A DNA stretch of 64,000 nt. Source: Candidatus Nezhaarchaeota archaeon. GTDB lineage: Archaea; Thermoproteota; Methanomethylicia; Nezhaarchaeales; WYZ-LMO8. The stretch is taken from assembly GCA_025059375.1 (NCBI GenBank), contig JANXDO010000001.1, positions 474,097-538,096 of the forward strand. The letters are read 5' to 3'. Both the position numbers and the translations under genes were made by a program. The notes beneath the pieces are model-generated. The model did no database searches. It had not been told where the DNA came from and saw only the letters and a list, made by a program, of their open reading frames with translations. Shown piece by piece: positions 1 through 64,000 of this stretch (positions are counted from its first letter, which is position 1; each line of letters begins with the position of its first letter).

Positions 1-377
1 CGGCGGCACTAGCTAATAGTGGCTATGAAGCTGAAACTCCTCAAATCATGGTTCCAATACAACTAGCTAAGTCACTTAATCTATGGCCACCTCATGAAGC
101 TTTCTGGGAGACAGAATATGAGACAGCTGGCGGCCCTCTAAGAGTGTGGGTTGCCTCGGGGGCTTGTAGGGTAAGGGTTATCACTGAAGATGTGGAGACA
201 CCGGAAGTGAAGATGGATATTGCTATATCACCCCTTGCAGATGAAGTCCTTCTTAGCGATAAGGCGATAAGTGAGCTTGGAATTGCATTGGAGGACGTTG
301 GTAGGGGGCTTTGGAGGTTTAGGTGGGAGTCAAGAGAACTGGTTAGAAGAAGTGAGCCTCCAAGGTATTGGAGATAA
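1..377 (+). CDS. C-terminal part of an unidentified protein (cut by window edge)
   Basis: The frame is already open at base 3, so the gene begins upstream of the window and the ATG at 48 is probably internal. About 124 residues are visible. They alternate short beta-like stretches with charged turns and contain no membrane segment. The visible N-terminal end (ANSGYEAE, then a run of hydrophobic residues) could be the start of a retropepsin-like fold, because archaeal clan AA proteases often read D-T-G-[FY]-E-A there. The D-T-G aspartate is not seen (N-S-G instead), so that is only a suggestion. Function unknown. Confidence 0.55.
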   Translation, partial: AALANSGYEAETPQIMVPIQLAKSLNLWPPHEAFWETEYETAGGPLRVWVASGACRVRVITEDVETPEVKMDIAISPLADEVLLSDKAISELGIALEDVGRGLWRFRWESRELVRRSEPPRYWR

Positions 378-511
378 TGTTAAAGGGGCATCCACTAAGT
401 GGCTAAATTACTTGGCCGAATGGTTGAGCTATTGATGGCTGCATATTGGATTTAATGCTCCTCACACAACCTTCTTATATCGTCTTTCAGTAGCTCTATA
501 TAGAGGTTAAA

Positions 512-1255
512 GTGAGAGGAGCAAAGCTCACATTGATGTTATTAGCCCTACTACTATTAAGCGTGAGTGTCATTGCTCAAGCATTGAAGCCAGCTTGGGT
601 TGCTACCGGGAAGTATGCTGAGTATGAGTTGACGATACAGTCCAATTACCCTTACGTGCCATCGGGTAAATACAGTATTCGATGGGAGATAGAGGGGGTT
701 CACGATGATCACGCTGAGATATCCATAACCTCAAACGTACCTGCTGAAGCACCAATTCACATACCAACAATAACTGAGTGGTACTACAATGAGGACCTGG
801 GGCTCTTCATCTTATGCTCAGAAACTCTCGATAAATTGGCTCGAGGAGAAAAACCATTCTTTGGCATAGCGTCGGTGACAAGTGAGCTTAAAGGCACATC
901 AATCGGTATATTTGATTGCTACAAACTCTTGATATCGTTCAGCGTCCTAGGCTACAGCTACCACGGCTACATATGGTTCGACAAGTCAACTGGCATTCTC
1001 ATAACCACTACGTACACCGTTGAGAGGTATCCTCACCAAATTACAATGGATCTTCAACTAATATCAACTAATGTGGCCATGCCCACAATCAATATACTGC
1101 TGTGGGCGGTCATCGGTGTCATCGCGGTAACCTCCGTAGCAATACCATTGGTACTACTAAGAGTGAAGAGGGCAAAGATACGCCATCATGGCGGAAAGAG
1201 AAGAACTCCTCAGCCTCTAAAACACCTATACCTTGATCTACACTCGAAGTTTTAA
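512..1255 (+). CDS. Secreted/membrane-anchored protein of unknown function
   Basis: 247 residues from a GTG start. The N-terminus is a clear signal sequence (hydrophobic leucine-rich run, residues 6-22, ending S-V-I-A-Q-A). A beta-rich outer domain with many aromatic residues follows, then one transmembrane helix near residues 195-217 and a basic cytoplasmic tail (RVKRAKIRHHGGKRR). The protein is therefore expected to face the outside with its C-terminus in the cytoplasm. I do not recognise the ectodomain. It stands alone, between the truncated gene at the window edge and a convergent small gene. Confidence 0.65.
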   Translation: MRGAKLTLMLLALLLLSVSVIAQALKPAWVATGKYAEYELTIQSNYPYVPSGKYSIRWEIEGVHDDHAEISITSNVPAEAPIHIPTITEWYYNEDLGLFILCSETLDKLARGEKPFFGIASVTSELKGTSIGIFDCYKLLISFSVLGYSYHGYIWFDKSTGILITTTYTVERYPHQITMDLQLISTNVAMPTINILLWAVIGVIAVTSVAIPLVLLRVKRAKIRHHGGKRRTPQPLKHLYLDLHSKF

Positions 1256-1354
1256 CATTGAGGTGGAGGACACAAAGGACACAAAGCTTCTCATCTAGGA
1301 AAAACACGGTGTTCAACGGCGACTTAATAGCAAGGGAGGAATGCGCCGTGAAGG

Positions 1355-1633
1355 TTACGTGCGACCTTCACCTTCTACCTCAAAAGTTACAATGAAGCCA
1401 TCAGAAGTCTCCTCCAGCTCTCTAATCCTAGCCTTGACCCCAAGGTCTTCTAGCACGTACTTTAAGTCTTCAAAGTAGTCGTAGAGACCACAAGTCAAGC
1501 AGAAGACCCTAAACATTACTTTAAACTCGTGGTCGCCAATCGATACTAGTGTCGCCTCAGCCTCGGGTACCCTGTACATGTTGTATTCCTTAATGGCCTT
1601 TTCGACGATCTCCTTCATGTCGATCTTAAGCAT
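1355..1633 (-). CDS. Small conserved-looking protein, unknown function
   Basis: 92 residues. The composition is that of a compact soluble alpha/beta domain rich in Glu, Lys and Val. The central motif F-C-L-T-C-G-L-Y-D-Y-F-E-D has a C-x2-C pair. The helix after it (EDLKYVLEDLGVKARIRELEE) followed by a beta strand resembles a ferredoxin-like or ACT-sized fold. No family is assigned. The gene is divergent from the M28 peptidase, with a 162-base intergenic region. A 7-base inverted repeat (ATTAATG, 1669-1675; CATTAAT, 1689-1695) lies 36-62 bases upstream of its start. Confidence 0.55.
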   Translation of the reverse strand: MLKIDMKEIVEKAIKEYNMYRVPEAEATLVSIGDHEFKVMFRVFCLTCGLYDYFEDLKYVLEDLGVKARIRELEETSDGFIVTFEVEGEGRT

Positions 1634-1795
1634 AGGTTAATTACTAACCCTTAATAACGTTTTCTTCAATTAATGAAGCTGCCTCATCCATTAATTAGGA
1701 GGATGAGCAATTTAAAGCTCAAGAACCACTTCTGCAACGTGGCAGCGAGACATTGATATCCTTGCCCTTCTACATATCGTCAAGGGAGTTGCTCA

Positions 1796-2941
1796 GTGAG
1801 TTATGGTCAGAGGGTTTTAGATTTTGTAAGCAAGATTTGTAGAGAGTTTGGTACAAGACTTTCTGGAAGTGAGGGAGAGGTAAGAGCTGGAGAGTACATT
1901 TACGAGGTTTTATCGAAGTTTTGTGATAGGGTTGATAAGGTTTGGTTTTCCTCTCGACCAAGAGGCTTCCTAGACTACATCTGGGTGGTTCTAGCTCTCT
2001 ATGTCATCGGGGCTCTACTTTACTTTCTTAATTACTGGATAGCAATTACTGTATTTAGCATTATGGGGCTAGCCATCTTTGTGTTGCAACAATGCCTTCA
2101 CTACGAGGTCATTGACTTCATGTTCCCGAAGGTAAGTGAGTTCCACATAATTGGTAGGATAAGGCCCACCAACGAGGCGAAGAAGAGGGTGATAATATCA
2201 GCACACTATGATTCACCATATGAATTCCCATTACTTGGGAGGCTGAGAATGAGGTCGCCTCTTCTAATAATGTCACTAACAGTGACCATTCTCGTAACGT
2301 CCATCTTGGGGGTCACAAGGTACTTCATAGACGTTGACGTGGTTCAGAAACCCCTAATAGCCATCAACTCCATACTCTTGTTATTCGTCGCTGCAACGCT
2401 TAGGTCAAGCAGAGTTTCATGTGGAGCAAACGATGATTTAGCAGGAGTTGGAGTAGTCATTGAGGCTGGAAGAATTCTAAGTGAAAAGAGGCCGAAGAAA
2501 ACGGAGGTTTGGATAGCAGTTTTTGCAGGTGAAGAGCACATGAGGGGGACGAAGAGGTTCGTGAAAGACTACTACGATGAGCTCAAGGACGCAATAATGT
2601 TCAACTTTGAAACTCCTTCAGGAGACTACTTCTTAATAACAACTGAAGAGAAGATGTTCTTTGCTAAACACTCTCCAAAGGCTGTTGAGATCGCGAAGAG
2701 AGCATGCGAGAAGATTAAAGTTAACTTCAAAGTTGGACCACTTTTATTCGCTGGTAGCGATTCAGCTAACTTCTCAAGAAGAGGCTTACACGCTACAACA
2801 ATCTTCGGGCTAGCTAAGGATGGAGCACCCCACCATTGGCACACATTAAAAGACGTTCCAGAGAACCTTAACGTTGATTCGCTCTCAAAAGCTGTAGAGA
2901 TTGCATTAACAATCATAGAGATTGTCGATCAAGAGGCTTAA
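1796..2941 (+). CDS. Membrane-associated M28-family zinc aminopeptidase-like protein
   Basis: 381 residues from a GTG start. Zinc-site motifs of the M28 (aminopeptidase Y/S) family are present in order: S-A-H-Y-D-S (His137, Asp139), A-N-D-D-L-A-G (Asp213), G-E-E-H (Glu246/Glu247) and P-H-H-W-H-T near residues 343-348. Hydrophobic segments at about 60-98, 154-175 and 185-202 interrupt the catalytic domain. The enzyme therefore appears to be embedded in or tied to the membrane, unlike the usual soluble secreted forms. It should remove N-terminal residues from peptides. There is no classical signal peptide. Substrate and sidedness are unknown. Confidence 0.85.
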   Translation: MSYGQRVLDFVSKICREFGTRLSGSEGEVRAGEYIYEVLSKFCDRVDKVWFSSRPRGFLDYIWVVLALYVIGALLYFLNYWIAITVFSIMGLAIFVLQQCLHYEVIDFMFPKVSEFHIIGRIRPTNEAKKRVIISAHYDSPYEFPLLGRLRMRSPLLIMSLTVTILVTSILGVTRYFIDVDVVQKPLIAINSILLLFVAATLRSSRVSCGANDDLAGVGVVIEAGRILSEKRPKKTEVWIAVFAGEEHMRGTKRFVKDYYDELKDAIMFNFETPSGDYFLITTEEKMFFAKHSPKAVEIAKRACEKIKVNFKVGPLLFAGSDSANFSRRGLHATTIFGLAKDGAPHHWHTLKDVPENLNVDSLSKAVEIALTIIEIVDQEA

Positions 2942-3065
2942 CATGTTCAACGTATCCACACTTTTATGCTGCTGCAGGATAGCCATAGATACTTTGACTT
3001 GACCTATACGATACAGAGTTTGTAATAAAAATAATAACAATAATAAAGGGTGGAGGGCTTAACGC

Positions 3066-3719
3066 CTACGTGAGACTCTTGTAGCAGAACCACCAGTCAA
3101 AACACTCGTACTTCTTAGGTCTCTCCTTAGCCTCCTGCTCACTTGTTGGTGGTGGAATTATCACTTTATCTCCTATTAGCTCATTGTTTGGCCAGTTAGC
3201 TGGAATGGCTACCCTCTCCCTATCAGATATTTGCATCGCCTTTACTGCTCTAAGGATTTCATCCATGTTCCTGCCGAGCTCTTGTGGATAGTACATTATC
3301 GCCCTAATGACTCCTTGAGGATCTATTATGAAGACTGCTCTAACAGTGTTCGTGCCCTTACCTGGATGTATCATGCCCAACATGTTGGCGATTCTACCAA
3401 CATCGTCAGCTATTATTGGGAATTGAATTTCAATGCCCAGCTTCTCCTTAATCCACTCAACCCACTTAATGTGGCTAAACACCTGATCTATACTTAAACC
3501 TACAAGCTCACAGTTCAACTTCTTAAACTCCTCGTACCTCTTCTGAAAGGCTACAAACTCAGTTGTACATACAGGTGTGAAGTCAGCTGGGTGAGAGAAT
3601 AACACGACCCACTTGCCCTTATAGTCGTCTGGGAACCTTATCAAGCCCTTGGTCGATTTAGCTTCGAAGCTCGGAACCTTATCTCCTATTAAGGGCATCC
3701 TACCAACACTCATCTCCAT
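3066..3719 (-). CDS. Peroxiredoxin (archaeal Prx6-type, extra C-terminal cysteines)
   Basis: 217 residues. The peroxidatic motif [12 protein letters not shown] places the catalytic cysteine at residue 51. The C-terminal tail carries two further cysteines (Cys206 and Cys212, in [11 protein letters not shown]). This arrangement is known from the Aeropyrum pernix thioredoxin peroxidase and its crenarchaeal relatives, which form large ring assemblies. The enzyme reduces hydrogen peroxide and alkyl hydroperoxides in the cytoplasm. A ribosome-binding sequence (GGTGAGG) precedes the ATG. It is divergent from the Lrp/AsnC regulator next door and apparently shares a promoter core with it, which makes that regulator a candidate controller. 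Confidence 0.95.
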
Positions 3720-3740
3720 ATCCTCACCTGTTCGAGTATG

Positions 3741-3750
3741 CTTTATATAT
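3741..3750. promoter_or_regulatory. Shared TATA element between peroxiredoxin and Lrp/AsnC genes
   Basis: The intergenic region is only 51 bases (3720-3770). CTTTATATAT lies about 22-30 bases before both start codons (3719 on the minus strand, 3771 on the plus strand) and reads as a TATA-like box on either strand (TTTATATA / ATATATAAAG). Position and near-symmetry suggest that one TBP site serves both genes. The Lrp/AsnC transcript would then be leaderless, with TTATAAAG at 3761-3768 abutting its ATG. Confidence 0.55.
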
Positions 3751-3770
3751 GGGTGTAAAATTATAAAGCT

Positions 3771-4193
3771 ATGGTTCGATTTTCAAACCTAGAGATATTA
3801 AAGATATTGAGGAGCAATGCTAGGACACCATTTCTGCAGATAGCAAGGCAGTTTGGTGTTAGCGAAGCTGCAGTAAGGAAGAGAGTTAAAAAGTTGGAGG
3901 AGGAAGGGGTTATAAGGCGTTACACGATAGACGTAGACTTCAGGAAGCTTGGTTACGAGGTTCACACTTTCATCGGCATAGACGTTAAGCCTGAAAGTCT
4001 GGTGAGTACTATGAGGCGCCTCGAGGAGCTTGAAGAGGTGTTTAACCTCTACTTAACGAGCGGCGATCACGTGTTGATAGCTGAGTGTTGGCTTAAAGAT
4101 CGTACTGAGCTAATGAACTTCTTGACTAAGCTTAACTCGATTGATGGTGTTACGAGGGTCTGCCCATCCATAGTGATCGAGAAGATAAAGTAG
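3771..4193 (+). CDS. Lrp/AsnC-family transcription regulator
   Basis: 140 residues. An N-terminal winged helix-turn-helix (residues 5-60, with [18 protein letters not shown] recognition region) is joined to a RAM/AsnC effector domain (about 65-140, ending [10 protein letters not shown]). This is the normal length for the family. Such proteins form dimers or octamers and respond to amino acids or, in some archaea, redox state. Its gene is divergent from peroxiredoxin across a 51-base gap, so control of peroxide defence and of itself is a reasonable inference. No ligand can be assigned. Confidence 0.9.
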
Positions 4194-4249
4194 CAGCTTT
4201 TGAGCTTCCTTGAGAGCCGTGAACTGTATAGTGATTTGAGGTCTAGGTC

Positions 4250-5428
4250 ATGATGAAAGCTTACAGGATCATAATCATCCTCGGCTTAATAAGCCTACTT
4301 GGAGACGTGGTCTATGAAGGCTCTAGAGGCATTCTACCAGTCTACCTCGAGTTTCTAGGTGCATCAGCCCTCCTCGTAGGTCTAATCTTTGGGGTCAGTG
4401 ACGTCATCAGCTTTGGGTTTAGACCCTTAACTGGGCTTGCAATCGACTTAACGAGAGCCTACCTGGCCTTCATGTTAATCGGCTACGGCCTGATAGTCGC
4501 AATACCTGCCATAGGGCTCGTTAATGAGGCCTGGATGGTCATGGCCCTCATACTCATAGAGAGAATTGGAAAAGCTATTAGGACGCCTGCTAGGAACACG
4601 TTACTATCGATAGTTGGGAAGGGCGTAGGTGCTGGGAGGGCATTTGGCCTTCATGAGCTGCTAGATCAAGTTGGAGCAGTAATTGGCCCACTACTAATGG
4701 CCATTTTGCTACGATACACTGGAAGCTTCAACTCAAGCTTCATAGTGCTATTTGCCCCCTACATTGCATTGATGACAATCCTGCTCTCAACCTACAGAAG
4801 CTTAAAAGCTACCACGATAAGCCCTACTAGAAGTAGCCTGGACCCCAAGAGGTTTGGCTTAAAGCACTTGCCCAAGGGCGTCTGGCTATACTTAATCGCT
4901 GTACTCATCAACACAGCCTGCTTAATGCACATCTCACTAATGCTGTATAGAGCTCACAGCTACTTTGAAGCGTGGCTCATACCAATCCTTTACTTAATCG
5001 TCCAGGCAGTAGATGCTATCGCGGCCCCCACTTTTGGGTGGCTTTATGATAGGGTTGGTAGCAGCGTTTTGTTAATGCCCTTCGCGGTAACCATGATTCC
5101 TTCGATACTGGCATTGGTTGGTGGTGGATGGGAGCTTATAGTGGCGCTCGTACTATTCGGCTTAATATTGGGAGTCCAAGAGTCTGTGTACAGAGCTGTT
5201 ATAGCTGAACTAGTTCCTCTTGAGCGTAGAGGCTTAATCTATGGGCTGCTCGACTTGAGCTACGGCTTTGGCTTTATGGTTAGTGGCGTGGTCTTCGGCC
5301 TCATAGTCACAAGCATGAACTTGCTAGCTGGCATAACCTTCTCAGTAGCTACTGGATTGCTATCCTTAATCGTACTTTCCTTATCACTAAAGCTTAAAGG
5401 TAACAGTGCACAATCAAAGACTCAATGA
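4250..5428 (+). CDS. Major facilitator superfamily transporter
   Basis: 392 residues with about 12 hydrophobic segments. The early motif G-D-V-V-Y-E-G-S-R-G and the loop D-L-T-R-A after helix 2 resemble the MFS loop-2/3 signature. A charged loop near residue 190 splits the protein into two six-helix halves. Residues E-R-I-G-K-A-I-R-T-P-A-R after helix 4 are typical of a sub-group of prokaryotic MFS permeases often annotated as multidrug or sugar efflux. Substrate unknown. It starts at tandem ATGs (4250 and 4253), 56 bases after the Lrp/AsnC gene, so read-through from that promoter is possible. Confidence 0.85.
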   Translation: MMKAYRIIIILGLISLLGDVVYEGSRGILPVYLEFLGASALLVGLIFGVSDVISFGFRPLTGLAIDLTRAYLAFMLIGYGLIVAIPAIGLVNEAWMVMALILIERIGKAIRTPARNTLLSIVGKGVGAGRAFGLHELLDQVGAVIGPLLMAILLRYTGSFNSSFIVLFAPYIALMTILLSTYRSLKATTISPTRSSLDPKRFGLKHLPKGVWLYLIAVLINTACLMHISLMLYRAHSYFEAWLIPILYLIVQAVDAIAAPTFGWLYDRVGSSVLLMPFAVTMIPSILALVGGGWELIVALVLFGLILGVQESVYRAVIAELVPLERRGLIYGLLDLSYGFGFMVSGVVFGLIVTSMNLLAGITFSVATGLLSLIVLSLSLKLKGNSAQSKTQ

Positions 5429-5443
5429 GGTTCAGCCCACTAC

Positions 5444-6217
5444 TCACTCCACCGGTATTTCGTACCACACCTTACCTCTATGGTACGTGACCTTAATCCT
5501 CCTCTTAGCTAATCTTAACGCTGGCAACGTGATTAACCATCCAGCCAAAAAGCCACCTACGTGAGCCCAGAAGGCAACTCCAGCGAAGTAGTTGCTCGCT
5601 ATCGCCATTAAGCCCATCAATAGTTGATAGAGGAACCACATGACTATGAAGAGCGATGCTGAAACTGAAAACACTATTGGCAGCAAGAAGAATATTGATA
5701 GCACTTGAAGCCTCGACTTGGGGAAGAAGTTCAAGTACATGCCCAGTAGCCCTGAGATCGCTCCACTCGCACCTACAGTTGGTATTAGTAGAGGGTCTAA
5801 AAGCTCAGGTCCACCATAGGGACCGTAGACTATCATGGGCTCCGCGAACGCCACTAAGATGCCGATGTGCATGAAGGCCGCCAATACCCCACCTATAAGG
5901 TATAGAGCTAGGAACTTCACCCTGCCGAGCCTCCCCTCTAGTGGACACCCAAAGACGTAGAGGTACAGCATGTTTCCAACTATGTGGGCCCAGCTGCCAT
6001 GCATAAACATGGCCGTTATTATAGTGTGAAGCTTCTCACCACTTAGAATGAATGATGGTATCATTCCGAGCTCCCTAATGGCATCATTGAGGGCTTGATA
6101 CCCTTGAAAGTAGAAGTATGAGAACACGAGGAAGTTCACTACTATTAATGACCAAGTTAAAATGGGCTTCTTAACCTGGTAACAACCAGATGGAAGTGGA
6201 ATCAATCCAGACACCAA
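5444..6217 (-). CDS. Rhomboid-family intramembrane serine protease
   Basis: 257 residues with six or more transmembrane helices. Family landmarks are present: H-G-S-W-A-H-I-V-G-N (His73, Asn82), the nucleophile motif G-A-S-G (Ser151) and the helix with catalytic histidine A-H-V-G-G-F (His219). The Ser/His dyad is intact, so the enzyme should cleave transmembrane substrates. The gene converges with the MFS gene (15-base gap). A fragment P-L-E-G-R-L-G-R between helices matches the usual rhomboid L1/loop region. Substrates are unknown. Confidence 0.93.
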   Translation of the reverse strand: MVSGLIPLPSGCYQVKKPILTWSLIVVNFLVFSYFYFQGYQALNDAIRELGMIPSFILSGEKLHTIITAMFMHGSWAHIVGNMLYLYVFGCPLEGRLGRVKFLALYLIGGVLAAFMHIGILVAFAEPMIVYGPYGGPELLDPLLIPTVGASGAISGLLGMYLNFFPKSRLQVLSIFFLLPIVFSVSASLFIVMWFLYQLLMGLMAIASNYFAGVAFWAHVGGFLAGWLITLPALRLAKRRIKVTYHRGKVWYEIPVE

Positions 6218-6379
6218 TACGAAGTACCTTTAGCTAAATTGCTGAATACATCCCTTTTATCTTTTTGTTTAACATTAGCCCCCATTAATGGATGGTAGCC
6301 ACCTGGTTGTAGTCGACGATCGACTATCTCATCCAGGAAAAGCTTATTACCTTAAGCTCAACATTACGCTTGACCAACG

Positions 6380-7000
6380 TTGAGCTTAAGCTTCATTGCA
6401 GAAGTGATCGTGATATCAGCATCAGGTGCTCTAGCTCCTGGCCCTCTAACCACAGCCACTGCTGTTATGGGAGTTAAGAGGGGTTGGAAAACTGGCTTCC
6501 TCGTGGCCATGGGCCACATGATGGTTGAGCTACCCTTAGTGGTGCTAATAGGTCTTGGAGTGGTAACAGTCATGGAGGAGCGCATTACCCCAATGGCTCT
6601 ATCCATGGCTGGAGGTCTCTTCCTCATGTTCTTCGGCCTTTTAACCCTAAGGGATGCTGTGAAGTTTAAGTGGATGGCTAGGGAGGTAAGGCGGGAGCTC
6701 TATGAGAACCCAGTGCTAATCGGCATAGCCCTCTCCGCATTAAATCCATTCTTCATGATCTGGTGGTTTGGCGTAGGCTCACCTCTAATCTATAAAGCAA
6801 TTAGCTTGTGGGGTCTTTATGGGCTCTCGTTGATGTACGTTAGCCACGTGTGGTTAGACTTTGCCTGGCTCCCCTTAATAGCCTACTTAACGTCTCTTGG
6901 GAGGCTGAACCTTAAAGTCCTTAGGGCCATACTCTTCACTCTAGCACTAGTAGTGCTGTACTTCGGGGTTTGGTTCATTGTGAACGCAATAAGTCCTTAG
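6380..7000 (+). CDS. LysE-family exporter
   Basis: 206 residues, six predicted transmembrane helices. The N-terminal motif A-S-G-A-L-A-P-G-P-L-T-T (residues 12-23) and the repeat-like L-S-A-L-N-P-F-F-M-I-W-W (about 113-124) are hallmarks of the LysE/RhtB amino-acid exporter superfamily. The start codon is TTG, with no ATG near the conserved N-terminus. It is transcribed away from the rhomboid gene, with a 162-base region between them. Substrate cannot be predicted. Confidence 0.88.
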   Translation: MSLSFIAEVIVISASGALAPGPLTTATAVMGVKRGWKTGFLVAMGHMMVELPLVVLIGLGVVTVMEERITPMALSMAGGLFLMFFGLLTLRDAVKFKWMAREVRRELYENPVLIGIALSALNPFFMIWWFGVGSPLIYKAISLWGLYGLSLMYVSHVWLDFAWLPLIAYLTSLGRLNLKVLRAILFTLALVVLYFGVWFIVNAISP

Positions 7001-7061
7001 CCACTATGAAGCTAGCTTTAAAACCCCCCTCCTTAACCTCAATCATTCATGAGGAGTGAAC

Positions 7062-7700
7062 GTGAAGCTCATCCCTTGGCGTAAGGTCGAGGACTGGGTT
7101 TGCTTAGCTTGTGGCATCTGCTGCAAAGAGTTTAGGGTACCACTAAGCATGCATGAGGCTACAAAGTTAGCAATGATGTTCGGACATGGTTGCTTAGAGG
7201 TTAATTGGAGAGGTTACTACTTAAAGAAGACCCTGGATAGACGCTGCATGTTTCAAGTGAACTTGGGCGGCAAATTGACGTGTGGAATTCAAGAAATCAA
7301 GCCATTAGCCTGTAAGCTGTGGCCATTCACAGTACTTAGAGAGCCACGCTATGGAGCTAGAAATGAGGCTCTCTACGAGTTTAAGGGTCAAGGCTTCTAC
7401 GTGTATCTAAACCCGTACTGTAGAGGCATTATCTATGGGAGGCCATCAGAGAGGTTTGAGAGAAAGGTTATCCAAGAGTTCATTGAGCTGAGTATTGGGT
7501 TGAGAGTTAAACAGGAACTATCGACCTCACCCTTCATCAGCCTAATGCGCAGCATCACCCCCGCCCCAAGAAAGATAATTATCAACGAGGGGGCCTTCTA
7601 TGACCACAAGGCGACATCAATCATAATGAGCCTGCCACAAAGCCATCAGCAGCACTACTTCTTAAGACACCCCTTCCACTATAATATTGTGAGGATTTGA
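7062..7700 (+). CDS. YkgJ-type cysteine-cluster (Fe-S or Zn) protein
   Basis: About 212 residues. I chose the GTG at 7062 because GAGGAG lies 5 bases upstream; the GTG at 7056 overlaps that site. The N-terminal C-L-A-C-G-I-C-C and later R-R-C-M-F, L-T-C-G-I and P-L-A-C-K-L-W-P-F form the eight-cysteine pattern of the CxxCxxCC (YkgJ, PF03692-like) family, thought to bind a metal or Fe-S cluster. Biochemical function is not known for most members. The C-terminal third is not cysteine-rich. A microprotein follows 11 bases downstream. Confidence 0.85.
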   Translation: MKLIPWRKVEDWVCLACGICCKEFRVPLSMHEATKLAMMFGHGCLEVNWRGYYLKKTLDRRCMFQVNLGGKLTCGIQEIKPLACKLWPFTVLREPRYGARNEALYEFKGQGFYVYLNPYCRGIIYGRPSERFERKVIQEFIELSIGLRVKQELSTSPFISLMRSITPAPRKIIINEGAFYDHKATSIIMSLPQSHQQHYFLRHPFHYNIVRI

Positions 7701-7711
7701 GGTGATAGCGC

Positions 7712-7828
7712 ATGGGAAGCTTTGAGAGAATTGGTATAGCTAGTAGATGTGCCTCGTGTGGAGTGCTATTCGCGAAGATAAGCTGTAGGAGGTGTCAAGC
7801 TCTTCGAGGACTTTTAAAGGTATCTTGA
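7712..7828 (+). CDS. 38-residue zinc-ribbon microprotein
   Basis: A short frame beginning at ATG 7712, preceded 5-6 bases upstream by GAGGTGAT, a good ribosome-binding site. It encodes 38 residues with C-A-S-C, eight residues, then C-R-R-C, the spacing of a small zinc ribbon or knuckle. It follows the YkgJ gene by 11 bases and may be co-transcribed. The four-cysteine pattern in so short a frame, together with the ribosome-binding site, argues against chance. Function unknown. Confidence 0.5.
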   Translation: MGSFERIGIASRCASCGVLFAKISCRRCQALRGLLKVS

Positions 7829-7851
7829 GGGGCAAGACTCAGCATGGTGAG

Positions 7852-8895
7852 CTAGATTAGGTTAAGTGATATCATGTAGTCTCCACTTGAACCAACAACT
7901 ATGCGCTGATATCGCTTACCCTTAAAGTTGACCTCCTCAAGCCTACCCACCACCTCTACAACTTCACCTCTTGAAGCTTGCTCAGCAAATCTACCGCGAA
8001 AAGAGGTTACTTCAGTGAGCCTTGTTGAATCAGCTTCCCCCTCTAGGACCTCCAAGCACTTGACAATGTAGGTGCAAGGCGTAAATATCGACTCTGAGTC
8101 GTCGATGACGAGTGCCCTAATCTTCGACCTTCCAATACCCCTAGTCAACCTCTCACCATAACTCTCACCAACCTCATTTAAGTCCTTCACGAAGCGGATG
8201 AAGTACATGCTGCCCCTATAAATGCCCTGGATAACCTTCCTACCCTCTTGCTTCACGAAGAGGTTGAAATTCATGGGGGTCTCTCTTGACCTTGATTCAA
8301 AAAGCTCCTCCATTTCATCCTTGTTGAGCCTTCTAAAGCTCCCCCCTTCATCTAGCAGCTTAATCATGGCTCTCCTAGCTTTAAAGCTGTTATCCACTCC
8401 ATAAACTATGAAGTCTATGTCCGACTTAGCTGTGTGTAGTGATAGTAGCAGCGACCCCGATACGCCCATGAACTCAACGTCGACACCAGAGGCTGAACTA
8501 AGCTCCTCAGCGAAGCTCTTAGCCTTCTGAGCTAGCTTGTCGCTAGTGCTGCTCCTCATTATGCTTTGAAGGCCCAAGCTGGGGTCATAAGCCATGGTCA
8601 CCCTGTCGAGTGGCACAGACTGGACCTCAACGCCCCAAACCTCATCGTAGTGAGCGTAGTGGGGGTACTTAGACTTGATTATTGAGATCTGATCATCAAA
8701 CCCATAGATCCTCCTAAACTTAACACCACCCCTAACCCTGTCACCGCTTGGATCAACTACATACCTCAAGTAGGCAACAACTCTATCTGGCGGGTGAACT
8801 AAGCCCTTCACGGTGAATATTAGTAGGTCTGAGGTCTCAACGTAGCCACCCTCAAGACTCCACCTTCCTCTTAATGTCTTCAACGAGCTCTTCAA
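7852..8895 (-). CDS. Nucleotidyltransferase-fold protein
   Basis: 347 residues. Around residues 145-163 the motif G-S-L-L-L-S-L-H-T-A-K-S-D-I-D-F matches the Pol-beta nucleotidyltransferase signature (G-S, then D-x-D with metal-binding aspartates). An N-terminal domain with H-P-P-D-R-V-V-A-Y-L precedes it, as in archaeal proteins annotated as DNA polymerase beta-domain proteins. Substrate unknown. It starts at TTG inside the end of the nuclease gene (44-base overlap), so it is translationally coupled to the operon of nuclease and geranylgeranyl reductase. A later start is possible. Confidence 0.7.
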   Translation of the reverse strand: MKSSLKTLRGRWSLEGGYVETSDLLIFTVKGLVHPPDRVVAYLRYVVDPSGDRVRGGVKFRRIYGFDDQISIIKSKYPHYAHYDEVWGVEVQSVPLDRVTMAYDPSLGLQSIMRSSTSDKLAQKAKSFAEELSSASGVDVEFMGVSGSLLLSLHTAKSDIDFIVYGVDNSFKARRAMIKLLDEGGSFRRLNKDEMEELFESRSRETPMNFNLFVKQEGRKVIQGIYRGSMYFIRFVKDLNEVGESYGERLTRGIGRSKIRALVIDDSESIFTPCTYIVKCLEVLEGEADSTRLTEVTSFRGRFAEQASRGEVVEVVGRLEEVNFKGKRYQRIVVGSSGDYMISLNLI

Positions 8896-9565
8896 CCCTC
8901 TTCAACCTCCTCTCCAACCTCTTTAACCTCTCCTCAATTGAGGTGTAGGCTAGTATCCTCTTAACGTGCATCTTGAGCCTATCGAAGCCCCACGAACCCT
9001 TCAAGACTCCTCTAACTCTCAGATTACTGATGTGGCTCCAAACTTCTTGACTACTAATCTTAAGTTTAGCTGAAACCTCCTCTATGCTATTAGATGAGGC
9101 TATGGCCCTTAGAAGCTTGAGATCGCTCCTCTTCAACCTCTCACCATACGGCACTGGTGGTCCAAGCTCATCCATTAGGTCCTGCAGTGCCGCCTTGACG
9201 GCGAGCTCAAGGTCCTCAACCTCAAATAAAATGTAGTACTCCGGGATAGTTAGGACCTTTACGTTTAGCTCCTTGGCTACGGTTTCGGCCGCCGCGTCAG
9301 CAAGGCCCTTGCAGATCACGAGGGGCTTCATGCCCAAGAGCAGTGCTCCCGTGTAGGCTTGCCTTATATCGCTCACGCTGGCCTTGCCCGCCTTCACCTC
9401 GACCGCGTAGACCTCTCCTTCAGGGCTAACAGCCACCATGTCCACCTCTCCAACCTCAACACCATTCTTCACTATCTTCCTCCTGGTGTCGAGGACCCTG
9501 AACCCTACCCTCTCCAGGATCCCTAGAGCAACCCTCTCGCTGCTCAATCCCCGCCTCAAGCCCAT
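8852..9565 (-). CDS. RecB/Holliday-resolvase-like nuclease with winged helix and coiled coil
   Basis: About 237 residues. The start is taken at ATG 9565; an in-frame TTG at 9568 is adjacent. Residues 10-110 hold the PD-(D/E)XK pattern: G-E-V-D-M-V-A-V (Asp), then Y-A-V-E-V-K-A-G (E-x-K), then a conserved Q-A-Y. A winged-helix region (about 145-200, L-K-I-S-S-Q-E-V-W-S-H-I) follows. The C-terminus is strongly charged and coiled-coil-like (ERLKRLERRLKRVEELVED). It probably cuts or binds DNA. It lies between geranylgeranyl reductase and the nucleotidyltransferase gene, with overlaps of a few bases, so the three form an operon of unclear logic. Confidence 0.75.
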   Translation of the reverse strand: MGLRRGLSSERVALGILERVGFRVLDTRRKIVKNGVEVGEVDMVAVSPEGEVYAVEVKAGKASVSDIRQAYTGALLLGMKPLVICKGLADAAAETVAKELNVKVLTIPEYYILFEVEDLELAVKAALQDLMDELGPPVPYGERLKRSDLKLLRAIASSNSIEEVSAKLKISSQEVWSHISNLRVRGVLKGSWGFDRLKMHVKRILAYTSIEERLKRLERRLKRVEELVEDIKRKVES

Positions 9566-9569
9566 CAAC

Positions 9570-10751
9570 CTAGAATAAGCCTCTAGCCACCTTGAGGGCC
9601 AGCACTGGGTTCTTCATCAACTTAATCGCCACCTTAACCAAGTCCAGCCCATTAGCCAAGCTGACCACATCCTCTCCACTGAGCACTCCAGCCAGCATGT
9701 TAAGCTCTTCGTCGCTCAACCTCTCTATAACCCTCAATGCCCTCAAGCTCCTCTTTATCCTAGAGCCCCACGGCTCCTCGTACCTATCCGGGTACTCACG
9801 AAGCGCTTGAGCTGACACGTCTCCTCGCGCCACAGCCCTCCCAGCAACCTCCCCACATATCCTGCCAGCTGCTATTGAAGAGTGTATCCCCCCACCAGTA
9901 AGTGGTATCACTTGGCCAGCTGAGTCGCCGCACAGCATGAGCCTATCAGCCACTATGCTCTTGAGCATGCCGCCCACTGGGACGGCTGCAGCCCCAAACT
10001 CCACGACCTCGGCCCCCTCGAACATCTCCCTATGCCTCCTCACGAATGCCTTCAAGTAGTCTATAGCCGACCCCCTCCACCTAGCCCCCAAGCCCACATT
10101 GGCAACCTTCTCGCCCCTGGGGAAGACCCAGGCGTACCCACCTGGCGCTACGTTGTTGCCGACGTAGAACATCAGTATGTCGTCGTGAGGCAGCTTGACG
10201 TTCCTCATCCTGTACTGGACGCAGGGTATGAGCTCGTAGTTGCTCCTATCGAAGAACTTCCTAGCCACTATCGATGCATAGCCGTCGCAGCCCATCGCCA
10301 GCTTGGCCCTGACCACGAGCTTGCCCTCCTTTCCACTAGCTCTAGCGATCACCTCGCTCGACGACACCTCAACGTCCTCAACCCTGGTGCTGGTCAGCAC
10401 CTCAACTCCACTATCCTCAGCGACCTCAGCCATCTTCCCGAGGAAGGCCCTCTTGTCTATTATGTAGCCCTGAACCTCCCCCTCACTCACGAGCCTGACC
10501 CTCTTAGTCTCATCTGGCGCATAAACCTCAAACCCCCTCACCTCCTCCAAGACAACGTCGCTCGATGGCGATAGCTCGGCCGTCCTGAAGCAGGCAGAGG
10601 AGACCCCCTCTCCACAGGGCTTCAAGCCGAAGACGTCCTTGGCCTCGAGCAGCAGGACCTCGACTCCCTGCTTGGCAGCGAATCTAGAGGCCATCAACCC
10701 AGCAGGCCCACCACCTATGACCAAGACGTCACACTGAACCTCCCTACTCAT
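9570..10751 (-). CDS. Geranylgeranyl reductase family FAD-dependent oxidoreductase
   Basis: 393 residues. The N-terminal Rossmann motif V-I-G-G-G-P-A-G-L-M-A binds FAD. G-L-K-P-C-G-E-G-V follows near residue 45, typical of archaeal geranylgeranyl reductases. G-D-S-A-G-Q-V-I-P-L-T-G-G-G-I-H near residues 275-290 is the second FAD-contact motif. The enzyme saturates the isoprenoid chains of archaeal membrane lipids. Length and motif order are normal. It is the first gene of a minus-strand operon with a nuclease and a nucleotidyltransferase-fold protein, and is preceded by a perfect inverted repeat in its promoter region. Confidence 0.92.
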   Translation of the reverse strand: MSREVQCDVLVIGGGPAGLMASRFAAKQGVEVLLLEAKDVFGLKPCGEGVSSACFRTAELSPSSDVVLEEVRGFEVYAPDETKRVRLVSEGEVQGYIIDKRAFLGKMAEVAEDSGVEVLTSTRVEDVEVSSSEVIARASGKEGKLVVRAKLAMGCDGYASIVARKFFDRSNYELIPCVQYRMRNVKLPHDDILMFYVGNNVAPGGYAWVFPRGEKVANVGLGARWRGSAIDYLKAFVRRHREMFEGAEVVEFGAAAVPVGGMLKSIVADRLMLCGDSAGQVIPLTGGGIHSSIAAGRICGEVAGRAVARGDVSAQALREYPDRYEEPWGSRIKRSLRALRVIERLSDEELNMLAGVLSGEDVVSLANGLDLVKVAIKLMKNPVLALKVARGLF

Positions 10752-10785
10752 ACCACTCAGAGAATACCTCGACTTGAGCTCAGCA

Positions 10786-10812
10786 TTAATCGCTTTCTAA
10801 ACCTGCGATTAA
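10786..10812. promoter_or_regulatory. Perfect inverted repeat upstream of geranylgeranyl reductase
   Basis: TTAATCGC (10786-10793) and GCGATTAA (10805-10812) form an 8-base perfect inverted repeat separated by 11 bases, 35-61 bases upstream of the reductase start at 10751. The spacer contains an A/T-rich TTTAGAAA on the minus strand that could be the TATA box, so a repressor bound here would sit over the core promoter. It is a candidate operator; no cognate regulator is identified. Confidence 0.4.
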
Positions 10813-10902
10813 GGTCCCATGGAAGCTAGACCACACCCCTCGTGGCCCTTCCTGTCGCCGTTGCCTTAATAGGCATAATAGTCGGAGCGTTCGGTGGCGG
10901 GG

Positions 10903-11122
10903 GTTGTAGTTTCTTTTTGTTGCTTCGAGCTCCCCGATCCCGTTGAACGTGACTTGGAGGGCTGTTGTAGTTTCTTTTTGTTGCTTCCGGGCCCCAGAGC
11001 GGGGCCGGGGGGGTGCGCGGTTGTAGTTTCTTTTTGTTGCTTCAATATAATATAGAATATAGAATAATGCACAATTTCTAAATGAAAAATGTTAATATGT
11101 TGTAGTTTCTTTTTGTTGCTTC
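10903..11122 (-). CRISPR. CRISPR array, 4 repeats and 3 spacers
   Basis: Four identical 24-base repeats lie at 10903-10926, 10964-10987, 11020-11043 and 11099-11122. On the plus strand each begins GTTGTAG and ends TTGTTGCTTC; on the minus strand it begins GAAGCAAC and ends CTACAAC. The spacers are 37, 32 and 55 bases, an unusually wide spread. The one nearest the leader is very A/T-rich, the middle one almost pure G/C. The cas operon and a TATA-bearing leader lie on the 11.1 kb side, so transcription is on the minus strand and 11099-11122 is the leader-proximal repeat. No degenerate further repeat is seen. Confidence 0.97.
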
Positions 11123-11239
11123 CGATACGTGGCTTCACGTGCACGCATTTAAAGTCTACTCCATTAAGGCATGGCCGGGGGCTTCCCCCTCATCAGCTGA
11201 TCGTGGGCTGGGGAACTTCATCGCCTACATCCCTCATCC
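11123..11239 (-). promoter_or_regulatory. CRISPR leader with promoter and inverted repeats
   Basis: This 117-base stretch separates the cas1 stop codon from the first repeat. On the minus strand CTTTAAAT (11147-11154 in plus coordinates) is a TATA-like box about 25-32 bases before the repeat, so transcription should begin almost at the repeat. Next to the repeat is an inverted repeat, ACGTG-GCTT-CACGT (11127-11140), a possible integration or architectural element. Farther up are the palindrome ATCAGCTGAT (11192-11201) and a GGGGG-CTT-CCCCC hairpin (11177-11189) that might end the cas transcript. Roles are inferred from position. Confidence 0.6.
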
Positions 11240-12238
11240 TCACTTCACTGTGTATGTGAATGGCCTGAAGGGCGTGCCTCTCTCTATGCTCTGCCTTAGT
11301 TCCCAAGCTTTTGCGTATATTTCCCCCTTCACGCTGTGTTTCCAGCTTCTGTGCCTCCTCTTTAATGCCTTGTACAGGAGCCTCGTGACGGTCTCTAGTG
11401 ATTCCTTGGTTAGGTGTTCGTTCTTGTCCACGGATAGCTTTGTCGTCCTGGAGGCGATTATCACGGCGTGTATGGCTACGGGCTTGAACATCTCAGAGAA
11501 GTCGTACGTCAGGGACGTTTTTCCTGCTCTCTCGGAGTGCACTATCCCCACGTAGGGGTCTAGTCCGGAGGCTATCAATGCGTGTGTGCACAGCCCGTAC
11601 ACTATTGCGTAGGTGTAGCTCGTGGCTGAGTTTATTGGGTCCCTACTCTTAGGGTCCCTGCCTGTGAACTCGTACTCGCTTGGCACGAAGGTTGCAAGGA
11701 GCTCCCAGAGCTTTTTGCTCCACTTCCCCTCATGGTTGCGCAGCTCGTCCACATTCTTAATGCCTTTCCCCTCGATCTCTCTAAGCATCTCACATCTCTT
11801 CAACTCTTCTAGGATCCACTTAGTGTCCATCCCTCTCTCCGCCTCCTTGTAGGCTAGGTAGCGGATTAGGTTGATGAACCCTTGGAGCTTACTGTCGATG
11901 AAGGCTCTGCCCACGTTAATCCTCCACTCGACGTTGTCAGCTGCCCTGTAGAGCTTCCTCCTCGCTTCAGCAACTCTAACGCTGAACGGGTTTAAGAGGA
12001 AGCAGTCGCTTCGCCTGCCGTGAATCAGCACGGGCACATCAGCCTCCGATAGCATTAGGAGAGCACCAGACGACAATCGCACCCTCGACCCAACTACAAC
12101 GAGGAGCTCAACGTCTAGTAGAGGCACTGACTGCGTCTCCCAAGTAATGCCTCCCCCTTCGTCCTTCTTTGGCGTAGATATGGCTATCGTGGACCCCCTC
12201 TTGCTCACCTTGGCAGCGCCCTTAACCACTACGATCAT
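11240..12238 (-). CDS. cas1: Cas1 spacer integrase
   Basis: 332 residues from ATG 12238, chosen because the upstream frame overlaps cas4 and the protein then begins M-I-V-V-V-K-G. Catalytic residues of the Cas1 family are visible: Glu in N-H-E-G-K-W, His in G-I-V-H-S-E, and Asp/Glu in Y-D-F-S-E-M-F-K-P. The C-terminal D-P-I-N-S-A-T-S-Y stretch also fits. With Cas2 it inserts new spacers at the leader end of the array. It is the last gene of the cas operon, 117 bases from the first repeat. The length is normal and nothing appears broken, so adaptation should be possible. Confidence 0.96.
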   Translation of the reverse strand: MIVVVKGAAKVSKRGSTIAISTPKKDEGGGITWETQSVPLLDVELLVVVGSRVRLSSGALLMLSEADVPVLIHGRRSDCFLLNPFSVRVAEARRKLYRAADNVEWRINVGRAFIDSKLQGFINLIRYLAYKEAERGMDTKWILEELKRCEMLREIEGKGIKNVDELRNHEGKWSKKLWELLATFVPSEYEFTGRDPKSRDPINSATSYTYAIVYGLCTHALIASGLDPYVGIVHSERAGKTSLTYDFSEMFKPVAIHAVIIASRTTKLSVDKNEHLTKESLETVTRLLYKALKRRHRSWKHSVKGEIYAKAWELRQSIERGTPFRPFTYTVK

Positions 12239-12242
12239 AGCA

Positions 12243-12881
12243 TCACGCGGCGAACTCGCATTTCCTGGCATAGACGCAGTGTGAGCAAGGCGGTTTTCCA
12301 GCGGGCCTGGGAGCCTTGTTTAGGCTGGTTAGTGTTGCAACCTCCTCCATGAGCTTGACGAGCTTACGGCTCACGCCGCCCTTGAAGGTAAAGAGCAGTG
12401 CTGGGTAACTTGAGGATGGGGATAGCGAGACGTAGAATCCAGCTGAGGGAACGCCATAGTGTAGGTGTGTAGACATCATGTAGACCAGGATTCTAGGGAT
12501 CACGTGCTTCTCCTTGAGGACGATTGTGGTATCAGTGTCAGCAACCTCAAGAACTAATACTCGCAGCAGCTTGCCGTGAAGCGAGGTAATGATTACTGCG
12601 TCCGGTCTGCATATGAAGACTACATCCAGTCCTCTACCCTTGAAAGTTAAGCAGTACTCCTTGCCCGCCCCATCATACTCCTTTACTACTCTATTGAGTG
12701 AGCTCTCAGCTGCTAACTCTCTTAGTGTAGGTATGAGGAGCTCTTCAACGAAGATCCTACCACGCTCCCTGCTATCCTCCATATCCAGTATCCTCCTTGG
12801 CTTGTAGACCTCAGGGCGCGCTGCATAGTAAGCTCTAGATCTACACACCATGTAGTCGTCAAGTATCCGTGCCGATAACAA
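12243..12881 (-). CDS. cas4: Cas4-like adaptation protein with altered nuclease motif
   Basis: About 212 residues from TTG 12881, which overlaps cas2 and keeps the conserved L-S-A-R-I-L-D-D-Y-M-V-C. ATG 12851 would remove part of that motif. Cluster cysteines are present: one near the N-terminus (V-C-R-S-R) and three at the end (C-S-H-C-V-Y-A-R-K-C), as in [4Fe-4S] Cas4. The RecB-type site reads R-P-D-A-V, then L-E-V-A-D. The lysine of the usual E-x-K is alanine, and the usual Q of the Q-x3-Y motif appears to be Arg in P-R-I-L-V-Y. It may select prespacers without normal exonuclease activity. Confidence 0.85.
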   Translation of the reverse strand: MLSARILDDYMVCRSRAYYAARPEVYKPRRILDMEDSRERGRIFVEELLIPTLRELAAESSLNRVVKEYDGAGKEYCLTFKGRGLDVVFICRPDAVIITSLHGKLLRVLVLEVADTDTTIVLKEKHVIPRILVYMMSTHLHYGVPSAGFYVSLSPSSSYPALLFTFKGGVSRKLVKLMEEVATLTSLNKAPRPAGKPPCSHCVYARKCEFAA

Positions 12882-13155
12882 GCACGTCTGCCGCCCTCGA
12901 CCTATACCAAATCTTGCCTCTGGTAGCAGCAAGACACCTGTAGAAGTCAGAATCTTGAACAGGGATTGCGACGATAGAATCCCCCTCGCCAACCACTCTG
13001 CTAAGCTCCTCGCATAGGATCGTAGCTCTAGACCACGTAAGCCTTCCAGCGTATACTGACTTGGATATAGGGCATAGACCGTAGCGCCAAAGTACGCGCC
13101 TAACTCTCTCGCGTACATCGTCTCTCTGGACGTCGTAGGCGACGACAACATACAT
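12859..13155 (-). CDS. cas2: Cas2 adaptation protein
   Basis: 98 residues. The N-terminus M-Y-V-V-V-A-Y-D-V with the conserved aspartate at residue 8, and the ferredoxin-like pattern ending D-V-L-V-I-G-T, match Cas2. It forms the structural core of the Cas1-Cas2 integrase. It sits between cas3 (10-base gap upstream) and cas4 (23-base overlap), in the order cas2-cas4-cas1. Length is typical. Confidence 0.95.
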   Translation of the reverse strand: MYVVVAYDVQRDDVRERVRRVLWRYGLCPISKSVYAGRLTWSRATILCEELSRVVGEGDSIVAIPVQDSDFYRCLAATRGKIWYRSRAADVLVIGTDT

Positions 13156-13165
13156 CGCCCGTCCC

Positions 13166-15604
13166 TTAAAGGAGGTATAAGCCGCCTAAGAGCTCTCCTC
13201 GCTCGCCTTGACCATAAACTACGTAGACTGGAATCATGGACTCGAGTGCACTTAAGTGCTCGATTAAGTCCCCCCTCTCCTTAGAACTGTTGCACATCGC
13301 GAGGGTGGGGACATCTCCTAGATGCCCGCTGTCCATAAGCCTAGTGATCCTGCACACCTCCCTCTTCCCCTGAAACACCTTTACTCCCCCTTCAAGCAGG
13401 TCTACGATCAATCTAAACTGCACCAACTTGCCGTCCAACACCTCGAATAGAGATCTTACTTGGGAGGCATCACCCTCCACTCCCATCCACAGCGCCGTGT
13501 ACTCGTAAGGTCCTCTCAACTCGTGTATCCAGAAGCTTCCACCCTCGTACTTAAGCGGCAGATTCCTACCTGCCGTGGTCAGCTCGACCTCTTCCTCCAA
13601 GTCCCTCCCACGCCATGACCTCTTGATCGGCACGCTGGCGATGCCCCTGTACGAGTAATAGTTATAGACCCCCACTGGAGCTAGGTAGATCCCAGACCTC
13701 ATAAAACTTCTAAGTCTCCTCTCTATCTCGCTCACCTCTAGGAAATCGCCGAGCTCCCTTAGGAAGGCCATGAATTGGTTTATGAACTTCACCTCCTCTA
13801 CGCTCTTAGCAGTGTGCAGTTGCTCACGAACCTCGGACCTCTCCCTTATCATGCTCGCTAGCGTGTACGTCCATGTTGGGAGGACCGCTTTGAGGACCCC
13901 GACTGGCTTTTTGAGGAATATGTCTGGGGCTGTTCCAGGGTACATCTCTTTGAGGAGGTCGTTGAACTCGCCATTAGGTATCTCCTTCCCACCTATCCTC
14001 TCCAGGCGCTCCCTCATCCTGTTGTACTCGTAGCGTGGAATGAGGAGGTATACCTCTGCATCGCCCCCACCCCTCCCCCTTCCATACCTCCCTATCTTCT
14101 GCAGTGCCGTTAAGTAGTCCTTGGCGACGACCACCCCCAAGTCCATGTCCTTTATGTCTACCCCGAAGGCTATGGACATGTTCCCGACGATTAGCTTAGC
14201 CTTCCTTATCCCCATTGATGGATGGTCTTCAGAGAAGAGCGTCTTTATGGAGGTTACTAAGAGGGGCCTCTCACCTGCTAGTTTCTCGAGTGCCTCTGCA
14301 GCCTCTAGCACTGAGGCTATGCGATCAAGGAGTATCATTGCCTTGCCCTTCTGCCTATACTTCTCCAACCAGTCTTTGTCTAAGACTTCCTTGACGTGCC
14401 TCTGAAGCGCTCCAAATGCCGGTGCACCAGAGACGGCTCTTCCCTCGCTCAACGTGACGACAACGATGTTCACGCGCATCCTCTTGCGTATCTGTTCAAA
14501 CCCCTCTCTCGGATCATCAGACGTCTCTGAGCTTACCTCTACAACGTTGTAGCCGGCCTTAAGAGCTAGCCTTCTTATCAAGTCCAGTAGCTCCTTCCTC
14601 TTACCTCGAACAAGCACAGCCTTCTCCGGCGTTGCTGATGAAACCACAATCTTTCCTATGCCTTTTTCGCAGGTGTAGATGTAGAACAGCGACATGAAGG
14701 AGGCTAAGGAGAGTCCACTGTACAAGTGGAATTCATCGAAGAAGACCGGGACACGGAATAGGAGGAAGGTCTCGACCAAGTCCTTGAGGAAGCTCCTAGA
14801 GATGAAGTATTCCTCAAAGAGTCTCTTCCTATCAATGCCCACCTCAAGCTCTCTAAACCACTCCAAGACCTTACCCCTGCTTACAGCCCTCAAGAACCTA
14901 CGGAGCTCCTCCATAACTGAGGATAGCCAGACGCCGGCTCTGTGGCGGTCCTGATACGCACCTGTTGAGAGCAAGTAGGGGTACTCGGGGACGGTAAAGA
15001 TCACCCTGAAGGCCCTACTAGCTACTCTATCCCACAAGAAGCTGAGAAATGCCCTATTGCTCTCTTCAGCTTCCCTCACGCGACCCTTCAAGAGCTCGCG
15101 AAGATCGCTTAAGGAGCTCGAAGTCACGTACATGAGCGCCACAGGAACCCTTACTTGCAGCCCCTCTTCGCTGCCCCCAAGCTCTACTTCGAAGACCCTC
15201 AGATACTCGTCTAAAACCACCTTGTCGTCCTCGCTGAGCCCCTTTAGCTCAGCCCATAGGCCCTCTGCATCGATTTTAGTTGCGCCCATCTCCACTAGCA
15301 AGTTAGAGATGGAGTCGAATTGGTCTTTAGCAAGCTCTCTAGAAGGGTAGATCCCAATGGAGCCGTGGTACAACCACTCCGACTCTGCATTGACGAAGAG
15401 GGGCATCAACAGAGAGAGCGTCTTGCCAGCTCCGGTGGGGGCTCTAAGGAGGACGACATCGAGAGAGCGTCGATCCAGAAATACTTTAAAGAGCTCGCGT
15501 TGAAAGTCTCGAAGCCTCAGGGGCTTTGCTCCCAACTTTACCTCTTTGTCGCTCATCTTAACGTGCACTGGCGAAACGGAGAAGGAGGTCGCAATCTCTA
15601 TCAT
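13166..15604 (-). CDS. cas3: Cas3' helicase of type I-D (no HD domain)
   Basis: 812 residues from ATG 15604, which follows the csc1 stop by one base; a longer frame inside csc1 is less likely. Superfamily 2 motifs are present: Walker A A-P-T-G-A-G-K-T (residues 55-62), F-F-D-E-F-H (DExH), S-S-A-T-P, and R-Y-G-R-G-R-G-G in the second RecA domain. No HD nuclease motif is present; in this locus it is fused to Cas10d, the type I-D arrangement. The protein unwinds target DNA after Cascade binding. It is fourth in the operon, between csc1 and cas2. Confidence 0.93.
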   Translation of the reverse strand: MIEIATSFSVSPVHVKMSDKEVKLGAKPLRLRDFQRELFKVFLDRRSLDVVLLRAPTGAGKTLSLLMPLFVNAESEWLYHGSIGIYPSRELAKDQFDSISNLLVEMGATKIDAEGLWAELKGLSEDDKVVLDEYLRVFEVELGGSEEGLQVRVPVALMYVTSSSLSDLRELLKGRVREAEESNRAFLSFLWDRVASRAFRVIFTVPEYPYLLSTGAYQDRHRAGVWLSSVMEELRRFLRAVSRGKVLEWFRELEVGIDRKRLFEEYFISRSFLKDLVETFLLFRVPVFFDEFHLYSGLSLASFMSLFYIYTCEKGIGKIVVSSATPEKAVLVRGKRKELLDLIRRLALKAGYNVVEVSSETSDDPREGFEQIRKRMRVNIVVVTLSEGRAVSGAPAFGALQRHVKEVLDKDWLEKYRQKGKAMILLDRIASVLEAAEALEKLAGERPLLVTSIKTLFSEDHPSMGIRKAKLIVGNMSIAFGVDIKDMDLGVVVAKDYLTALQKIGRYGRGRGGGDAEVYLLIPRYEYNRMRERLERIGGKEIPNGEFNDLLKEMYPGTAPDIFLKKPVGVLKAVLPTWTYTLASMIRERSEVREQLHTAKSVEEVKFINQFMAFLRELGDFLEVSEIERRLRSFMRSGIYLAPVGVYNYYSYRGIASVPIKRSWRGRDLEEEVELTTAGRNLPLKYEGGSFWIHELRGPYEYTALWMGVEGDASQVRSLFEVLDGKLVQFRLIVDLLEGGVKVFQGKREVCRITRLMDSGHLGDVPTLAMCNSSKERGDLIEHLSALESMIPVYVVYGQGERGELLGGLYLL

Positions 15605-15605
15605 C

Positions 15606-16421
15606 CTAGGCAAACCGTCCCCCGAGCAGTTTTGGTGGTAATGGCACCCTGTGCTCTTCATCACCGCTAACCAGGAAGAGATTCTTAGACCTAATGTACC
15701 CTATTATGGAGGCCAACACCTTATCCTGCGGTTTAGAGCGAGTCTCCATAACCTTGAGCACTTCCACTGGTGCATAACCGAAGAGCCCGACATCGTAGAT
15801 ATTGACTGGCATGGTCGACCATGAGGTCTCCTTCTTGACGTCCAGAACCTCGGCCTCACTTAGGCGGACCTTAAAGAGGCCCATCCTCTTCATCCCTATC
15901 CTCATGTACATCACCTTCGGCAGCTTAACGTCAATTGTTACTACGAGGGTCTTAAACGATGATGGTGGGACCAGAGCTACGTAGTGCTCCAGCCTAGGGT
16001 AGTTGGTCTTCAATGCTCCTCGAAACTCAGCATACCCGGAGCCCTTGGCTTGCATGAAGAACTTCTTGGGCACGACTCTTCGAGGAGAGGCGGGGAAGGC
16101 GTACATGCACTCCCTTCCTTCAAGCAAGTTCTTCAACTGCTCCTCGACGAAGCCATAGTGAAGTGGCTCCCTAGCCAGCTTAGGGCTAAACGACCCCCCT
16201 CCCAGCTCTTGGTAGGACAAAAAGTGGAGAGAAGGTATTACGGTGTACGCTTCAACGCACCTTCCAGCCAGCCCATAGATCAGCGGATAGTTGTGTATGA
16301 ATGAGCTGGTGGATATCAGTGCTCCGCCTTCCTCAGCTAGAGAGGGTCTCTGCTCTGTTGCGAAGAGTAGGACTCCCTGTAGCTCCATGTCAGCTAAGTA
16401 GACCCTCAGCACATTAGCCAC
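15606..16421 (-). CDS. csc1: Csc1 (Cas5-type subunit of type I-D Cascade)
   Basis: 271 residues from GTG 16421. The N-terminal RAMP strand V-L-R-V-Y-L-A-D-M-E-L-Q-G and the early F-A-T-E-Q motif are characteristic of Csc1, the Cas5 equivalent that caps the crRNA 5' handle in type I-D complexes. It begins 4 bases after the csc2 stop and ends next to the cas3 start, so it is tightly coupled in the operon. It is somewhat longer than many Csc1 proteins but has no obvious extra domain. Confidence 0.88.
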   Translation of the reverse strand: MANVLRVYLADMELQGVLLFATEQRPSLAEEGGALISTSSFIHNYPLIYGLAGRCVEAYTVIPSLHFLSYQELGGGSFSPKLAREPLHYGFVEEQLKNLLEGRECMYAFPASPRRVVPKKFFMQAKGSGYAEFRGALKTNYPRLEHYVALVPPSSFKTLVVTIDVKLPKVMYMRIGMKRMGLFKVRLSEAEVLDVKKETSWSTMPVNIYDVGLFGYAPVEVLKVMETRSKPQDKVLASIIGYIRSKNLFLVSGDEEHRVPLPPKLLGGRFA

Positions 16422-16425
16422 CGGA

Positions 16426-17511
16426 CTATCCCTTGCTGACGAATTGGTCTAGGCTTCTTTTGTATATCAACACGTCCTTCCATGCCTGTAGGATTATTTC
16501 GTCGCTCTCCTCCTCCCTGAGCCCTCTGAGCTTGTCTCCAAGCTTCTCGTCGAGGATCAATATGCCCTGGCCTTCAAATTCACGGACGTACTTCATGACC
16601 TCGTTCATCACGTCCTTTGGTGTTGGCACTTTCTCCTCGCTCGCTATCTTGTTCACTATGTCGTAGCCACCGCTCACCTCGTACTTTCCAAAGAGTATTG
16701 CGGGGATGTGTATCCTTATCTCTCCAAAGTGAGTTTGCCTACCGCCGACTCTCGTTGTCCTGCTTATGGTCATTAGCGTCAGCAGCAGCTCAGCTAAGGT
16801 CATGTCCCTTAACGCCATCTTGCCCACGAAGGGCACTCCAGCCTCAATCATCCTAAACTGGTACAGCGCACCGGTCCTCTCTGGTCCAGGGCCTACTTCG
16901 GGCCTATAGGTGGTTTTGGCTATGTCGTCTATCGCATTGAAGGTCACGGTCACGAGGGCCTTATGCTCTGCAACTGGGGAGACGTAGAGGTCGCCTTCCA
17001 CCCTAGACTTGACGTTGTAGCCAGCACCCTCTTGGACTGCGTAGCCGAATATTAGGCAGTTCGGGCATTTGCCACAATAGCCTTCAAACCCTTCGGGTAT
17101 CTTTCTCTCCTCCGGCGCCCGCCTCATGTAGGGCCTCATTACGCACGTGTAGTCCTTTATTTCTGCTAGCCCCCCTAGCTCCTTCTCAGCTCTATCCTTG
17201 TTCCTGTTGAACCACTCGTGCAGCAGGGACAACATCTGCCTTCTAATGGCCCCGGACTGGACCTTCGTGTTGAGTATCGCTGGGACGTTGAAGCCTAGGT
17301 AGCTGGGCACGGTCGTCACGTCCAGCGTCTCCTGTTCATGCCTTATTATCAACCTCGAAAGGGGCTCTATGACCACGTATACGTTGGCGACCTTCCCCTT
17401 AGGTATGGCGTTGTACTTGTCTGGCTTGTCCCTCTTCACTGTCCAATCAGCTATGGCTCGGTATTTTTCTTCAAACAACTTCTTCCCGATCTCCTCAAGT
17501 CTCACGGGCAT
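16426..17511 (-). CDS. csc2: Csc2 (Cas7-type backbone subunit of type I-D Cascade)
   Basis: About 361 residues from ATG 17511, with a GGGGGTGATG stretch just upstream; starts at 17520 or 17601 are possible. The Csc2 signature C-G-K-C-P-N-C-L-I-F-G-Y-A-V (zinc-binding insertion) lies in the middle. The N-terminal I-I-R-H-E-Q-E and the later S-R-T-T-R-V-G-G-R-Q-T fit the Cas7 RRM core and crRNA contact regions. Copies of this subunit line the crRNA and define target binding. It lies 82 bases downstream of cas10d and 4 bases upstream of csc1. Confidence 0.93.
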   Translation of the reverse strand: MPVRLEEIGKKLFEEKYRAIADWTVKRDKPDKYNAIPKGKVANVYVVIEPLSRLIIRHEQETLDVTTVPSYLGFNVPAILNTKVQSGAIRRQMLSLLHEWFNRNKDRAEKELGGLAEIKDYTCVMRPYMRRAPEERKIPEGFEGYCGKCPNCLIFGYAVQEGAGYNVKSRVEGDLYVSPVAEHKALVTVTFNAIDDIAKTTYRPEVGPGPERTGALYQFRMIEAGVPFVGKMALRDMTLAELLLTLMTISRTTRVGGRQTHFGEIRIHIPAILFGKYEVSGGYDIVNKIASEEKVPTPKDVMNEVMKYVREFEGQGILILDEKLGDKLRGLREEESDEIILQAWKDVLIYKRSLDQFVSKG

Positions 17512-17593
17512 GGTTACCATCACCCCCTTACCTCCCGCACTATCTAAGTGCGGGTAGGCGGAGCGAGCAAGGTAAAGAAGGGGGGTTGTCGCA

Positions 17594-20560
17594 TTAGCCA
17601 CCCCCCTTAGCTCTCACGTACCTATACTTTTCGAAGGCGCTGTCCAGCATTACTTCGATTAGCCTTCGTAGGGTGCTTGCGGGCATTGACCTCTTGAGGT
17701 CCAGCACTACATCTGCTATGTTGGAGAATATGCTGAACAGCACACTCCTGTAAGTGACCTCCACGACCTTTCCACTCTCATCCTTTATTGTCTTCTTATT
17801 CTCCAAGCCATTGCCCACGGATCTAGCTACGAGCTCCAAGAACTTGTCAGCGGCGATGTCCTTTGCGCTCTCTTCACCAATGGATCGGGAGTACTGTAGA
17901 AGTATCTCGATGCCTTCTCTTAGTGGCCTCTGGACATGGTACTTGCTCAGATCTGATGCTGGTGTTAGCTCATTCAAGTTCACCGCATAACTGTAGAGCA
18001 ACTTATTCAGGGACTTCTCCTTACCGCCCACTACACTAGATGCCTGACTCATGTTGCCTTCCACCTCCAGTGACTTTGATGAAATCAATCCATAATGCCT
18101 AAGAAGGCCTTCTCCACCCTCCCTGGGGTCTAGGCTCGGGGGTGGAGGGGAGCTCAACGAGAGCGGGACGTAGGGTATTGACGTCATGTACTCGTGCATG
18201 GACAGAGCGTAATCCTTAATGTCTTCACGCCTAGTGTACCAGCCAAACACCTTTAGCCCGTATATGTAGAGGGCCGTGAGGAGCGTTATGTAGGACTTAC
18301 TGTAGCTAGAGTACTCGCTCGGCGTCATCTCCCGCCCACACCTTGCTGCATGCGTCCTGATCCTTTCAAACGCCCCCACTATGGATGAGACAATGTAGGA
18401 GAGGTGAGGCAAGACGATCGGAGCAGCCTCAGAACCTAGACTGTGCGCACGTGTTAGGTTGCTCACAAGACCCACCTGCCCGCCTCCGGATAGAGACATG
18501 GCGAAGGGGGCCAACGCCAGGGCAATAGCAACTTCCTTTTTCTTTAGAGAGAAGTCTGAACCTAAGGGCAGAATCACCCTAGCCCCCAAGCTGTCGAAGA
18601 GGACCGTGACGCGCCGCCCCTTCCTCTTTGCTACCTCGTGCAAGTCACTGCGCTCAGTAATCTTCCTGAGGACCTCCTCATCGACTTTCAACCCCTTCAC
18701 TAGCACCTCCCTGTATATCTCGGCTACATCCTGGTACCTCCTCTCCAGCAGCTCGTAGATGTCGGATAAGCACGAGAGCCTCCCCTTTACATAGCCCCAC
18801 AGATCGTACGACACCACAGGATGTAGGGTGACGACGAGGAAAGGCGGCCTGTACTCTTGCCCTACTTGGTGGCTTTCGTAGTAGCATAGCGGGCAGATGT
18901 AGCGTATGCAGCTATCCCTGTCGGTGGCTAGCTTCTCGAGGCTCGCTAGTGGAGGGTCGTCGTGGAGCCATACTTCTGAGACGCTCCCCACTCCTCTTAC
19001 AGCTTGACCGTACTGTATGAACCTAATGGAGGCCTTCAATATGGGCTCGCCGCACACTCTACAGTAGTTTCTAAGCTCTGAGGGCGATCTGGACAGGACG
19101 TCAAACGATCTCGAGGATTCGAGATCCATCACGTTGCTCTTTAGCCTCGTCTCCACGAACTTCATGACGTAGTGGTCTATATCCTCCGAGACGCCAAGCT
19201 CCTCGTAGATAGTGCTAACCATCCTTTTAATGCCCTCAATGTCGTTCCGACGCTTAAATGCCTCGGCTATGGCCACTATGCGCATCAGCTCCCTATCGAC
19301 GGTCTTTGGGATCGCAACGCCTAAGGCCTTCGTTATGACGTTCGCTGTGACGTCCTCGTCCCTTGATGGGAACGCTAACATGTAGGCCAGCAAGAGGAAC
19401 CTATCTTCCTCCTCCCGAGACGCAACGTACTCGGCTAACATCTCCTTGGACGTTATGATCGTGCCGAGCTTGTCGACGAAGTAGGTGGAGCCCTTCCCTA
19501 TCCCGGTAGCTAGAGTCCTTGGGTCTAATAGCGCTTCTTCCCCCCTCTTCAAGCTCCTGATTTCCCTATCGAGATCGGCGATGGAGGCAGAGCCCTTCAA
19601 GTACTTGACTATTAGGTTGTGGTAGATGTACTTGCCGACCCTGACCTTCTCACTCCTCTTGTCCATCTCCTCTTCTATGGGGGCTTTAAGCAGCTCCTTG
19701 CCCCTTGTTTGCAAGAGCAGCCGGTAGATATCTGATATCGCCTTCTTCTTCAACCCCCTTAGGAGCTCTTCGAGCCTCTCTTCTAACTTGAAGACGCTCG
19801 AGACCTCGACCCTCGCGGCCTTAACTATGTCACGTAGGGCAACGGTCTTTGAGGTGCTCCTCCCCAACAGGACGACCCCATCGGCATAGATGACAAGCGG
19901 TCTCCACCCATTGCCTTGAAGAGCATCGATTACGCTCTCGGAGATCTTGGCGTGAAGTATTGATGGAAGCGCTGTCTTTACAAACCCAAACCTAAGCCCA
20001 AACCCCTCGACTAGCCTCATGACCTTCCTAGACGACTGGATGTAATCTATGGCCTCGTCTATCGAGCCAAAGCTCATCAATTCATCGGCGATGCTAATGA
20101 CGTTGGCCACGTACTTCACAAGCTCCTCCTCAAGCTCAGGCTCGCTTCCTCCCTCCACAGCACTCGCGATCTGCATCAGCTTGCTAAGCATCTCCTCCTT
20201 GAGCTCCTCGCTTAATGGGATGAAGAGCTCCTCTAGCAGCTTGTCCATGACCCTCTTTATGTTCTCCTCCCCCCTCCTCCCCTCAATGCCATGGAGCTTG
20301 ACGTAGTCGTGCGCTATGGATGCTAATAGGAGCAGCTCTTCATAGTTTAAGCCAAACCTCCTTTCAAGCGACTCTATCGCCAATTTGTCCAATGAGGGGG
20401 CATTCTTCTTTATAACCGAGCCTAAGTAGTGAGCTATGAGGGCCACTGAGACAGAGTGGTGGAAGAATGTTTGCCAGGAGTAGACCTTTGCCTTTAAGAA
20501 CAAGTCCTCCGAACCAAGAGCTTCATAGATCTTCTCTATGTACCTTTCAGCCTCACCCAT
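17594..20560 (-). CDS. cas10d: Cas10d (Csc3) with N-terminal HD nuclease domain
   Basis: 988 residues. An N-terminal HD domain has H-H-S-V-S-V-A (His34/His35) and S-I-A-H-D-Y (His84-Asp85), supplying the Cas3'' nuclease of type I-D. A zinc-finger-like pair, C-R-V-C-G-E-P and C-P-L-C-Y-Y, lies in the centre (about residues 500-560). The large remainder corresponds to the divergent Cas10 palm and C-terminal helical region. No G-G-D-D cyclase motif is seen, consistent with Cas10d. It is the large subunit of the I-D effector and the target-degrading nuclease. It heads the cas operon and is divergent from csa3. Confidence 0.93.
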   Translation of the reverse strand: MGEAERYIEKIYEALGSEDLFLKAKVYSWQTFFHHSVSVALIAHYLGSVIKKNAPSLDKLAIESLERRFGLNYEELLLLASIAHDYVKLHGIEGRRGEENIKRVMDKLLEELFIPLSEELKEEMLSKLMQIASAVEGGSEPELEEELVKYVANVISIADELMSFGSIDEAIDYIQSSRKVMRLVEGFGLRFGFVKTALPSILHAKISESVIDALQGNGWRPLVIYADGVVLLGRSTSKTVALRDIVKAARVEVSSVFKLEERLEELLRGLKKKAISDIYRLLLQTRGKELLKAPIEEEMDKRSEKVRVGKYIYHNLIVKYLKGSASIADLDREIRSLKRGEEALLDPRTLATGIGKGSTYFVDKLGTIITSKEMLAEYVASREEEDRFLLLAYMLAFPSRDEDVTANVITKALGVAIPKTVDRELMRIVAIAEAFKRRNDIEGIKRMVSTIYEELGVSEDIDHYVMKFVETRLKSNVMDLESSRSFDVLSRSPSELRNYCRVCGEPILKASIRFIQYGQAVRGVGSVSEVWLHDDPPLASLEKLATDRDSCIRYICPLCYYESHQVGQEYRPPFLVVTLHPVVSYDLWGYVKGRLSCLSDIYELLERRYQDVAEIYREVLVKGLKVDEEVLRKITERSDLHEVAKRKGRRVTVLFDSLGARVILPLGSDFSLKKKEVAIALALAPFAMSLSGGGQVGLVSNLTRAHSLGSEAAPIVLPHLSYIVSSIVGAFERIRTHAARCGREMTPSEYSSYSKSYITLLTALYIYGLKVFGWYTRREDIKDYALSMHEYMTSIPYVPLSLSSPPPPSLDPREGGEGLLRHYGLISSKSLEVEGNMSQASSVVGGKEKSLNKLLYSYAVNLNELTPASDLSKYHVQRPLREGIEILLQYSRSIGEESAKDIAADKFLELVARSVGNGLENKKTIKDESGKVVEVTYRSVLFSIFSNIADVVLDLKRSMPASTLRRLIEVMLDSAFEKYRYVRAKGGG

Positions 20561-20584
20561 TGTCGCCCAAAAATATATACTAGA

Positions 20585-20600
20585 GCGTCTTTATAAGCTT
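20585..20600. promoter_or_regulatory. Candidate shared promoter between cas10d operon and csa3-cas6
   Basis: The cas10d start (20560) and the proposed csa3 ATG (20642) are 81 bases apart. CTTTATAAG at 20589-20597 contains the self-complementary TTATAA and is a TATA box on both strands. It is about 29 bases before the cas10d ATG, giving a leaderless transcript, and about 45 before the csa3 ATG. A second A/T-rich block (ATATATAC, 20573-20580) lies nearer cas10d. Binding of Csa3 here would control both arms; this is inference. Confidence 0.5.
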
Positions 20601-20641
20601 TGTTAGACTCTGAAAGTTACAAGATAGAGGGGCATTGTAAA

Positions 20642-21313
20642 ATGACCAGAAATCTAAAACTGTTCACATTTGGATGGAGCCCCGAATTCGTTCTAAGGCA
20701 CTTGATTGAGGAGGGCGTTTCTCATGGGGACATAGTCCTGCTCATTAGCAATAAACCCGAAGGGGACTACGCGAAAAAGAGGGTGGAAGAGGCTTACAGG
20801 CAAGTGGAGAGCTTCCTCAGAATGGTTGGGATCGTCCCGCTAGAGTATCGAGAAGTAGAGCTAGAGAAGGGGGTCTTGGAAGTCTGCAGGGACCTCGTGA
20901 GGATTGTAAAGGGGTTCGAGCCCTTGGACTCCATCAAGTTCTACTTGGTGGGGGGGATGAGGGTTCTAGTGGTTGCTGCATTGATCGTGGCCAAGCTGCT
21001 TTGCTCAGCAGGTAGGCGAGTTGAGGTGAAGCTATCTCAAGAGGACAGGCCAATCTCTTACAATCTACCGCTAGAGCTCCTACTGCTAGACGTTGAAGAC
21101 GTCACGAGCGCTCAGCTAGAGCTTCTAAGCTACTTGAGAGCTCACGGCAAGGCGGGATCCAAGAGCCTAGCGATAGGGAGGAGCGAGGTAACCGTTAGGA
21201 AGCACTTGGTCAAGCTCAGGGAGATGGGGCTAGTCGAGTACAGCGTGAGTGGCAGGAGGCAGGTCTATAGGCTTTCGCCCCTAGGAGAGATCTTGTTAGA
21301 GGTGGTCAAGTGA
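20642..21313 (+). CDS. csa3: Csa3-type CARF-HTH regulator of the CRISPR locus
   Basis: 223 residues from ATG 20642; an upstream TTG at 20600 is too close to the TATA box. The N-terminal half is a CARF/Rossmann-like domain (K-L-F-T-F-G-W-S, then F-Y-L-V-G-G-M-R-V-L), the ligand-binding part. The C-terminal 70 residues are a winged helix (L-A-I-G-R-S-E-V-T-V-R-K-H-L). In Sulfolobales, Csa3 proteins activate adaptation genes or CRISPR transcription in response to nucleotide signals. It is followed by cas6 after 3 bases. Confidence 0.88.
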   Translation: MTRNLKLFTFGWSPEFVLRHLIEEGVSHGDIVLLISNKPEGDYAKKRVEEAYRQVESFLRMVGIVPLEYREVELEKGVLEVCRDLVRIVKGFEPLDSIKFYLVGGMRVLVVAALIVAKLLCSAGRRVEVKLSQEDRPISYNLPLELLLLDVEDVTSAQLELLSYLRAHGKAGSKSLAIGRSEVTVRKHLVKLREMGLVEYSVSGRRQVYRLSPLGEILLEVVK

Positions 21314-21316
21314 GGC

Positions 21317-22300
21317 ATGTACTTGGAGGGACCAGTCCGGATTAAGGTCACGATATCTTTTAAGAGGGACTTCTTCGTAAAGGACTACACGGCCAAGCTC
21401 GTCAAGTCCCTGCTCATGGCGAGTAACCCGAGGCTAGAGGAAGTCTTCTCCCCCAAGAGCTTCCCGCCCAAGCCCATCCACATAACCCCCCTATACGCAC
21501 TAGGCGCAGGAGGGGGCATCGAGGCGATCTACGCTAAGTCTATTGCCGACGTCATGGCTAGACCCCTTAGGCCTAGCCACGTAAGGCCAGTTAGGATTAG
21601 GTCGGATAGGGAGTACTTCTTCTACATTGGCTGCTCCCTGGGGTTATTGGAGGGCATCCTCTCGGGCCTCATGAGTCCAGTGAGGTTCTCCTTCGGCAGC
21701 GAGGTCCTCGACGTTAAGGAGTTGGGGTACGACGTGCTGCACGTGGACGTCGAGAGGGAGAGCAGGGAGATAGCAGAAGCCCTAGGACGTGATGGGAGGA
21801 AGGAGGTGAAGGTGACCTTCACCTCGCCGACGCTGCTTAAAGACCCCTTAGCGGTGATGAGGTGGAGGAAGAAGAAGTTAATGCTGCCGATACCAGAGGC
21901 AGTCCTGGCCACCCCCATCTTCATGGTGCTGCACGACAAGGGGAAGCTGAGGAAGAGCATATTCCACAGGCTCATGATCTACGTGAAGTCCACATTCGAC
22001 ATACCGTACACAGCGCTGAAGACCACGAACTTGGTCTGGTACGTCTACGACAACAAGGCCCTCCCAGCCCTGATAGGCTACGTGAAGTACTTCATAGACG
22101 ATCAAGCACTGCATCGTGCTCAATTCGTCTCAGAATCGAGATATGGGTTAGACTTCGTGGAGAGCCTCTCAGAGGCTATAGTCCTGGCGAGGACTTATGG
22201 AGTGGGCGACTCGAGGTCGGCTGGGTTTGGGCACGTCACCATCGACCTTTCCCTCTCCAGCGGTCAGCCGATGGCGGGGAAGCACCCTGCCGTGCCCTGA
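21317..22300 (+). CDS. cas6: Cas6 crRNA-processing endoribonuclease
   Basis: 327 residues from an ATG 3 bases after the csa3 stop. It has two RAMP-like halves. The C-terminal glycine-rich loop of Cas6 is seen as Y-G-V-G-D-S-R-S-A-G-F-G-H-V-T (about residues 290-305). Histidines that could be catalytic occur in the N-terminal half and at F-H-R-L, but I cannot assign the active residue. It should cut the precursor within the 24-base repeat to leave the 5' handle. It is separate from the main cas operon and paired with the regulator, so crRNA maturation may follow Csa3 control. Confidence 0.85.
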   Translation: MYLEGPVRIKVTISFKRDFFVKDYTAKLVKSLLMASNPRLEEVFSPKSFPPKPIHITPLYALGAGGGIEAIYAKSIADVMARPLRPSHVRPVRIRSDREYFFYIGCSLGLLEGILSGLMSPVRFSFGSEVLDVKELGYDVLHVDVERESREIAEALGRDGRKEVKVTFTSPTLLKDPLAVMRWRKKKLMLPIPEAVLATPIFMVLHDKGKLRKSIFHRLMIYVKSTFDIPYTALKTTNLVWYVYDNKALPALIGYVKYFIDDQALHRAQFVSESRYGLDFVESLSEAIVLARTYGVGDSRSAGFGHVTIDLSLSSGQPMAGKHPAVP

Positions 22301-22637
22301 CGTAGGCTGGAAGCAGAGGGAGGAAACCACAAGCCTCCACTTGTAGGGGGATTCACCTGGACTAGTGCTAGTCCTATGTCCAGACCTCACCGACACACCT
22401 ACTGTCTTTGAAGTAGCGTTGATGAGGAGAGGGCCACGCGTAACTTGATCTACGAGCGAGAAGGACGTTCTTAGAGCTTTCAGTTGTTCATCGAAGAACG
22501 TGTTGGAGACCTAACAGTAGGATGTGTCTCGTGTTTAAAAGAGGGCTAAGCAAAGTGGATGGGGGGTTCTTGGTCTCTAAGTCCGTGTGCTGAGGAGGCA
22601 TTTAAAAGTGTTGAAGAGAGCAACCTGTTATGTGACG
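22301..22637. other. Gene-free stretch with stem-loops downstream of cas6
   Basis: No coding frame is convincing here. Structure is present: GGACTAG-TG-CTAGTCC (22359-22374); CCACAAG paired imperfectly with CTTGTAGG across a 6-base loop (about 22328-22348); and ACGTTCTT (22465-22472) with AAGAACGT (22494-22501). The first two could end the csa3-cas6 transcript or be a decayed transposon end, but no transposase remnant was recognised. A TATA-like TTTAAAAG near 22600 precedes the broken gene at 22638. Confidence 0.4.
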
Positions 22638-23053
22638 ATGAAGACGGGAGAACTGAAAGTAGTTCATAGGGGGTATGAAGAGGTCAAGAGCTCCTTACAC
22701 AAGAAGATCCTAGTCATCTCCTTCCTAGCCTTGGCTATCGGGGCAGTAGCTTGGGCCGTCATAAGCGGCATCCCCTACTACTATGAGCGGCCACGCGAAA
22801 GACCCGCGAACCACTCCAACTACGAAAGAAGCTGGAGCGAACAATCGACCCATGCCATCAGCTCCTCCAGCATCTTGCCGCCATCTTTCCAGACCCTGTT
22901 CTACCAGCTTTGAGCACGCCATCAGCTCCTCCAGCAGCCCCCACCTTCGAGGAAGTATTCCTGGATTTCGCTGAAGTTAATGGCATTTCTAAGGAGGCCG
23001 CTAAGAACTTTTTGAACAATTTTAGAGATTACGTAGACTACTATTTTAATTAA
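22638..23053 (+). pseudogene. Broken gene for a single-pass membrane protein
   Basis: Three reading-frame pieces lie in succession. Piece 1 (ATG 22638, to about 22800) encodes a basic N-terminus and one transmembrane helix (K-K-I-L-V-I-S-F-L-A-L-A-I-G, then G-I-P-Y-Y-Y-E). Piece 2, in the next frame (about 22795-22870), is a Thr/Pro/Ala linker (T-T-P-T-T-K-E-A, P-S-A-P-P-A). Piece 3 (about 22930-23053) ends in an acidic helical domain (F-E-E-V-F-L-D-F, then N-F-R-D-Y-V-D-Y-Y-F-N, stop). Pieces 2 and 3 rejoin in one frame if the 64-base unit at 22854-22917 is removed. Pieces 1 and 2 need one further frameshift. Original function unknown. Confidence 0.5.
22854..22936. repeat. 19-base direct repeat flanking a 43-base chromosomal gene fragment
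   Basis: GCCATCAGCTCCTCCAGCA occurs at 22854-22872 and again at 22918-22936; allowing one mismatch, the duplication is 22 bases. Between the copies, bases 22872-22914 match 40230-40272 at 42 of 43 positions. The only difference is C at 22894 against T at 40252. The source lies inside the acyl-CoA synthetase alpha gene (its L-K-A-G-R-T segment). The insert plus one repeat is 64 bases and shifts the host reading frame by one. The match was read directly; the mechanism is open. Confidence 0.85.
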
Positions 23054-23344
23054 GCAAGCTCTAGTCTAGCTTAAAGTATTTTGAGGAAAACCCCAAGACC
23101 TCTGAAGAGCCCACATCGGGAACCCAGCAACACTTCAGGAAGAAAGAGAACTCCTCAAGTAACCGATTGACAACATCAAAAACAACCCGACCCCAGAAGA
23201 GAGACATCACTGCACTCACTAACCCCATCCAAACACACATGGCGAAAGACCAGCATACATCCCTTAAACACACCAAAACATAATGCCTGATAGTTCAAGC
23301 GATGAATTATTCGTTTAGTTTGAACCGTAAATCTTAAAGGTTAA
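23054..23344. other. Gap with no convincing gene before the truncated cas6
   Basis: The stretch 23070-23280 is strikingly rich in A and C on the plus strand (little T or G). It holds open frames of about 70 codons on both strands, but neither has a start context, a domain or a recognisable family. The end near 23300-23344 is A/T-rich. If the neighbouring Cas6-like gene once continued, its missing C-terminal domain should lie here on the minus strand, but I see no glycine-rich Cas6 loop in any minus-strand frame. Confidence 0.35.
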
Positions 23345-24037
23345 TCAAATTTTTAGAACTGAAATTATGAGAGCCGATTCATACACTGTTGAAAAATACA
23401 ATGAGGTGATAATGGATCTTGTGAGTTGTTGCTGAACTCTTTGGAGTTGGAGTTCTCTGGGCTTAAGCTCGATGAAGCTGTCAGCCTTCTTCAAGAAGAA
23501 GGATAACAAATCTACTTTAGCTTTCGACCTCTCATGTAGGATGTACCCCTTATCCCCTAGGTACACCTGGTCCACTCGATTGCTCACGACGTCATTGCAC
23601 GTTATCTTAGAGATCTTGAACCTCCTCCTCTCGCCTAGGCTAAGGTCCATGCCGAGGCCCTCGAAGCCCATGCCGGTCAATGCCATTACAATGACGTGCT
23701 CGTAGTCTATGGCGTCTCCCAGCAGCACTATGCTGAATGATATCCTATTGCCCTTAACGTCTCCAATCTTGATTGTGAATGGTCTCGTAACCCCCTCGCG
23801 CCCACCCTTCCTAGCTATCTTTGCGTCGGGCTTAATTATGGATGATGGTTCAAAGATGATGGCGTAGATGCACTTCCTGTAGTGTCCACATTGCTTGCAC
23901 TCATCACTTACACTTGCTCTACACACCAGCTTCTTGAGGGCGTAGCCGAATGCTCCTCTAATGGCGAAGCCTGGATAGCCTGTGAATGGCAGGTAGTTCT
24001 TCTCGAATACCCCCTCAACCTCATAGACTCTGAGCAC
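23345..24037 (-). pseudogene. Truncated second Cas6-like RAMP protein
   Basis: 230 residues that look like the N-terminal half or two-thirds of the Cas6 family linked to PF10040. G-F-A-I-R-G-A-F-G-Y-A-L is followed by a four-cysteine knuckle (residues 39-56: C-R-A, C-K-Q-C-G-H-Y-R-K-C). Then come R-P-F-T-I-K and the glycine-rich G-M-G-F-E-G-L-G near residue 125. Full family members continue with a second RAMP domain. Here the chain ends in a low-similarity tail (S-L-Y-F-S-T-V-Y-E-S) and stops. It is either a relic or a shortened active form. It differs from the Cas6 at 21317 and may be left over from a second CRISPR system. Confidence 0.6.
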
Positions 24038-24191
24038 TAAACCTCACATATTGTATTAAGAGTTTGAGGGTTAAAGCTCTATTGAGGGTGTGGCTTAGTG
24101 CTTGAGTTTCTTCACTTACGATATCTCTCAGCGCATTGTACTCTTATATGTCTCGTGCTGCTCTAATTTGAACTTGGTGGGGCTGTAGCGC

Positions 24192-25346
24192 TTGTCTAGG
24201 ATATTCATTGATAGGGACAAGCTCTCTCCATCATATATACCTGGTAAGCTGCCTCATAGGGAGGCTCAATTAAAGGCATTGTTTGACCTATTTGATTTTA
24301 GTGGTTTTAGTGATGTGTATCCTAAGTCTGTTCAGGTGATTGGTCCAACAGGCTCTGGGAAGACGTCTTCGTGTATTAGGTTTGGGAAGTTGTTGGAGCA
24401 GAGGGCTTTGGGTAGGGGTTTAAACTTGAAGTCGATATACGTTAACTTGAGGCTTGAGGGATCATCTAGGTTCATGGCTTTTAAGTCTATGGTTGAGAAG
24501 GTTGCTTTTGAAGCTGTTTCTAGGAGTTTAAGCCCTGATGAGGTTTTGAAGCAGTTTATTGAGGTCTTGAGGGCTAGGAAGTTGATGGCCTTGATAATAA
24601 TGGATGAAGTTGACTTCCACGTTAGGAGGTGTAAGGAGACTGTTGTCTACGACTTGACTAGGATTAGTGAGCTCTCTCCAGCTGAGGGTTCAAATGTTTT
24701 AGGCGTCATCTTCATAGCTAGGGATCTCGATTGGATCAAGCTTCTTGACCCCTCTGAGAGGTCTACTTTGGGGAACATTAGGGTCCTGTTTCCACCGTAC
24801 ACTAGAAGTCAGGTCCTCGACATTCTTGAGTATAGAGCTTCTGAGGCTCTAGCTTCAGGAGCGGTTTCTCGCGATGTGCTTGAGTTCATATCGGACATTG
24901 CTGTTCAGCCACCTAGAAATGGAGATATTCGATTTGCTTTAGACCTCCTCCTCTACAGTGGAGTGTTGGCTGAGCAGCAGGGCTTCGATCACATTACGAT
25001 AGATCACGTGAGGAGCGTCTACGGCAAGATGATAGACATGGTGTCCTTAAGCGACTTTGAGGAGCTGTCGCTGGAGGAGAAGTTGACTCTACTCTCATTA
25101 GCTAGAATTCTCTCAGCTTCAAAGACTCCATACGTGCCCCTCAAGGAGGTTGAGAGTCAACTGCCCATAATCCTAAGTGAGTTTGGAGTGAGGATTAATG
25201 TTCAGGTTGATAAGGCGGTGAAGAGGCTCCACGAGAGGGGCTTCATTGAGTTAAGTGATAAGAGGGTGGGGGTTTTAATTGGTCCTCTAAGTAAGTTGAT
25301 ATCTCTACTAGAAGACCTAATATCGAGGGTAGTGTTGAGTGGTTGA
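24192..25346 (+). CDS. Orc1/Cdc6 replication initiator
   Basis: 384 residues from a TTG start preceded by GGTGGGG. AAA+ motifs: Walker A G-P-T-G-S-G-K-T (residues 51-58), Walker B L-I-I-M-D-E-V-D-F, sensor-2 region P-P-R-N-G-D-I-R-F-A near residue 238. A C-terminal winged helix (about 300-384) binds origin DNA. In archaea the initiator gene often sits next to an origin. The 154 bases upstream are A/T-rich but I could not recognise a convincing origin-recognition box. The next gene overlaps its end by 8 bases. Confidence 0.92.
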   Translation: MSRIFIDRDKLSPSYIPGKLPHREAQLKALFDLFDFSGFSDVYPKSVQVIGPTGSGKTSSCIRFGKLLEQRALGRGLNLKSIYVNLRLEGSSRFMAFKSMVEKVAFEAVSRSLSPDEVLKQFIEVLRARKLMALIIMDEVDFHVRRCKETVVYDLTRISELSPAEGSNVLGVIFIARDLDWIKLLDPSERSTLGNIRVLFPPYTRSQVLDILEYRASEALASGAVSRDVLEFISDIAVQPPRNGDIRFALDLLLYSGVLAEQQGFDHITIDHVRSVYGKMIDMVSLSDFEELSLEEKLTLLSLARILSASKTPYVPLKEVESQLPIILSEFGVRINVQVDKAVKRLHERGFIELSDKRVGVLIGPLSKLISLLEDLISRVVLSG

Positions 25347-25617
25347 GCACCCAATTGAGGTAGCACTGGGTAGTGTTGGTAGGCTTAAGATATTGAGGAG
25401 CCTCCTCTCATCCTCTAAGCCTCTAACCAAGTACGCTATCCAGAAGAAGACTGGATTGAAGTCTGTTGACTTGAAGAGGGACTTGGAGAAGCTCACCTCT
25501 ATAGGCTGGCTTATAGTCATTAAGAATCCTAGAGCTCCAGATAAGTACGAGCTGAATAGGGGCTTGGAGGAGGTTAAAGCTTTAGAGGCTCTATTCAGGG
25601 TAGCGGGCTACATTTAG
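25339..25617 (+). CDS. Small winged-helix DNA-binding protein coupled to orc1/cdc6
   Basis: 92 residues from a GTG that overlaps the last codons of the initiator gene. The sequence has a compact winged-helix pattern: L-G-S-V-G-R-L-K-I-L-R-S-L-L, then T-K-Y-A-I-Q-K-K-T-G-L-K, then a recognition helix and a basic wing (K-N-P-R-A-P-D-K-Y-E-L). No ligand domain is present. The overlap implies co-translation with the initiator, so it may regulate that gene or assist origin binding. This is inference. Confidence 0.75.
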   Translation: MVEHPIEVALGSVGRLKILRSLLSSSKPLTKYAIQKKTGLKSVDLKRDLEKLTSIGWLIVIKNPRAPDKYELNRGLEEVKALEALFRVAGYI

Positions 25618-25656
25618 CCACCTTCAGAACCCCCTCCCCTACCTCGAGTACTCCAC

Positions 25657-25668
25657 GACTTATAAGTC
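25657..25668. promoter_or_regulatory. Palindromic TATA promoter of radA
   Basis: GACTTATAAGTC is a perfect 12-base palindrome containing a TATA box. It lies about 31-42 bases before ATG 25699, the right place for a short-leader or leaderless transcript. This argues for 25699 rather than the GTG at 25672 as the radA start. The symmetry could also make it a binding site for a dimeric regulator. Confidence 0.5.
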
Positions 25669-25698
25669 GGGGTGAATCAGCGTAGGATTGGGGTCGGT

Positions 25699-26649
25699 AT
25701 GGCTTACGACTACGATTTAACTGACGTGAAGGGTATAGGACCCGTAACAGCTGAGAAGCTTAGGAGCGCCGGCATTACTAGTGTTGAGATGCTAGCTGTA
25801 ACCCCTGTTAGGACTCTTGTAGAGATTGCTGGCTTAGGTGAGGATAAGGCACTGGAGCTCGTTAAGGCTGCTAGGTCACTGATACAGATAAAGTTCATGA
25901 AGGCCTCGGAGCTCCTAGAGAAGCGTAAGCAGGTTGGCTTTCTAACTACTGGTTGTAAGGCCCTCGATGACCTATTAATGGGTGGCATAGAGACTCAAGC
26001 TATAACTGAGCTTGTTGGGGAGTATGGTGTTGGTAAGACGCAGCTCTGTCATCAACTCTGCGTGACCGTTCAGTTGCCCAAGGAGAAGGGTGGGTTGGGT
26101 GGCTTAGCTCTATTCATTGATACTGAGGGAACATTTAGGCCAGAGCGAATAGTTCAGATTGCTGATAGGTTTGGTTTGAATAGTAAGCATGCGCTCGACA
26201 ACATAATCTACGCCAGAGCCTACAATAGTGACCATCAAGTGCTAATAGTTGAGGAGGCAGTGGACATGATCAAGGAGAACAACATCAAGTTGATAGTCAT
26301 AGACTCACTGATAAGCCACTTTAGGGGGGAGTACCTTGGCAGAGAGACCCTCGCAATGAGGCAGCAGAGGATGAATAAGCACATCCACCACCTGCTTAGA
26401 TTAGCGGACATATATAACTTAGCAATTGTCGTTACAAACCAGGTTTTAGCCAACCCGGAGTCCTTCTTCGGCAACCCTCAGAAGCCTGCTGGAGGGAACA
26501 TCCTAGCTCACGGCTTGACGTACAGGATATGGCTTAGGAAGGGGAAGGACAATAAGAGGATAGCTAGGATATTTGATTCACCTAAACACCCAGAGAGTGA
26601 AGCTGTGTTTCAAGTGACTGAGAAGGGTATAGTTGATGCAGAAGACTAG
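25699..26649 (+). CDS. radA: RadA recombinase (archaeal RecA/Rad51)
   Basis: 316 residues from ATG 25699; promoter position favours this over GTG 25672. An N-terminal helix-hairpin-helix domain ([13 protein letters not shown]) is joined to the RecA core. The core has Walker A G-E-Y-G-V-G-K-T, Walker [12 protein letters not shown] and DNA-binding loop residues around R-Q-Q-R-M-N-K-H. The enzyme forms filaments on single-stranded DNA and exchanges strands in homologous repair. It lies just after the orc1/cdc6 pair and converges with the eIF2B-like gene (4-base overlap). Confidence 0.97.
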
Positions 26650-27530
26650 TGGAGATCGAATGATGGCGGGGAGAGCTTAAAGGGTGGCTTAAAGACTCCG
26701 CTCTCCATTACAACCTCGTCTATGAAGGTTGAAGGGGTCAAGTCGAAGTAGAGGTTGAAGACTTCAACTCCCTCAATCACTTCATTTATAATTTCTCTAG
26801 GCTCCTTAACTTCAAGGTGCACGCTCTCAGGGGTTAATTCAGGGTCAACTTTAAATGACTCAGATAAGACCACGTTCATAACCCCCAAGCTCTTAACGGC
26901 TATCGCTATTTGGGCTGTCCCAGACTTGTTGATTACGCGTCCATCTCTTAGTATCGTGTCAGCCCCGAAGACGAAGACGTCAACGTTAAACATCTTTGAG
27001 GACTGGTAAGCTGAGGCGTCGATCACCAGCTTCACCTTGTGGCCCATGGATGCTAGCTCCCTAGCAGTCGCTACACCTTCACATAGAGGTCTAGACTCCG
27101 TAACAACTATTGTCTTGCTATAATTTAGGTGCTTAAAGAACTCGAGTACTGTTGAGCTTAGACTGTGGGTTAGGAAGCTCTTGGCCCATGAAAGCTCCTT
27201 AACAGCATTCTCGGCAACTCTATTCTTGCTTTCAATCACGTAATCCCTCAACTTTAAAAGCGCGTCCATCACATCTCCTGCACGATATCTCTTAGCATGA
27301 GCGCTCTCCAGTAACCTAAAGCATATTGAGGCCACATTCTTTATCGAGGACATGCTCGGCCTACAGCTTATGAGCCTCCTATATGCATCCTCTAGAGCTA
27401 TATGAAAGTTGCTTGAGGACCATGAATCCTCTACAAGGGCATTAAAGACGTCAATCGATCGAAGCGTCAACCAGAATGCACCATGACTCCTATCATCATT
27501 AATCTCATTAATTATTTGAAGGTACCTCAA
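26646..27530 (-). CDS. eIF2B/ribose-1,5-bisphosphate isomerase-like protein
   Basis: 294 residues. The C-terminal Rossmann-like half has the family motifs [20 protein letters not shown] and N-K-S-G-T-A-Q-I-A shared by eIF2B alpha-type proteins, methylthioribose-1-phosphate isomerase and archaeal ribose-1,5-bisphosphate isomerase. The helical N-terminal half is normal. R15P isomerase in archaea feeds AMP-derived sugar into RuBisCO. No RuBisCO or AMP phosphorylase gene is in the window, so the isomerase role is not supported over the regulatory eIF2B-like role. Confidence 0.75.
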
Positions 27531-27630
27531 GCTTAAGCACCCCTAGCTAATCAGGCTAACAGTACCTTTAATTAACCATGCGTCACCTCAACTTATTTTG
27601 GTAAGACCTTTAGGGTTAATGTGAATTTAA

Positions 27631-28638
27631 ATGGAGGTTAGGTTCATGATTGAGAGGCACATTGAGACTTGGTACGAGATGGCATTGAGGACCCTGAGAC
27701 TTGATTTTGAGGTGCCTGATGCCACCTCAATAAGCTCATTAGTATTCTTAGGCCTTGGAGGGTCTGGGATAGTGGGCGACTACATAAGGACTTTAGCTCA
27801 TGATAGGCTTGACGTGCCGCTACATGTAGTAAAGGAGGCAAGGCTGCCTAGATGGGTTGGAAGAGGCGCCTTCGTGATAGCAATCTCATACTCAGGAAAT
27901 ACTCTTGAAACCATAGAGGCTACTCAAATAGCCTTTAAGAGGGGGTCAAAGGTGTATGTGATATCATCCAACGGCATCCTGATAAATTACGCTCACCAGA
28001 AAGGGATACCATACATAAAGCTTGATGAGGGCTATGCCCCCCGAGCTGCTATGCCCCTAATGCTCTACCCCTGCTTAAGACTACTTAACCTAATGGGTTT
28101 CCCTATAGCGGGAGATGATGAAATTGTAGAGAGTATGGAGGTCTTAAAGGAGGTTGAGGAAAATAGAGGTGTAGCTGAGAAGCTGGCTCTAAACCTTACT
28201 GGGGAGGAGATGCCGACGATAATTGCAGACTCAAGGTTTGAGGCTTTAGCATTAAGGTTTAAGAATGACCTGAATGAAAATGCAAAGATGTCTGCGAAGT
28301 GTGACATAATTCCTGAGTCGATGCATAACGACATAGTGGGCTACGAGCGGGGGGTATGTCCACGAAAGGCTCTTATACTTGATGCCGACGACAACCACTT
28401 CTACACGCATCTAATAAGAGAATTTGTCACTGACATTCTCAATAAGTTTCAAGTAAAAACTTTAATGTTAAGGCTTAAGGGTAGAGGCATGTTGACAAAG
28501 CTCATGTATGGCTCCCACATCTCAGGGTTAATGAGCATAGCCATAGCGAGGATGAGGAACATAGATCCAGAGGCAACCATAAGCATATCCAAGTACAAGA
28601 TAAAACTTGAAGAGGTCCTGAGAAGGGCTACCAGGTAA
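27631..28638 (+). CDS. Bifunctional phosphoglucose/phosphomannose isomerase
   Basis: 335 residues. Two SIS domains: the first has L-G-L-G-G-S-G-I-V-G-D and the serine-rich sugar-phosphate loop A-I-S-Y-S-G-N-T-L-E-T. The central P-E-S-M-H-N-D-I-V-G-Y carries the catalytic histidine region known in archaeal PGI/PMI enzymes. It interconverts glucose-6-phosphate or mannose-6-phosphate with fructose-6-phosphate for gluconeogenesis and glycan synthesis. The length matches the crenarchaeal enzymes. ATG 27646 is an alternative start. Confidence 0.93.
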   Translation: MEVRFMIERHIETWYEMALRTLRLDFEVPDATSISSLVFLGLGGSGIVGDYIRTLAHDRLDVPLHVVKEARLPRWVGRGAFVIAISYSGNTLETIEATQIAFKRGSKVYVISSNGILINYAHQKGIPYIKLDEGYAPRAAMPLMLYPCLRLLNLMGFPIAGDDEIVESMEVLKEVEENRGVAEKLALNLTGEEMPTIIADSRFEALALRFKNDLNENAKMSAKCDIIPESMHNDIVGYERGVCPRKALILDADDNHFYTHLIREFVTDILNKFQVKTLMLRLKGRGMLTKLMYGSHISGLMSIAIARMRNIDPEATISISKYKIKLEEVLRRATR

Positions 28639-28968
28639 TATAGCGGCGACATTACTACTGAGGACGAAAGAGAGTCTTTAATGGTTCATCGCCTCGTGAC
28701 TTCATCAACTTAAAGTCTAAACCTTTAAAAGCACCTCTTGAAGGTAAGGCGTTGAGCTTAGGCAGGTCCATTCTCATTGAAGGATCTCACATTAATTTTG
28801 GGGGTGTTGAGGAGTTAATCTACGCATCTTGTCAGCTCAAGACATTTGAAATGGATACTGCACCAAGCCCTCAATAGGCTAGTGACCTTGCTGAGCATAA
28901 AGATAAGATATTAGGCTACAGGTTTAAGTTAAGGTGATAGCTGTCATCACGCGTTTTAACTTCAATCG
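28639..28968. other. Gap with a decayed frame upstream of sufC
   Basis: 330 bases without an intact gene. The middle contains the gene relic described at 28752-28937. The remainder is A/T-rich, with TTTAAAAG near 28730 and a run of short repeats. The promoter for sufC should lie near its right end, but no single TATA box stands out. Confidence 0.3.
28752..28937 (+). pseudogene. Short gene relic with an internal stop
   Basis: Starting at TTG 28752 the frame reads S-L-G-R-S-I-L-I-E-G-S-H-I-N-F-G-G-V-E-E-L-I-Y for 41 codons, reaches TAG, then continues in the same frame with A-S-D-L-A-E-H-K-D-K-I-L-G-Y-R-F-K-L-R to TGA. The protein-like composition on both sides of the stop suggests a decayed gene, but the family is not recognised and chance cannot be excluded. 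Confidence 0.25.
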
Positions 28969-29067
28969 ATGTGGGTCGAAAGATGTAGTGTTGAAGCGAT
29001 TTTTCAATTAAGTGTTTATTTAGCACAGCATTATTATAGTCCCGAGAATAGCGGTGGAGGGAGCGCT

Positions 29068-29820
29068 ATGCCACTGCTCGAAATAGTAGATCTTCACGTC
29101 GAGGTTGGAGGCAAAGAAATCCTCAAGGGTGTAAACCTCAACATAAATCCTGGAGAGGTTCACGTTCTCTTTGGCCCCAATGGCTCCGGCAAGACAACCC
29201 TTATAAATGCCATAATAGGAAGTCCACACGTCAAGGTGGTGGGGGGCAAGATACGCTTCAAGGGGATAGACATAACGGGGCTATCGGTCTATGAGAGGGT
29301 GAGGATGGGCATTGGGGTGGCATTTCAGCATCCTCCAAAGATTAAGGGTGTAAAGCTTAGAGACTTGCTTGAGAAGATGGTGCACAAGCTTGGGACTAAG
29401 GTTGACGTGGAGAAGCTAGCTTCATTAGTTAAAATGGAGAATCACCTAGATCGAGATGTTAATGTTGGTTTCTCGGGTGGAGAGCTCAAGAGGTCTGAAA
29501 TCCTACAGGTACTAGTTCAATCACCTGAGCTCATTCTCTTTGATGAACCCGACTCGGGAGTTGATGTGGAGAACTTAGTGGTGATAGCCAAAGCCATAAA
29601 TGAGTTGTGTGGTCTTACTTTAAGGCCAAGCATGAGGACTAAAGCAGCATTACTAGTCACTCACATAGGCTACATACTGAATTACGTGAAGGCTGACAGA
29701 GCTCACGTCCTCCTGAACGGTAAGATAGCTTGCTGCGGGAAGCCTGATGAGATCCTAAAGCAAATTATGGAACATGGATTTGAGGGGTGCATAAAGTGCC
29801 TTCAAGGGCTGAGTACCTAG
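29068..29820 (+). CDS. sufC: SufC, Fe-S cluster assembly ATPase
   Basis: 250 residues from ATG 29068, which has GGTGGAGGGAG upstream and begins the normal M-P-L-L-E-I-V-D-L-H-V. ABC ATPase motifs: Walker A G-P-N-G-S-G-K-T-T, a degenerate signature N-V-G-F-S-G-G-E-L-K-R, and Walker B L-I-L-F-D-E-P-D-S-G-V-D, which is diagnostic for SufC against transport ATPases. It powers the SufBCD scaffold that assembles Fe-S clusters in the cytoplasm. sufB overlaps its end by 34 bases, so the two are co-translated. Confidence 0.95.
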   Translation: MPLLEIVDLHVEVGGKEILKGVNLNINPGEVHVLFGPNGSGKTTLINAIIGSPHVKVVGGKIRFKGIDITGLSVYERVRMGIGVAFQHPPKIKGVKLRDLLEKMVHKLGTKVDVEKLASLVKMENHLDRDVNVGFSGGELKRSEILQVLVQSPELILFDEPDSGVDVENLVVIAKAINELCGLTLRPSMRTKAALLVTHIGYILNYVKADRAHVLLNGKIACCGKPDEILKQIMEHGFEGCIKCLQGLST

Positions 29821-31013
29821 ATGAGATTAAGAGGAAGGCTAAGGAGGCACTAACTAAACCTCCAAAGTTTGGTCCAGACTTAGACCTCCTTAAGTTTAAG
29901 TTTGAAGCTGAGAAGCCAAGAGACTGGCTCACTGATGACTTGATGGAGAGAGCAAAGACTGTGGGCATCGATTTTAGCGAGAAGGAGAGGGCTGGAACCT
30001 ACTTTCAGATAGACCACTTTGCGATTTTAGAGAAGGCGGCAGCTAGTGGATTAGAGGTGATGAGCACAAGCAGCGCACTAGAGAAGTATGATTGGCTACT
30101 AGACTACTACTGGAGGGCCCTCAAGGTCGACACGGATAAGTTTACTGCCCTAGCCGAGGTCAAGGGGGTTGGAGGCTACTTCATGAGGGCTAAAGCTGGG
30201 GCTAAGATAAGCTTCCCAGTTCAGGCATGCCTGTACTTGAGGACCCCTAAGGTAGCTCAGGGCGTCCACAACATAATAATAGTTGAGGAGGGGGCGGAGC
30301 TTCACGTCATAACCGGCTGTACAGCACCTAAGATTACTGAGGGCCTTCACGTGGGCATTTCTGAGTTCTACGTTAAGAGGGGAGGGAAGCTCACCTTCAC
30401 GATGATCCATGGATGGACCGAGAACGTTGATGTTAGGCCGAGGACTGCAGTCATAGTTGAGGAGGATGCTACATTTACGAACATATATGTCAACTTGAAT
30501 CCTGTCAGAACTTTTCAGGCAATGCCAACAGTCTACTTGAACGGTAAAAATGCTAAGACAAACTTAACGTCAATAATAGCTGCTACAGGCAACTCGCACT
30601 TTGATGTTGGTGGGGCCGTGTACCTAAGATCTGAAGGTGCTAAAGCTGAGGTGATATCGAAGACTGTTGCTAAGGATAGAGCCTTCGTGATTGCGAGGGG
30701 CATCATAGTCAGTGAAATGAATGGTGTCAAGGGGCACTTGGAGTGTAAGGGGATAATGCTCTCACCCACATCAACCATACTAGCAATTCCAGAGCTTGAA
30801 GCGAGAGCTAAAGATGTGGAGTTATCCCATGAAGCCGCCATTGGAAAGATAGCTGAAGAAGAGGTTTACTACCTAATGACTAGAGGCTTTAGTGAGGAGG
30901 AGGCCACATCAATAATAATAAGGGGGTTCATGGACGTAGACGTCAAGGGCTTACCTCCACTACTAGGAGCTCAGATAAAGAAGGCCATAGACATAGCAGC
31001 TAAAGGCCTCTAA
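29787..31013 (+). CDS. sufB: SufB/SufD-type Fe-S assembly scaffold
   Basis: 408 residues from a GTG (29787 or 29796). The SufB/SufD beta-helix core has repeated V-x-V/I-E-E strands (I-V-E-E-G-A-E-L-H-V, V-E-E-D-A-T-F-T-N) and the C-terminal S-H-E-A-A-I-G-K-I-A-E-E-E-V-Y-Y-L-M-T-R-G, typical of SufB/D. It is the only SufB/D gene here, so SufC probably works with a homodimer, as in other archaea with a minimal SufBC. The many Fe-S proteins encoded in this window would depend on it. Confidence 0.92.
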   Translation: MHKVPSRAEYLDEIKRKAKEALTKPPKFGPDLDLLKFKFEAEKPRDWLTDDLMERAKTVGIDFSEKERAGTYFQIDHFAILEKAAASGLEVMSTSSALEKYDWLLDYYWRALKVDTDKFTALAEVKGVGGYFMRAKAGAKISFPVQACLYLRTPKVAQGVHNIIIVEEGAELHVITGCTAPKITEGLHVGISEFYVKRGGKLTFTMIHGWTENVDVRPRTAVIVEEDATFTNIYVNLNPVRTFQAMPTVYLNGKNAKTNLTSIIAATGNSHFDVGGAVYLRSEGAKAEVISKTVAKDRAFVIARGIIVSEMNGVKGHLECKGIMLSPTSTILAIPELEARAKDVELSHEAAIGKIAEEEVYYLMTRGFSEEEATSIIIRGFMDVDVKGLPPLLGAQIKKAIDIAAKGL

Positions 31014-31219
31014 CCCCTCCCACCTCTAAGTTGACTTTTAATAAGTTGAATTAAGTGAAGACACGATCGAAGGACTAGTTGGTAAGATCGTGAGGTTAAG
31101 CATGACATTTAATTAAAGCAAGGATAACACGTACTAAAAAGTGTAAAATGCAGCTGCAACACTTCAAACTCTTGAAAACAAGATCCCTCAAAACTGTACA
31201 CCTTTAAGGTAGATGCGTA

Positions 31220-31849
31220 ATGCTAACTAAGCTGAAGAATATATTTCAGGAGTTGATAGCTAGAGAGGCTAAAATAATTCGTAAAATTGGTCTTAAAGCG
31301 AATGTCATAAGCTTGCTAGGTCTCATTTTAGGTATTCTCTCTGGACTACTCTACTGGGCAGCTGGTACTCTTCATGCCAACTTAGATGCGTATAGAGCTT
31401 ACTTAATCTTAGCCTTCCTCCTGCTACTCTTCTCTGGCATGTGTGATGCATTGGATGGTGCTCTAGCTAGAATCTATGGTGAGGTGACCACCTTTGGAAG
31501 CTTCCTCGACTCCATAGCTGATAGGTACGTGGACTCAATCATCATACTCGGCTTAATAATGGGTGGATTATGTGAACCAGTATGGGGGGTCTTAGCGTTA
31601 ATAGGCTCATTATTAACTAGCTACACTAGAGCTAGAGCTGAAGCCATTGGAGTAGCGATGGAGTCTATTGGCTTGGTTGAAAGAGCTGAGAGAATCATAA
31701 TTATACTGATCTCATCTATAATAGAGATCCTATGGCCATTCTCATCCGCATTACATATTGGCATCATAATCCTAGCGATAACATCAAACTTCACAGTCTT
31801 TCAGAGAATACTTCACTTCTACAAGGAGGCTTCTAGAGTAAGCAAATAG
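31220..31849 (+). CDS. CDP-alcohol phosphatidyltransferase (archaeal phospholipid synthase)
   Basis: 209 residues, about six transmembrane helices. The catalytic motif D-x2-D-G-x2-A-R-x8-G-x3-D-x3-D is complete: D-A-L-D-G-A-L-A-R, then G-S-F-L-D-S-I-A-D. Enzymes of this family join a CDP-activated lipid, CDP-archaeol in archaea, to a polar head group such as inositol phosphate, serine or glycerol phosphate. The specific head group cannot be read from the sequence. The isolated gene has 206 bases upstream and 249 downstream. Confidence 0.9.
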   Translation: MLTKLKNIFQELIAREAKIIRKIGLKANVISLLGLILGILSGLLYWAAGTLHANLDAYRAYLILAFLLLLFSGMCDALDGALARIYGEVTTFGSFLDSIADRYVDSIIILGLIMGGLCEPVWGVLALIGSLLTSYTRARAEAIGVAMESIGLVERAERIIIILISSIIEILWPFSSALHIGIIILAITSNFTVFQRILHFYKEASRVSK

Positions 31850-32048
31850 TTCACTTCAGTTTTAAACTTGCAATAGTGAAGTACAATTAATACTTAATGT
31901 TAGACCACTCTCAAGAGCTGCAGCTTAAGCAAGGAGATTGAACGGTAATGTTCACTGTAGAAGAAAATAACAGTATTTATGTGCTTTAACACTATAGTCT
32001 CCTTTACAAGCATTGAATACTTATAACATACTTAAGCCACACCTAATG

Positions 32049-32090
32049 CTTATATACCCTCTGTTAAGAATAAAGGTAAAGGGGAGGGGT
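32049..32090 (+). promoter_or_regulatory. Promoter and ribosome-binding site of the liv-type operon
   Basis: GCTTATATACC (32048-32058) is a good TATA box, predicting transcription from about 32078. It is followed by a strong purine-rich ribosome-binding sequence GGGGAGGGGT (32081-32090), 8 bases before ATG 32099. The combination marks the start of a transcript covering the transporter and the CoA-transferase genes. Confidence 0.6.
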
Positions 32091-32098
32091 CTAAAACC

Positions 32099-33505
32099 AT
32101 GTCTAAGAAGATGTTAGCATTAATTGTCGTTATCATAGTGGTTGCTGCTGCAGCTGGTTACGTAGGCTATAGCGCTCTCACAGCTCCAACAGCCCCTCCA
32201 ACTCCAGCTCCAGCTCCACCAGGACCTCCACCTGGACCAATAAAGATAGCCATACTGTACGATCCGACGATCGCCGTTCTTAAATATCAAGGAGAAGCTG
32301 TGAAGGTTGCAATTGAAGAGATTAATAAAGCTGGTGGAATACTTGGTAGGAGGATTGAGTACAAGGAGTACAACACTATGAGGAGGGTCGATGTAGCTGT
32401 AGCAGTATATAGGGAGGCGCTAATCGAGTTTGGAGCAAAATACATAATTCTTGAGGGCGTAAGTGAAGAGATGTTGGCATTAATGGAGGAAGGTGCAAAG
32501 CTCTATCGCCAGTACCCACATGTCTTGATGTATTGCGGCATGGCTGGTGAAGTTACCATTAAGGTTATCAATGAATACGAGAAGTATAAGTTTGCGTTCA
32601 GAATCTTCGACACGGATTATGAAGCTAACGTAATTCGACCAGCTGCTATACTCTGGGATGCTAGATTCACCATGGGTACAAAGAAGGTTGCGCTCCTAAT
32701 CGAGGACGCTGCATGGACGCTGGGTGCAAGAGTGGGGTTAAGGGCAGTGACAAAATTTGGTACAATTGATCAGAAACCATTGAGAGAAATAGCTAAAGAT
32801 CTTGGTTTAGAAGTAGTATATGAGGCGACCTTCCCTGTTGGTTGTAAGGACTTCTTACCATACTTAGAAGCAGCTGCTGCTAGAGGCGCTGGATTCATCT
32901 TCGCAATGACAAGCTGGTACACTGACTGCGTAACGCTAGTTAAGCAGTGGTCTGTATCTGCTGCGAGAGACATATACCTAGGGCTTTATGGTGGTCCAAA
33001 TCACTGGTCTAGAATATTCTGGAACTTAACTGGTGGTGCTGCACTTGGAGTATTAAGTGGTGTATTCGACGTTTTAGATTACCCACCAGTCTCACCATAC
33101 ACACGATCATTCATAGCTAAGATGCTTGAAAAACGCTTCCCCGTTGATATGAGTGCACACTACTACTACTCTGCAGTCTATCACATCAAGGCGGCAATCG
33201 AAGAGGCTGGCGATCCTGACAATATAGATGCCGTCATTAAGGCGCTTGAGACTGTACCATGTAAGGAGCACACGTTAATTCCAGCTGGAAGAGCGTTCCT
33301 TGGTGATATAAGCATAACGTTCCACTCGTATCCTGCTCTCAATGCGTTCTACTTCCAGTTCCAAGAAGGTGGTAAAGTAGTCTGCGTCTCAAATCCAGAT
33401 AATCCATACCTACTCGTACACTATAGTAAAGAGTTCCTCAAAGAATACGGTAAGCCAGGGCTTCTAAAGCCACCTGCAGAGCTAAGAAAGCGTGTAGGCG
33501 GTTAG
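32099..33505 (+). CDS. Liv-type ABC transporter substrate-binding protein
   Basis: 468 residues. The N-terminal hydrophobic segment (residues 5-25) is followed by a Pro/Ala/Thr-rich linker, so the binding domain is probably tethered outside the membrane as in other archaea. The Peripla_BP_6 type domain begins P-I-K-I-A-I-L-Y-D and includes I-N-K-A-G-G-I-L-G-R-R. Such proteins bind branched-chain amino acids, amides, urea or carboxylic acids. It is the first gene of the operon. CoA-transferases and acyl-CoA ligases downstream suggest a carboxylic acid substrate (inference). Confidence 0.9.
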   Translation: MSKKMLALIVVIIVVAAAAGYVGYSALTAPTAPPTPAPAPPGPPPGPIKIAILYDPTIAVLKYQGEAVKVAIEEINKAGGILGRRIEYKEYNTMRRVDVAVAVYREALIEFGAKYIILEGVSEEMLALMEEGAKLYRQYPHVLMYCGMAGEVTIKVINEYEKYKFAFRIFDTDYEANVIRPAAILWDARFTMGTKKVALLIEDAAWTLGARVGLRAVTKFGTIDQKPLREIAKDLGLEVVYEATFPVGCKDFLPYLEAAAARGAGFIFAMTSWYTDCVTLVKQWSVSAARDIYLGLYGGPNHWSRIFWNLTGGAALGVLSGVFDVLDYPPVSPYTRSFIAKMLEKRFPVDMSAHYYYSAVYHIKAAIEEAGDPDNIDAVIKALETVPCKEHTLIPAGRAFLGDISITFHSYPALNAFYFQFQEGGKVVCVSNPDNPYLLVHYSKEFLKEYGKPGLLKPPAELRKRVGG

Positions 33506-33509
33506 AGCT

Positions 33510-34385
33510 ATGAGCCTAAGTGATCTAATACTTACCCTAATCTACACTTTTATTTTTGGATCCATGTTCTTGGGCATAGCACTTGGATTCTCAATAATAA
33601 CGGGTGTTTTAAGGATATTTAACTTGGCTTACCCGATACTATTTTTAATTCCAGCTTACGGTACTTGGATGTTTTGGAAGGATTTGGGGTTACCGTTTAT
33701 ACCGTCAATAGTATTGTCACTTGTCTTAGCCGTCATCTCAACATTCCTTGTTTACAGGTTTGTGGTTTGTAGATTTATGGAGGCTGAGGACTACCTGCTA
33801 GCAGCATTGATACTCGTCTTCTTAATAGTTGAGGAGGTAATTAAGCTCGTATATCCTGAAGCTGCAGGAGTATATTTACCAACTATTGTGCTACCAGGTA
33901 CAGTTAAAATAGGGCCCGCTACTGTTGCATGGCAGTTTATAATCACTGCTATAGTATCCATTGTCATGACGGTCCTGTACATAGTCTTCTTTATTAAGAC
34001 GAAGAGGGGCCTCATAATGAGGGCTGTGAGTCAAGACTACTTCACGTCAAGAATAATGGGCATCAACTTTAATGCCATGTTCGCGTTGGCCATGATTATT
34101 GGATCCATTCCTCCAGGCATAATAATGTTCCTCATCACACCAGTATGGGCTTTAAACCCATATGTAGGGTGGGTTCTATTTACTTATGGAATAATGGTTG
34201 CTGTTCTTGGTGGTTTGGGGAACTTAAAGGGGACGATAATAGCTGCATACGTAATAGGTTTCATTAGCTCCTTCACTGGCTTCCTCATAAACCCTCGTCT
34301 AATGAGCCTATCGTGCTTAATAGTCGTTATTATAATCTTAGCTCTTAAACCTAGAGGTTTAGCGAGGGCCGAGACTATATGGTAA
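33510..34385 (+). CDS. Liv-type ABC transporter permease (LivH-like)
   Basis: 291 residues, about eight transmembrane helices. Features of LivH are the early G-S-M-F-L-G-I-A-L-G-F-S-I-I-T-G-V-L-R-I-F-N-L-A region and the late G-G-L-G-N-L-K-G-T-I-I-A-A-Y-V-I-G-F, the coupling loop for the ATPase. It begins 4 bases after the binding-protein gene and overlaps the next permease by 7 bases. Confidence 0.92.
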   Translation: MSLSDLILTLIYTFIFGSMFLGIALGFSIITGVLRIFNLAYPILFLIPAYGTWMFWKDLGLPFIPSIVLSLVLAVISTFLVYRFVVCRFMEAEDYLLAALILVFLIVEEVIKLVYPEAAGVYLPTIVLPGTVKIGPATVAWQFIITAIVSIVMTVLYIVFFIKTKRGLIMRAVSQDYFTSRIMGINFNAMFALAMIIGSIPPGIIMFLITPVWALNPYVGWVLFTYGIMVAVLGGLGNLKGTIIAAYVIGFISSFTGFLINPRLMSLSCLIVVIIILALKPRGLARAETIW

Positions 34386-35470
34386 TAAGGTTTGAAGAGA
34401 GGAGAGGGAGGATCATACTTCATTTTTTAAACAAGTGGAGGCTTGAATGGACTGTTGAGCCTAGATACTGGAGGAACCCATTAATAGCCACTGTTCTATG
34501 GATTTGTATCCCACCCTTAATAATATTCATACCGCGTGAAATTGTGGGCATTGGACCTATGACCTTATTGTCATCGTTTATCATGGCCAACATAATAGCT
34601 ATTAGCGCTATTGCTCACGCCTTTCAAACAATAGGGACTGGCAGAGTTAGTTTTGGACCCCACTTCTTTGTTGTTGTTGGTGGCTATGTAGCTGCACTTC
34701 TCAATAGAAATTATGGTGTGGACCCAGCTATAACTCTCTTAGCCTCCTTCGCTATTGCTGCCTTAGTAGGGCTAGGACTAAGCCCACTAACGATAATATC
34801 TAGGGGCATATACTTCACATTAATCACATTAATACTACCATTAATACTGTATGAGTTCACTTATTGGCGTAGCGACATTTTTGGTGCAGAGACAGGTATA
34901 CCTGGAGTTACGAGGTTAGTAGCTACGGGCAATGCAATTGTTGATCTCTACATAGTCTTTTACATATCGCTTGCAATAGTAATTATACTCCTCCTAATTA
35001 TTGACAAGATTCTTAGGTCGAGATGGGGTTTGGTGCTAGGTGTTATTAATGAGGATGAGGATGTAGCTGCATCATTTGGAATAGATACAAGAAAGATTAA
35101 AGTGATAGTGTTTAGCATTACGTGCGGCATTATGGGCATCTCTGGATGGCTTATAGCTCACTATTACGGCTCATTTGCGGGGACGATGTGGCTTGAGCCT
35201 TGGATGTTAATATTCATACTTCTAAGTAGTACTCTTGGAGGTAAGGGGGCAATATATGGCACAGTTATAGGAGCATACTTCATAATATTGCTTAGAGATC
35301 TCTGGAGAGTCTATCTCTCAGGATTTCACTTAGGTGAGTACGCATTACTAGCGCTGTACACTGCCATGCTTGCATCACTCTACCTAATGCCTGAGGGGTT
35401 ATGGGGAGTATATAGGAAGAGGAGGTATAGAGAGTACGTTCCTAGCATTCGAATAAGAAGAAAGTTATAG
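34379..35470 (+). CDS. Liv-type ABC transporter permease (LivM-like)
   Basis: 363 residues, about nine transmembrane helices after an N-terminal cytoplasmic stretch. The coupling loop motif near residues 230-250 (I-N-E-D-E-D-V-A-A-S-F-G-I-D) and G-G-K-G-A-I-Y-G-T-V-I-G-A match LivM. The N-terminal 30 residues are basic (E-E-R-R-G-R) and longer than usual. It pairs with the LivH-like permease to form the membrane channel. Confidence 0.92.
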   Translation: MVIRFEERRGRIILHFLNKWRLEWTVEPRYWRNPLIATVLWICIPPLIIFIPREIVGIGPMTLLSSFIMANIIAISAIAHAFQTIGTGRVSFGPHFFVVVGGYVAALLNRNYGVDPAITLLASFAIAALVGLGLSPLTIISRGIYFTLITLILPLILYEFTYWRSDIFGAETGIPGVTRLVATGNAIVDLYIVFYISLAIVIILLLIIDKILRSRWGLVLGVINEDEDVAASFGIDTRKIKVIVFSITCGIMGISGWLIAHYYGSFAGTMWLEPWMLIFILLSSTLGGKGAIYGTVIGAYFIILLRDLWRVYLSGFHLGEYALLALYTAMLASLYLMPEGLWGVYRKRRYREYVPSIRIRRKL

Positions 35471-35480
35471 GTGATTGAGA

Positions 35481-36221
35481 ATGCTCCAAGTTAGTAATTT
35501 AAGCAAGAGGTTCGGAGGTATCACTGCCGTAGACTGTGTCTCCTTGGAGGTTCATAAGGGTGAGATTGTAGGTCTCATTGGGCCTAATGGAGCTGGCAAG
35601 ACGACTCTAATAAACCTAGTATCAGGATTCTATAAGCCCGATGATGGAAGGATATTTTTTGAGAAAATAGACATAACTAAGAAGAGAATGGATGAAAGGG
35701 TGAAGCTAGGTATAGCGCGTACATTTCAGATCCCTAGAGTAATAAGCAACATGACAGTATTACAGAATGTGGTGTACGCTGTTATTGGGAGTAATAGGTT
35801 TAAAGAGAAGAAGATGACTTTAAGTGAAGCTGCTGCAGAGTCTCTTTACTATCTGGACATAGTCGGCTTGTTGAGGAAGAGAGATGTATTATGTAAGGAC
35901 CTACCAATATACGAGCTACGATTACTAGAGCTTGCTAGAGCACTTGCACTAAATCCAAAGTTCGTTATGGTTGACGAGGCTATGGCTGGTCTTAATCCAG
36001 CGGAAGCAGATAATGTCGCCAAGTTAGTACATAGGTTAAGAGAAGAATTTGATCTAACGATAATATGGGTTGAGCACGTTTTGAGGATCATTATGAAGTC
36101 TGTCGAGCGGGTTGTAGTAATGAATGAGGGTAAGGTTATCGCTGATGGTAAACCTCATGAGGTGGCAAGGGATGTTAATGTCATCAAGGCTTACATGGGT
36201 GAGGAGGTGGCGGTAGCTTAA
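35481..36221 (+). CDS. Liv-type ABC transporter ATPase (LivG-like)
   Basis: About 246 residues from ATG 35481, better spaced from AGGTGA than TTG 35475. Walker A G-P-N-G-A-G-K-T-T and Walker B F-V-M-V-D-E-A-M-A-G-L-N-P are present. The usual L-S-G-G signature is replaced by K-D-L-P-I-Y-E-L-R-L-L-E-L, a clear deviation. Most LivG proteins have L-S-Y-G-x-Q-R. The partner LivF has a normal signature, so this could be an asymmetric ATPase pair. The end overlaps the LivF start by one base. Confidence 0.9.
   Translation: MLQVSNLSKRFGGITAVDCVSLEVHKGEIVGLIGPNGAGKTTLINLVSGFYKPDDGRIFFEKIDITKKRMDERVKLGIARTFQIPRVISNMTVLQNVVYAVIGSNRFKEKKMTLSEAAAESLYYLDIVGLLRKRDVLCKDLPIYELRLLELARALALNPKFVMVDEAMAGLNPAEADNVAKLVHRLREEFDLTIIWVEHVLRIIMKSVERVVVMNEGKVIADGKPHEVARDVNVIKAYMGEEVAVA
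35537..35605. repeat. Near-identical 69-base patch shared by livG and livF
   Basis: Bases 35537-35605 in livG and 36277-36345 in livF are identical at 67 of 69 positions, with mismatches at 35579 and 35582. They cover the strand before Walker A and Walker A itself. The genes diverge sharply on both sides. Protein conservation alone would not keep third codon positions the same, so recent gene conversion between the neighbouring genes is likely. Confidence 0.85.
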
Positions 36222-36928
36222 TGCTAACAGTTGAGAACCTTGAAGTCTGGTATAGTAAGGTAAAAGCGTTATGGGATGTCTCCTTGGAGGTTCATAAGGG
36301 TGAGATTGTAGGTCTCATAGGACCTAATGGAGCTGGCAAGACGACAACACTAAACACGATAATGGGCCTCATAAAGCCAAGGAGCGGTAAAATACTGCTC
36401 AATGGTGAGAGAATAGATGGTAAAGAAACTCACGAGATAATCAAGAGAGGGTTATTCATAGTTCCAGAGGGTAGGAGGCTTTTCCCATTCCTAACAGTAG
36501 AGGAGAACTTACTACTAGGGTCAATACATGGAGTTGCCTGGGAAGCAAGACATGAATCCCTCAACTTTGTTTACACGATTTTTCCGCGATTGAAGGAGAG
36601 GAGGAAGCAGTTGGCTGGAACTTTAAGTGGTGGTGAGCAACAAATGCTTACGATAGCACGTGCCCTCATGTCGAGGCCGAACCTGCTATTAATTGATGAG
36701 CCAAGCTTGGGCTTGGCCCCAAAGTTGGTCATAGACATATACAATGTTATAAAATCCTTAAGAGATAAACACAATACTACCATACTGCTTGCAGATCAAA
36801 ATGCACGTAGAGTCCTAGAAGTTTGTGATAGAGCTTACGTAATTGAGAATGGCAGAATAGTCATGGAGGGCGCCCCCGAGGAGCTTAAGAGAGACAAGAG
36901 GGTTAAGGAGGTGTACTTAGGTTTATGA
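36221..36928 (+). CDS. Liv-type ABC transporter ATPase (LivF-like)
   Basis: 235 residues. Walker A G-P-N-G-A-G-K-T-T, an intact signature L-S-G-G-E-Q-Q-M-L and Walker B L-L-L-I-D-E-P-S-L-G-L-A-P identify LivF. V-P-E-G-R-R-L-F-P-F-L-T-V is the LivF Q-loop region. The ATG overlaps the LivG stop, and its own stop overlaps the CoA-transferase start (ATGA), so translation is coupled along the operon. Its Walker A region is nearly identical in DNA to that of LivG. Confidence 0.94.
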   Translation: MLTVENLEVWYSKVKALWDVSLEVHKGEIVGLIGPNGAGKTTTLNTIMGLIKPRSGKILLNGERIDGKETHEIIKRGLFIVPEGRRLFPFLTVEENLLLGSIHGVAWEARHESLNFVYTIFPRLKERRKQLAGTLSGGEQQMLTIARALMSRPNLLLIDEPSLGLAPKLVIDIYNVIKSLRDKHNTTILLADQNARRVLEVCDRAYVIENGRIVMEGAPEELKRDKRVKEVYLGL

Positions 36929-38262
36929 GCGACTACTTCGAGTATGTGAAGAAGCTTTTTAAAAGTAGTGAAGAAAAGCGAGATCCTCCTTTAAAGGGCA
37001 TTAAGGTCATTGAGCTGACCCACTACATTTTCGGTCCAACGGTTGGTAGAGTCTTAGCCCAATTTGGAGCTGAAGTCATTAAGATAGAGCCTCCAGGAGA
37101 AGGAGATAGGTTTAGACTTGGAGCAGTATGGATGAGAATGCATAAAAAAAGCAGTCTGCACTTCCTCGCGATAAATGCGAACAAGTACTTTATGACCCTC
37201 GATATGAGGAGCCCTAAAGCACGCGAAATACTCTCTAAACTCATTGAGAAAGCGGATGTATTTGTAGAGAATTTAAGGGCTGGCCTCCTTGATGAGCTGG
37301 GTCTAGGATACCTTCATGTTAGTAGAGTGAATCCAAGGATAATTTATGTAAGCTGTAGTGGGTATGGACAGTATGGTCCCTTGAGTAGAGCACCAAGCTT
37401 TGACGTATCTGCTCAAGGTGTCATAGGATTAGCTATGAAGAGTGGATGGCCAGATGTGGATGAGTTCTATAAGTTACCTGATTACTTTGGAGACTACTTC
37501 CCAGCAATGGTTGCAGTAGCAGCTGTTCTGGCAGCTCTATATCATAGAGAGAAGAGTGGGAGGGGGCAGTACATAGATATATCGCAAGCAGAGTCCCTTT
37601 TCAGGTTCTTCTATGACATTACATACCTAAGTCTAACTGGAGAAGAGATAGGTAAGACTGGAAACATGGATCCCCTGGCAATAACCTCAGGAATATTTGG
37701 TACAAAGGATGGGAAGTTTGTAGCCGTTGCAATTATGGATGAAGAGCAGCTATCAGCTATATCGAAAGTGATTGGTGTTGATTTAGTTAACACGTATAAG
37801 AGTAGGTTTAGGAGCAAAGAGTGCATGAATGAGCTGAATGAGTTAATATCTAAGTGGGTTTCCTCAAAGACCCTAGATGAAGTTCTAGCGCACGCTAAAA
37901 CCTATGGTTTCCCAGCTTCACCCGTCCTAACAGATCTTGAGGTGTACAAGGACCCGTGGAGGTGGGAACGAGGGAGCGTGATTGAGTTCAATGATAGAAT
38001 TTACGGTAAGGTACACATACCGGGGGTTCCGATACATATGTCGGCAACGCCAGCTAAGACGAAGTGGCTTGCAAGACCAGTCGGTTACCACAATAAGTTG
38101 ATACTTAAGAAGTGGCTTGGATACAGCGATGAAGAGATAGCAAAGCTTGAGAAGGAAGGGGTTATAGGCTACTGGGATCAGCATCCAGGCATGTGCCCGC
38201 CCGATACTTGGAGTCTTGATAACGACCCAGTGTTTAGAGGTGAGAAGGATGAGTATGAGTAG
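36925..38262 (+). CDS. Class III (CaiB/BaiF) CoA-transferase, subunit or paralogue 1
   Basis: 445 residues. Class III motifs: G-I-K-V-I-E-L-T-H-Y-I-F-G-P-T-V-G-R near residues 25-42, then N-L-R-A-G-L-L-D-E-L-G-L-G, and A-P-S-F-D-V-S-A-Q-G with the catalytic Asp160 that forms a mixed anhydride with the acyl group. It moves CoA from a donor such as succinyl-CoA or acetyl-CoA to a carboxylic acid. Its ATG overlaps the LivF stop, tying activation to import. A second member follows, and heteromeric class III enzymes (SmtAB, BbsEF) are known. Confidence 0.92.
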   Translation: MSDYFEYVKKLFKSSEEKRDPPLKGIKVIELTHYIFGPTVGRVLAQFGAEVIKIEPPGEGDRFRLGAVWMRMHKKSSLHFLAINANKYFMTLDMRSPKAREILSKLIEKADVFVENLRAGLLDELGLGYLHVSRVNPRIIYVSCSGYGQYGPLSRAPSFDVSAQGVIGLAMKSGWPDVDEFYKLPDYFGDYFPAMVAVAAVLAALYHREKSGRGQYIDISQAESLFRFFYDITYLSLTGEEIGKTGNMDPLAITSGIFGTKDGKFVAVAIMDEEQLSAISKVIGVDLVNTYKSRFRSKECMNELNELISKWVSSKTLDEVLAHAKTYGFPASPVLTDLEVYKDPWRWERGSVIEFNDRIYGKVHIPGVPIHMSATPAKTKWLARPVGYHNKLILKKWLGYSDEEIAKLEKEGVIGYWDQHPGMCPPDTWSLDNDPVFRGEKDEYE

Positions 38263-39478
38263 GAGAGACGAACTACTAGCAAAGCTCTTCGCTGCTGAAG
38301 GCAAGCCTTCAGTGCTAGAAGGAATTAAGGTAGTAGAGTTATCGAAGTCTAATCTCGCGGGATCAATGGTAGGTGCCATGTTGAGGGAGTTAGGCGCTGA
38401 AGTTGTGAAGGTTGAGCCTCAAGGTGGAGATCCTGCTAAGGACTACTCACCGTACGGCGTCAATGTGAAGGGTCTCGGAATACCCTACCTCATTGAGAAT
38501 TTAGGTAAGAAGATCGTCCATTTAGACCTGGAGCAAGAGGATGATAGGGAGGAGCTAAGGAAACTCCTGGTTTCGTGTGATGTTATAATTGATGCGCTTA
38601 AACCTGGATATTTAGACTCACTTAAGTTAGGCTATCGAGACATCTCACGTGAGAACCAGAGAGTCATATACGTTGCAATCTCACCTTACGGGCATTTTTC
38701 AGAGAAGGCTAAAGAGTTTCTTAATGTCCCAGACTCTGATTTAACTGCTCAATCCTATAATGGATACCCGTCTATCATAGGAAATCCTAGCGTAAGACCA
38801 GCTCCATTACGTGCAGGTGTTTGGGCTGCATGGATGATGGCAGCTATCTCCGCGATTGTGGGGACACTATTAGCTCTATATGAAAGGTTAAGGAGTGGTA
38901 AGGGGCAGTTCGTAGACATCGCCACTCACGAAACGCTAGCAGCAATACACATGTACCCAATTTTAGTAGGCTTTCTATTTGGCAGGTCTAGACCTCAGTA
39001 CGGCTTCATAGACTACATTCTCTACCCCTTTGGCATCTATAAGGTTAAGGATGGTTACATAACCATAGCTACGCCATTCGACACTGATTTCAGAGCCCTC
39101 CTGAAAGTTATTAAGAGGTGGGATTTAGAGCCCGACTGGAGGTACGCTATCGATAGAGTGACGGACGACATTGATCGAATAGTTGAGCTTGAAAAGGAGC
39201 TAAAAAAGGAGCTAATGAAGTACTCTGCTCGTGAGCTAATTAAAAAGGCTACAAGGCGCGCAGTGCTACCGATGTTTAGGAGGCTTGTGGGCAGGCCAGT
39301 TGTAGTTAGATCCTACACACTCAAAGAAGCTATTGGTGAGAAGCATTGGTACATTAGGGGCTCATTATTTAAGGTAAGTGTAAATGGCAAAGAACTAATG
39401 ATTCCGAACTCACCCTTCAGGATGTCAGAGACGCCTGGTAAGGTACCGGTTGAAAGGCTTAAAGACATACTTCAATGA
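38249..39478 (+). CDS. Class III (CaiB/BaiF) CoA-transferase, subunit or paralogue 2
   Basis: About 409 residues from ATG 38249, with GGTGAG 5 bases upstream and the end of the previous gene overlapped. G-I-K-V-V-E-L-S-K-S-N-L-A-G matches the class III N-terminus. The catalytic aspartate is in D-S-D-L-T-A-Q-S-Y-N-G (Asp164). The two proteins are clearly different in sequence but similar in length, which fits a heteromer like succinyl-CoA:malate CoA-transferase (SmtA/SmtB). Substrate is not determined; a dicarboxylate such as malate, mesaconate or itaconate is inferred from the CitE-type lyase nearby. Confidence 0.9.
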   Translation: MSMSRRDELLAKLFAAEGKPSVLEGIKVVELSKSNLAGSMVGAMLRELGAEVVKVEPQGGDPAKDYSPYGVNVKGLGIPYLIENLGKKIVHLDLEQEDDREELRKLLVSCDVIIDALKPGYLDSLKLGYRDISRENQRVIYVAISPYGHFSEKAKEFLNVPDSDLTAQSYNGYPSIIGNPSVRPAPLRAGVWAAWMMAAISAIVGTLLALYERLRSGKGQFVDIATHETLAAIHMYPILVGFLFGRSRPQYGFIDYILYPFGIYKVKDGYITIATPFDTDFRALLKVIKRWDLEPDWRYAIDRVTDDIDRIVELEKELKKELMKYSARELIKKATRRAVLPMFRRLVGRPVVVRSYTLKEAIGEKHWYIRGSLFKVSVNGKELMIPNSPFRMSETPGKVPVERLKDILQ

Positions 39479-39567
39479 GCTCCGCTTTGGTGGTGCTGAG
39501 TGAAGTAAGCTGTCTTCTTAATCTCCTCGACTGCAGGTGATGTTGAAGGTCTGATTTCTATATCAAC

Positions 39568-40998
39568 TCATCTTGAGGCTGACTTATTAGTGGCGTATCT
39601 TGACAGTTTTTTCTTCTCTATCTCAGCTTGAGAGGCTAGTGTGATGATAGCTTTAGCAGCTCTTTCAGGCGTGTAATAGTTTGGTACGAGATTTTTGCTG
39701 AAAAGCCTTAAGACCTCCTCAAACTCTATTGCCTTGAAGCCAAACGGCATAGCCCATGCAACGATTATAGGTTTCTGATAGCGCTCAATCGCATCAACTA
39801 TTAGCTCTGCCACTTCAATTTGATATAAAACGAGAGGTGGTGTCACCATGATTACATCTATGTTAGGGTCGGAGCACACTGCCTCTAAAACCCTCTCGCT
39901 TAAACTCACATCTTCAAAGGCTGAGGCAGTCAAATCCACTGGGTTTGAAGCCGAGGCGAAGGGAGGGAGAATCTTTCTAAGCTTATCTATGTTGTCGTTG
40001 GTTAGTTTGGGGACCAATAATCCGAGCTCTTCACAAGCATCTGCTGCTACAACTGCGAAACCGCCAGAAACCGATATTATGCCAACTCTATTGCCTTTTG
40101 GTCTTAGTGGGCAAGCCAGGGCCATTGACAGGTCATAGAGCTCCTCAAATGTTTTAGCTTGAATTATTCCAGCTTGCTTACAGGCAGCATTCCAGACATC
40201 TATGGAGCCAGCTAAAGCAGCTGTGTGAGATCTTGCCGCCATCTTTCCAGATCCTGTTCTACCAGCTTTGAGAGCTACTAGAGGCTTAATAGTTGAGCTA
40301 CAGAGCTCCAAGAACCTCCTACCATCCCTAACAGCCTCAATATACATAGCTACCACGCTAGTCTCCGGGTCCTCAATAAAGTACTCGAGACAATCGTTCA
40401 AGGTCGTTACGGCCTCATTACCAGTACTGATTGCCTTGCTCACATGAAAGCCCCTCGCGACAGATAAGGCTAAGAAGCTTTCAAGAAGCCCTCCACTATG
40501 AGATATGAAAGCTATTTTACCTGGTTCTTTGGGTACCGGTATACCGATTGCAGTGTTTAAGCCTATTGAGGGGTTCACTACACCGAGACAGTTTGGCCCA
40601 ACAATGATCATCCCTGTCTCCTCAGCTATTCTGCGCATCTCAACTTCCATTCTCCTCCCTTCATCACCCCTAGACTCAGAGAAGCCGCCTGCAAATATCA
40701 CTGCTACCTTCACACCCTTTGCTCCACACTCCTTCAGAACATTGATGGTTGAGTATGCACTCACTGATATTAAGGCGAAATCCACTTCATCAGGGATGTC
40801 TGATATTCTAGCGTAACACTTCACTCCAAGTAGCTCCCTACCAGCAAGCCTAGGATTAACTGGGTAAACGTTGCCTTCATAGCCACCCCCCACGAGATTC
40901 ATTACGAATAGGTATCCGGGGCTTATCGGGTTATCCGATGCACCTACTATTGCCACACTGTTTGGATAGAAGAGCGGCTTTAGCTTCTCCATCTTCAT
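39568..40998 (-). CDS. ADP-forming acyl-CoA synthetase, alpha (CoA-binding) subunit
   Basis: 476 residues. Order of domains: CoA-binding Rossmann domain (A-I-V-G-A-S-D-N-P, residues 13-21), succinyl-CoA-ligase-like domains with G-P-N-C-L-G-V-V-N, and the phosphohistidine motif A-A-R-S-H-T-A-A-L-A-G-S (about 257-268). This is the alpha half of archaeal ACD; the beta half is the divergent gene at 41083. It converts acyl-CoA plus ADP and phosphate to acid plus ATP, or the reverse. A close paralogue lies at 52020, and a 43-base piece of this gene is found at 22872. Confidence 0.9.
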   Translation of the reverse strand: MKMEKLKPLFYPNSVAIVGASDNPISPGYLFVMNLVGGGYEGNVYPVNPRLAGRELLGVKCYARISDIPDEVDFALISVSAYSTINVLKECGAKGVKVAVIFAGGFSESRGDEGRRMEVEMRRIAEETGMIIVGPNCLGVVNPSIGLNTAIGIPVPKEPGKIAFISHSGGLLESFLALSVARGFHVSKAISTGNEAVTTLNDCLEYFIEDPETSVVAMYIEAVRDGRRFLELCSSTIKPLVALKAGRTGSGKMAARSHTAALAGSIDVWNAACKQAGIIQAKTFEELYDLSMALACPLRPKGNRVGIISVSGGFAVVAADACEELGLLVPKLTNDNIDKLRKILPPFASASNPVDLTASAFEDVSLSERVLEAVCSDPNIDVIMVTPPLVLYQIEVAELIVDAIERYQKPIIVAWAMPFGFKAIEFEEVLRLFSKNLVPNYYTPERAAKAIITLASQAEIEKKKLSRYATNKSASR

Positions 40999-41082
40999 TG
41001 CTGACCACCCGAGGTTGTAGGGAAGGGTGTATGTTATAAAAAAGCTTATATCTGTTATGACGGAGGTGTTTGATGATCCCCC

Positions 41083-41781
41083 TTGAACCCGATAATAGCT
41101 AAGGCATTAAATGAGGGTAGAGACCTGCTCTTGGAGCCTGAAGCTAAGGAGCTCTGCTCTAGTTATGGGATCCCAGTGCCTAAATTGAAGATTGCAAGGA
41201 GCATTGAGGAGGCTGTTAAAGCAGCTGAGGAGATAGGTTTACCTGTAGTAGTTAAGGTGGTCTCTAAAGACATAGTACATAAGAGCGATGCTGGCTGCGT
41301 CATAGTTGGAGTCACCGACCTTAAAGGGGTTGAAGAGGCATACAGGAAGATTATGGAGAACGCATTGAAGTTCAATCCAAGAGCTGAGATAAAGGGAGTA
41401 CTGATTGAGGAGATGGTCTCTAAGGGCGTTGAGGTAGCTATTGGAGGCTTAAGAGATGTTGAGTTTGGACCAGTAGTAATGTTTGGGCTTGGAGGCATAT
41501 TCATAGAGGTACTGAGAGACGTTACGTTTAGAGTTGCTCCACTAAGTGAAGCTGATGCTGAGGAGATGATAAGGGAAGTTAAAGGCTTTAAGCTTCTTGA
41601 AGGCTATAGGGGCATGGAGCCAGTGAACTTGAAGTCTATAATCGATATAATATTGAAAGTATCGAGGATGATGGTTGAGAACGAGCTAATAAGCCAAATA
41701 GACTTAAACCCTGTAATAGCTCATAAACAAGGAGCAAAAGTTGTTGACGCTAGGGTGATCTTAAGTCAAGCTAAAGGATAA
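41083..41781 (+). CDS. ADP-forming acyl-CoA synthetase, beta (ATP-grasp) subunit
   Basis: 232 residues from TTG 41083, the only possible start after an in-frame TGA; GGAGGTG lies upstream. An ATP-grasp domain begins with C-S-S-Y-G-I-P-V-P, then L-P-V-V-V-K-V-V-S-K-D-I-V-H-K-S-D-A-G-C-V, which is standard for ACD beta subunits. E-F-G-P-V-V-M-F-G-L-G-G-I-F and D-L-N-P-V-I also fit. It is divergent from the alpha gene across 84 bases. Together they would recover ATP from acetyl-CoA or another acyl-CoA. Confidence 0.93.
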   Translation: MNPIIAKALNEGRDLLLEPEAKELCSSYGIPVPKLKIARSIEEAVKAAEEIGLPVVVKVVSKDIVHKSDAGCVIVGVTDLKGVEEAYRKIMENALKFNPRAEIKGVLIEEMVSKGVEVAIGGLRDVEFGPVVMFGLGGIFIEVLRDVTFRVAPLSEADAEEMIREVKGFKLLEGYRGMEPVNLKSIIDIILKVSRMMVENELISQIDLNPVIAHKQGAKVVDARVILSQAKG

Positions 41782-41894
41782 AATTGAGCCGACATCGCAT
41801 GGCTTAAGCATCCTCTAATGTGCTTTAAGGTCTAAGCTCAATCCCCTTATATCTTATATACTTTTACTGAGAGATAAATATCGGGGGCATTTTT

Positions 41895-43403
41895 ATGAGG
41901 AAGTCCATGCCGAAGAGGGGTTTAAGTAGGGAGGAGATCTTGAAGAAGCTGAAGGAGTACACTAGTGATGACGTGGACCCCTTTGGTGGAAGATTGTTCA
42001 CAATAGCATTTGAGTCTGGGGTGGAGGAGTTTAGGGATGTTGCACTCGAGGTATTTAAGATGTTTGCATTTAATAACATCCTAGATTTCACGGAATTCCC
42101 AAGCGCAATTAGGATGGAGAAGGACATAGTCGACTATGCGATCAGCTTAATGCATGGGGATGATCAAACCGTCGGAACGTTCACATTCGGTGGAACTGAA
42201 AGCGTTTTCCTTGCGGTTAAGGCTGCTAGGGATAGATTCATCCTCAGTAAAGGGGTGATTACAATACCGGAGATTGTAATGCCAGTAACGGGGCACCCTT
42301 GCTATGATAAGGCAGCAGAGTACATGGGGATGAGAGTTAAAAGAGTTAAAATAAATGAGGAGACTTATCAAGCAGATCCTAACGCAATAAATGAGGCCAT
42401 AACCGAGAACACAGCTATGATTGTTGGCTCAGCACCAAACTGGCCATTTGGCACAATAGATCCAATAAAAGATTTAGCTGAAATTGCTAAGGACAAGAAC
42501 CTATGGCTCCACGTGGACGCTTGTGTTGGAGGGTTCGTGCTCCCCTTCATGGAGAAGTTGGGCGAGAACATACCGGTCTTCGACTTTAGAATAGACGGCG
42601 TTTCATCAATTTCACTTGATCCACATAAATACGCTTATACGCCCATTGGGGCATCCGTAATACTTTTTAGGAAGAAGTTTTACAAGATGTTCTCTCAATT
42701 CGCAAACATTAAGTGGCCCGGATACCCGATAGTTAACCCAGCAGTTCTCTCTTCACGATCGGAGGCACCACTTGCAGCAGCTTGGGCAGCACTGCACTTC
42801 CTTGGTGAGGAGGGGTACGTGAAGCTCGCAGAGAAGATCGTAAGAGCTAGGAACAGCATTGTGAAAGGTTTGCGAGAGCTCGAATACAGGGTTATGGGCG
42901 AACCATCAGTTATAGCCGCCTTTACCTCAAATGAAGTGAACCTATTCAGGTTATGCGATGAGATGGCTAAGAGAGGTTGGCTATTCCTACCTCAGAAGGG
43001 CATAGTTGACATGAACATCCCCCCAAGCGTCCACCTAACCATAACCCCAATACATGAGAGGGTTGCACCACTCATGCTCGAAGATCTTAAAGTTGCAACC
43101 GAGAACGTTAAGAGAATGCCACCATCTGAGGTGGAGGGAGTGCTCGATGCCTTCAGCATGATACTAAAATTCTTGGCCCCTAAGGAGATCGACATAGCAA
43201 CTCTCGGGAAGGTCCTCTTCGACATGGAGAAGGTCATAGATACATACGGTCCAAAACTCCTTACAGCTCTCGGGTTAGAGAAGGGATTTCCGAAGGAAAT
43301 GGCCACAATCTATCAATTACTAAGTGCAGTACCACCAGAAATCGCTGAGCTACTAGTGAACTACATCATAATAGAGGTTTTTAATAGAGGTCTACAATCG
43401 TAA
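41895..43403 (+). CDS. PLP-dependent decarboxylase/lyase (group II, sphingosine-phosphate-lyase-like)
   Basis: 502 residues. PLP landmarks: stacking His134 in V-T-G-H-P, Asp208 in H-V-D-A-C-V-G-G, and Schiff-base Lys245 in D-P-H-K-Y-A. S-A-P-N-W-P-F-G-T-I-D-P-I is close to the sphingosine-1-phosphate lyase version of this motif. In archaea related proteins include the MfnA tyrosine/aspartate decarboxylase, but this one is about 100 residues longer, with a helical C-terminal extension (about 410-502). The substrate may be an amino acid or a phosphorylated aldehyde precursor. It sits inside the catabolic cluster; its step there is unclear. Confidence 0.82.
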   Translation: MRKSMPKRGLSREEILKKLKEYTSDDVDPFGGRLFTIAFESGVEEFRDVALEVFKMFAFNNILDFTEFPSAIRMEKDIVDYAISLMHGDDQTVGTFTFGGTESVFLAVKAARDRFILSKGVITIPEIVMPVTGHPCYDKAAEYMGMRVKRVKINEETYQADPNAINEAITENTAMIVGSAPNWPFGTIDPIKDLAEIAKDKNLWLHVDACVGGFVLPFMEKLGENIPVFDFRIDGVSSISLDPHKYAYTPIGASVILFRKKFYKMFSQFANIKWPGYPIVNPAVLSSRSEAPLAAAWAALHFLGEEGYVKLAEKIVRARNSIVKGLRELEYRVMGEPSVIAAFTSNEVNLFRLCDEMAKRGWLFLPQKGIVDMNIPPSVHLTITPIHERVAPLMLEDLKVATENVKRMPPSEVEGVLDAFSMILKFLAPKEIDIATLGKVLFDMEKVIDTYGPKLLTALGLEKGFPKEMATIYQLLSAVPPEIAELLVNYIIIEVFNRGLQS

Positions 43404-43622
43404 CAATCAACTTTTTCTTTACAGAGGAACTTAATTGAAGGCGCACATTAACCCGGCGATTTATGTAGAGATCAATTAAGTTCTGAGCCTTACTTGTGCT
43501 CTACCCATACATCCATGCTTAGCTCAACGCTTAGTGGAGTTCTCAATCAGCTAAATCACATCGTCCTTTAGCTAAACTATATTTACGTGAATTAGGTATT
43601 CAAGATTGGCAAGGTGAAGTTG

Positions 43623-44891
43623 TTGGTTAGGTTATACGAGTATCAAGGAAAAGAGATACTAAAGTCAGTAGGCATCAAGGTCCCTAGAGGAGGCATAGCA
43701 TCTACACCAGAAGAGGCGAGAAAGATTGCTGAAAGCATTGGGAAGACAGTAGCAATTAAAGCTCAGATACTAGCTACTGGACGCTTTAAGGCTGGAGGTA
43801 TAAGGTTTGCCTCAACACCATACGAAGCTGAGCTGATAGCTAAGGAGCTAATTGGAGCTACCATTAAGGGCCTAAAGGTCAAGAGGGTGTTAATTGAGGA
43901 GAAGCTCAGTATTAAGAGGGAGTTTTATGTGGGCATAACGGTCGATGACTCCTACAAGGTTAGATCTCCAGTCATAATATTCAGCACGGAGGGGGGAATC
44001 GACATAGAAGAGGTTGCCATGAGGAGCCCTGAGAAGGTAGCCTCCTTAATTGTGGATTATCTTGAGGGCATAGATCACGCGAAGGCACATGGGTTGGTCT
44101 CAAAGCTTGGAGTTGAGCTGAGCTTAGCAAAGGAGTTGAGCGATGTAATCGTTAAGTTGTATCAAGTCTTCAAGCGAAGTGATGCTAGGATTATCGAAGT
44201 AAACCCACTAGCCTTGACTGATACAGGAGAAATCTACGCTGTAGACTGTAGAGTAACGATAGATGACGACGCTGTCTTTCGACATCCAGAGCTTGGTGTT
44301 AAGCTTCCAAGAGATATGGATAGAGAGCCCACGGAGCTTGAGGAGATAGCGTGGGAGATTGAGGAGAGGGATTATAGGGGAACAGCATACTTTGCTCAAT
44401 TAATCACAGACTTCAAGGATGGTGAGGTCTACATAGGCTTTCATGGGATTGGTGGGGGAGGGGCCATGCTGGCTGCCAGTGAACTGATAGCTCGAGGCTT
44501 CAAACTCGTTAACTATGCTGATACGAGCGGTGATCCAACAGCAAGCAAGGTGTATAGGGTAATTAAGGCGATATTCTCGCTACCAATAGATGCTTATGTC
44601 CTCATGGGCTCGTGCCTAGCTAATCAGGAGCAATGGTATCACGGATTCGCCATAGTTAAAGCATTAAGGGAGGAGCTGAAGGATAAGCCCGGTTTCCCAG
44701 TACTAATATTGATAGCTGGGAACAGAGAGAAGGAGACTCATGAAATCATAAGGAGAGGGTTGGAAGATCTACCAATTCGCCTAGAAATCTATGGGCGCGA
44801 ATATGTGTATCAGACAGCCTTCATAGCTGATAGAGTTAAGGCACTAGTTGATGAGTACTTAAAGGAGAGGAATCGCGAGAGGGGTAAGTAA
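43623..44891 (+). CDS. Succinyl-CoA-ligase-type ATP-grasp subunit (SucC/MtkA-like)
   Basis: About 422 residues. The start is taken at TTG 43623, because AAGGTG at 43610-43615 is then a well-spaced ribosome-binding site; GTG 43614 lies within that site. The family start L-Y-E-Y-Q-G-K-E-I-L, K-A-Q-I-L-A-T-G-R-F-K-A-G-G-I and I-E-V-N-P-L-A-L match SucC and malate-CoA ligase beta. The C-terminal part is a ligase-CoA domain. It joins CoA to a dicarboxylic acid with ATP. Position before a CitE-type lyase favours malate or a similar 2-hydroxy acid over the TCA cycle; this is inference. Confidence 0.85.
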   Translation: MVRLYEYQGKEILKSVGIKVPRGGIASTPEEARKIAESIGKTVAIKAQILATGRFKAGGIRFASTPYEAELIAKELIGATIKGLKVKRVLIEEKLSIKREFYVGITVDDSYKVRSPVIIFSTEGGIDIEEVAMRSPEKVASLIVDYLEGIDHAKAHGLVSKLGVELSLAKELSDVIVKLYQVFKRSDARIIEVNPLALTDTGEIYAVDCRVTIDDDAVFRHPELGVKLPRDMDREPTELEEIAWEIEERDYRGTAYFAQLITDFKDGEVYIGFHGIGGGGAMLAASELIARGFKLVNYADTSGDPTASKVYRVIKAIFSLPIDAYVLMGSCLANQEQWYHGFAIVKALREELKDKPGFPVLILIAGNREKETHEIIRRGLEDLPIRLEIYGREYVYQTAFIADRVKALVDEYLKERNRERGK

Positions 44892-44892
44892 G

Positions 44893-45225
44893 TTGAGCAT
44901 ACAAATTCAAACTCTCGAGTTTGACGTTAGGACCGGCAAGGTATTGATAATGATGGACCGCTGTGAACCAGCTATAAAGAATACTTCAACGCCATCATGT
45001 GGCTTCGCCTGTGTCAAGGCATGTAGGCTCTACGGCAGGAATGTGTTGAAAATTGAAAATAATAGACCTGCGCTTGCCGTACCACCGGATGAAGCTTCTA
45101 GGCTCTGCAATGAGTGTCTTGCATGTGAGTACAGCTGCCAATTCTATGGGAGCAATTGCATCAGGATTATTCTTCCATTCCCATCACTAGATGAGTATAG
45201 AAGAAGGCACACTATGGGGAGGTGA
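44893..45225 (+). CDS. Ferredoxin-like Fe-S protein between the ligase subunits
   Basis: 110 residues from TTG 44893. Cysteines group as C-E-P then S-C-G-F-A-C-V-K-A-C in the first half and L-C-N-E-C-L-A-C-E-Y-S-C in the second. The latter is C-x2-C-x2-C-x3-C, a 4Fe-4S ferredoxin motif; the former has wider C-x3-C-x3-C spacing plus an upstream Cys. It starts one base after the SucC-like gene and overlaps the SucD-like region by a few bases, so all three should be translated together. Ligases of this type are not known to need an Fe-S subunit. It may be an electron carrier or sensor for the pathway. Confidence 0.75.
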   Translation: MSIQIQTLEFDVRTGKVLIMMDRCEPAIKNTSTPSCGFACVKACRLYGRNVLKIENNRPALAVPPDEASRLCNECLACEYSCQFYGSNCIRIILPFPSLDEYRRRHTMGR

Positions 45226-45230
45226 GTGAG

Positions 45231-46127
45231 GTGGCCATATTAATAGATGAGAAGACTCGTGTTCTGGTTCAAGGCATTACAGGGCGCTTTGGAACCTTCG
45301 TGACGAGGCTCATGGTCGATTACGGCACAAACGTCGTTGCAGGAGTAACTCCTGGACGTGGAGGGCAAAGGGTTTGGGACGTCCCTGTATTTGATACCGT
45401 GAAGGAGGCTGTAGAGGCTCACGGCCCCATTGACGCTAGCTTAATTGTTGTGCCGGGACCTGAAGCTAAGGCTGCTGCGATGGAGGCTATGGATTGTGGA
45501 ATTAAGCTAATACACATGGAAGTTGAGCGCGTACCGCTACACGATACGCTAGAACTCCTTGCTTACGCTAAGAGGAGGGGTGTAAGGATAATTGGTCCAG
45601 GCTCTGGTGGAATAATAAGTGCAGGTAAAGCTGTAATTGGAATGATAGGTGCTGCTGAGGAGATAGCAAAAGTTGCATTTAGACCAGGTAGGGTGGGGAT
45701 CATTTCTAGGAGTGGAGGTCAAACTAGCACCTTAGGATACATAGTCTGTCAAGCTGGCTTAGGCGTAAGCACAGCTATACATCTTGGCTCAGCACCCATA
45801 CTAGGCACAACAGCAGCTGAGCTGCTGCCATTATTCCAAGAAGATGAGGAGACTGATGCTGTCGCATACTTTGGGGAGATTGGAACGAAGATAGAGGAGG
45901 AGGCTGCTGAAGTGATAAAGGAGGGCAAGTACAGGAAGCCTCTAGTTGCTTACATCGCGGGTAGAGGGCTTACACCTGGCATTCGCTTCTCTCATGCCAG
46001 CGCCATAATTGAGGGAGGAAGAGGTACAGCTGAGAGTAAAATTAAAGCATTGAGGGAAGCTGGGGCCTACGTCGTTGATAAGCCGGAGGATATAGGGGTA
46101 GCCTTAGTGCAACTCCTTAAGAGCTGA
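45231..46127 (+). CDS. Succinyl-CoA-ligase-type CoA-binding subunit (SucD/MtkB-like)
   Basis: 298 residues from GTG 45231, with GGAGGTGA 5 bases upstream, giving the standard SucD beginning A-I-L-I-D-E-K-T-R-V-L-V-Q-G-I-T-G. GTG 45222 is an alternative. R-I-I-G-P-G-S-G-G-I-I and the phosphohistidine motif R-F-S-H-A-S-A-I-I-E-G-G replace the usual G-P-N-x-P-G and G-H-A-G-A-I-I. These changes keep the active histidine but suggest a substrate other than succinate. It partners the SucC-like gene upstream and is followed 14 bases later by a CitE-type lyase. Confidence 0.88.
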   Translation: MAILIDEKTRVLVQGITGRFGTFVTRLMVDYGTNVVAGVTPGRGGQRVWDVPVFDTVKEAVEAHGPIDASLIVVPGPEAKAAAMEAMDCGIKLIHMEVERVPLHDTLELLAYAKRRGVRIIGPGSGGIISAGKAVIGMIGAAEEIAKVAFRPGRVGIISRSGGQTSTLGYIVCQAGLGVSTAIHLGSAPILGTTAAELLPLFQEDEETDAVAYFGEIGTKIEEEAAEVIKEGKYRKPLVAYIAGRGLTPGIRFSHASAIIEGGRGTAESKIKALREAGAYVVDKPEDIGVALVQLLKS

Positions 46128-46141
46128 GGGTGTGATGAAGG

Positions 46142-47062
46142 GTGGAGATGATCATTAGATCACTCCTCTTCGTCCCTGCCAACAATTGGAGGATGATTTT
46201 GAGAGCCACTAGAGAAATGGAAGACGCTGTTATACTAGACTTAGAGGATGCTGTACCAGTTAGTGAGAAAGAAACGGGTAGGATATTCGCAAGAGATAGC
46301 CTCCCACTCTTTAAGGAGCAGGGGATAGTGACTATCGTTAGGGTTAACTCTCTTGGAATAGGGTTTACATCCGAAGATCTAAAGTATGTAGTTTGTGGTA
46401 ACCTCGATGGGGTGATGTTACCTAAAGCAGAATCGAAGGAGGACATTATTCAACTTGAAAGGCTTCTAACTAAGGAGGAGGAGGTGAAGGGATTACCTCA
46501 GGGGAGCATATTCATCATGCCACTTATAGAATCTCCGAAAGGCATCCTAAATCTAAATGAGATTGCTTTAGCTAGTAAGCGAGTAGCAGCATTAGGTTTT
46601 GGTGCTGCAGACTTCTTGAGAGAGCTCGGAGGTGGATTTGCAGTAACGAGAATTTCTCCAGAAGAGTACTTTCCAATGCTACTCTACCCACGCGCAACGA
46701 TCTCCATAGTGGCTAGAGCTATTGGGATACCAGCCATCGACACGCCTTTCTTCGGCTCGCTAATAGACATTGAGGGGCTACGTAGAGAAGCTGAGAGAGT
46801 TAAGTTGCTTGGATTTAGTGGTAAAATGGTGATACACCCTCGACACATAGCCCCAGTTAATGAGGTGTTCTCACCATCAAAGGAGGATGTCGAGTATGCT
46901 AAGAGAGTTATAGAAGCTTACAGGGAAGCTGAAGCTAAGGGTTTGGGGGCAACGTCTTTAGAAGGGAGGATGATAGACTACGCTATGTACCTCATGGGCA
47001 AGAGCCTCTTAGCAAAGTTTGAAGCGATAAGTGAAAGAGAGAGGAAGAAAATAAGAACTTAA
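46142..47062 (+). CDS. HpcH/HpaI (CitE-like) acyl-CoA lyase
   Basis: 306 residues from GTG 46142 (ATG 46148 also possible). TIM-barrel motifs of the CitE/malyl-CoA lyase group: R-S-L-L-F-V-P-A, I-L-D-L-E-D-A-V, V-R-V-N, P-L-I-E-S-P-K-G-I (metal-binding Glu), L-G-F-G-A-A-D-F (metal-binding Asp), and K-M-V-I-H-P-R-H-I. Such enzymes split malyl-CoA, citramalyl-CoA or citryl-CoA to acetyl-CoA and an oxoacid. Following a malate-CoA-ligase-like pair, malyl-CoA or citramalyl-CoA is the likeliest substrate. There is no ACP-type citrate lyase subunit here. Confidence 0.88.
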   Translation: MEMIIRSLLFVPANNWRMILRATREMEDAVILDLEDAVPVSEKETGRIFARDSLPLFKEQGIVTIVRVNSLGIGFTSEDLKYVVCGNLDGVMLPKAESKEDIIQLERLLTKEEEVKGLPQGSIFIMPLIESPKGILNLNEIALASKRVAALGFGAADFLRELGGGFAVTRISPEEYFPMLLYPRATISIVARAIGIPAIDTPFFGSLIDIEGLRREAERVKLLGFSGKMVIHPRHIAPVNEVFSPSKEDVEYAKRVIEAYREAEAKGLGATSLEGRMIDYAMYLMGKSLLAKFEAISERERKKIRT

Positions 47063-47162
47063 AGCATTCCTCGAATTACGTACCCTCAGCATCATCCATT
47101 GTAAGCACTCACTTCACATAAGCATAGTGGGCAGGGAACTCACTAAATTGGAGTGAAGAGTT

Positions 47163-49070
47163 CTAGATTTTCAGTGCTAACTCTGCTGCCTCTCTCGTAG
47201 CGTCCAAGGCTTTCCTCGGTGTAACACAATCCCCTATTTTATGGATCTCCTTAACCCTCCCTCTTAGCTTATCGTACAAGCCATCGTTAGACCTTGTTCC
47301 GACGGCAACGACCACTGTGTTGCATGGTATCCTCTTAACCATCCCATCCTGCTCTACTACAACAGCATCCGATTTGATTTCAACAGCCTTAGTGTTAGTG
47401 AGCATTTCAACCCCCCTCTCCCTAAGGTAAAGTAGGATGGTCCATCTAGTTGAAATACCTAAGTCCCCACCAATCTTAGGGAGCATCTCCACTATCGTCA
47501 CCTTCTTACCATCATTCACAAGCTTTGCTGCAACATAGCAACCCACTCCACCTCCCCCTATTATCACAACTCTTTCACCAGCCTTCTTCTTCTCTGCGAG
47601 GATGTCAAATGCTGTTACTGCATTCTCAATTCCAGGGATCTTGGGGATTAGGGGTGAGGCTCCTGTAGCTATGATAACGACGTCGGGATTCTCAGCTAAC
47701 ACTTCCTCCACATCTGCTCTAGTATTGTATCTCAAGTCGACGCCGAGCTTTGGAAGGACGTTCATGTAGTACTTACTAACCTCAGCAAATTCGTAGGCGA
47801 CGGGAGATCTTGCAGCTAAGTTCAATTGTCCCCCCAACATGCTCGTTTCTTCAAAGAGCACAACTTTGTGCCCTTTTATAGCTAATAGCTCTGCAGCTTC
47901 ACATCCCCCAGGCCCTCCACCAACTATCACAACCTTCTTAGGGTGATCGGCCCTCAAGTTCTCAAACTCAGACTCTCTACCAACAATTGGGTTGACGAGG
48001 CATGTGACTGGTTGACCTTGAAAGGCCATGTCGAGGCACCCTTGGTTGCAAGCAACGCAGTACCTTATCTCATCAAATCTCCCCTCCATAGCCTTCTTTG
48101 GCAGCTCCGGGTCAGCAATTAGGGCCCTCAACATCGCTACCATGTCCGCCATGCCCTCCTGAAGTATCTTCTCAGCCACGAAGGGGTCGTTTATGCGGTG
48201 AGAAGCTATGACAGGAACGCTCACCACGCTCTTTATCTCAGCAGCTAGGTAGGCAAAGCCACCTCTGGGGACAAGCATTGTCGTGAGGGGCACCTTCGAT
48301 TCATGCCACCCAGCCATTACGTTTATTGCGGCAATACCAGCAACCTCAAGAATCTTAGCTATCTGCTTCATCTCTCTAACCGTGTTGCCCCCCTCAATGA
48401 ACTCATCACCTGGAATTCTTATCATGACCGGGTAGTTCCTGCCGCACTTCTCCTTTATCCTCTCTATTATCTCAACCGCGAATCTAGCTCTGTTCTCTAT
48501 GCTCCCACCATACTCGTCAGTCCTCTTGTTAGTTGCGGGGCTGAAGAACTGCGATATTAAGTAGCCTGCTGAGCCTATGAGCTCAACAGCATCAAAGCCT
48601 GCCTTCTTAGCTCTAAGCGCTGCATCAGCGAACTCCTCTTCAATCTGAAGAATTTCTCCCTTCGTAAGCTCTCTTGGCGTGAGCTTAGTGAATATCGGTG
48701 GCGGTATGGGTGAGGGGGCTACGGGGACCCTATTAGTGTCTAAGGGTACCTCATACCTCCCAGGATGCCACAACTGCAAGGCACACTTGACGTCATGCTC
48801 GTGGAAGACGTCGACTATCTTCTTGAGGTCGGGGATGTACTTATCATCGTATGCAGCTATGCCACCAAAGAAGTGAGGCTCTATCTTCGCGACGCCGACT
48901 ATTGCAAAGCCTATCCCACCTTCAGCTCTCTTCCTATAGAAGTTTAGAAGCCTATCTGTTACTCCTCCCTCAATTGTGTGGTAGTGTAGCTCAACAGCCG
49001 GCATCACTATCCTGTTCTTCACCTTAATGCCGCTGAACTCTATCGGCTCAAAGAGCTTCATAATTTTCAT
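47163..49070 (-). CDS. Enoate/2,4-dienoyl-CoA reductase-type flavoprotein
   Basis: 635 residues. An N-terminal old-yellow-enzyme barrel (about 1-340: P-I-E-F-S-G-I-K-V-K-N-R, H-P-G-R-Y, A-G-F-D-A-V-E) is followed by the Fe-S motif C-V-A-C-N-Q-G-C, then about 12 residues to another Cys. FAD and NAD domains (V-I-V-G-G-G-P-G-G, V-I-I-G-G-G-G-V-G) complete it. This is the domain order of 2,4-dienoyl-CoA reductase and trimethylamine dehydrogenase. It would reduce an unsaturated acid or acyl-CoA. It lies 9 bases downstream of the ferredoxin-like gene, so the two form an operon pointing toward the lyase gene. Confidence 0.92.
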   Translation of the reverse strand: MKIMKLFEPIEFSGIKVKNRIVMPAVELHYHTIEGGVTDRLLNFYRKRAEGGIGFAIVGVAKIEPHFFGGIAAYDDKYIPDLKKIVDVFHEHDVKCALQLWHPGRYEVPLDTNRVPVAPSPIPPPIFTKLTPRELTKGEILQIEEEFADAALRAKKAGFDAVELIGSAGYLISQFFSPATNKRTDEYGGSIENRARFAVEIIERIKEKCGRNYPVMIRIPGDEFIEGGNTVREMKQIAKILEVAGIAAINVMAGWHESKVPLTTMLVPRGGFAYLAAEIKSVVSVPVIASHRINDPFVAEKILQEGMADMVAMLRALIADPELPKKAMEGRFDEIRYCVACNQGCLDMAFQGQPVTCLVNPIVGRESEFENLRADHPKKVVIVGGGPGGCEAAELLAIKGHKVVLFEETSMLGGQLNLAARSPVAYEFAEVSKYYMNVLPKLGVDLRYNTRADVEEVLAENPDVVIIATGASPLIPKIPGIENAVTAFDILAEKKKAGERVVIIGGGGVGCYVAAKLVNDGKKVTIVEMLPKIGGDLGISTRWTILLYLRERGVEMLTNTKAVEIKSDAVVVEQDGMVKRIPCNTVVVAVGTRSNDGLYDKLRGRVKEIHKIGDCVTPRKALDATREAAELALKI

Positions 49071-49079
49071 GTAGTCACC

Positions 49080-50189
49080 CTAAAGCAATCCTGAAATATC
49101 CTTGCCTCTATCTGCAAGGAGCTCTTGGATGTAAGTCGTGCGATCAGGCCACTCTACAACCTCACTCCTCTTAATCAGCTCTATTGCCTCAACCGGACAA
49201 GTGGGAACACAAACTCCACAACCTAAGCATCTCTGAACGTCAATGCTGGCAGGCTCCTTATTGATCTTAACTCTCACAGCTCTCATAGGGCAGCGAGTCA
49301 CACAGATACCACACGCAATACACTTTGAAGGATCAACATTTGCAATATAATTGGAGTGAGCTATAGCGCTTGGATTCTTAGTTTCATGAGCAGATCTAAA
49401 GAAGACACAGCAATCACCACAACAATTGCAGAGAGTGCTTATAGGCCCCCTACTCCTCTCTGATATGTGGACCAAGCCCTCTCTATTACACTTCCTAAGG
49501 ACCTCTACAGCCTCCTCCACGCTTATCCTCCTAGCAAATCCATGTTCAACTAGGTACTTAGCGTATGAGCCAAAGTGCAAGCAGACTTCAAGGCTACGCC
49601 TACAGCCATTACCGACCATCCTCGATATTATCCTACAAGGACAGTAAGCAATAGCATGATAGTCTCTATCCCTAACTAGCCTCTCTGCGTCATCGTATGG
49701 TAGGATCACCGACTGCTTCGATATGGTGCCCCTCCATGGAATCGCCCTAACGATTGCGTGCCTCCTATCACCAAGCTCATACAGGAAACCCTCCTTCCAG
49801 TACTTAACCCATAGAGGAGCAAGCTTCTCCTGTCTCGGATCCTTCCCCTGCCCTGGATAGAATGGCGCTTCAGCAAAACCAACTACCACGGGAAGCAATC
49901 TGTAGTATACCTTCCCCTCCTCCTCACCCTTCCAGACTGTCCCCTTCCTAGCCATTTCATCCAAGATCTTCTTCACGTAGTCGACGCTTTTGCCAGTCCT
50001 CTCCGCCAACATCTCTGGTGTGAACCTAATGAAGGGTGTGTGTAAGGCTATCGAAGCCTCCTCCTCATTGAAGAGCACGCTAAGGATCTCCTTCTCAACA
50101 CCGCTAGCAGTCTTCGGTAGACCTATTGGTGCCTTGTTAAGCTTCTCCCTTAACTTCTCATACAATTCAATATGACTAGAGTGGTGCAT
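49080..50189 (-). CDS. Winged-helix plus double [4Fe-4S] ferredoxin protein
   Basis: 369 residues. The N-terminus is a winged-helix-like domain (T-P-E-M-L-A-E-R-T-G-K-S-V-D-Y-V-K, about 55-95). The centre holds cysteines in A-Y-C-P-C-R-I, C-R-R-S-L-E-V-C and L-C-N-C-C-G-D-C-C. The C-terminus is a two-cluster ferredoxin (C-I-A-C-G-I-C-V-T-R-C-P and C-L-G-C-G-V-C-V-P-T-C-P). Such 4Fe-4S proteins often serve flavin reductases as electron partners. The added winged helix may sense redox state and bind DNA. It leads the operon with the enoate-reductase gene (9-base gap). Confidence 0.85.
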   Translation of the reverse strand: MHHSSHIELYEKLREKLNKAPIGLPKTASGVEKEILSVLFNEEEASIALHTPFIRFTPEMLAERTGKSVDYVKKILDEMARKGTVWKGEEEGKVYYRLLPVVVGFAEAPFYPGQGKDPRQEKLAPLWVKYWKEGFLYELGDRRHAIVRAIPWRGTISKQSVILPYDDAERLVRDRDYHAIAYCPCRIISRMVGNGCRRSLEVCLHFGSYAKYLVEHGFARRISVEEAVEVLRKCNREGLVHISERSRGPISTLCNCCGDCCVFFRSAHETKNPSAIAHSNYIANVDPSKCIACGICVTRCPMRAVRVKINKEPASIDVQRCLGCGVCVPTCPVEAIELIKRSEVVEWPDRTTYIQELLADRGKDISGLL

Positions 50190-50465
50190 AAAACCTCACC
50201 ATTCTCACACAAAGTAAAACAATATTACGAGGGCATTCTAATATAACTTTTGAAGTAAGTCGTTTCACCTAGTCGTTATGCTCTTTGAACCAGCTATTTA
50301 TGGTTGCTTATAGGAGATCCCCTAATAACTGTAATTTAAGTGCAAGATGTTTAAAAGTAGGTCAATAACCAACTTTCAGATTAAGCCTTAGCGTAATCGA
50401 CATTGATACCATTGAGGCGCTCACCACGATGCAGTTAATCCCGTTGAAGTTTTATGTTAAGCTAA

Positions 50466-51047
50466 TTAAAGCCCCAACCTCTCAGCTATTCTCTTTAGTG
50501 CTTCAAGGGATAACTGAAAGAACTCATTGAGTGTTAACCCTATCTGCTCACACATCATTATGCGATTTCTATCCACTCCTCGAGCGAAGTCCTTCGACCT
50601 AAACTTCTTCTCGATTGTGCTGACCCTCAGTTCATTCAGCTTCTTGTTCGGCATCACTAGGGCGCAAGCCACTATGAGCCCAGATACAGCGTCAGCAGCT
50701 ATTAACGCCTTGGCCATTACTTCACGGGGCTCAACTCCCGTGTTCTCGTAGTTGTGTGCCTTAATTGCCTCTAAGACCTCGCGAGGCACTCTGCCTTCAA
50801 GCAGCCTAGCTGACACTAGCCCATGCTCGTTAGGGCTCTCCTTGGTCTCCTCGAAGTCGAGGTCGTGAAGCAAGCCAGTTAAGCCCCACAGCTCGACGTC
50901 CTCGCCAAGCCTCTCAGCCAAGCTCCTCATTATGGCCTCCACAGCCAGCATGTGCTTAACGTACCTATCGTCCTTGACCTTGCTCGTGACCAAGTTGAAG
51001 GCTTCATCCCTGCTCAGCAAGCCAGGCCCTCCATCACTTGATTCCAA
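50466..51047 (-). CDS. HD-domain phosphohydrolase
   Basis: 193 residues. HD motifs: H-M-L-A-V-E-A (first His), L-L-H-D-L-D-F (His-Asp), H-G-L-V-S-A and A-A-D-A-V-S-G (final Asp). This is the small stand-alone HDIG-like type. The likely activity is a metal-dependent phosphohydrolase on a nucleotide or phospho-compound; the substrate is unknown. It is the left edge of a higher-G+C stretch running to about 53.9 kb. The 276 bases upstream of the ferredoxin operon and this gene show no other feature. Confidence 0.85.
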   Translation of the reverse strand: MESSDGGPGLLSRDEAFNLVTSKVKDDRYVKHMLAVEAIMRSLAERLGEDVELWGLTGLLHDLDFEETKESPNEHGLVSARLLEGRVPREVLEAIKAHNYENTGVEPREVMAKALIAADAVSGLIVACALVMPNKKLNELRVSTIEKKFRSKDFARGVDRNRIMMCEQIGLTLNEFFQLSLEALKRIAERLGL

Positions 51048-51159
51048 GCCAGAGGCGTCTTAAGCCTTCGCTCAATTGAGGGGGAGGGGGACAACATCAT
51101 AGCTAGTCCTCGAGGTAGAGCAAGGGATTTAAGTTGCGCGAGGACAGTGGAGCACGACC

Positions 51160-51948
51160 ATGCCTATCAAATCGTTCACCTTGGACGGCTTGACGGTCTA
51201 CATGTGTGGGAGCCTAGTAATGAGCGTGGCTCGTTACTGGACGTACTTCTACAAGCTTAGAGATATACTGTTCGATTGTGGGCCTCCCAAGCTAGCATCT
51301 AAGATCGTTAACGCTGTGGGCGAGGTCTCGGCCGTCTTCGTAACCCACCACCACGAGGACCACACTGGAGCAGCTCATCGATTTAACAGGGTCTACGCCT
51401 CGGAGAGGTCCTTGAATGTGCTTAAGAGGCCTCCAAAGACGCCTCTCTACAGGAGGGTGATATTGGGGAAGCCAAGGCCCCTAGATGCCACACCGGTCAA
51501 GGACAGGGACGTGGTCTTGGGGGTGAAGGTGATAGAGACGCCTGGGCACAGCTTCGATCACGTGTGCTACCTGGTCGACGATTACCTGTTCTCCGGAGAC
51601 TTGATACACAGCCCGGGCCACGTCACGGCCATGAAGGGGGAGAGGTGCCTCCAAACGATGGACTCCTTGAGGAGGGTCTTAAGGCTTGACTGGAGCTACG
51701 CGCTCGGCGGCACCGGCATATACAGCAGGGAGGACGCTGAGAGGTACCTGGATTACCTAGAGGCGTTGAGGGAGAGGGTTAGAGAGCTCTACTTGGAAGG
51801 GAGGAGCATTAAGGAGATAGTCAGGATGGTGTTTCCGAACCCCTCAAGGAGAGCGATACTCTTGGAGATAGTTAGTGGGGGCGAGTGGTCGAGAGAGAAC
51901 ATGGTTAGGAGCTTGATTAGTGACTGGTCAATGCGTTCAGACAATTAA
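51160..51948 (+). CDS. Metallo-beta-lactamase-fold hydrolase (G+C-rich copy)
   Basis: 262 residues. MBL signature V-T-H-H-H-E-D-H-T-G-A-A (HxHxDH) binds two metals. G-H-S-F-D-H and F-S-G-D-L-I-H-S supply the remaining ligands. The C-terminal helices (Y-L-D-Y-L-E-A-L-R-E-R-V-R-E-L-Y) resemble glyoxalase-II-like proteins. It is a clear paralogue of the A/T-richer gene at 56606, with the same length and motifs. Function could be thioesterase/glyoxalase-like, which would suit the CoA chemistry in this region, but this is not proven. Confidence 0.85.
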   Translation: MPIKSFTLDGLTVYMCGSLVMSVARYWTYFYKLRDILFDCGPPKLASKIVNAVGEVSAVFVTHHHEDHTGAAHRFNRVYASERSLNVLKRPPKTPLYRRVILGKPRPLDATPVKDRDVVLGVKVIETPGHSFDHVCYLVDDYLFSGDLIHSPGHVTAMKGERCLQTMDSLRRVLRLDWSYALGGTGIYSREDAERYLDYLEALRERVRELYLEGRSIKEIVRMVFPNPSRRAILLEIVSGGEWSRENMVRSLISDWSMRSDN

Positions 51949-52019
51949 GCGCCCGTAAGCGCCAATCAATGACAGCGTCAATGCTTAAGCTAGGACCTCG
52001 AGCCCTCGAGACTGGAATG

Positions 52020-53447
52020 CTACTGAGCGCTGACCTTTGGCCTACCTCTCTTCCTCATCTCTATCTGGGTTTGATCCCATAGGGCGGCTACGGCTCTAGC
52101 AGCCCTCTCTGGCATGTAGTAGTTGGGTATGAGGTTCTTACCCAAGAGCCTAACTGCCCTCCTAAGCTCCTCGACTTCAGGCACTATCGGTATAGTCCAA
52201 GAAACTATCACTGGCTTTCGATATCGCTCCACAGCATCGATCACCATGGCTGCCACGTCGACGAGGTGCCTCATCAAGGGCGGCATCACTATAACCGAAT
52301 CTATGTTGGGGTCGGAGCAAACCACATCCAGGACCCCCTCATATACGCTTACGTCCTCTAGGACTGAGGCCGACATATCGACTGGGTTTGAAGTTGATGC
52401 GAAAGGCGGTAGAATGGATCTCAGCTTCTCAATGCTATCAATTGATAGCCTCGGGACCATCAACCCCAACTCTTCGCAGGCGTCTGCCGCCACGACTGCA
52501 GGCCCGCCTGGAGCAGACACTATCCCAACTCTTTTGCCCTTAGGCCTAAGGGGGCAGGCAAGGGCAACAGCTATATCGTAGAGCTCGTTGAACGTCCTAG
52601 CCTGGATTATGCCGACCTGCTTGCAGACGGAGCTCCAGACCTCCACCGAGCCTGCTAGGGCGGCGGTGTGTGACCTAGCCGCTGCCCTGCCGGAGGAGGT
52701 CCTGCCGGCCTTCAGCGCCACCAAGGACTTTGTGGTTGAGCTACAGAGCTCCAAGAACCTCCTTCCATCCCTAATGGCCTCCACGTACATGGCTATCACG
52801 TTAACTTCGGGGTCTTCAATGAAGTACTCCAAGTAATCGTTAAGCGTCGTCACGGCCTCGTTGCCGGTGCTAATCGCCTTGTTCACGTAGAAGCCCCTCA
52901 CACTTGAGAGCGTGAGGAAGCCGGCCATCAATGAGCCGCTATGGGATATGAAGGCTATATTCCCAGGCTCTCTGGGTATGATAGCCTCCAACAAGGTGCT
53001 TAGACCTATTGAGAGGTTTACCACGCCCAAGCAATTGGGCCCCACGATGACCATTCCGCTCTCTTCAGCTATCTTGCGCACCTCGAGTTCAAGCACCCTC
53101 CCTTCATGACCCCCCGACTCTGCGAAGCCAGAGGCAAAGACTATGGCCGCTTTGACCCCCTTATCGCTGCATCTCCTCAAGACATCAATGACTGATCGCG
53201 CGCCTACAGCTATTAGCGCTAAATCCACTTCACCTGGTATGTCGAGCAAGTCCGAGTAGAACTTTAAGCCCAATACCTCCTTGCCTTCAAGCCTAGGGTT
53301 TACTGGGTATACTGAGCCCTTGTAACCTCCCTCAACTAGGTTCTTCAAGTAGAGGTAGCTGAGCTTGGACGGGTTGTCGGAAGCCCCAACGACCGCTACG
53401 CTGTTCGGGTAGAAGAGCGGCCTAAACCTGCTGGTAACGTTTCCCAC
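52020..53447 (-). CDS. ADP-forming acyl-CoA synthetase alpha subunit (G+C-rich paralogue)
   Basis: 475 residues, the same domain order as the gene at 39568: CoA-binding A-V-V-G-A-S-D-N-P, G-P-N-C-L-G-V-V-N and A-A-R-S-H-T-A-A-L-A-G-S. Protein similarity to 39568 is strong along the entire length, yet the DNA is far richer in G and C. No beta (ATP-grasp) gene adjoins, so it must share the beta subunit at 41083 or another elsewhere. It converges with the MBL gene at 51160, 71 bases apart. Confidence 0.9.
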   Translation of the reverse strand: MGNVTSRFRPLFYPNSVAVVGASDNPSKLSYLYLKNLVEGGYKGSVYPVNPRLEGKEVLGLKFYSDLLDIPGEVDLALIAVGARSVIDVLRRCSDKGVKAAIVFASGFAESGGHEGRVLELEVRKIAEESGMVIVGPNCLGVVNLSIGLSTLLEAIIPREPGNIAFISHSGSLMAGFLTLSSVRGFYVNKAISTGNEAVTTLNDYLEYFIEDPEVNVIAMYVEAIRDGRRFLELCSSTTKSLVALKAGRTSSGRAAARSHTAALAGSVEVWSSVCKQVGIIQARTFNELYDIAVALACPLRPKGKRVGIVSAPGGPAVVAADACEELGLMVPRLSIDSIEKLRSILPPFASTSNPVDMSASVLEDVSVYEGVLDVVCSDPNIDSVIVMPPLMRHLVDVAAMVIDAVERYRKPVIVSWTIPIVPEVEELRRAVRLLGKNLIPNYYMPERAARAVAALWDQTQIEMRKRGRPKVSAQ

Positions 53448-53668
53448 TTTAGCCCACCAACCACTTCCTTAGGTCCCTTCACTATTAACGTTGCCATAGC
53501 CCAACGGCCTTCAAACGAAAAATTAATGTTCCTCGAGCTCATAGTGTTCACATCGCAAACTTTGTGGAGATAGATCATGGACAGGGATCTGGACCGCCCG
53601 GCTTGGGCTTCGAGCTCATTAGAGGTACATGGAGGTTGAGTCGTCATGCGATGCTTGAGCGAAGTTAG

Positions 53669-54619
53669 TTGGTGCCCGACATGGACTTAAGGTATCGCCT
53701 GAGGAAGGGGCGAAGGGCTCTCACCATTTCGGTCCTACTCAGCTCTCTTGGCGTTGTCGTCGAGGGGGTTATGCTTTCGTTCTTCGGCAGCATTATCCTT
53801 GCTACCGACTTCTTCCACTGGGTCCTAGACACCATCGTAGGCGTCGTGCTGTTATTCTCCGTACATTACGCTAGCAGGATTGGAAGGAGGTTTCCGTGGA
53901 GCGTAATGATGATTGAGATCACGACAGGCTTAATGGTCATGATGGTCATTCTCAACATTTATGGCTTCATCTTCTTTAACTACATCAATAGCATCATGAC
54001 CCGGTATGGTGTATCAACAGAGTCCCTCTTAGCAGCAGTAGCTACAATTGTGGGAGGCATTATCACGTTAACAGTATTCGTGATTCAAGCCAAGAATTAT
54101 CGAAGGTACCGCTTAGAAATATTGAAGATTGATCGTAACCATGCATTGATAGATACCGTAGCATCCTTCATAGCCACAATTGGGATAGCCACTACATTCT
54201 GGTCCAAAAGCCCAGCTATTGAGGTCTTCATAACATTGATCCTCATAATGTTCATAATCCACAGTGTTGTCGAGCTACTTAGAGATACGCTTAGAGTACT
54301 GTCTGGGAGCAATTTGGATCATGAGATGTCTGATAGAGTTAAAAGCGTAGTTGAAGGTAGACTGCCTGACGTTAAGCTGAAGAACGTGGAGGCTAGGAAG
54401 ATTGGATCCTTTTACATAGTCTCCGTTAATGCCTTTCTTAGCCCACACACTACGATCTTAAAAGCCCACCTCTTACGTAGGAGGATCGTGAACATTGTCA
54501 AGAGAGTCTCTGACCTCATCTATCACATTGATGTGAGGTTCTATCCTTCACCTGAATATAAAGGATTTAGCAGGAAGTCGTGGAGGAGGACTGTTAGGGG
54601 TCTCAGGTCCATGGGGTGA
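53669..54619 (+). CDS. Cation diffusion facilitator-type transporter
   Basis: 316 residues from TTG 53669 (GTG 53672 and ATG 53681 are alternatives). CDF features: F-F-G-S-I-I-L-A-T-D-F-F-H-W-V-L-D (metal-binding Asp/His on helix 2; classical members have D-x3-D or H-x3-D) and L-I-D-T-V-A-S-F-I-A-T on helix 5. A cytoplasmic C-terminal domain (about 225-300) ends with I-Y-H-I-D-V-R-F. It probably exports zinc, iron or manganese. The first third of the gene is G+C-richer than the rest. Confidence 0.85.
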   Translation: MVPDMDLRYRLRKGRRALTISVLLSSLGVVVEGVMLSFFGSIILATDFFHWVLDTIVGVVLLFSVHYASRIGRRFPWSVMMIEITTGLMVMMVILNIYGFIFFNYINSIMTRYGVSTESLLAAVATIVGGIITLTVFVIQAKNYRRYRLEILKIDRNHALIDTVASFIATIGIATTFWSKSPAIEVFITLILIMFIIHSVVELLRDTLRVLSGSNLDHEMSDRVKSVVEGRLPDVKLKNVEARKIGSFYIVSVNAFLSPHTTILKAHLLRRRIVNIVKRVSDLIYHIDVRFYPSPEYKGFSRKSWRRTVRGLRSMG

Positions 54620-54784
54620 TGTGAGGAATTAGATCTCATCGAGTAACAGTATGTGTATGCTTAAAACCTAGAACGTTCATGCCACCAGCCTTGGAACCTC
54701 TAGCTCAGGCGTTTAAGTATCGTCTTTCCATTACAAGCTCTTAATGCTAATATGTTTTCGTGTATAGTAGTGACTTGGAGTGGG

Positions 54785-55495
54785 ATGAGAGAGGTCTACG
54801 TTGGCACTTCTGGGTGGCTTTACGATTGGAATGTTAATGGTACTTTAGACTGGTATGTTAGGTTCTCTGGACTTAACGCCATTGAGCTTAATGCCTCCTT
54901 CTACAGATTCCCCTTTCCAAGTCAAGTTACCTCTTGGGCTAAGAGGGGTATGAATCTTAGGTGGGCAGTGAAGGTTAATAGGCTAATAACTCACATTAAG
55001 AGGTTAAGGGAGGACTCACTAAGTACTTGGATTAAATTTAAGAGGCTCTTTGAGTCGATGGATAGGCTCATTGACTTCTACCTATTTCAGCTATCACCAA
55101 ACTTCAAGAAGACTAGCGAGAATGTTAGGAGATTGGAGCTTTACGCTAAGGAGACCGGGTTGGAGTCTAGGTTTGCAGTTGAGTTTAGGGATGAGTCGTG
55201 GTTTAATGATGAGACAACTAGGCTTTGCGAGAAGCTAGGCATAACGATAGTCTCCATAGATGCACCGATAGGCACATGGATCTCTAAGAGCAGCGATGCT
55301 ATATATGTTAGAATGCATGGTCGCGGTATTTGGTATGCCTACGATTACAGTAGGGATGAGCTGGAGAGCGTAGCTGAGAATGTAGCGTTGCTCAAGCCGA
55401 GAAGGGTCTACGTATTCTTCAATAATGATCACTGGATGCTCAACAACGCTAGACTCATGTTGAACGTGCTCGTTAAGCTTATGGACAGTCATTAA
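54785..55495 (+). CDS. DUF72 family protein
   Basis: 236 residues from ATG 54785, which has GGAGTGGG just upstream and begins M-R-E-V-Y-V-G-T-S-G-W, the usual DUF72 start. ATG 54752 would add 11 residues. Other family marks: A-I-E-L-N-A-S-F-Y-R-F-P, F-A-V-E-F-R-D-E-S-W and Y-V-R-M-H-G-R. The fold is a TIM barrel of unknown activity, common in bacteria and archaea. Its end overlaps the convergent phosphoesterase by 4 bases. Confidence 0.92.
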   Translation: MREVYVGTSGWLYDWNVNGTLDWYVRFSGLNAIELNASFYRFPFPSQVTSWAKRGMNLRWAVKVNRLITHIKRLREDSLSTWIKFKRLFESMDRLIDFYLFQLSPNFKKTSENVRRLELYAKETGLESRFAVEFRDESWFNDETTRLCEKLGITIVSIDAPIGTWISKSSDAIYVRMHGRGIWYAYDYSRDELESVAENVALLKPRRVYVFFNNDHWMLNNARLMLNVLVKLMDSH

Positions 55496-56256
55496 AATTG
55501 AGTTAATGCGATCCTCAACTTCTGAAGTTCGGGGAACTCGTAGACTCCAGCTCTAGGCTCAATGATTATGGGCTTGAAGCCATCGATATCAACCAAATCC
55601 CTTAGTATGGGTGATAGCAGTTGGTCCTTCAGAGACTCGTTTAGCGTTGAGCCGCTTGCTAGTGGAGAGATTGCTGGAAGAACTATCACGGCAATGTTAT
55701 CCTTATAGCCTCTTAAGAAGCACTTAAACTTCTTCTTGACACCAAATCGATCTCTAATAGCTATGGCTGGATGTTCGTGGCCTAAGAGCAAGACCCCAAC
55801 ACTCTCAGGAATGTTCTCGAGCAACTTATGCCCGTGAAGTAGGGCGTAGCGACCCATAAACATGACTGGATCGTGGAGTTCAACTCCATACCTCTTCAAT
55901 ATTGATATTATGTAGTTGTCGTGGTTCCCTCTAACCACGCAGACCTTGAGCCCTAAGTCTGTAAGCCACTTCAACAAATCCTTAACTTCAATCCACTCTT
56001 GATCAGATGGAATCCCAAACTCGTGCTTAACATCACCGAGCATCACTATCTTCTTCGGGTTAACCTCACATATCATGTCGTTAATCAACATCTTCGTTTT
56101 AGAGTAAGTCGACTTGGGGATGTAAATCCCTTGCTTCTGTAAAGCATGCTCATAACCAATGTGTAAGTCAGCAATAACGAGAGCCTCCACATCTCTTAGA
56201 TATAGCCCAGGAAAATCGACTACAACCTCAACATCTTCGAGGAGCTTAAACCCCAA
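55492..56256 (-). CDS. Calcineurin-like metallophosphoesterase
   Basis: 254 residues. Metal motifs in order: A-D-L-H-I-G-Y (D-x-H), L-G-D-V-K-H-E (GDxxH-like), V-R-G-N-H-D-N (GNHD), L-L-H-G-H-K and L-L-G-H-E-H-P (GHxH). This matches the archaeal group of stand-alone phosphoesterases, often linked to helicases or DNA repair. In many archaeal genomes relatives neighbour an Lhr helicase; here the Lhr gene is about 5 kb away. Substrate unknown. Confidence 0.9.
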   Translation of the reverse strand: MGFKLLEDVEVVVDFPGLYLRDVEALVIADLHIGYEHALQKQGIYIPKSTYSKTKMLINDMICEVNPKKIVMLGDVKHEFGIPSDQEWIEVKDLLKWLTDLGLKVCVVRGNHDNYIISILKRYGVELHDPVMFMGRYALLHGHKLLENIPESVGVLLLGHEHPAIAIRDRFGVKKKFKCFLRGYKDNIAVIVLPAISPLASGSTLNESLKDQLLSPILRDLVDIDGFKPIIIEPRAGVYEFPELQKLRIALTQF

Positions 56257-56605
56257 AACTCGGACACCTCAAACATTAAAGCTGATTCATCCTCAACCAA
56301 CATTAGTTGCTAGCGAAACTAAATTGTTAACGCTAAGCTAACACTGTTAGGTCCTGCCAACACTAGGGAGCCTAAGCCCGTCATATCAACTTGGCTATTG
56401 AGCCCTCGACATGATGCCATTAACTTCACCTCGCAGCTCATGGGGGCCAAGGCCCCCTAAATTGAAGATCATGTAAAAGTTTCTCGAAACTTCACTACCG
56501 GTAAACTTCACGCCTAAAGGCTTCATGTCTTACCCACATTCAACACAAACAACATAAAAGTTAACTAGAAGCCATTGCGCATAGCTCTTAGAGTTAGACT
56601 TGCAA
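56257..56605. other. Gene-free region with a strong G/C hairpin
   Basis: 349 bases. GGGGGCC-AA-GGCCCCC at 56442-56457 is a perfect hairpin standing in A/T-rich surroundings. No T-run follows on either strand, so it is not a standard terminator. No intact frame or RNA gene was recognised. The promoter of the phosphoesterase gene should be at the left end. Confidence 0.4.
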
Positions 56606-57379
56606 TTAAGACCTATCATTGATTAGGCTTCTAACCATGTTTTCCCTAGCCCATTCCTTCTCGCTGACCATCTCCATCAACATGACTATTGGTGGTGGAC
56701 TTGGAAAGACTATGTTAACTATCTCTTCTATGCTCTTACCTTTAGAGTAGAGCTCATTTACTCTTTCCCTCAATGTCTCAAGGTACTCTAAGTACTTCTC
56801 AGCGTCTTCTCTACTGTATATGCCTGTTCCACCGAATGCGTAACTCCAATTAAACTTTAGAATCTTCCTCAAAGAATCTATTATTTGAAGACAGTTCTCC
56901 TCCCTCATAACGACCATTTGTCTAGAGCTTTGTATAAGGTCTCCAGAGAATAGGTAGTTATCGATTAGGTAGCATACGTGATCGAAGCTGTGTCCCGGAG
57001 TTTCTATAACCTTAACTCCAAGCACTACATCTCCATCCCTAACTGGAATAGCATTGAATGGTTTCGGCTGCCCCCAGACGATCTTCCTATATTGTGGTAT
57101 TTCAGGAGGATTTCTAAGTATGTTTAGAGATTTTTCAGGAGCATAGACCCTATCGTACCTAAAAGCAGCTCCAATGTGGTCTTCATGGTAGTGAGTTATA
57201 AAGACTGCCGAAACTTCACCCACGGACTCAACTATCTCAGATGCAACATTTGGACATCCACAATCAAATAGAGCTTGTTTAAACTTGTAAAAGTGCGCCC
57301 AGTAAGGGACTCTATCTCCTACGAGGGTCCCGCTCTTGTAAGCTATCACGCCATTGAAGGTGGACGGGGTTATGGGCAT
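56606..57379 (-). CDS. Metallo-beta-lactamase-fold hydrolase (A+T-rich copy)
   Basis: 257 residues. I-T-H-Y-H-E-D-H-I-G-A-A is the HxHxDH metal motif, with G-H-S-F-D-H and F-S-G-D-L-I-Q-S. It is the paralogue of 51160, sharing long identical segments such as L-G-V-K-V-I-E-T-P-G-H-S-F. Codon use agrees with most of the window, so this is probably the resident copy. The substrate is unknown; thioesterase or glyoxalase activity is possible. Confidence 0.85.
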   Translation of the reverse strand: MPITPSTFNGVIAYKSGTLVGDRVPYWAHFYKFKQALFDCGCPNVASEIVESVGEVSAVFITHYHEDHIGAAFRYDRVYAPEKSLNILRNPPEIPQYRKIVWGQPKPFNAIPVRDGDVVLGVKVIETPGHSFDHVCYLIDNYLFSGDLIQSSRQMVVMREENCLQIIDSLRKILKFNWSYAFGGTGIYSREDAEKYLEYLETLRERVNELYSKGKSIEEIVNIVFPSPPPIVMLMEMVSEKEWARENMVRSLINDRS

Positions 57380-57551
57380 GGAGGGCCCAGCTTTACTTTC
57401 CTATGAGTCGTTTAAATCAATTTTCCTCTGAAGCTACTCTCTAGCTTCTTCCTCCACAACTCTATGTTCCATCTTGCTATTTCTCTCAAATCTCAACTTT
57501 AACTTCATCATTTGAGCGCAATGGCTTTGGTTCATTAGCGTAACATCTTAA

Positions 57552-58907
57552 TCACTTGATTTCAGGTTTTCTCCTCCAATTGTAGATCTCCTGATAGACC
57601 TTGCACACCTTTAAGAGCTCTGCTTCACTATGATGCCTACCAATCAGTTGCATTCCAACGGGCAGATTACCTATAAAACCTGCAGGTATTGATGCTGCTG
57701 GCTGACCAGTAAAGTTGAATGGATGTGTGAAGGGCATCCATCCTAGTGGTGACACAGGTTTTCCAGCTATCTCATAGACCCTAATCCTCCCAATATCAAA
57801 TGGTGGGACTGCTACTGTTGGAGTTACTAGGATGTCGTACTTCTTGAAGATTCTTGAGGTTGCCTTCCAAAGGTTCAGCTTAGCGTGCTCTATTGCTATG
57901 TAATCGCTTAAGCTTATGGATCTAGCTAAGTCTAGAAGCTTTAAGTGTGGTGGGTAGGCAACCCTCTTCCACTCCTCCAGTCTATCTCCCAAGAACACAA
58001 GCAGCTCTGAAGCAACTTTCTTAGTCAGCTCATACTCTAAATTTGGTAGCTTGACCTCAACCTCCTCGACGACCCCTACCTTCTCAAGTCTCCTCACAGC
58101 ATCCCTCACGACCCTCTCAACGCTTGGGTCAACAATTGCATAGCCTAAGTCCACTGAGAAGGCGAACTTGACCTCCCTCGGCTGCTCCTCTATAGCTTTA
58201 AGGTAGCTAGAGTCTGGAGGTAGGGAGGTAGGGTCTCTAACGTCGTAGCCCTTTACGAGGTCTAGCAAGAGGGCTGAGTCCTCAACGCAGCTCGTCAAGA
58301 AGCCCTCGCAAATTAGCCCCGAGAACACTGGCACCCTCGGGTATACTGGCACCCTCCCGAATGTTGGCTTCAATCCAAATAGGTTGCAAAACGATGCAGG
58401 TATCCTTATGCTTCCGCCAGCATCATTTCCAGTTGCTGCTGGAACCATGTCGGCGGCAACTGCTGCTGCACTACCACCACTACTACCTCCAACAGTCTTA
58501 CTTAAGTCGTAGGGGTTTCGAGATGGACCAATAATTAAGTTGTCCGTGTAAGCTATCAACCCGAATTCCGGCATGTTAGTCTTCCCAATAATGACTGCAC
58601 CAGCTCTCCTCAACCTCTCAACAATTATTGAGTCGCTCTTCGACACATGATTCTCAAAGAGCTTTGACCCATAAGTCGTCTTTAACCCCTTAGTCTCAAC
58701 ATTGTCTTTAACAGCTATAGGCAATCCTGCAAGCGGCTTCCCCTTAACGTTCTTAGCCTCTTCGACAGCCCTATCATTTAGGGTTATGAAGGCATTTATC
58801 TTTGGGTTTAAATCCCTTATCCTCTCAAAGCAGTAGTCGATAACCTCTACAGCCTTAACTTCACCACCTCTAAGCTTCTCAACGAGCTCAACAGCACTCC
58901 TCCACAC
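57552..58907 (-). CDS. Amidase signature family hydrolase (GatA-like)
   Basis: 451 residues. The Ser-cisSer-Lys triad is complete: Lys67 (A-V-K-D-N), the glycine/serine-rich V-G-G-S-S-G-G-S (about 139-146) and the nucleophile Ser166 in D-A-G-G-S-I-R-I-P. It hydrolyses amides; GatA homologues transamidate Glu-tRNA(Gln) or Asp-tRNA(Asn). No gatB or gatC is nearby and the C-terminus ends in [12 protein letters not shown], common to all the family. A stand-alone amidase acting on a small amide is more likely here. Confidence 0.87.
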
Positions 58908-59340
58908 TCATTTAACCTCCAGATAAATATCTCGTGAGAAGGGCACTTATGTATTCCACTAAACCGCCAATTAACATAAACCAAGTGAAGACCGCCAGAT
59001 TCTAATAAACTAAATTAAGAGTACTAATGTCGCATCATAGCTCGCCAAAAGAACTCATTGATCACTACTTCCATAATATCCATAATACTTTAGAAGGGGT
59101 GATCGGCATGAGGCTAGCTTCATGCCTAGTATAGTTTAATGGCTCTATGTAAATAGATGCGCTCTACATTTTCTTTCTTTAAAGGGGCAATAGTTACTCT
59201 AATAGCTATGACGTCCTGTGAGCTTGACTGGTACATGTCGTGACCGACTTCGAGTTACGACCTCTAAGTAGAGCTCATAACAATGTAAGCAAAAGATTTT
59301 TTACTTAACTATCCTCATCTTAAGGCAGGAAGTAGATAAC
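58908..59340. other. Gene-free region before the secreted protease
   Basis: 433 bases. It contains a stem-loop GGCATGA-GGCTAGCT-TCATGCC (59105-59126) and otherwise A/T-rich sequence with many stops in all frames. CTTTCTTTAAAG near 59175 and the A/T-rich block just before 59341 are promoter-like. No RNA gene was recognised. Confidence 0.35.
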
Positions 59341-60252
59341 ATGCATAAATTGTCTACACTTCTCTTACTGTTCCTATTACTGTCAGTTGTCCTGCCCATC
59401 GAAATCGGTGACGTAGTTTATGCCACCCCCCTGAAGAATAAAACGCCCACCATTGAGATACCCAGAGAGTGGATTGGAAAAGATAAAGTTGTAGAGGAAG
59501 TTGGAGACTACATAAAGATAACGTACATACACTATGCTAAGCCAGCTAAGGACAGTGTAAGTGCTAAAGCAAGTCTTGGGGACGTTGATGGTGATGGTGC
59601 CCGTGATGGATACAGGCTCTTAGGCTATAAGTGGAACCTCGCAAAGTATCCAAATGGCATAAGATACATCATCAACCCACGTTACCCAACCCAGATGCTG
59701 AACCTCCCTGAAGGTATAGTCCTCCATGAAGTTAAGGCCTCTTTTGAGGTTTGGGACATAGCTGTAGACCTAGCAGGCTATAACATTGACAAATTGGTCT
59801 ATGAAGGTTCCTACAACATTAAGTACAATATTGAGCTTTTTGCTGAACCCACAATAGATTACAGTGTAGAAGTTAATCTTAGGGTCCCTGACGGGAATTT
59901 CGTGGTAACATGGGCTTACTTAAGCGACTCTAAAGTCATAGCCGTTACGTACTTGTGGATCACTAAGGCAGCAAGGGAGATAGTGGAGTTCGACATGGTG
60001 CTCAATGCCCACTACGTATGGGGTATAGCTGATGGAAATGAGGGCACGCTTGATCTTCAAGGCAAGATGGACATAAGGAACATAGTTACACATGAAGTTG
60101 GACACGTGATTGGTCTTAATGACTTATACGATGGACGGTTGTGGGCCATGACCATGTACGGCTATGGAAGTTATGGCGAGGAAATCAAGAGAAGCCTTGA
60201 ACCAGGTGATATAGCGGGAGCTCAAACCATCTACAAAGACTATAGGAAGTAG
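59341..60252 (+). CDS. Secreted matrixin-like (M10) zinc metalloprotease
   Basis: 303 residues. A signal peptide spans residues 1-29 (leucine-rich, ending V-V-Y-A). An acidic D-V-D-G-D-G-A-R-D-G (81-90) resembles a calcium-binding loop. The zinc motif H-E-V-G-H-V-I-G-L-N-D (His251, Glu252, His255, Asp261) is followed by a likely Met-turn, W-A-M-T-M-Y-G (about 268-274). This is the metzincin/matrixin arrangement, with Asp at the third ligand position as in some archaeal and snapalysin-like members. It would degrade protein outside the cell. No inhibitor or prodomain Cys switch is seen. Confidence 0.85.
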   Translation: MHKLSTLLLLFLLLSVVLPIEIGDVVYATPLKNKTPTIEIPREWIGKDKVVEEVGDYIKITYIHYAKPAKDSVSAKASLGDVDGDGARDGYRLLGYKWNLAKYPNGIRYIINPRYPTQMLNLPEGIVLHEVKASFEVWDIAVDLAGYNIDKLVYEGSYNIKYNIELFAEPTIDYSVEVNLRVPDGNFVVTWAYLSDSKVIAVTYLWITKAAREIVEFDMVLNAHYVWGIADGNEGTLDLQGKMDIRNIVTHEVGHVIGLNDLYDGRLWAMTMYGYGSYGEEIKRSLEPGDIAGAQTIYKDYRK

Positions 60253-60883
60253 CCCCATAACATCTCCTATTCTTCTTTCTCAATTAAATAGCATTGCCCT
60301 CACCTTTAGCTTATTAAGCATGTTTTACAAAACTCCACCTAGTTAAGTGGGTCGTAGCGATGTTAGCTACATAATTCTGCTACCTAGGCATATACATATA
60401 TCCCGAAATGTAAGGAGCTTGAAGCCTACACGACTCGAAGGAATCGAGCTGAGAAAGCTATACCAGTTAATTAGTGGAGATCTAAATAACGTAAGCTACG
60501 AAGCTTTATGGAAAAGCTAGAGACTTCAATATATGTTCAATAGCGTTTAACTATGATTAGAGAGCTAAAGAAGTTGCAAGGGAAATTAGTGGGGGTCGTG
60601 AGCTTTTAGGAGCTCATGGCTGTAGATGCCTCATCACTCAAGAGGATATAGCTTGAAACATAGCCCTTAGATGAGAGTGTGAGGGTGGAAGAGGAGTAAG
60701 CCTAAAATGTCGTTTCCATGATGAACGTTGTCATCCTCACAGCAGCTTTTGGTGAGCTCTCACCATGATTGTTGAGGGGGTCATAGGAAAAACCTTTTAG
60801 GTCCTCTACTGCCGCCACGTAGACTCATCATGATTAGGGTTTACAGTCTCTATTAAGCGTTGGCGTGATGGTAGTTTCGATGT
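60253..60883. other. Long gene-free region with decayed coding fragments
   Basis: 631 bases. Short protein-like pieces appear in different frames on the plus strand: K-P-T-R-L-E-G-I-E-L-R-K-L-Y-Q-L-I-S-G-D-L near 60422-60515, and A-K-E-V-A-R-E-I-S-G-G-R-E-L-L-G-A-H-G-C-R near 60560-60645. Stops and frameshifts interrupt them, so a gene appears to have decayed here. The family is not identified. The A/T-rich block near 60395 (ATATACATATATC) could be an old promoter. Confidence 0.35.
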
Positions 60884-63514
60884 TCATGTAGTTACGTTAG
60901 CCTTTCGTATTCTCTCCACAACTTGATCGTAGAGTCTCTGTAGCAATACTCTCTTGTCGTCCATTAACACCACGTCACTAAGTCCTTGCAGTATTAAGCC
61001 GTGAGAGAATGGTGATGGAAGGTCGTATTCAGGCATCACGTAGAACCTCCTTAAGCTCATCTCCACTTCCCTTAAGACTTGCTCAGCAGTTTTAACGTCC
61101 ATTAGGTCCTCGAGGACCTCTCGATAAGTCTCTTCAAGAACTGGGAAGTTCTCTATCTCCTCGACAATGTCCATTAGGACTTGAGCGTTTAATATTTGTC
61201 TACTAACTTTAACCTCCTTCCCCTTATAGTTCCTAAGTATCATTAGGGCTCTTGTAGCGCAGTGTCTAAACCTCCTCTTCACCATTTCAGTGTACTTTAT
61301 GGCCTCTCTCAATATCCTTCTCAAGTTACTTGACTTTACGGCTTCAAGTAACGTGCCCACGTCATTAAGCATTTTCTCTGGGAGTGTCAGCATGAAGCTT
61401 GAGTCGCCAACTGTGACAGCTACATTTACACCAAGCATCTTCATGAGGGCATAGGCATATGCTCTTGAGAGTGCATCATTAGTTCTCCTACCGAATACAC
61501 AGTGGAATATTATGTTCTGCTTGCCGTCAACGTCAACGTAGTTTTCGACTAGTATGACCCTGTTGTTGGGTCTAACGTGGACGTTGAGCATCTTTAAGAA
61601 TGAAAGCATTGAAGCAAAGTACGTGTATATTGAGTTGGCAGCTTTCTTATCGCACTTGTACTCCTCCATTAAGTACCTTACGACCTTGCTTTTAGGCTCA
61701 CTCTCAACTAGCTTAAACATCTTCTCTCTGAACTCTCCTATCGCTTCACCCAAATCGAAGCTTAGTGGAAGCATTTCAGAGAACCATGATGGAACAGTCG
61801 GTTTAACCCCCTCCTTTGGCGCTACATAGGCTTTAAGACCTATGGCGTACCTGAACTCGTATGGCTTTCCTCCGAGAATGAATATGTCTCCTGGGCTCAA
61901 TCTCTCAAGGAACTCTTCCTCTATTGAGCCCACCCATCTACCATCGAGAGTGAAAACCTTTACGGCTACTTCGTCGGGTATTGTGCCTACATTCGTGGAG
62001 TATATGAGCCTAACCAGTTTCCCCCTCCTACCAAAGACCCCCTCTTCCTCATCGTACCATATCTTCCCGTATACCTTGTAAACCTCAAGAGTTGAATACC
62101 AGCCACTTAAATATTTTAAAATTGACTTGAAACTCTCGTATGGGAGGTCCTTGTAGCAGTAGCTTCGCCTCACAAGTTTATAGGCCTCCTTAACGCTCCA
62201 CTTCTTCTCAAGTGCCATTCCAACTATGTGTTGAGCCAAGACATCTAAGCAGTTCCTCGGTATGTAGACTTTATCGAGTTTTCCTTTGTAAGCCTCTGAG
62301 ACCATGACTGCATCCTCGACTATGTCGTCCATCTCCATGCCTACCAGTATGCCCTTAGAGACCTTATCCAGTGCATGGCCAGACCTACCAACCCTCTGAA
62401 GGCAACGCGATATAGACTTTGGAGAGCCTATCTGGACGACTAGGTCTATGTAGCCTATGTCTATGCCTAGCTCAAGTGACGTGCTACACACAACAGCCTT
62501 CATCTTGCCCTCCTTGAGCCTATCTTCAACGCTCCTCCTAATCTCCCTTGAAAGGCTGCTATGGTGAGCGGCCAGCTCATCGCCGTCAACCACCTTAAGC
62601 TTTGATAGGTGGTATACGACCCTCTCAGTTCCACTACGCGTATTGGTGAAGACTAGGGTTGTAGTGTGGGTTCTTATGAGCTTCTTTAACAGCTTATACA
62701 TCCTCTCAGTCGTGATGGCTGCTGGTGTATGTATCAAGTCATCAACCGGGCAGGTCACCTTCAAGTCTATTGCCTTAACGAACCTCGTGTCCACGATGAC
62801 GCAATCCCTAGGCTCCCCATCATCATTGCAGCCAACAAGGAACTCAGCTACAGTTTCGAGGGGGTGTATTGTTGCTGATAGACCTATCCTAGCAAATGGC
62901 CTCCCAACGAGCTCTTGAAGCCTCTCTAAACTTAACGTTAAGTGGACGCCCCTCTTCGAGCTACACAGCTCGTGAATTTCATCAACTATGACCCACCTTA
63001 CAGTCTTAAGCTTCTCCCTAAATTTAGGGGCACAGAGCACTATGGCTAAGCTCTCAGGGGTCGTAATCAGTATGTGGGGGGGTTTCCTGAGCATTGATGC
63101 TCTCTCAGATTGAGTTGTATCGCCTGTTCTAATTGCAATCCTAATTTCACCAACATCAAGCCCTTTCAGTTTAGCTAATTCCTGAATCTCCTCTAACGGC
63201 TTCTTGAGGTTCTTGTAGATATCGTAGTTCAGCGATCTCAAAGGCGAGACGTAGACACAGTAGACACTATCTCGAAGGTCACCTGACCTCGCCATCTTGA
63301 ATAGCTCGCTTATGATGCTTATGAATGCTGCAAGAGTTTTACCGCTGCCAGTTGGCGATGCTATCAACACATTCTTGCCTTCATATATGTGGACGATAGC
63401 ATAGCGCTGAGGAGGCGTTATGTCTGGGAACCTGGAAAACCATTCAGCTACTATGGGGTCGAGTAGCCTAAGCACTTCCTCCTTACTATAACTCTTCGTA
63501 GCCTTAGCTATCAA
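60884..63514 (-). CDS. Lhr-type superfamily 2 DNA helicase
   Basis: 876 residues. SF2 motifs: P-T-G-S-G-K-T (Walker A), D-E-I-H-E-L (DExH), G-L-S-A-T-I-H-P, F-T-N-T-R-S-G-T-E, and R-C-L-Q-R-V-G-R-S-G-H, in the order of the archaeal Lhr (large helicase-related) family. The C-terminal winged-helix and Lhr-specific domains follow from about residue 440. Archaeal Lhr enzymes unwind DNA or RNA-DNA hybrids in replication-coupled repair. It is slightly shorter than bacterial Lhr, and the length is typical for archaeal Lhr-core. It is the last clear gene in the window. Confidence 0.94.
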   Translation of the reverse strand: MIAKATKSYSKEEVLRLLDPIVAEWFSRFPDITPPQRYAIVHIYEGKNVLIASPTGSGKTLAAFISIISELFKMARSGDLRDSVYCVYVSPLRSLNYDIYKNLKKPLEEIQELAKLKGLDVGEIRIAIRTGDTTQSERASMLRKPPHILITTPESLAIVLCAPKFREKLKTVRWVIVDEIHELCSSKRGVHLTLSLERLQELVGRPFARIGLSATIHPLETVAEFLVGCNDDGEPRDCVIVDTRFVKAIDLKVTCPVDDLIHTPAAITTERMYKLLKKLIRTHTTTLVFTNTRSGTERVVYHLSKLKVVDGDELAAHHSSLSREIRRSVEDRLKEGKMKAVVCSTSLELGIDIGYIDLVVQIGSPKSISRCLQRVGRSGHALDKVSKGILVGMEMDDIVEDAVMVSEAYKGKLDKVYIPRNCLDVLAQHIVGMALEKKWSVKEAYKLVRRSYCYKDLPYESFKSILKYLSGWYSTLEVYKVYGKIWYDEEEGVFGRRGKLVRLIYSTNVGTIPDEVAVKVFTLDGRWVGSIEEEFLERLSPGDIFILGGKPYEFRYAIGLKAYVAPKEGVKPTVPSWFSEMLPLSFDLGEAIGEFREKMFKLVESEPKSKVVRYLMEEYKCDKKAANSIYTYFASMLSFLKMLNVHVRPNNRVILVENYVDVDGKQNIIFHCVFGRRTNDALSRAYAYALMKMLGVNVAVTVGDSSFMLTLPEKMLNDVGTLLEAVKSSNLRRILREAIKYTEMVKRRFRHCATRALMILRNYKGKEVKVSRQILNAQVLMDIVEEIENFPVLEETYREVLEDLMDVKTAEQVLREVEMSLRRFYVMPEYDLPSPFSHGLILQGLSDVVLMDDKRVLLQRLYDQVVERIRKANVTT

Positions 63515-64000
63515 GATCTACACCGAAAGTCCATAGTATGCTGATTAAGAAGAACCTCTTAATTTTAGCGTACATCACTCATGCGTGTTCTTGAAGACAA
63601 ATTAAGTATGAGCATCTTTTCTACTAGAGATATGAAGTCAAGAGAGATTATGGTGAGGTGTGAACTTCGAAAATTCAAGGAGCCCGATGGCTCCATAAGT
63701 GTACATTAAGTTGAACCAATAAACTCACTCAATTAAGGATTAACTATCGTGCTTGGCTTTACAGCATCAATTATGTGTAGGTATCATGTCCAGCTAAGCT
63801 CTTTTAATGTGCATCGTGTATATGTCAGGTCATTGAAGCTCTCGCTACGACTCTACACCAATTTAGCTTAACACCTGGTTTTTCAATAAGCGATATCGTT
63901 GATGCCCTCTACAACCTCTTACTACGTGTGGTTCAGCGCAGCCTTTAAATCTCCTAAAACATCAATATTATAATAATAAAGCATAAAATATAGCAGTAGG
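63515..64000. other. Right-edge region without a clear gene
   Basis: 486 bases. GGAGCC-CGAT-GGCTCC (63679-63694) forms a perfect hairpin. A short plus-strand frame ending near 63948 reads V-I-E-A-L-A-T-T-L-H-Q-F-S-L-T-P-G-F-S-I-S-D-I-V-D, which looks protein-like but lacks a usable start codon, so it is probably a relic. The last 50 bases are very A/T-rich. Confidence 0.3.

Follow-up and report, generated by a model that had tools for sequence, protein, structure and literature searches.

The window, the whole 64,000-nucleotide stretch of DNA analysed here, carries a complete type I-D CRISPR locus encoding Cas10d, Csc2, Csc1/Cas5d, Cas3d, Cas1d, Cas2, a Cas4-like protein, and Cas6, together with Csa3-like regulators. 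The adaptation genes, all on the minus strand, comprise cas1 (Cas1d; 11240-12271), cas2 (12859-13155), and a cas4-like gene (12243-12860) with a C-terminal CxxC...C cluster. Cas1d retains the catalytic Glu, His, and Asp residues, which align with those of A. fulgidus Cas1 (4n06). The cas4-like gene lies within a 302-aa open reading frame (12243-13151) that overlaps cas2 out of frame, and as the likeness to Cas4 is limited to the 3' two thirds of this frame, the true start of the gene is probably near 12860. Judged by their sequences, Cas1d with its aligned residues, Cas2, and the Cas4-like protein are intact, in keeping with the first-pass annotation of this DNA, which had placed intact cas1 and cas2 genes approximately 10 kb from the feature described below.

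In the CRISPR array (10903-11122, strand unassigned), the 24-base repeat GTTGTAGTTTCTTTTTGTTGCTTC occurs in four identical copies, separated by spacers of 37, 32, and 55 bases, and this repeat was found in no other array and nowhere else in the genome. The spacers are unusually uneven, with the 55-base spacer composed mostly of A/T and the 32-base spacer mostly of G/C. A search of viral contigs with two of the three spacers returned no exact match, and comparison of the array spacers with a 731-kb sample of the genome returned no self match. Two Csa3/CARF-like regulator genes flank the type I-D operon, at 8852-9568 and 20600-21313.

On the plus strand, positions 22587-22913 hold the upstream reading frame of a gene for a small orphan protein, predicted to have a single membrane segment at its N-terminus. 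This frame enters the insert that is the subject of this work and stops there, with the downstream part of the gene read in another frame (22919-23053, plus strand; PSAPPAAPTFEEVFLDFAEV...YYFN, then a stop). No match to the protein of the upstream frame was found in Pfam, PADLOC, or NCBIfam, and searches of viral contigs and of the 39 other genomes in the class likewise gave no homologue.

Anatomy and source of the inserted unit

Within the orphan gene, the unit at 22851-22936 has a 42-base insert enclosed by two copies of a 22-base target, the second copy starting 64 bases after the first. The left copy (22851-22872, plus strand; CATGCCATCAGCTCCTCCAGCA) and the right copy (22915-22936, plus strand; CACGCCATCAGCTCCTCCAGCA), recovered by repeat search as family D13, differ by one mismatch. 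Their exact core spans 19 bases (22854-22872 and 22918-22936), with leftward extension of this core to 22 bases taking in the mismatch (CATGCC... vs CACGCC...), and the lengths given in the first-pass annotation (19 bases exact, or 22 with one mismatch) are thereby borne out. The insert (22873-22914, plus strand; TCTTGCCGCCATCTTTCCAGACCCTGTTCTACCAGCTTTGAG) begins TCTTGCC and ends CTTTGAG, and is directly abutted by the target duplication on both sides, with 0 bases of filler at either junction. Microhomology amounts to one base at the left join, an A common to target and source, and to none at the right join. The target copies cannot be extended to 24 bases, because the adjacent insert-side bases match the source.

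BLASTN places the source of the insert at 40231-40272 (plus strand), with 41 of the 42 bases identical and a C in the insert for a T in the source. The copy had been described as 43 bases matching 40230-40272; it is real, and is refined here to 42 bases, the longer figure counting the A common to the repeat edge. The source segment lies inside an ADP-forming acyl-CoA synthetase gene of the alpha type (39568-40998, minus strand; 476 aa; PF13607, PF13380, PF19045), the product of which is a CoA-binding / succinyl-CoA ligase-like / ligase-CoA protein by Pfam, and the insert is antisense to the reading frame of this gene. Read directly from the sequence, the C/T difference is synonymous in the frame of the source gene (GGA/GGG). 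A paralogous acyl-CoA synthetase gene at 52020-53447 was considered as the source and ruled out, since it differs at many positions across the segment; the source is therefore the 39568-40998 gene. The whole event contains two base differences, one in the 42-base insert and one in the 22-base duplicate, and a date drawn from two differences over ~64 sites is too uncertain for use.

The 64 bases of the unit put the orphan gene out of frame, and to this extent the earlier claim that the insertion breaks a gene stands. The further expectation that the empty site would have an intact frame fails, as leaving out one unit still does not restore a single frame, with codon preference in the joined sequence switching frame at ~22765-22825, upstream of the insertion and independent of it. 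This second frame change is either a second lesion in the gene or an assembly indel, and it rules out a pseudogene made by the insertion only. A search for the empty site, with one CAYGCCATCAGCTCCTCCAGCA, found no homologous DNA in 60 relatives and none in viral contigs; as no homologue of the gene was found in the class genomes or viral contigs, there is no empty site for comparison. In a genome contig collection, the 21-base right-hand junction gave candidate matches in 28 records, of which 27 are from bacteria and one from a thaumarchaeal MAG, and no empty site was recognised there.

Singularity of the insertion

Whole-genome BLASTN with a 261-base query around the site returned the site and its source only. 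For the genome-wide scans, a sample of 731,554 bases (half of the genome) was read as stretches, and exact direct repeats of 15 bases or longer whose copies start 36-129 bases apart were confined to the CRISPR array and the 22851-22936 pair, with first-order Markov shuffles of the same sample giving a longest repeat of 14 bases. A chance repeat is ruled out by these three analyses.

All-against-all BLASTN of the half-genome yielded few near-identical short copies. On our own reading of the sequences, these include two pairs resembling tRNA genes and a 69-base pair resembling ABC ATPase sequence; a stretch of 40 bases common to two acyl-CoA synthetase paralogues and a 31-base pair, both described below, are also among them. 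The insert and its source form the only isolated near-identical short copy between unrelated genes in the 731 kb, and as no other isolated templated copy of this kind is present, generally sloppy repair is not evident. The insertion is real, and is singular within the half of the genome examined. A scan for further flanked fragments, proposed in the first-pass annotation as a check, produced no second example in these 731 kb. The evidence base is one event in one assembled genome (a 14-contig draft).

As a control, 400 kb of each of two relatives was scanned: G004, where a search for cas1 found none, and G009, which has cas1. Both samples contained only 14-15 base repeats at comparable spacing, and of the interiors of five of these seven repeats, which were compared with the samples, none recurs elsewhere in them. 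No comparable event was seen in the 400 kb of G004, which speaks weakly for Cas1-Cas2; at one event per 731 kb in the present genome, samples of this size cannot tell the hypotheses discussed below apart.

Origin of the insertion

The best single explanation for the unit, which we hold tentatively as close to an even prospect, is off-target integration of a self-derived prespacer by the type I-D Cas1-Cas2. In this account, a 42-bp piece of the host chromosome, probably left over from repair or degradation around 40230, would have been taken up as a prespacer by the type I-D integrase, which would then have inserted it into a non-CRISPR target, attacking the two strands at positions separated by 22 bases. 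Fill-in of both gaps would duplicate the target, with the two base differences, one in the insert and one in the duplicate, gained later. The anatomy, the source, and the intact cas1, cas2, and cas4-like genes are observed, whereas we infer that Cas1-Cas2 was the agent, which way the copying went, and in what order the events took place. The succession of target, insert, and target, the spacer-sized insert, the blunt joins, and the nearby adaptation module together match the full-site product of Cas1-Cas2.

The insert is a single DNA fragment of spacer length with an identifiable source, and its 42 bases fall inside the local spacer range (37, 32, and 55 bases), as the first-pass annotation had stated. 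GTN, the general type I-D PAM, which may not be that of this system, is absent beside the source on either strand (flanks AGA and GCT). The commonest spacer length in type I-D systems is 35 nt, with a variation of 5-6 nt, so that the insert comes near it in size, and integration by Cas1-Cas2 is possible without Cas4, which enriches PAM-flanked spacers (PMC10212523); a 42-base insert without a PAM is therefore tolerable. The Cas1-Cas2 of S. solfataricus (type I-A) integrates at many plasmid sites, weakly favouring C or G at +1 together with C at -2 (PMC5815122), and is alike in joining at non-CRISPR DNA. This preference agrees with the left target border of the present unit (C at +1, C at -2) but not with the right one, where T stands at +1 and G at -2. 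The test is a weak one, as by our own estimate approximately one fifth of random targets fit on one side.

Canonical integration duplicates exactly the repeat. The duplication observed here measures 22 bases, or 19 exact bases with a 3-base CAC, compared with a repeat of 24 bases. Targets without ruler elements may not need a repeat-length duplication in type I-D systems, and this difference is therefore counted against integration by Cas1-Cas2, and not as an exclusion. The target is also unlike the repeat, with a best likeness of 10 matching positions, and 86% of random genome sites match as well. The Cas1-Cas2 reading given in the first-pass annotation therefore keeps its basis in the fragment size, the duplicated target, the lack of filler, and the nearby genes, and loses it in the duplication length and the target sequence. 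The single occurrence of the event and the right border also speak against this reading, as may the missing GTN beside the source. The unit looks like an off-target spacer integration and would work like one, and because the duplication is not of repeat length and the target is not repeat-like, we propose its membership of this class rather than assert it. That the unit is a natural fossil of full-site type I-D Cas1-Cas2 integration of a self-derived prespacer at a repeat-unlike site, with a 22-base instead of a repeat-length duplication, is likewise a tentative statement, standing at somewhat under an even chance.

We propose that the product is a fossil, with no repeat for a working guide RNA, and that the small gene holding it was already in decay or changing fast. 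A repeat of the existing family, as the local Cas6 would need in a new mini-array, is absent at the duplicated sequence, and since this sequence is unrelated to the repeat, a functional CRISPR array at 22851-22936 is ruled out.

Break repair with capture of a fragment is a serious rival, possible if somewhat doubtful. Nicks ~20 bases apart on opposite strands would leave a staggered break, and filling in of both ends with joining of a 42-base fragment would give the same product of target, insert, and target. No Cas protein would be needed, and 19-22 bases would be duplicated. Three bases (CAC) may have been added without a template: were the duplication limited to the 19 exact bases, CAC would be filler at the right junction. 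A duplication other than 24 bases, the lack of a PAM, and a repeat-unlike target would all be natural outcomes of such repair. The archaeal primase PriSL is capable of terminal transfer and takes part in end joining, and the microhomology-mediated end joining of Saccharolobus islandicus is similarly able to anneal short matches and add bases to ends (PMC12019639). However, PriSL end joining uses microhomology of 2-4 GC pairs, where the joins described here have 1 and 0 bases, and it mostly leaves indels of 1-2 bp at microhomology (PMC12019639), unlike the 42-base copy and 22-base duplication of the present unit. Furthermore, the 731 kb yielded no other fragment captured between unrelated genes.

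Replication template switching, in which the polymerase would leave the target, copy 42 bases 17 kb away, and return 22 bases upstream of its point of exit, is unlikely. A single event would account for both the copy and the duplication, and source and target lie on one contig at this distance; however, two switches with just 1 and 0 bases in common would be needed, and template switches usually use short homologies. An assembly or library artefact, for which the 14-contig state of the draft might speak, is very improbable, because a chimera or misjoin does not make a 22-base target duplication, and the differences between the copies (1 in 42 and 1 in 22) suggest that a real event took place and that the copies diverged afterwards. 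The least probable explanation is an antisense copy kept for regulation in trans, with the transcript of the small gene pairing with the acyl-CoA synthetase mRNA: the insert and small gene lie on the plus strand and the synthetase gene on the minus strand, so that a transcript would be complementary over 42 bases with one mismatch, but there is no conservation and no structured RNA match in the window, and an antisense orientation would arise by chance in 50% of cases.

Comparable events and other short duplications

Off-target spacer integration is already known, mainly from overexpression and test-tube work. The unit differs from the E. coli 'neo-CRISPR' in being a natural sequence of a type I-D archaeon, in having a target unlike the repeat, and in having a duplication of 22 and not 24 bases. 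Nivala and colleagues are said to have also proposed, in 2018, natural cases in Yersinia pestis and Sulfolobus islandicus. In passages of PMC11788318 and PMC9456107 that summarise the E. coli work (Nivala, Shipman and Church 2018), overexpressed Cas1-Cas2 integrates in the chromosome, likewise leaving a spacer-sized fragment outside an array with its target duplicated, at sites described as resembling the native locus or IHF sites. Cas1 and Cas2 alone also integrate outside arrays in vitro (PMC6895254; PMC10011333), and the type II-A Cas1-Cas2 of S. thermophilus shows low-level integration at non-CRISPR sites, with off-target products judged likely to be half-site, so that no duplication length can be taken from them (PMC6895254).

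If the unit is a product of Cas1-Cas2, it is a natural case of a known type of event and not a new kind of system. It would be an off-target integration of self-derived DNA that occurred naturally in a type I-D system of an archaeon, and would mean that in nature the adaptation machinery of archaea causes mutations in its own chromosome, that the length of the target duplication relaxes without the ruler of the repeat, and that Cas1-Cas2 is a source of insertion mutations and possible new arrays. The signature is simple to scan for, consisting of an isolated 30-55 base copy between duplications of 19-26 bases, in genomes with and without cas1.

Two of the near-identical short copies in the half-genome may have another origin. 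In stretch L035 of the sample, 31 bases in sequence that we read as CBS-domain-like coding are exactly repeated 441 bases apart (11864-11894 and 12305-12335), a pair that, on its sequence, may possibly reflect local gene conversion. The two acyl-CoA synthetase paralogues of the window, which are ~66% identical as proteins, have a 40-base patch of 97.5% identity (40292-40331 and 52735-52774), with lower identity around it. This patch, which is possibly also a result of gene conversion, directly adjoins the source segment of the insert.
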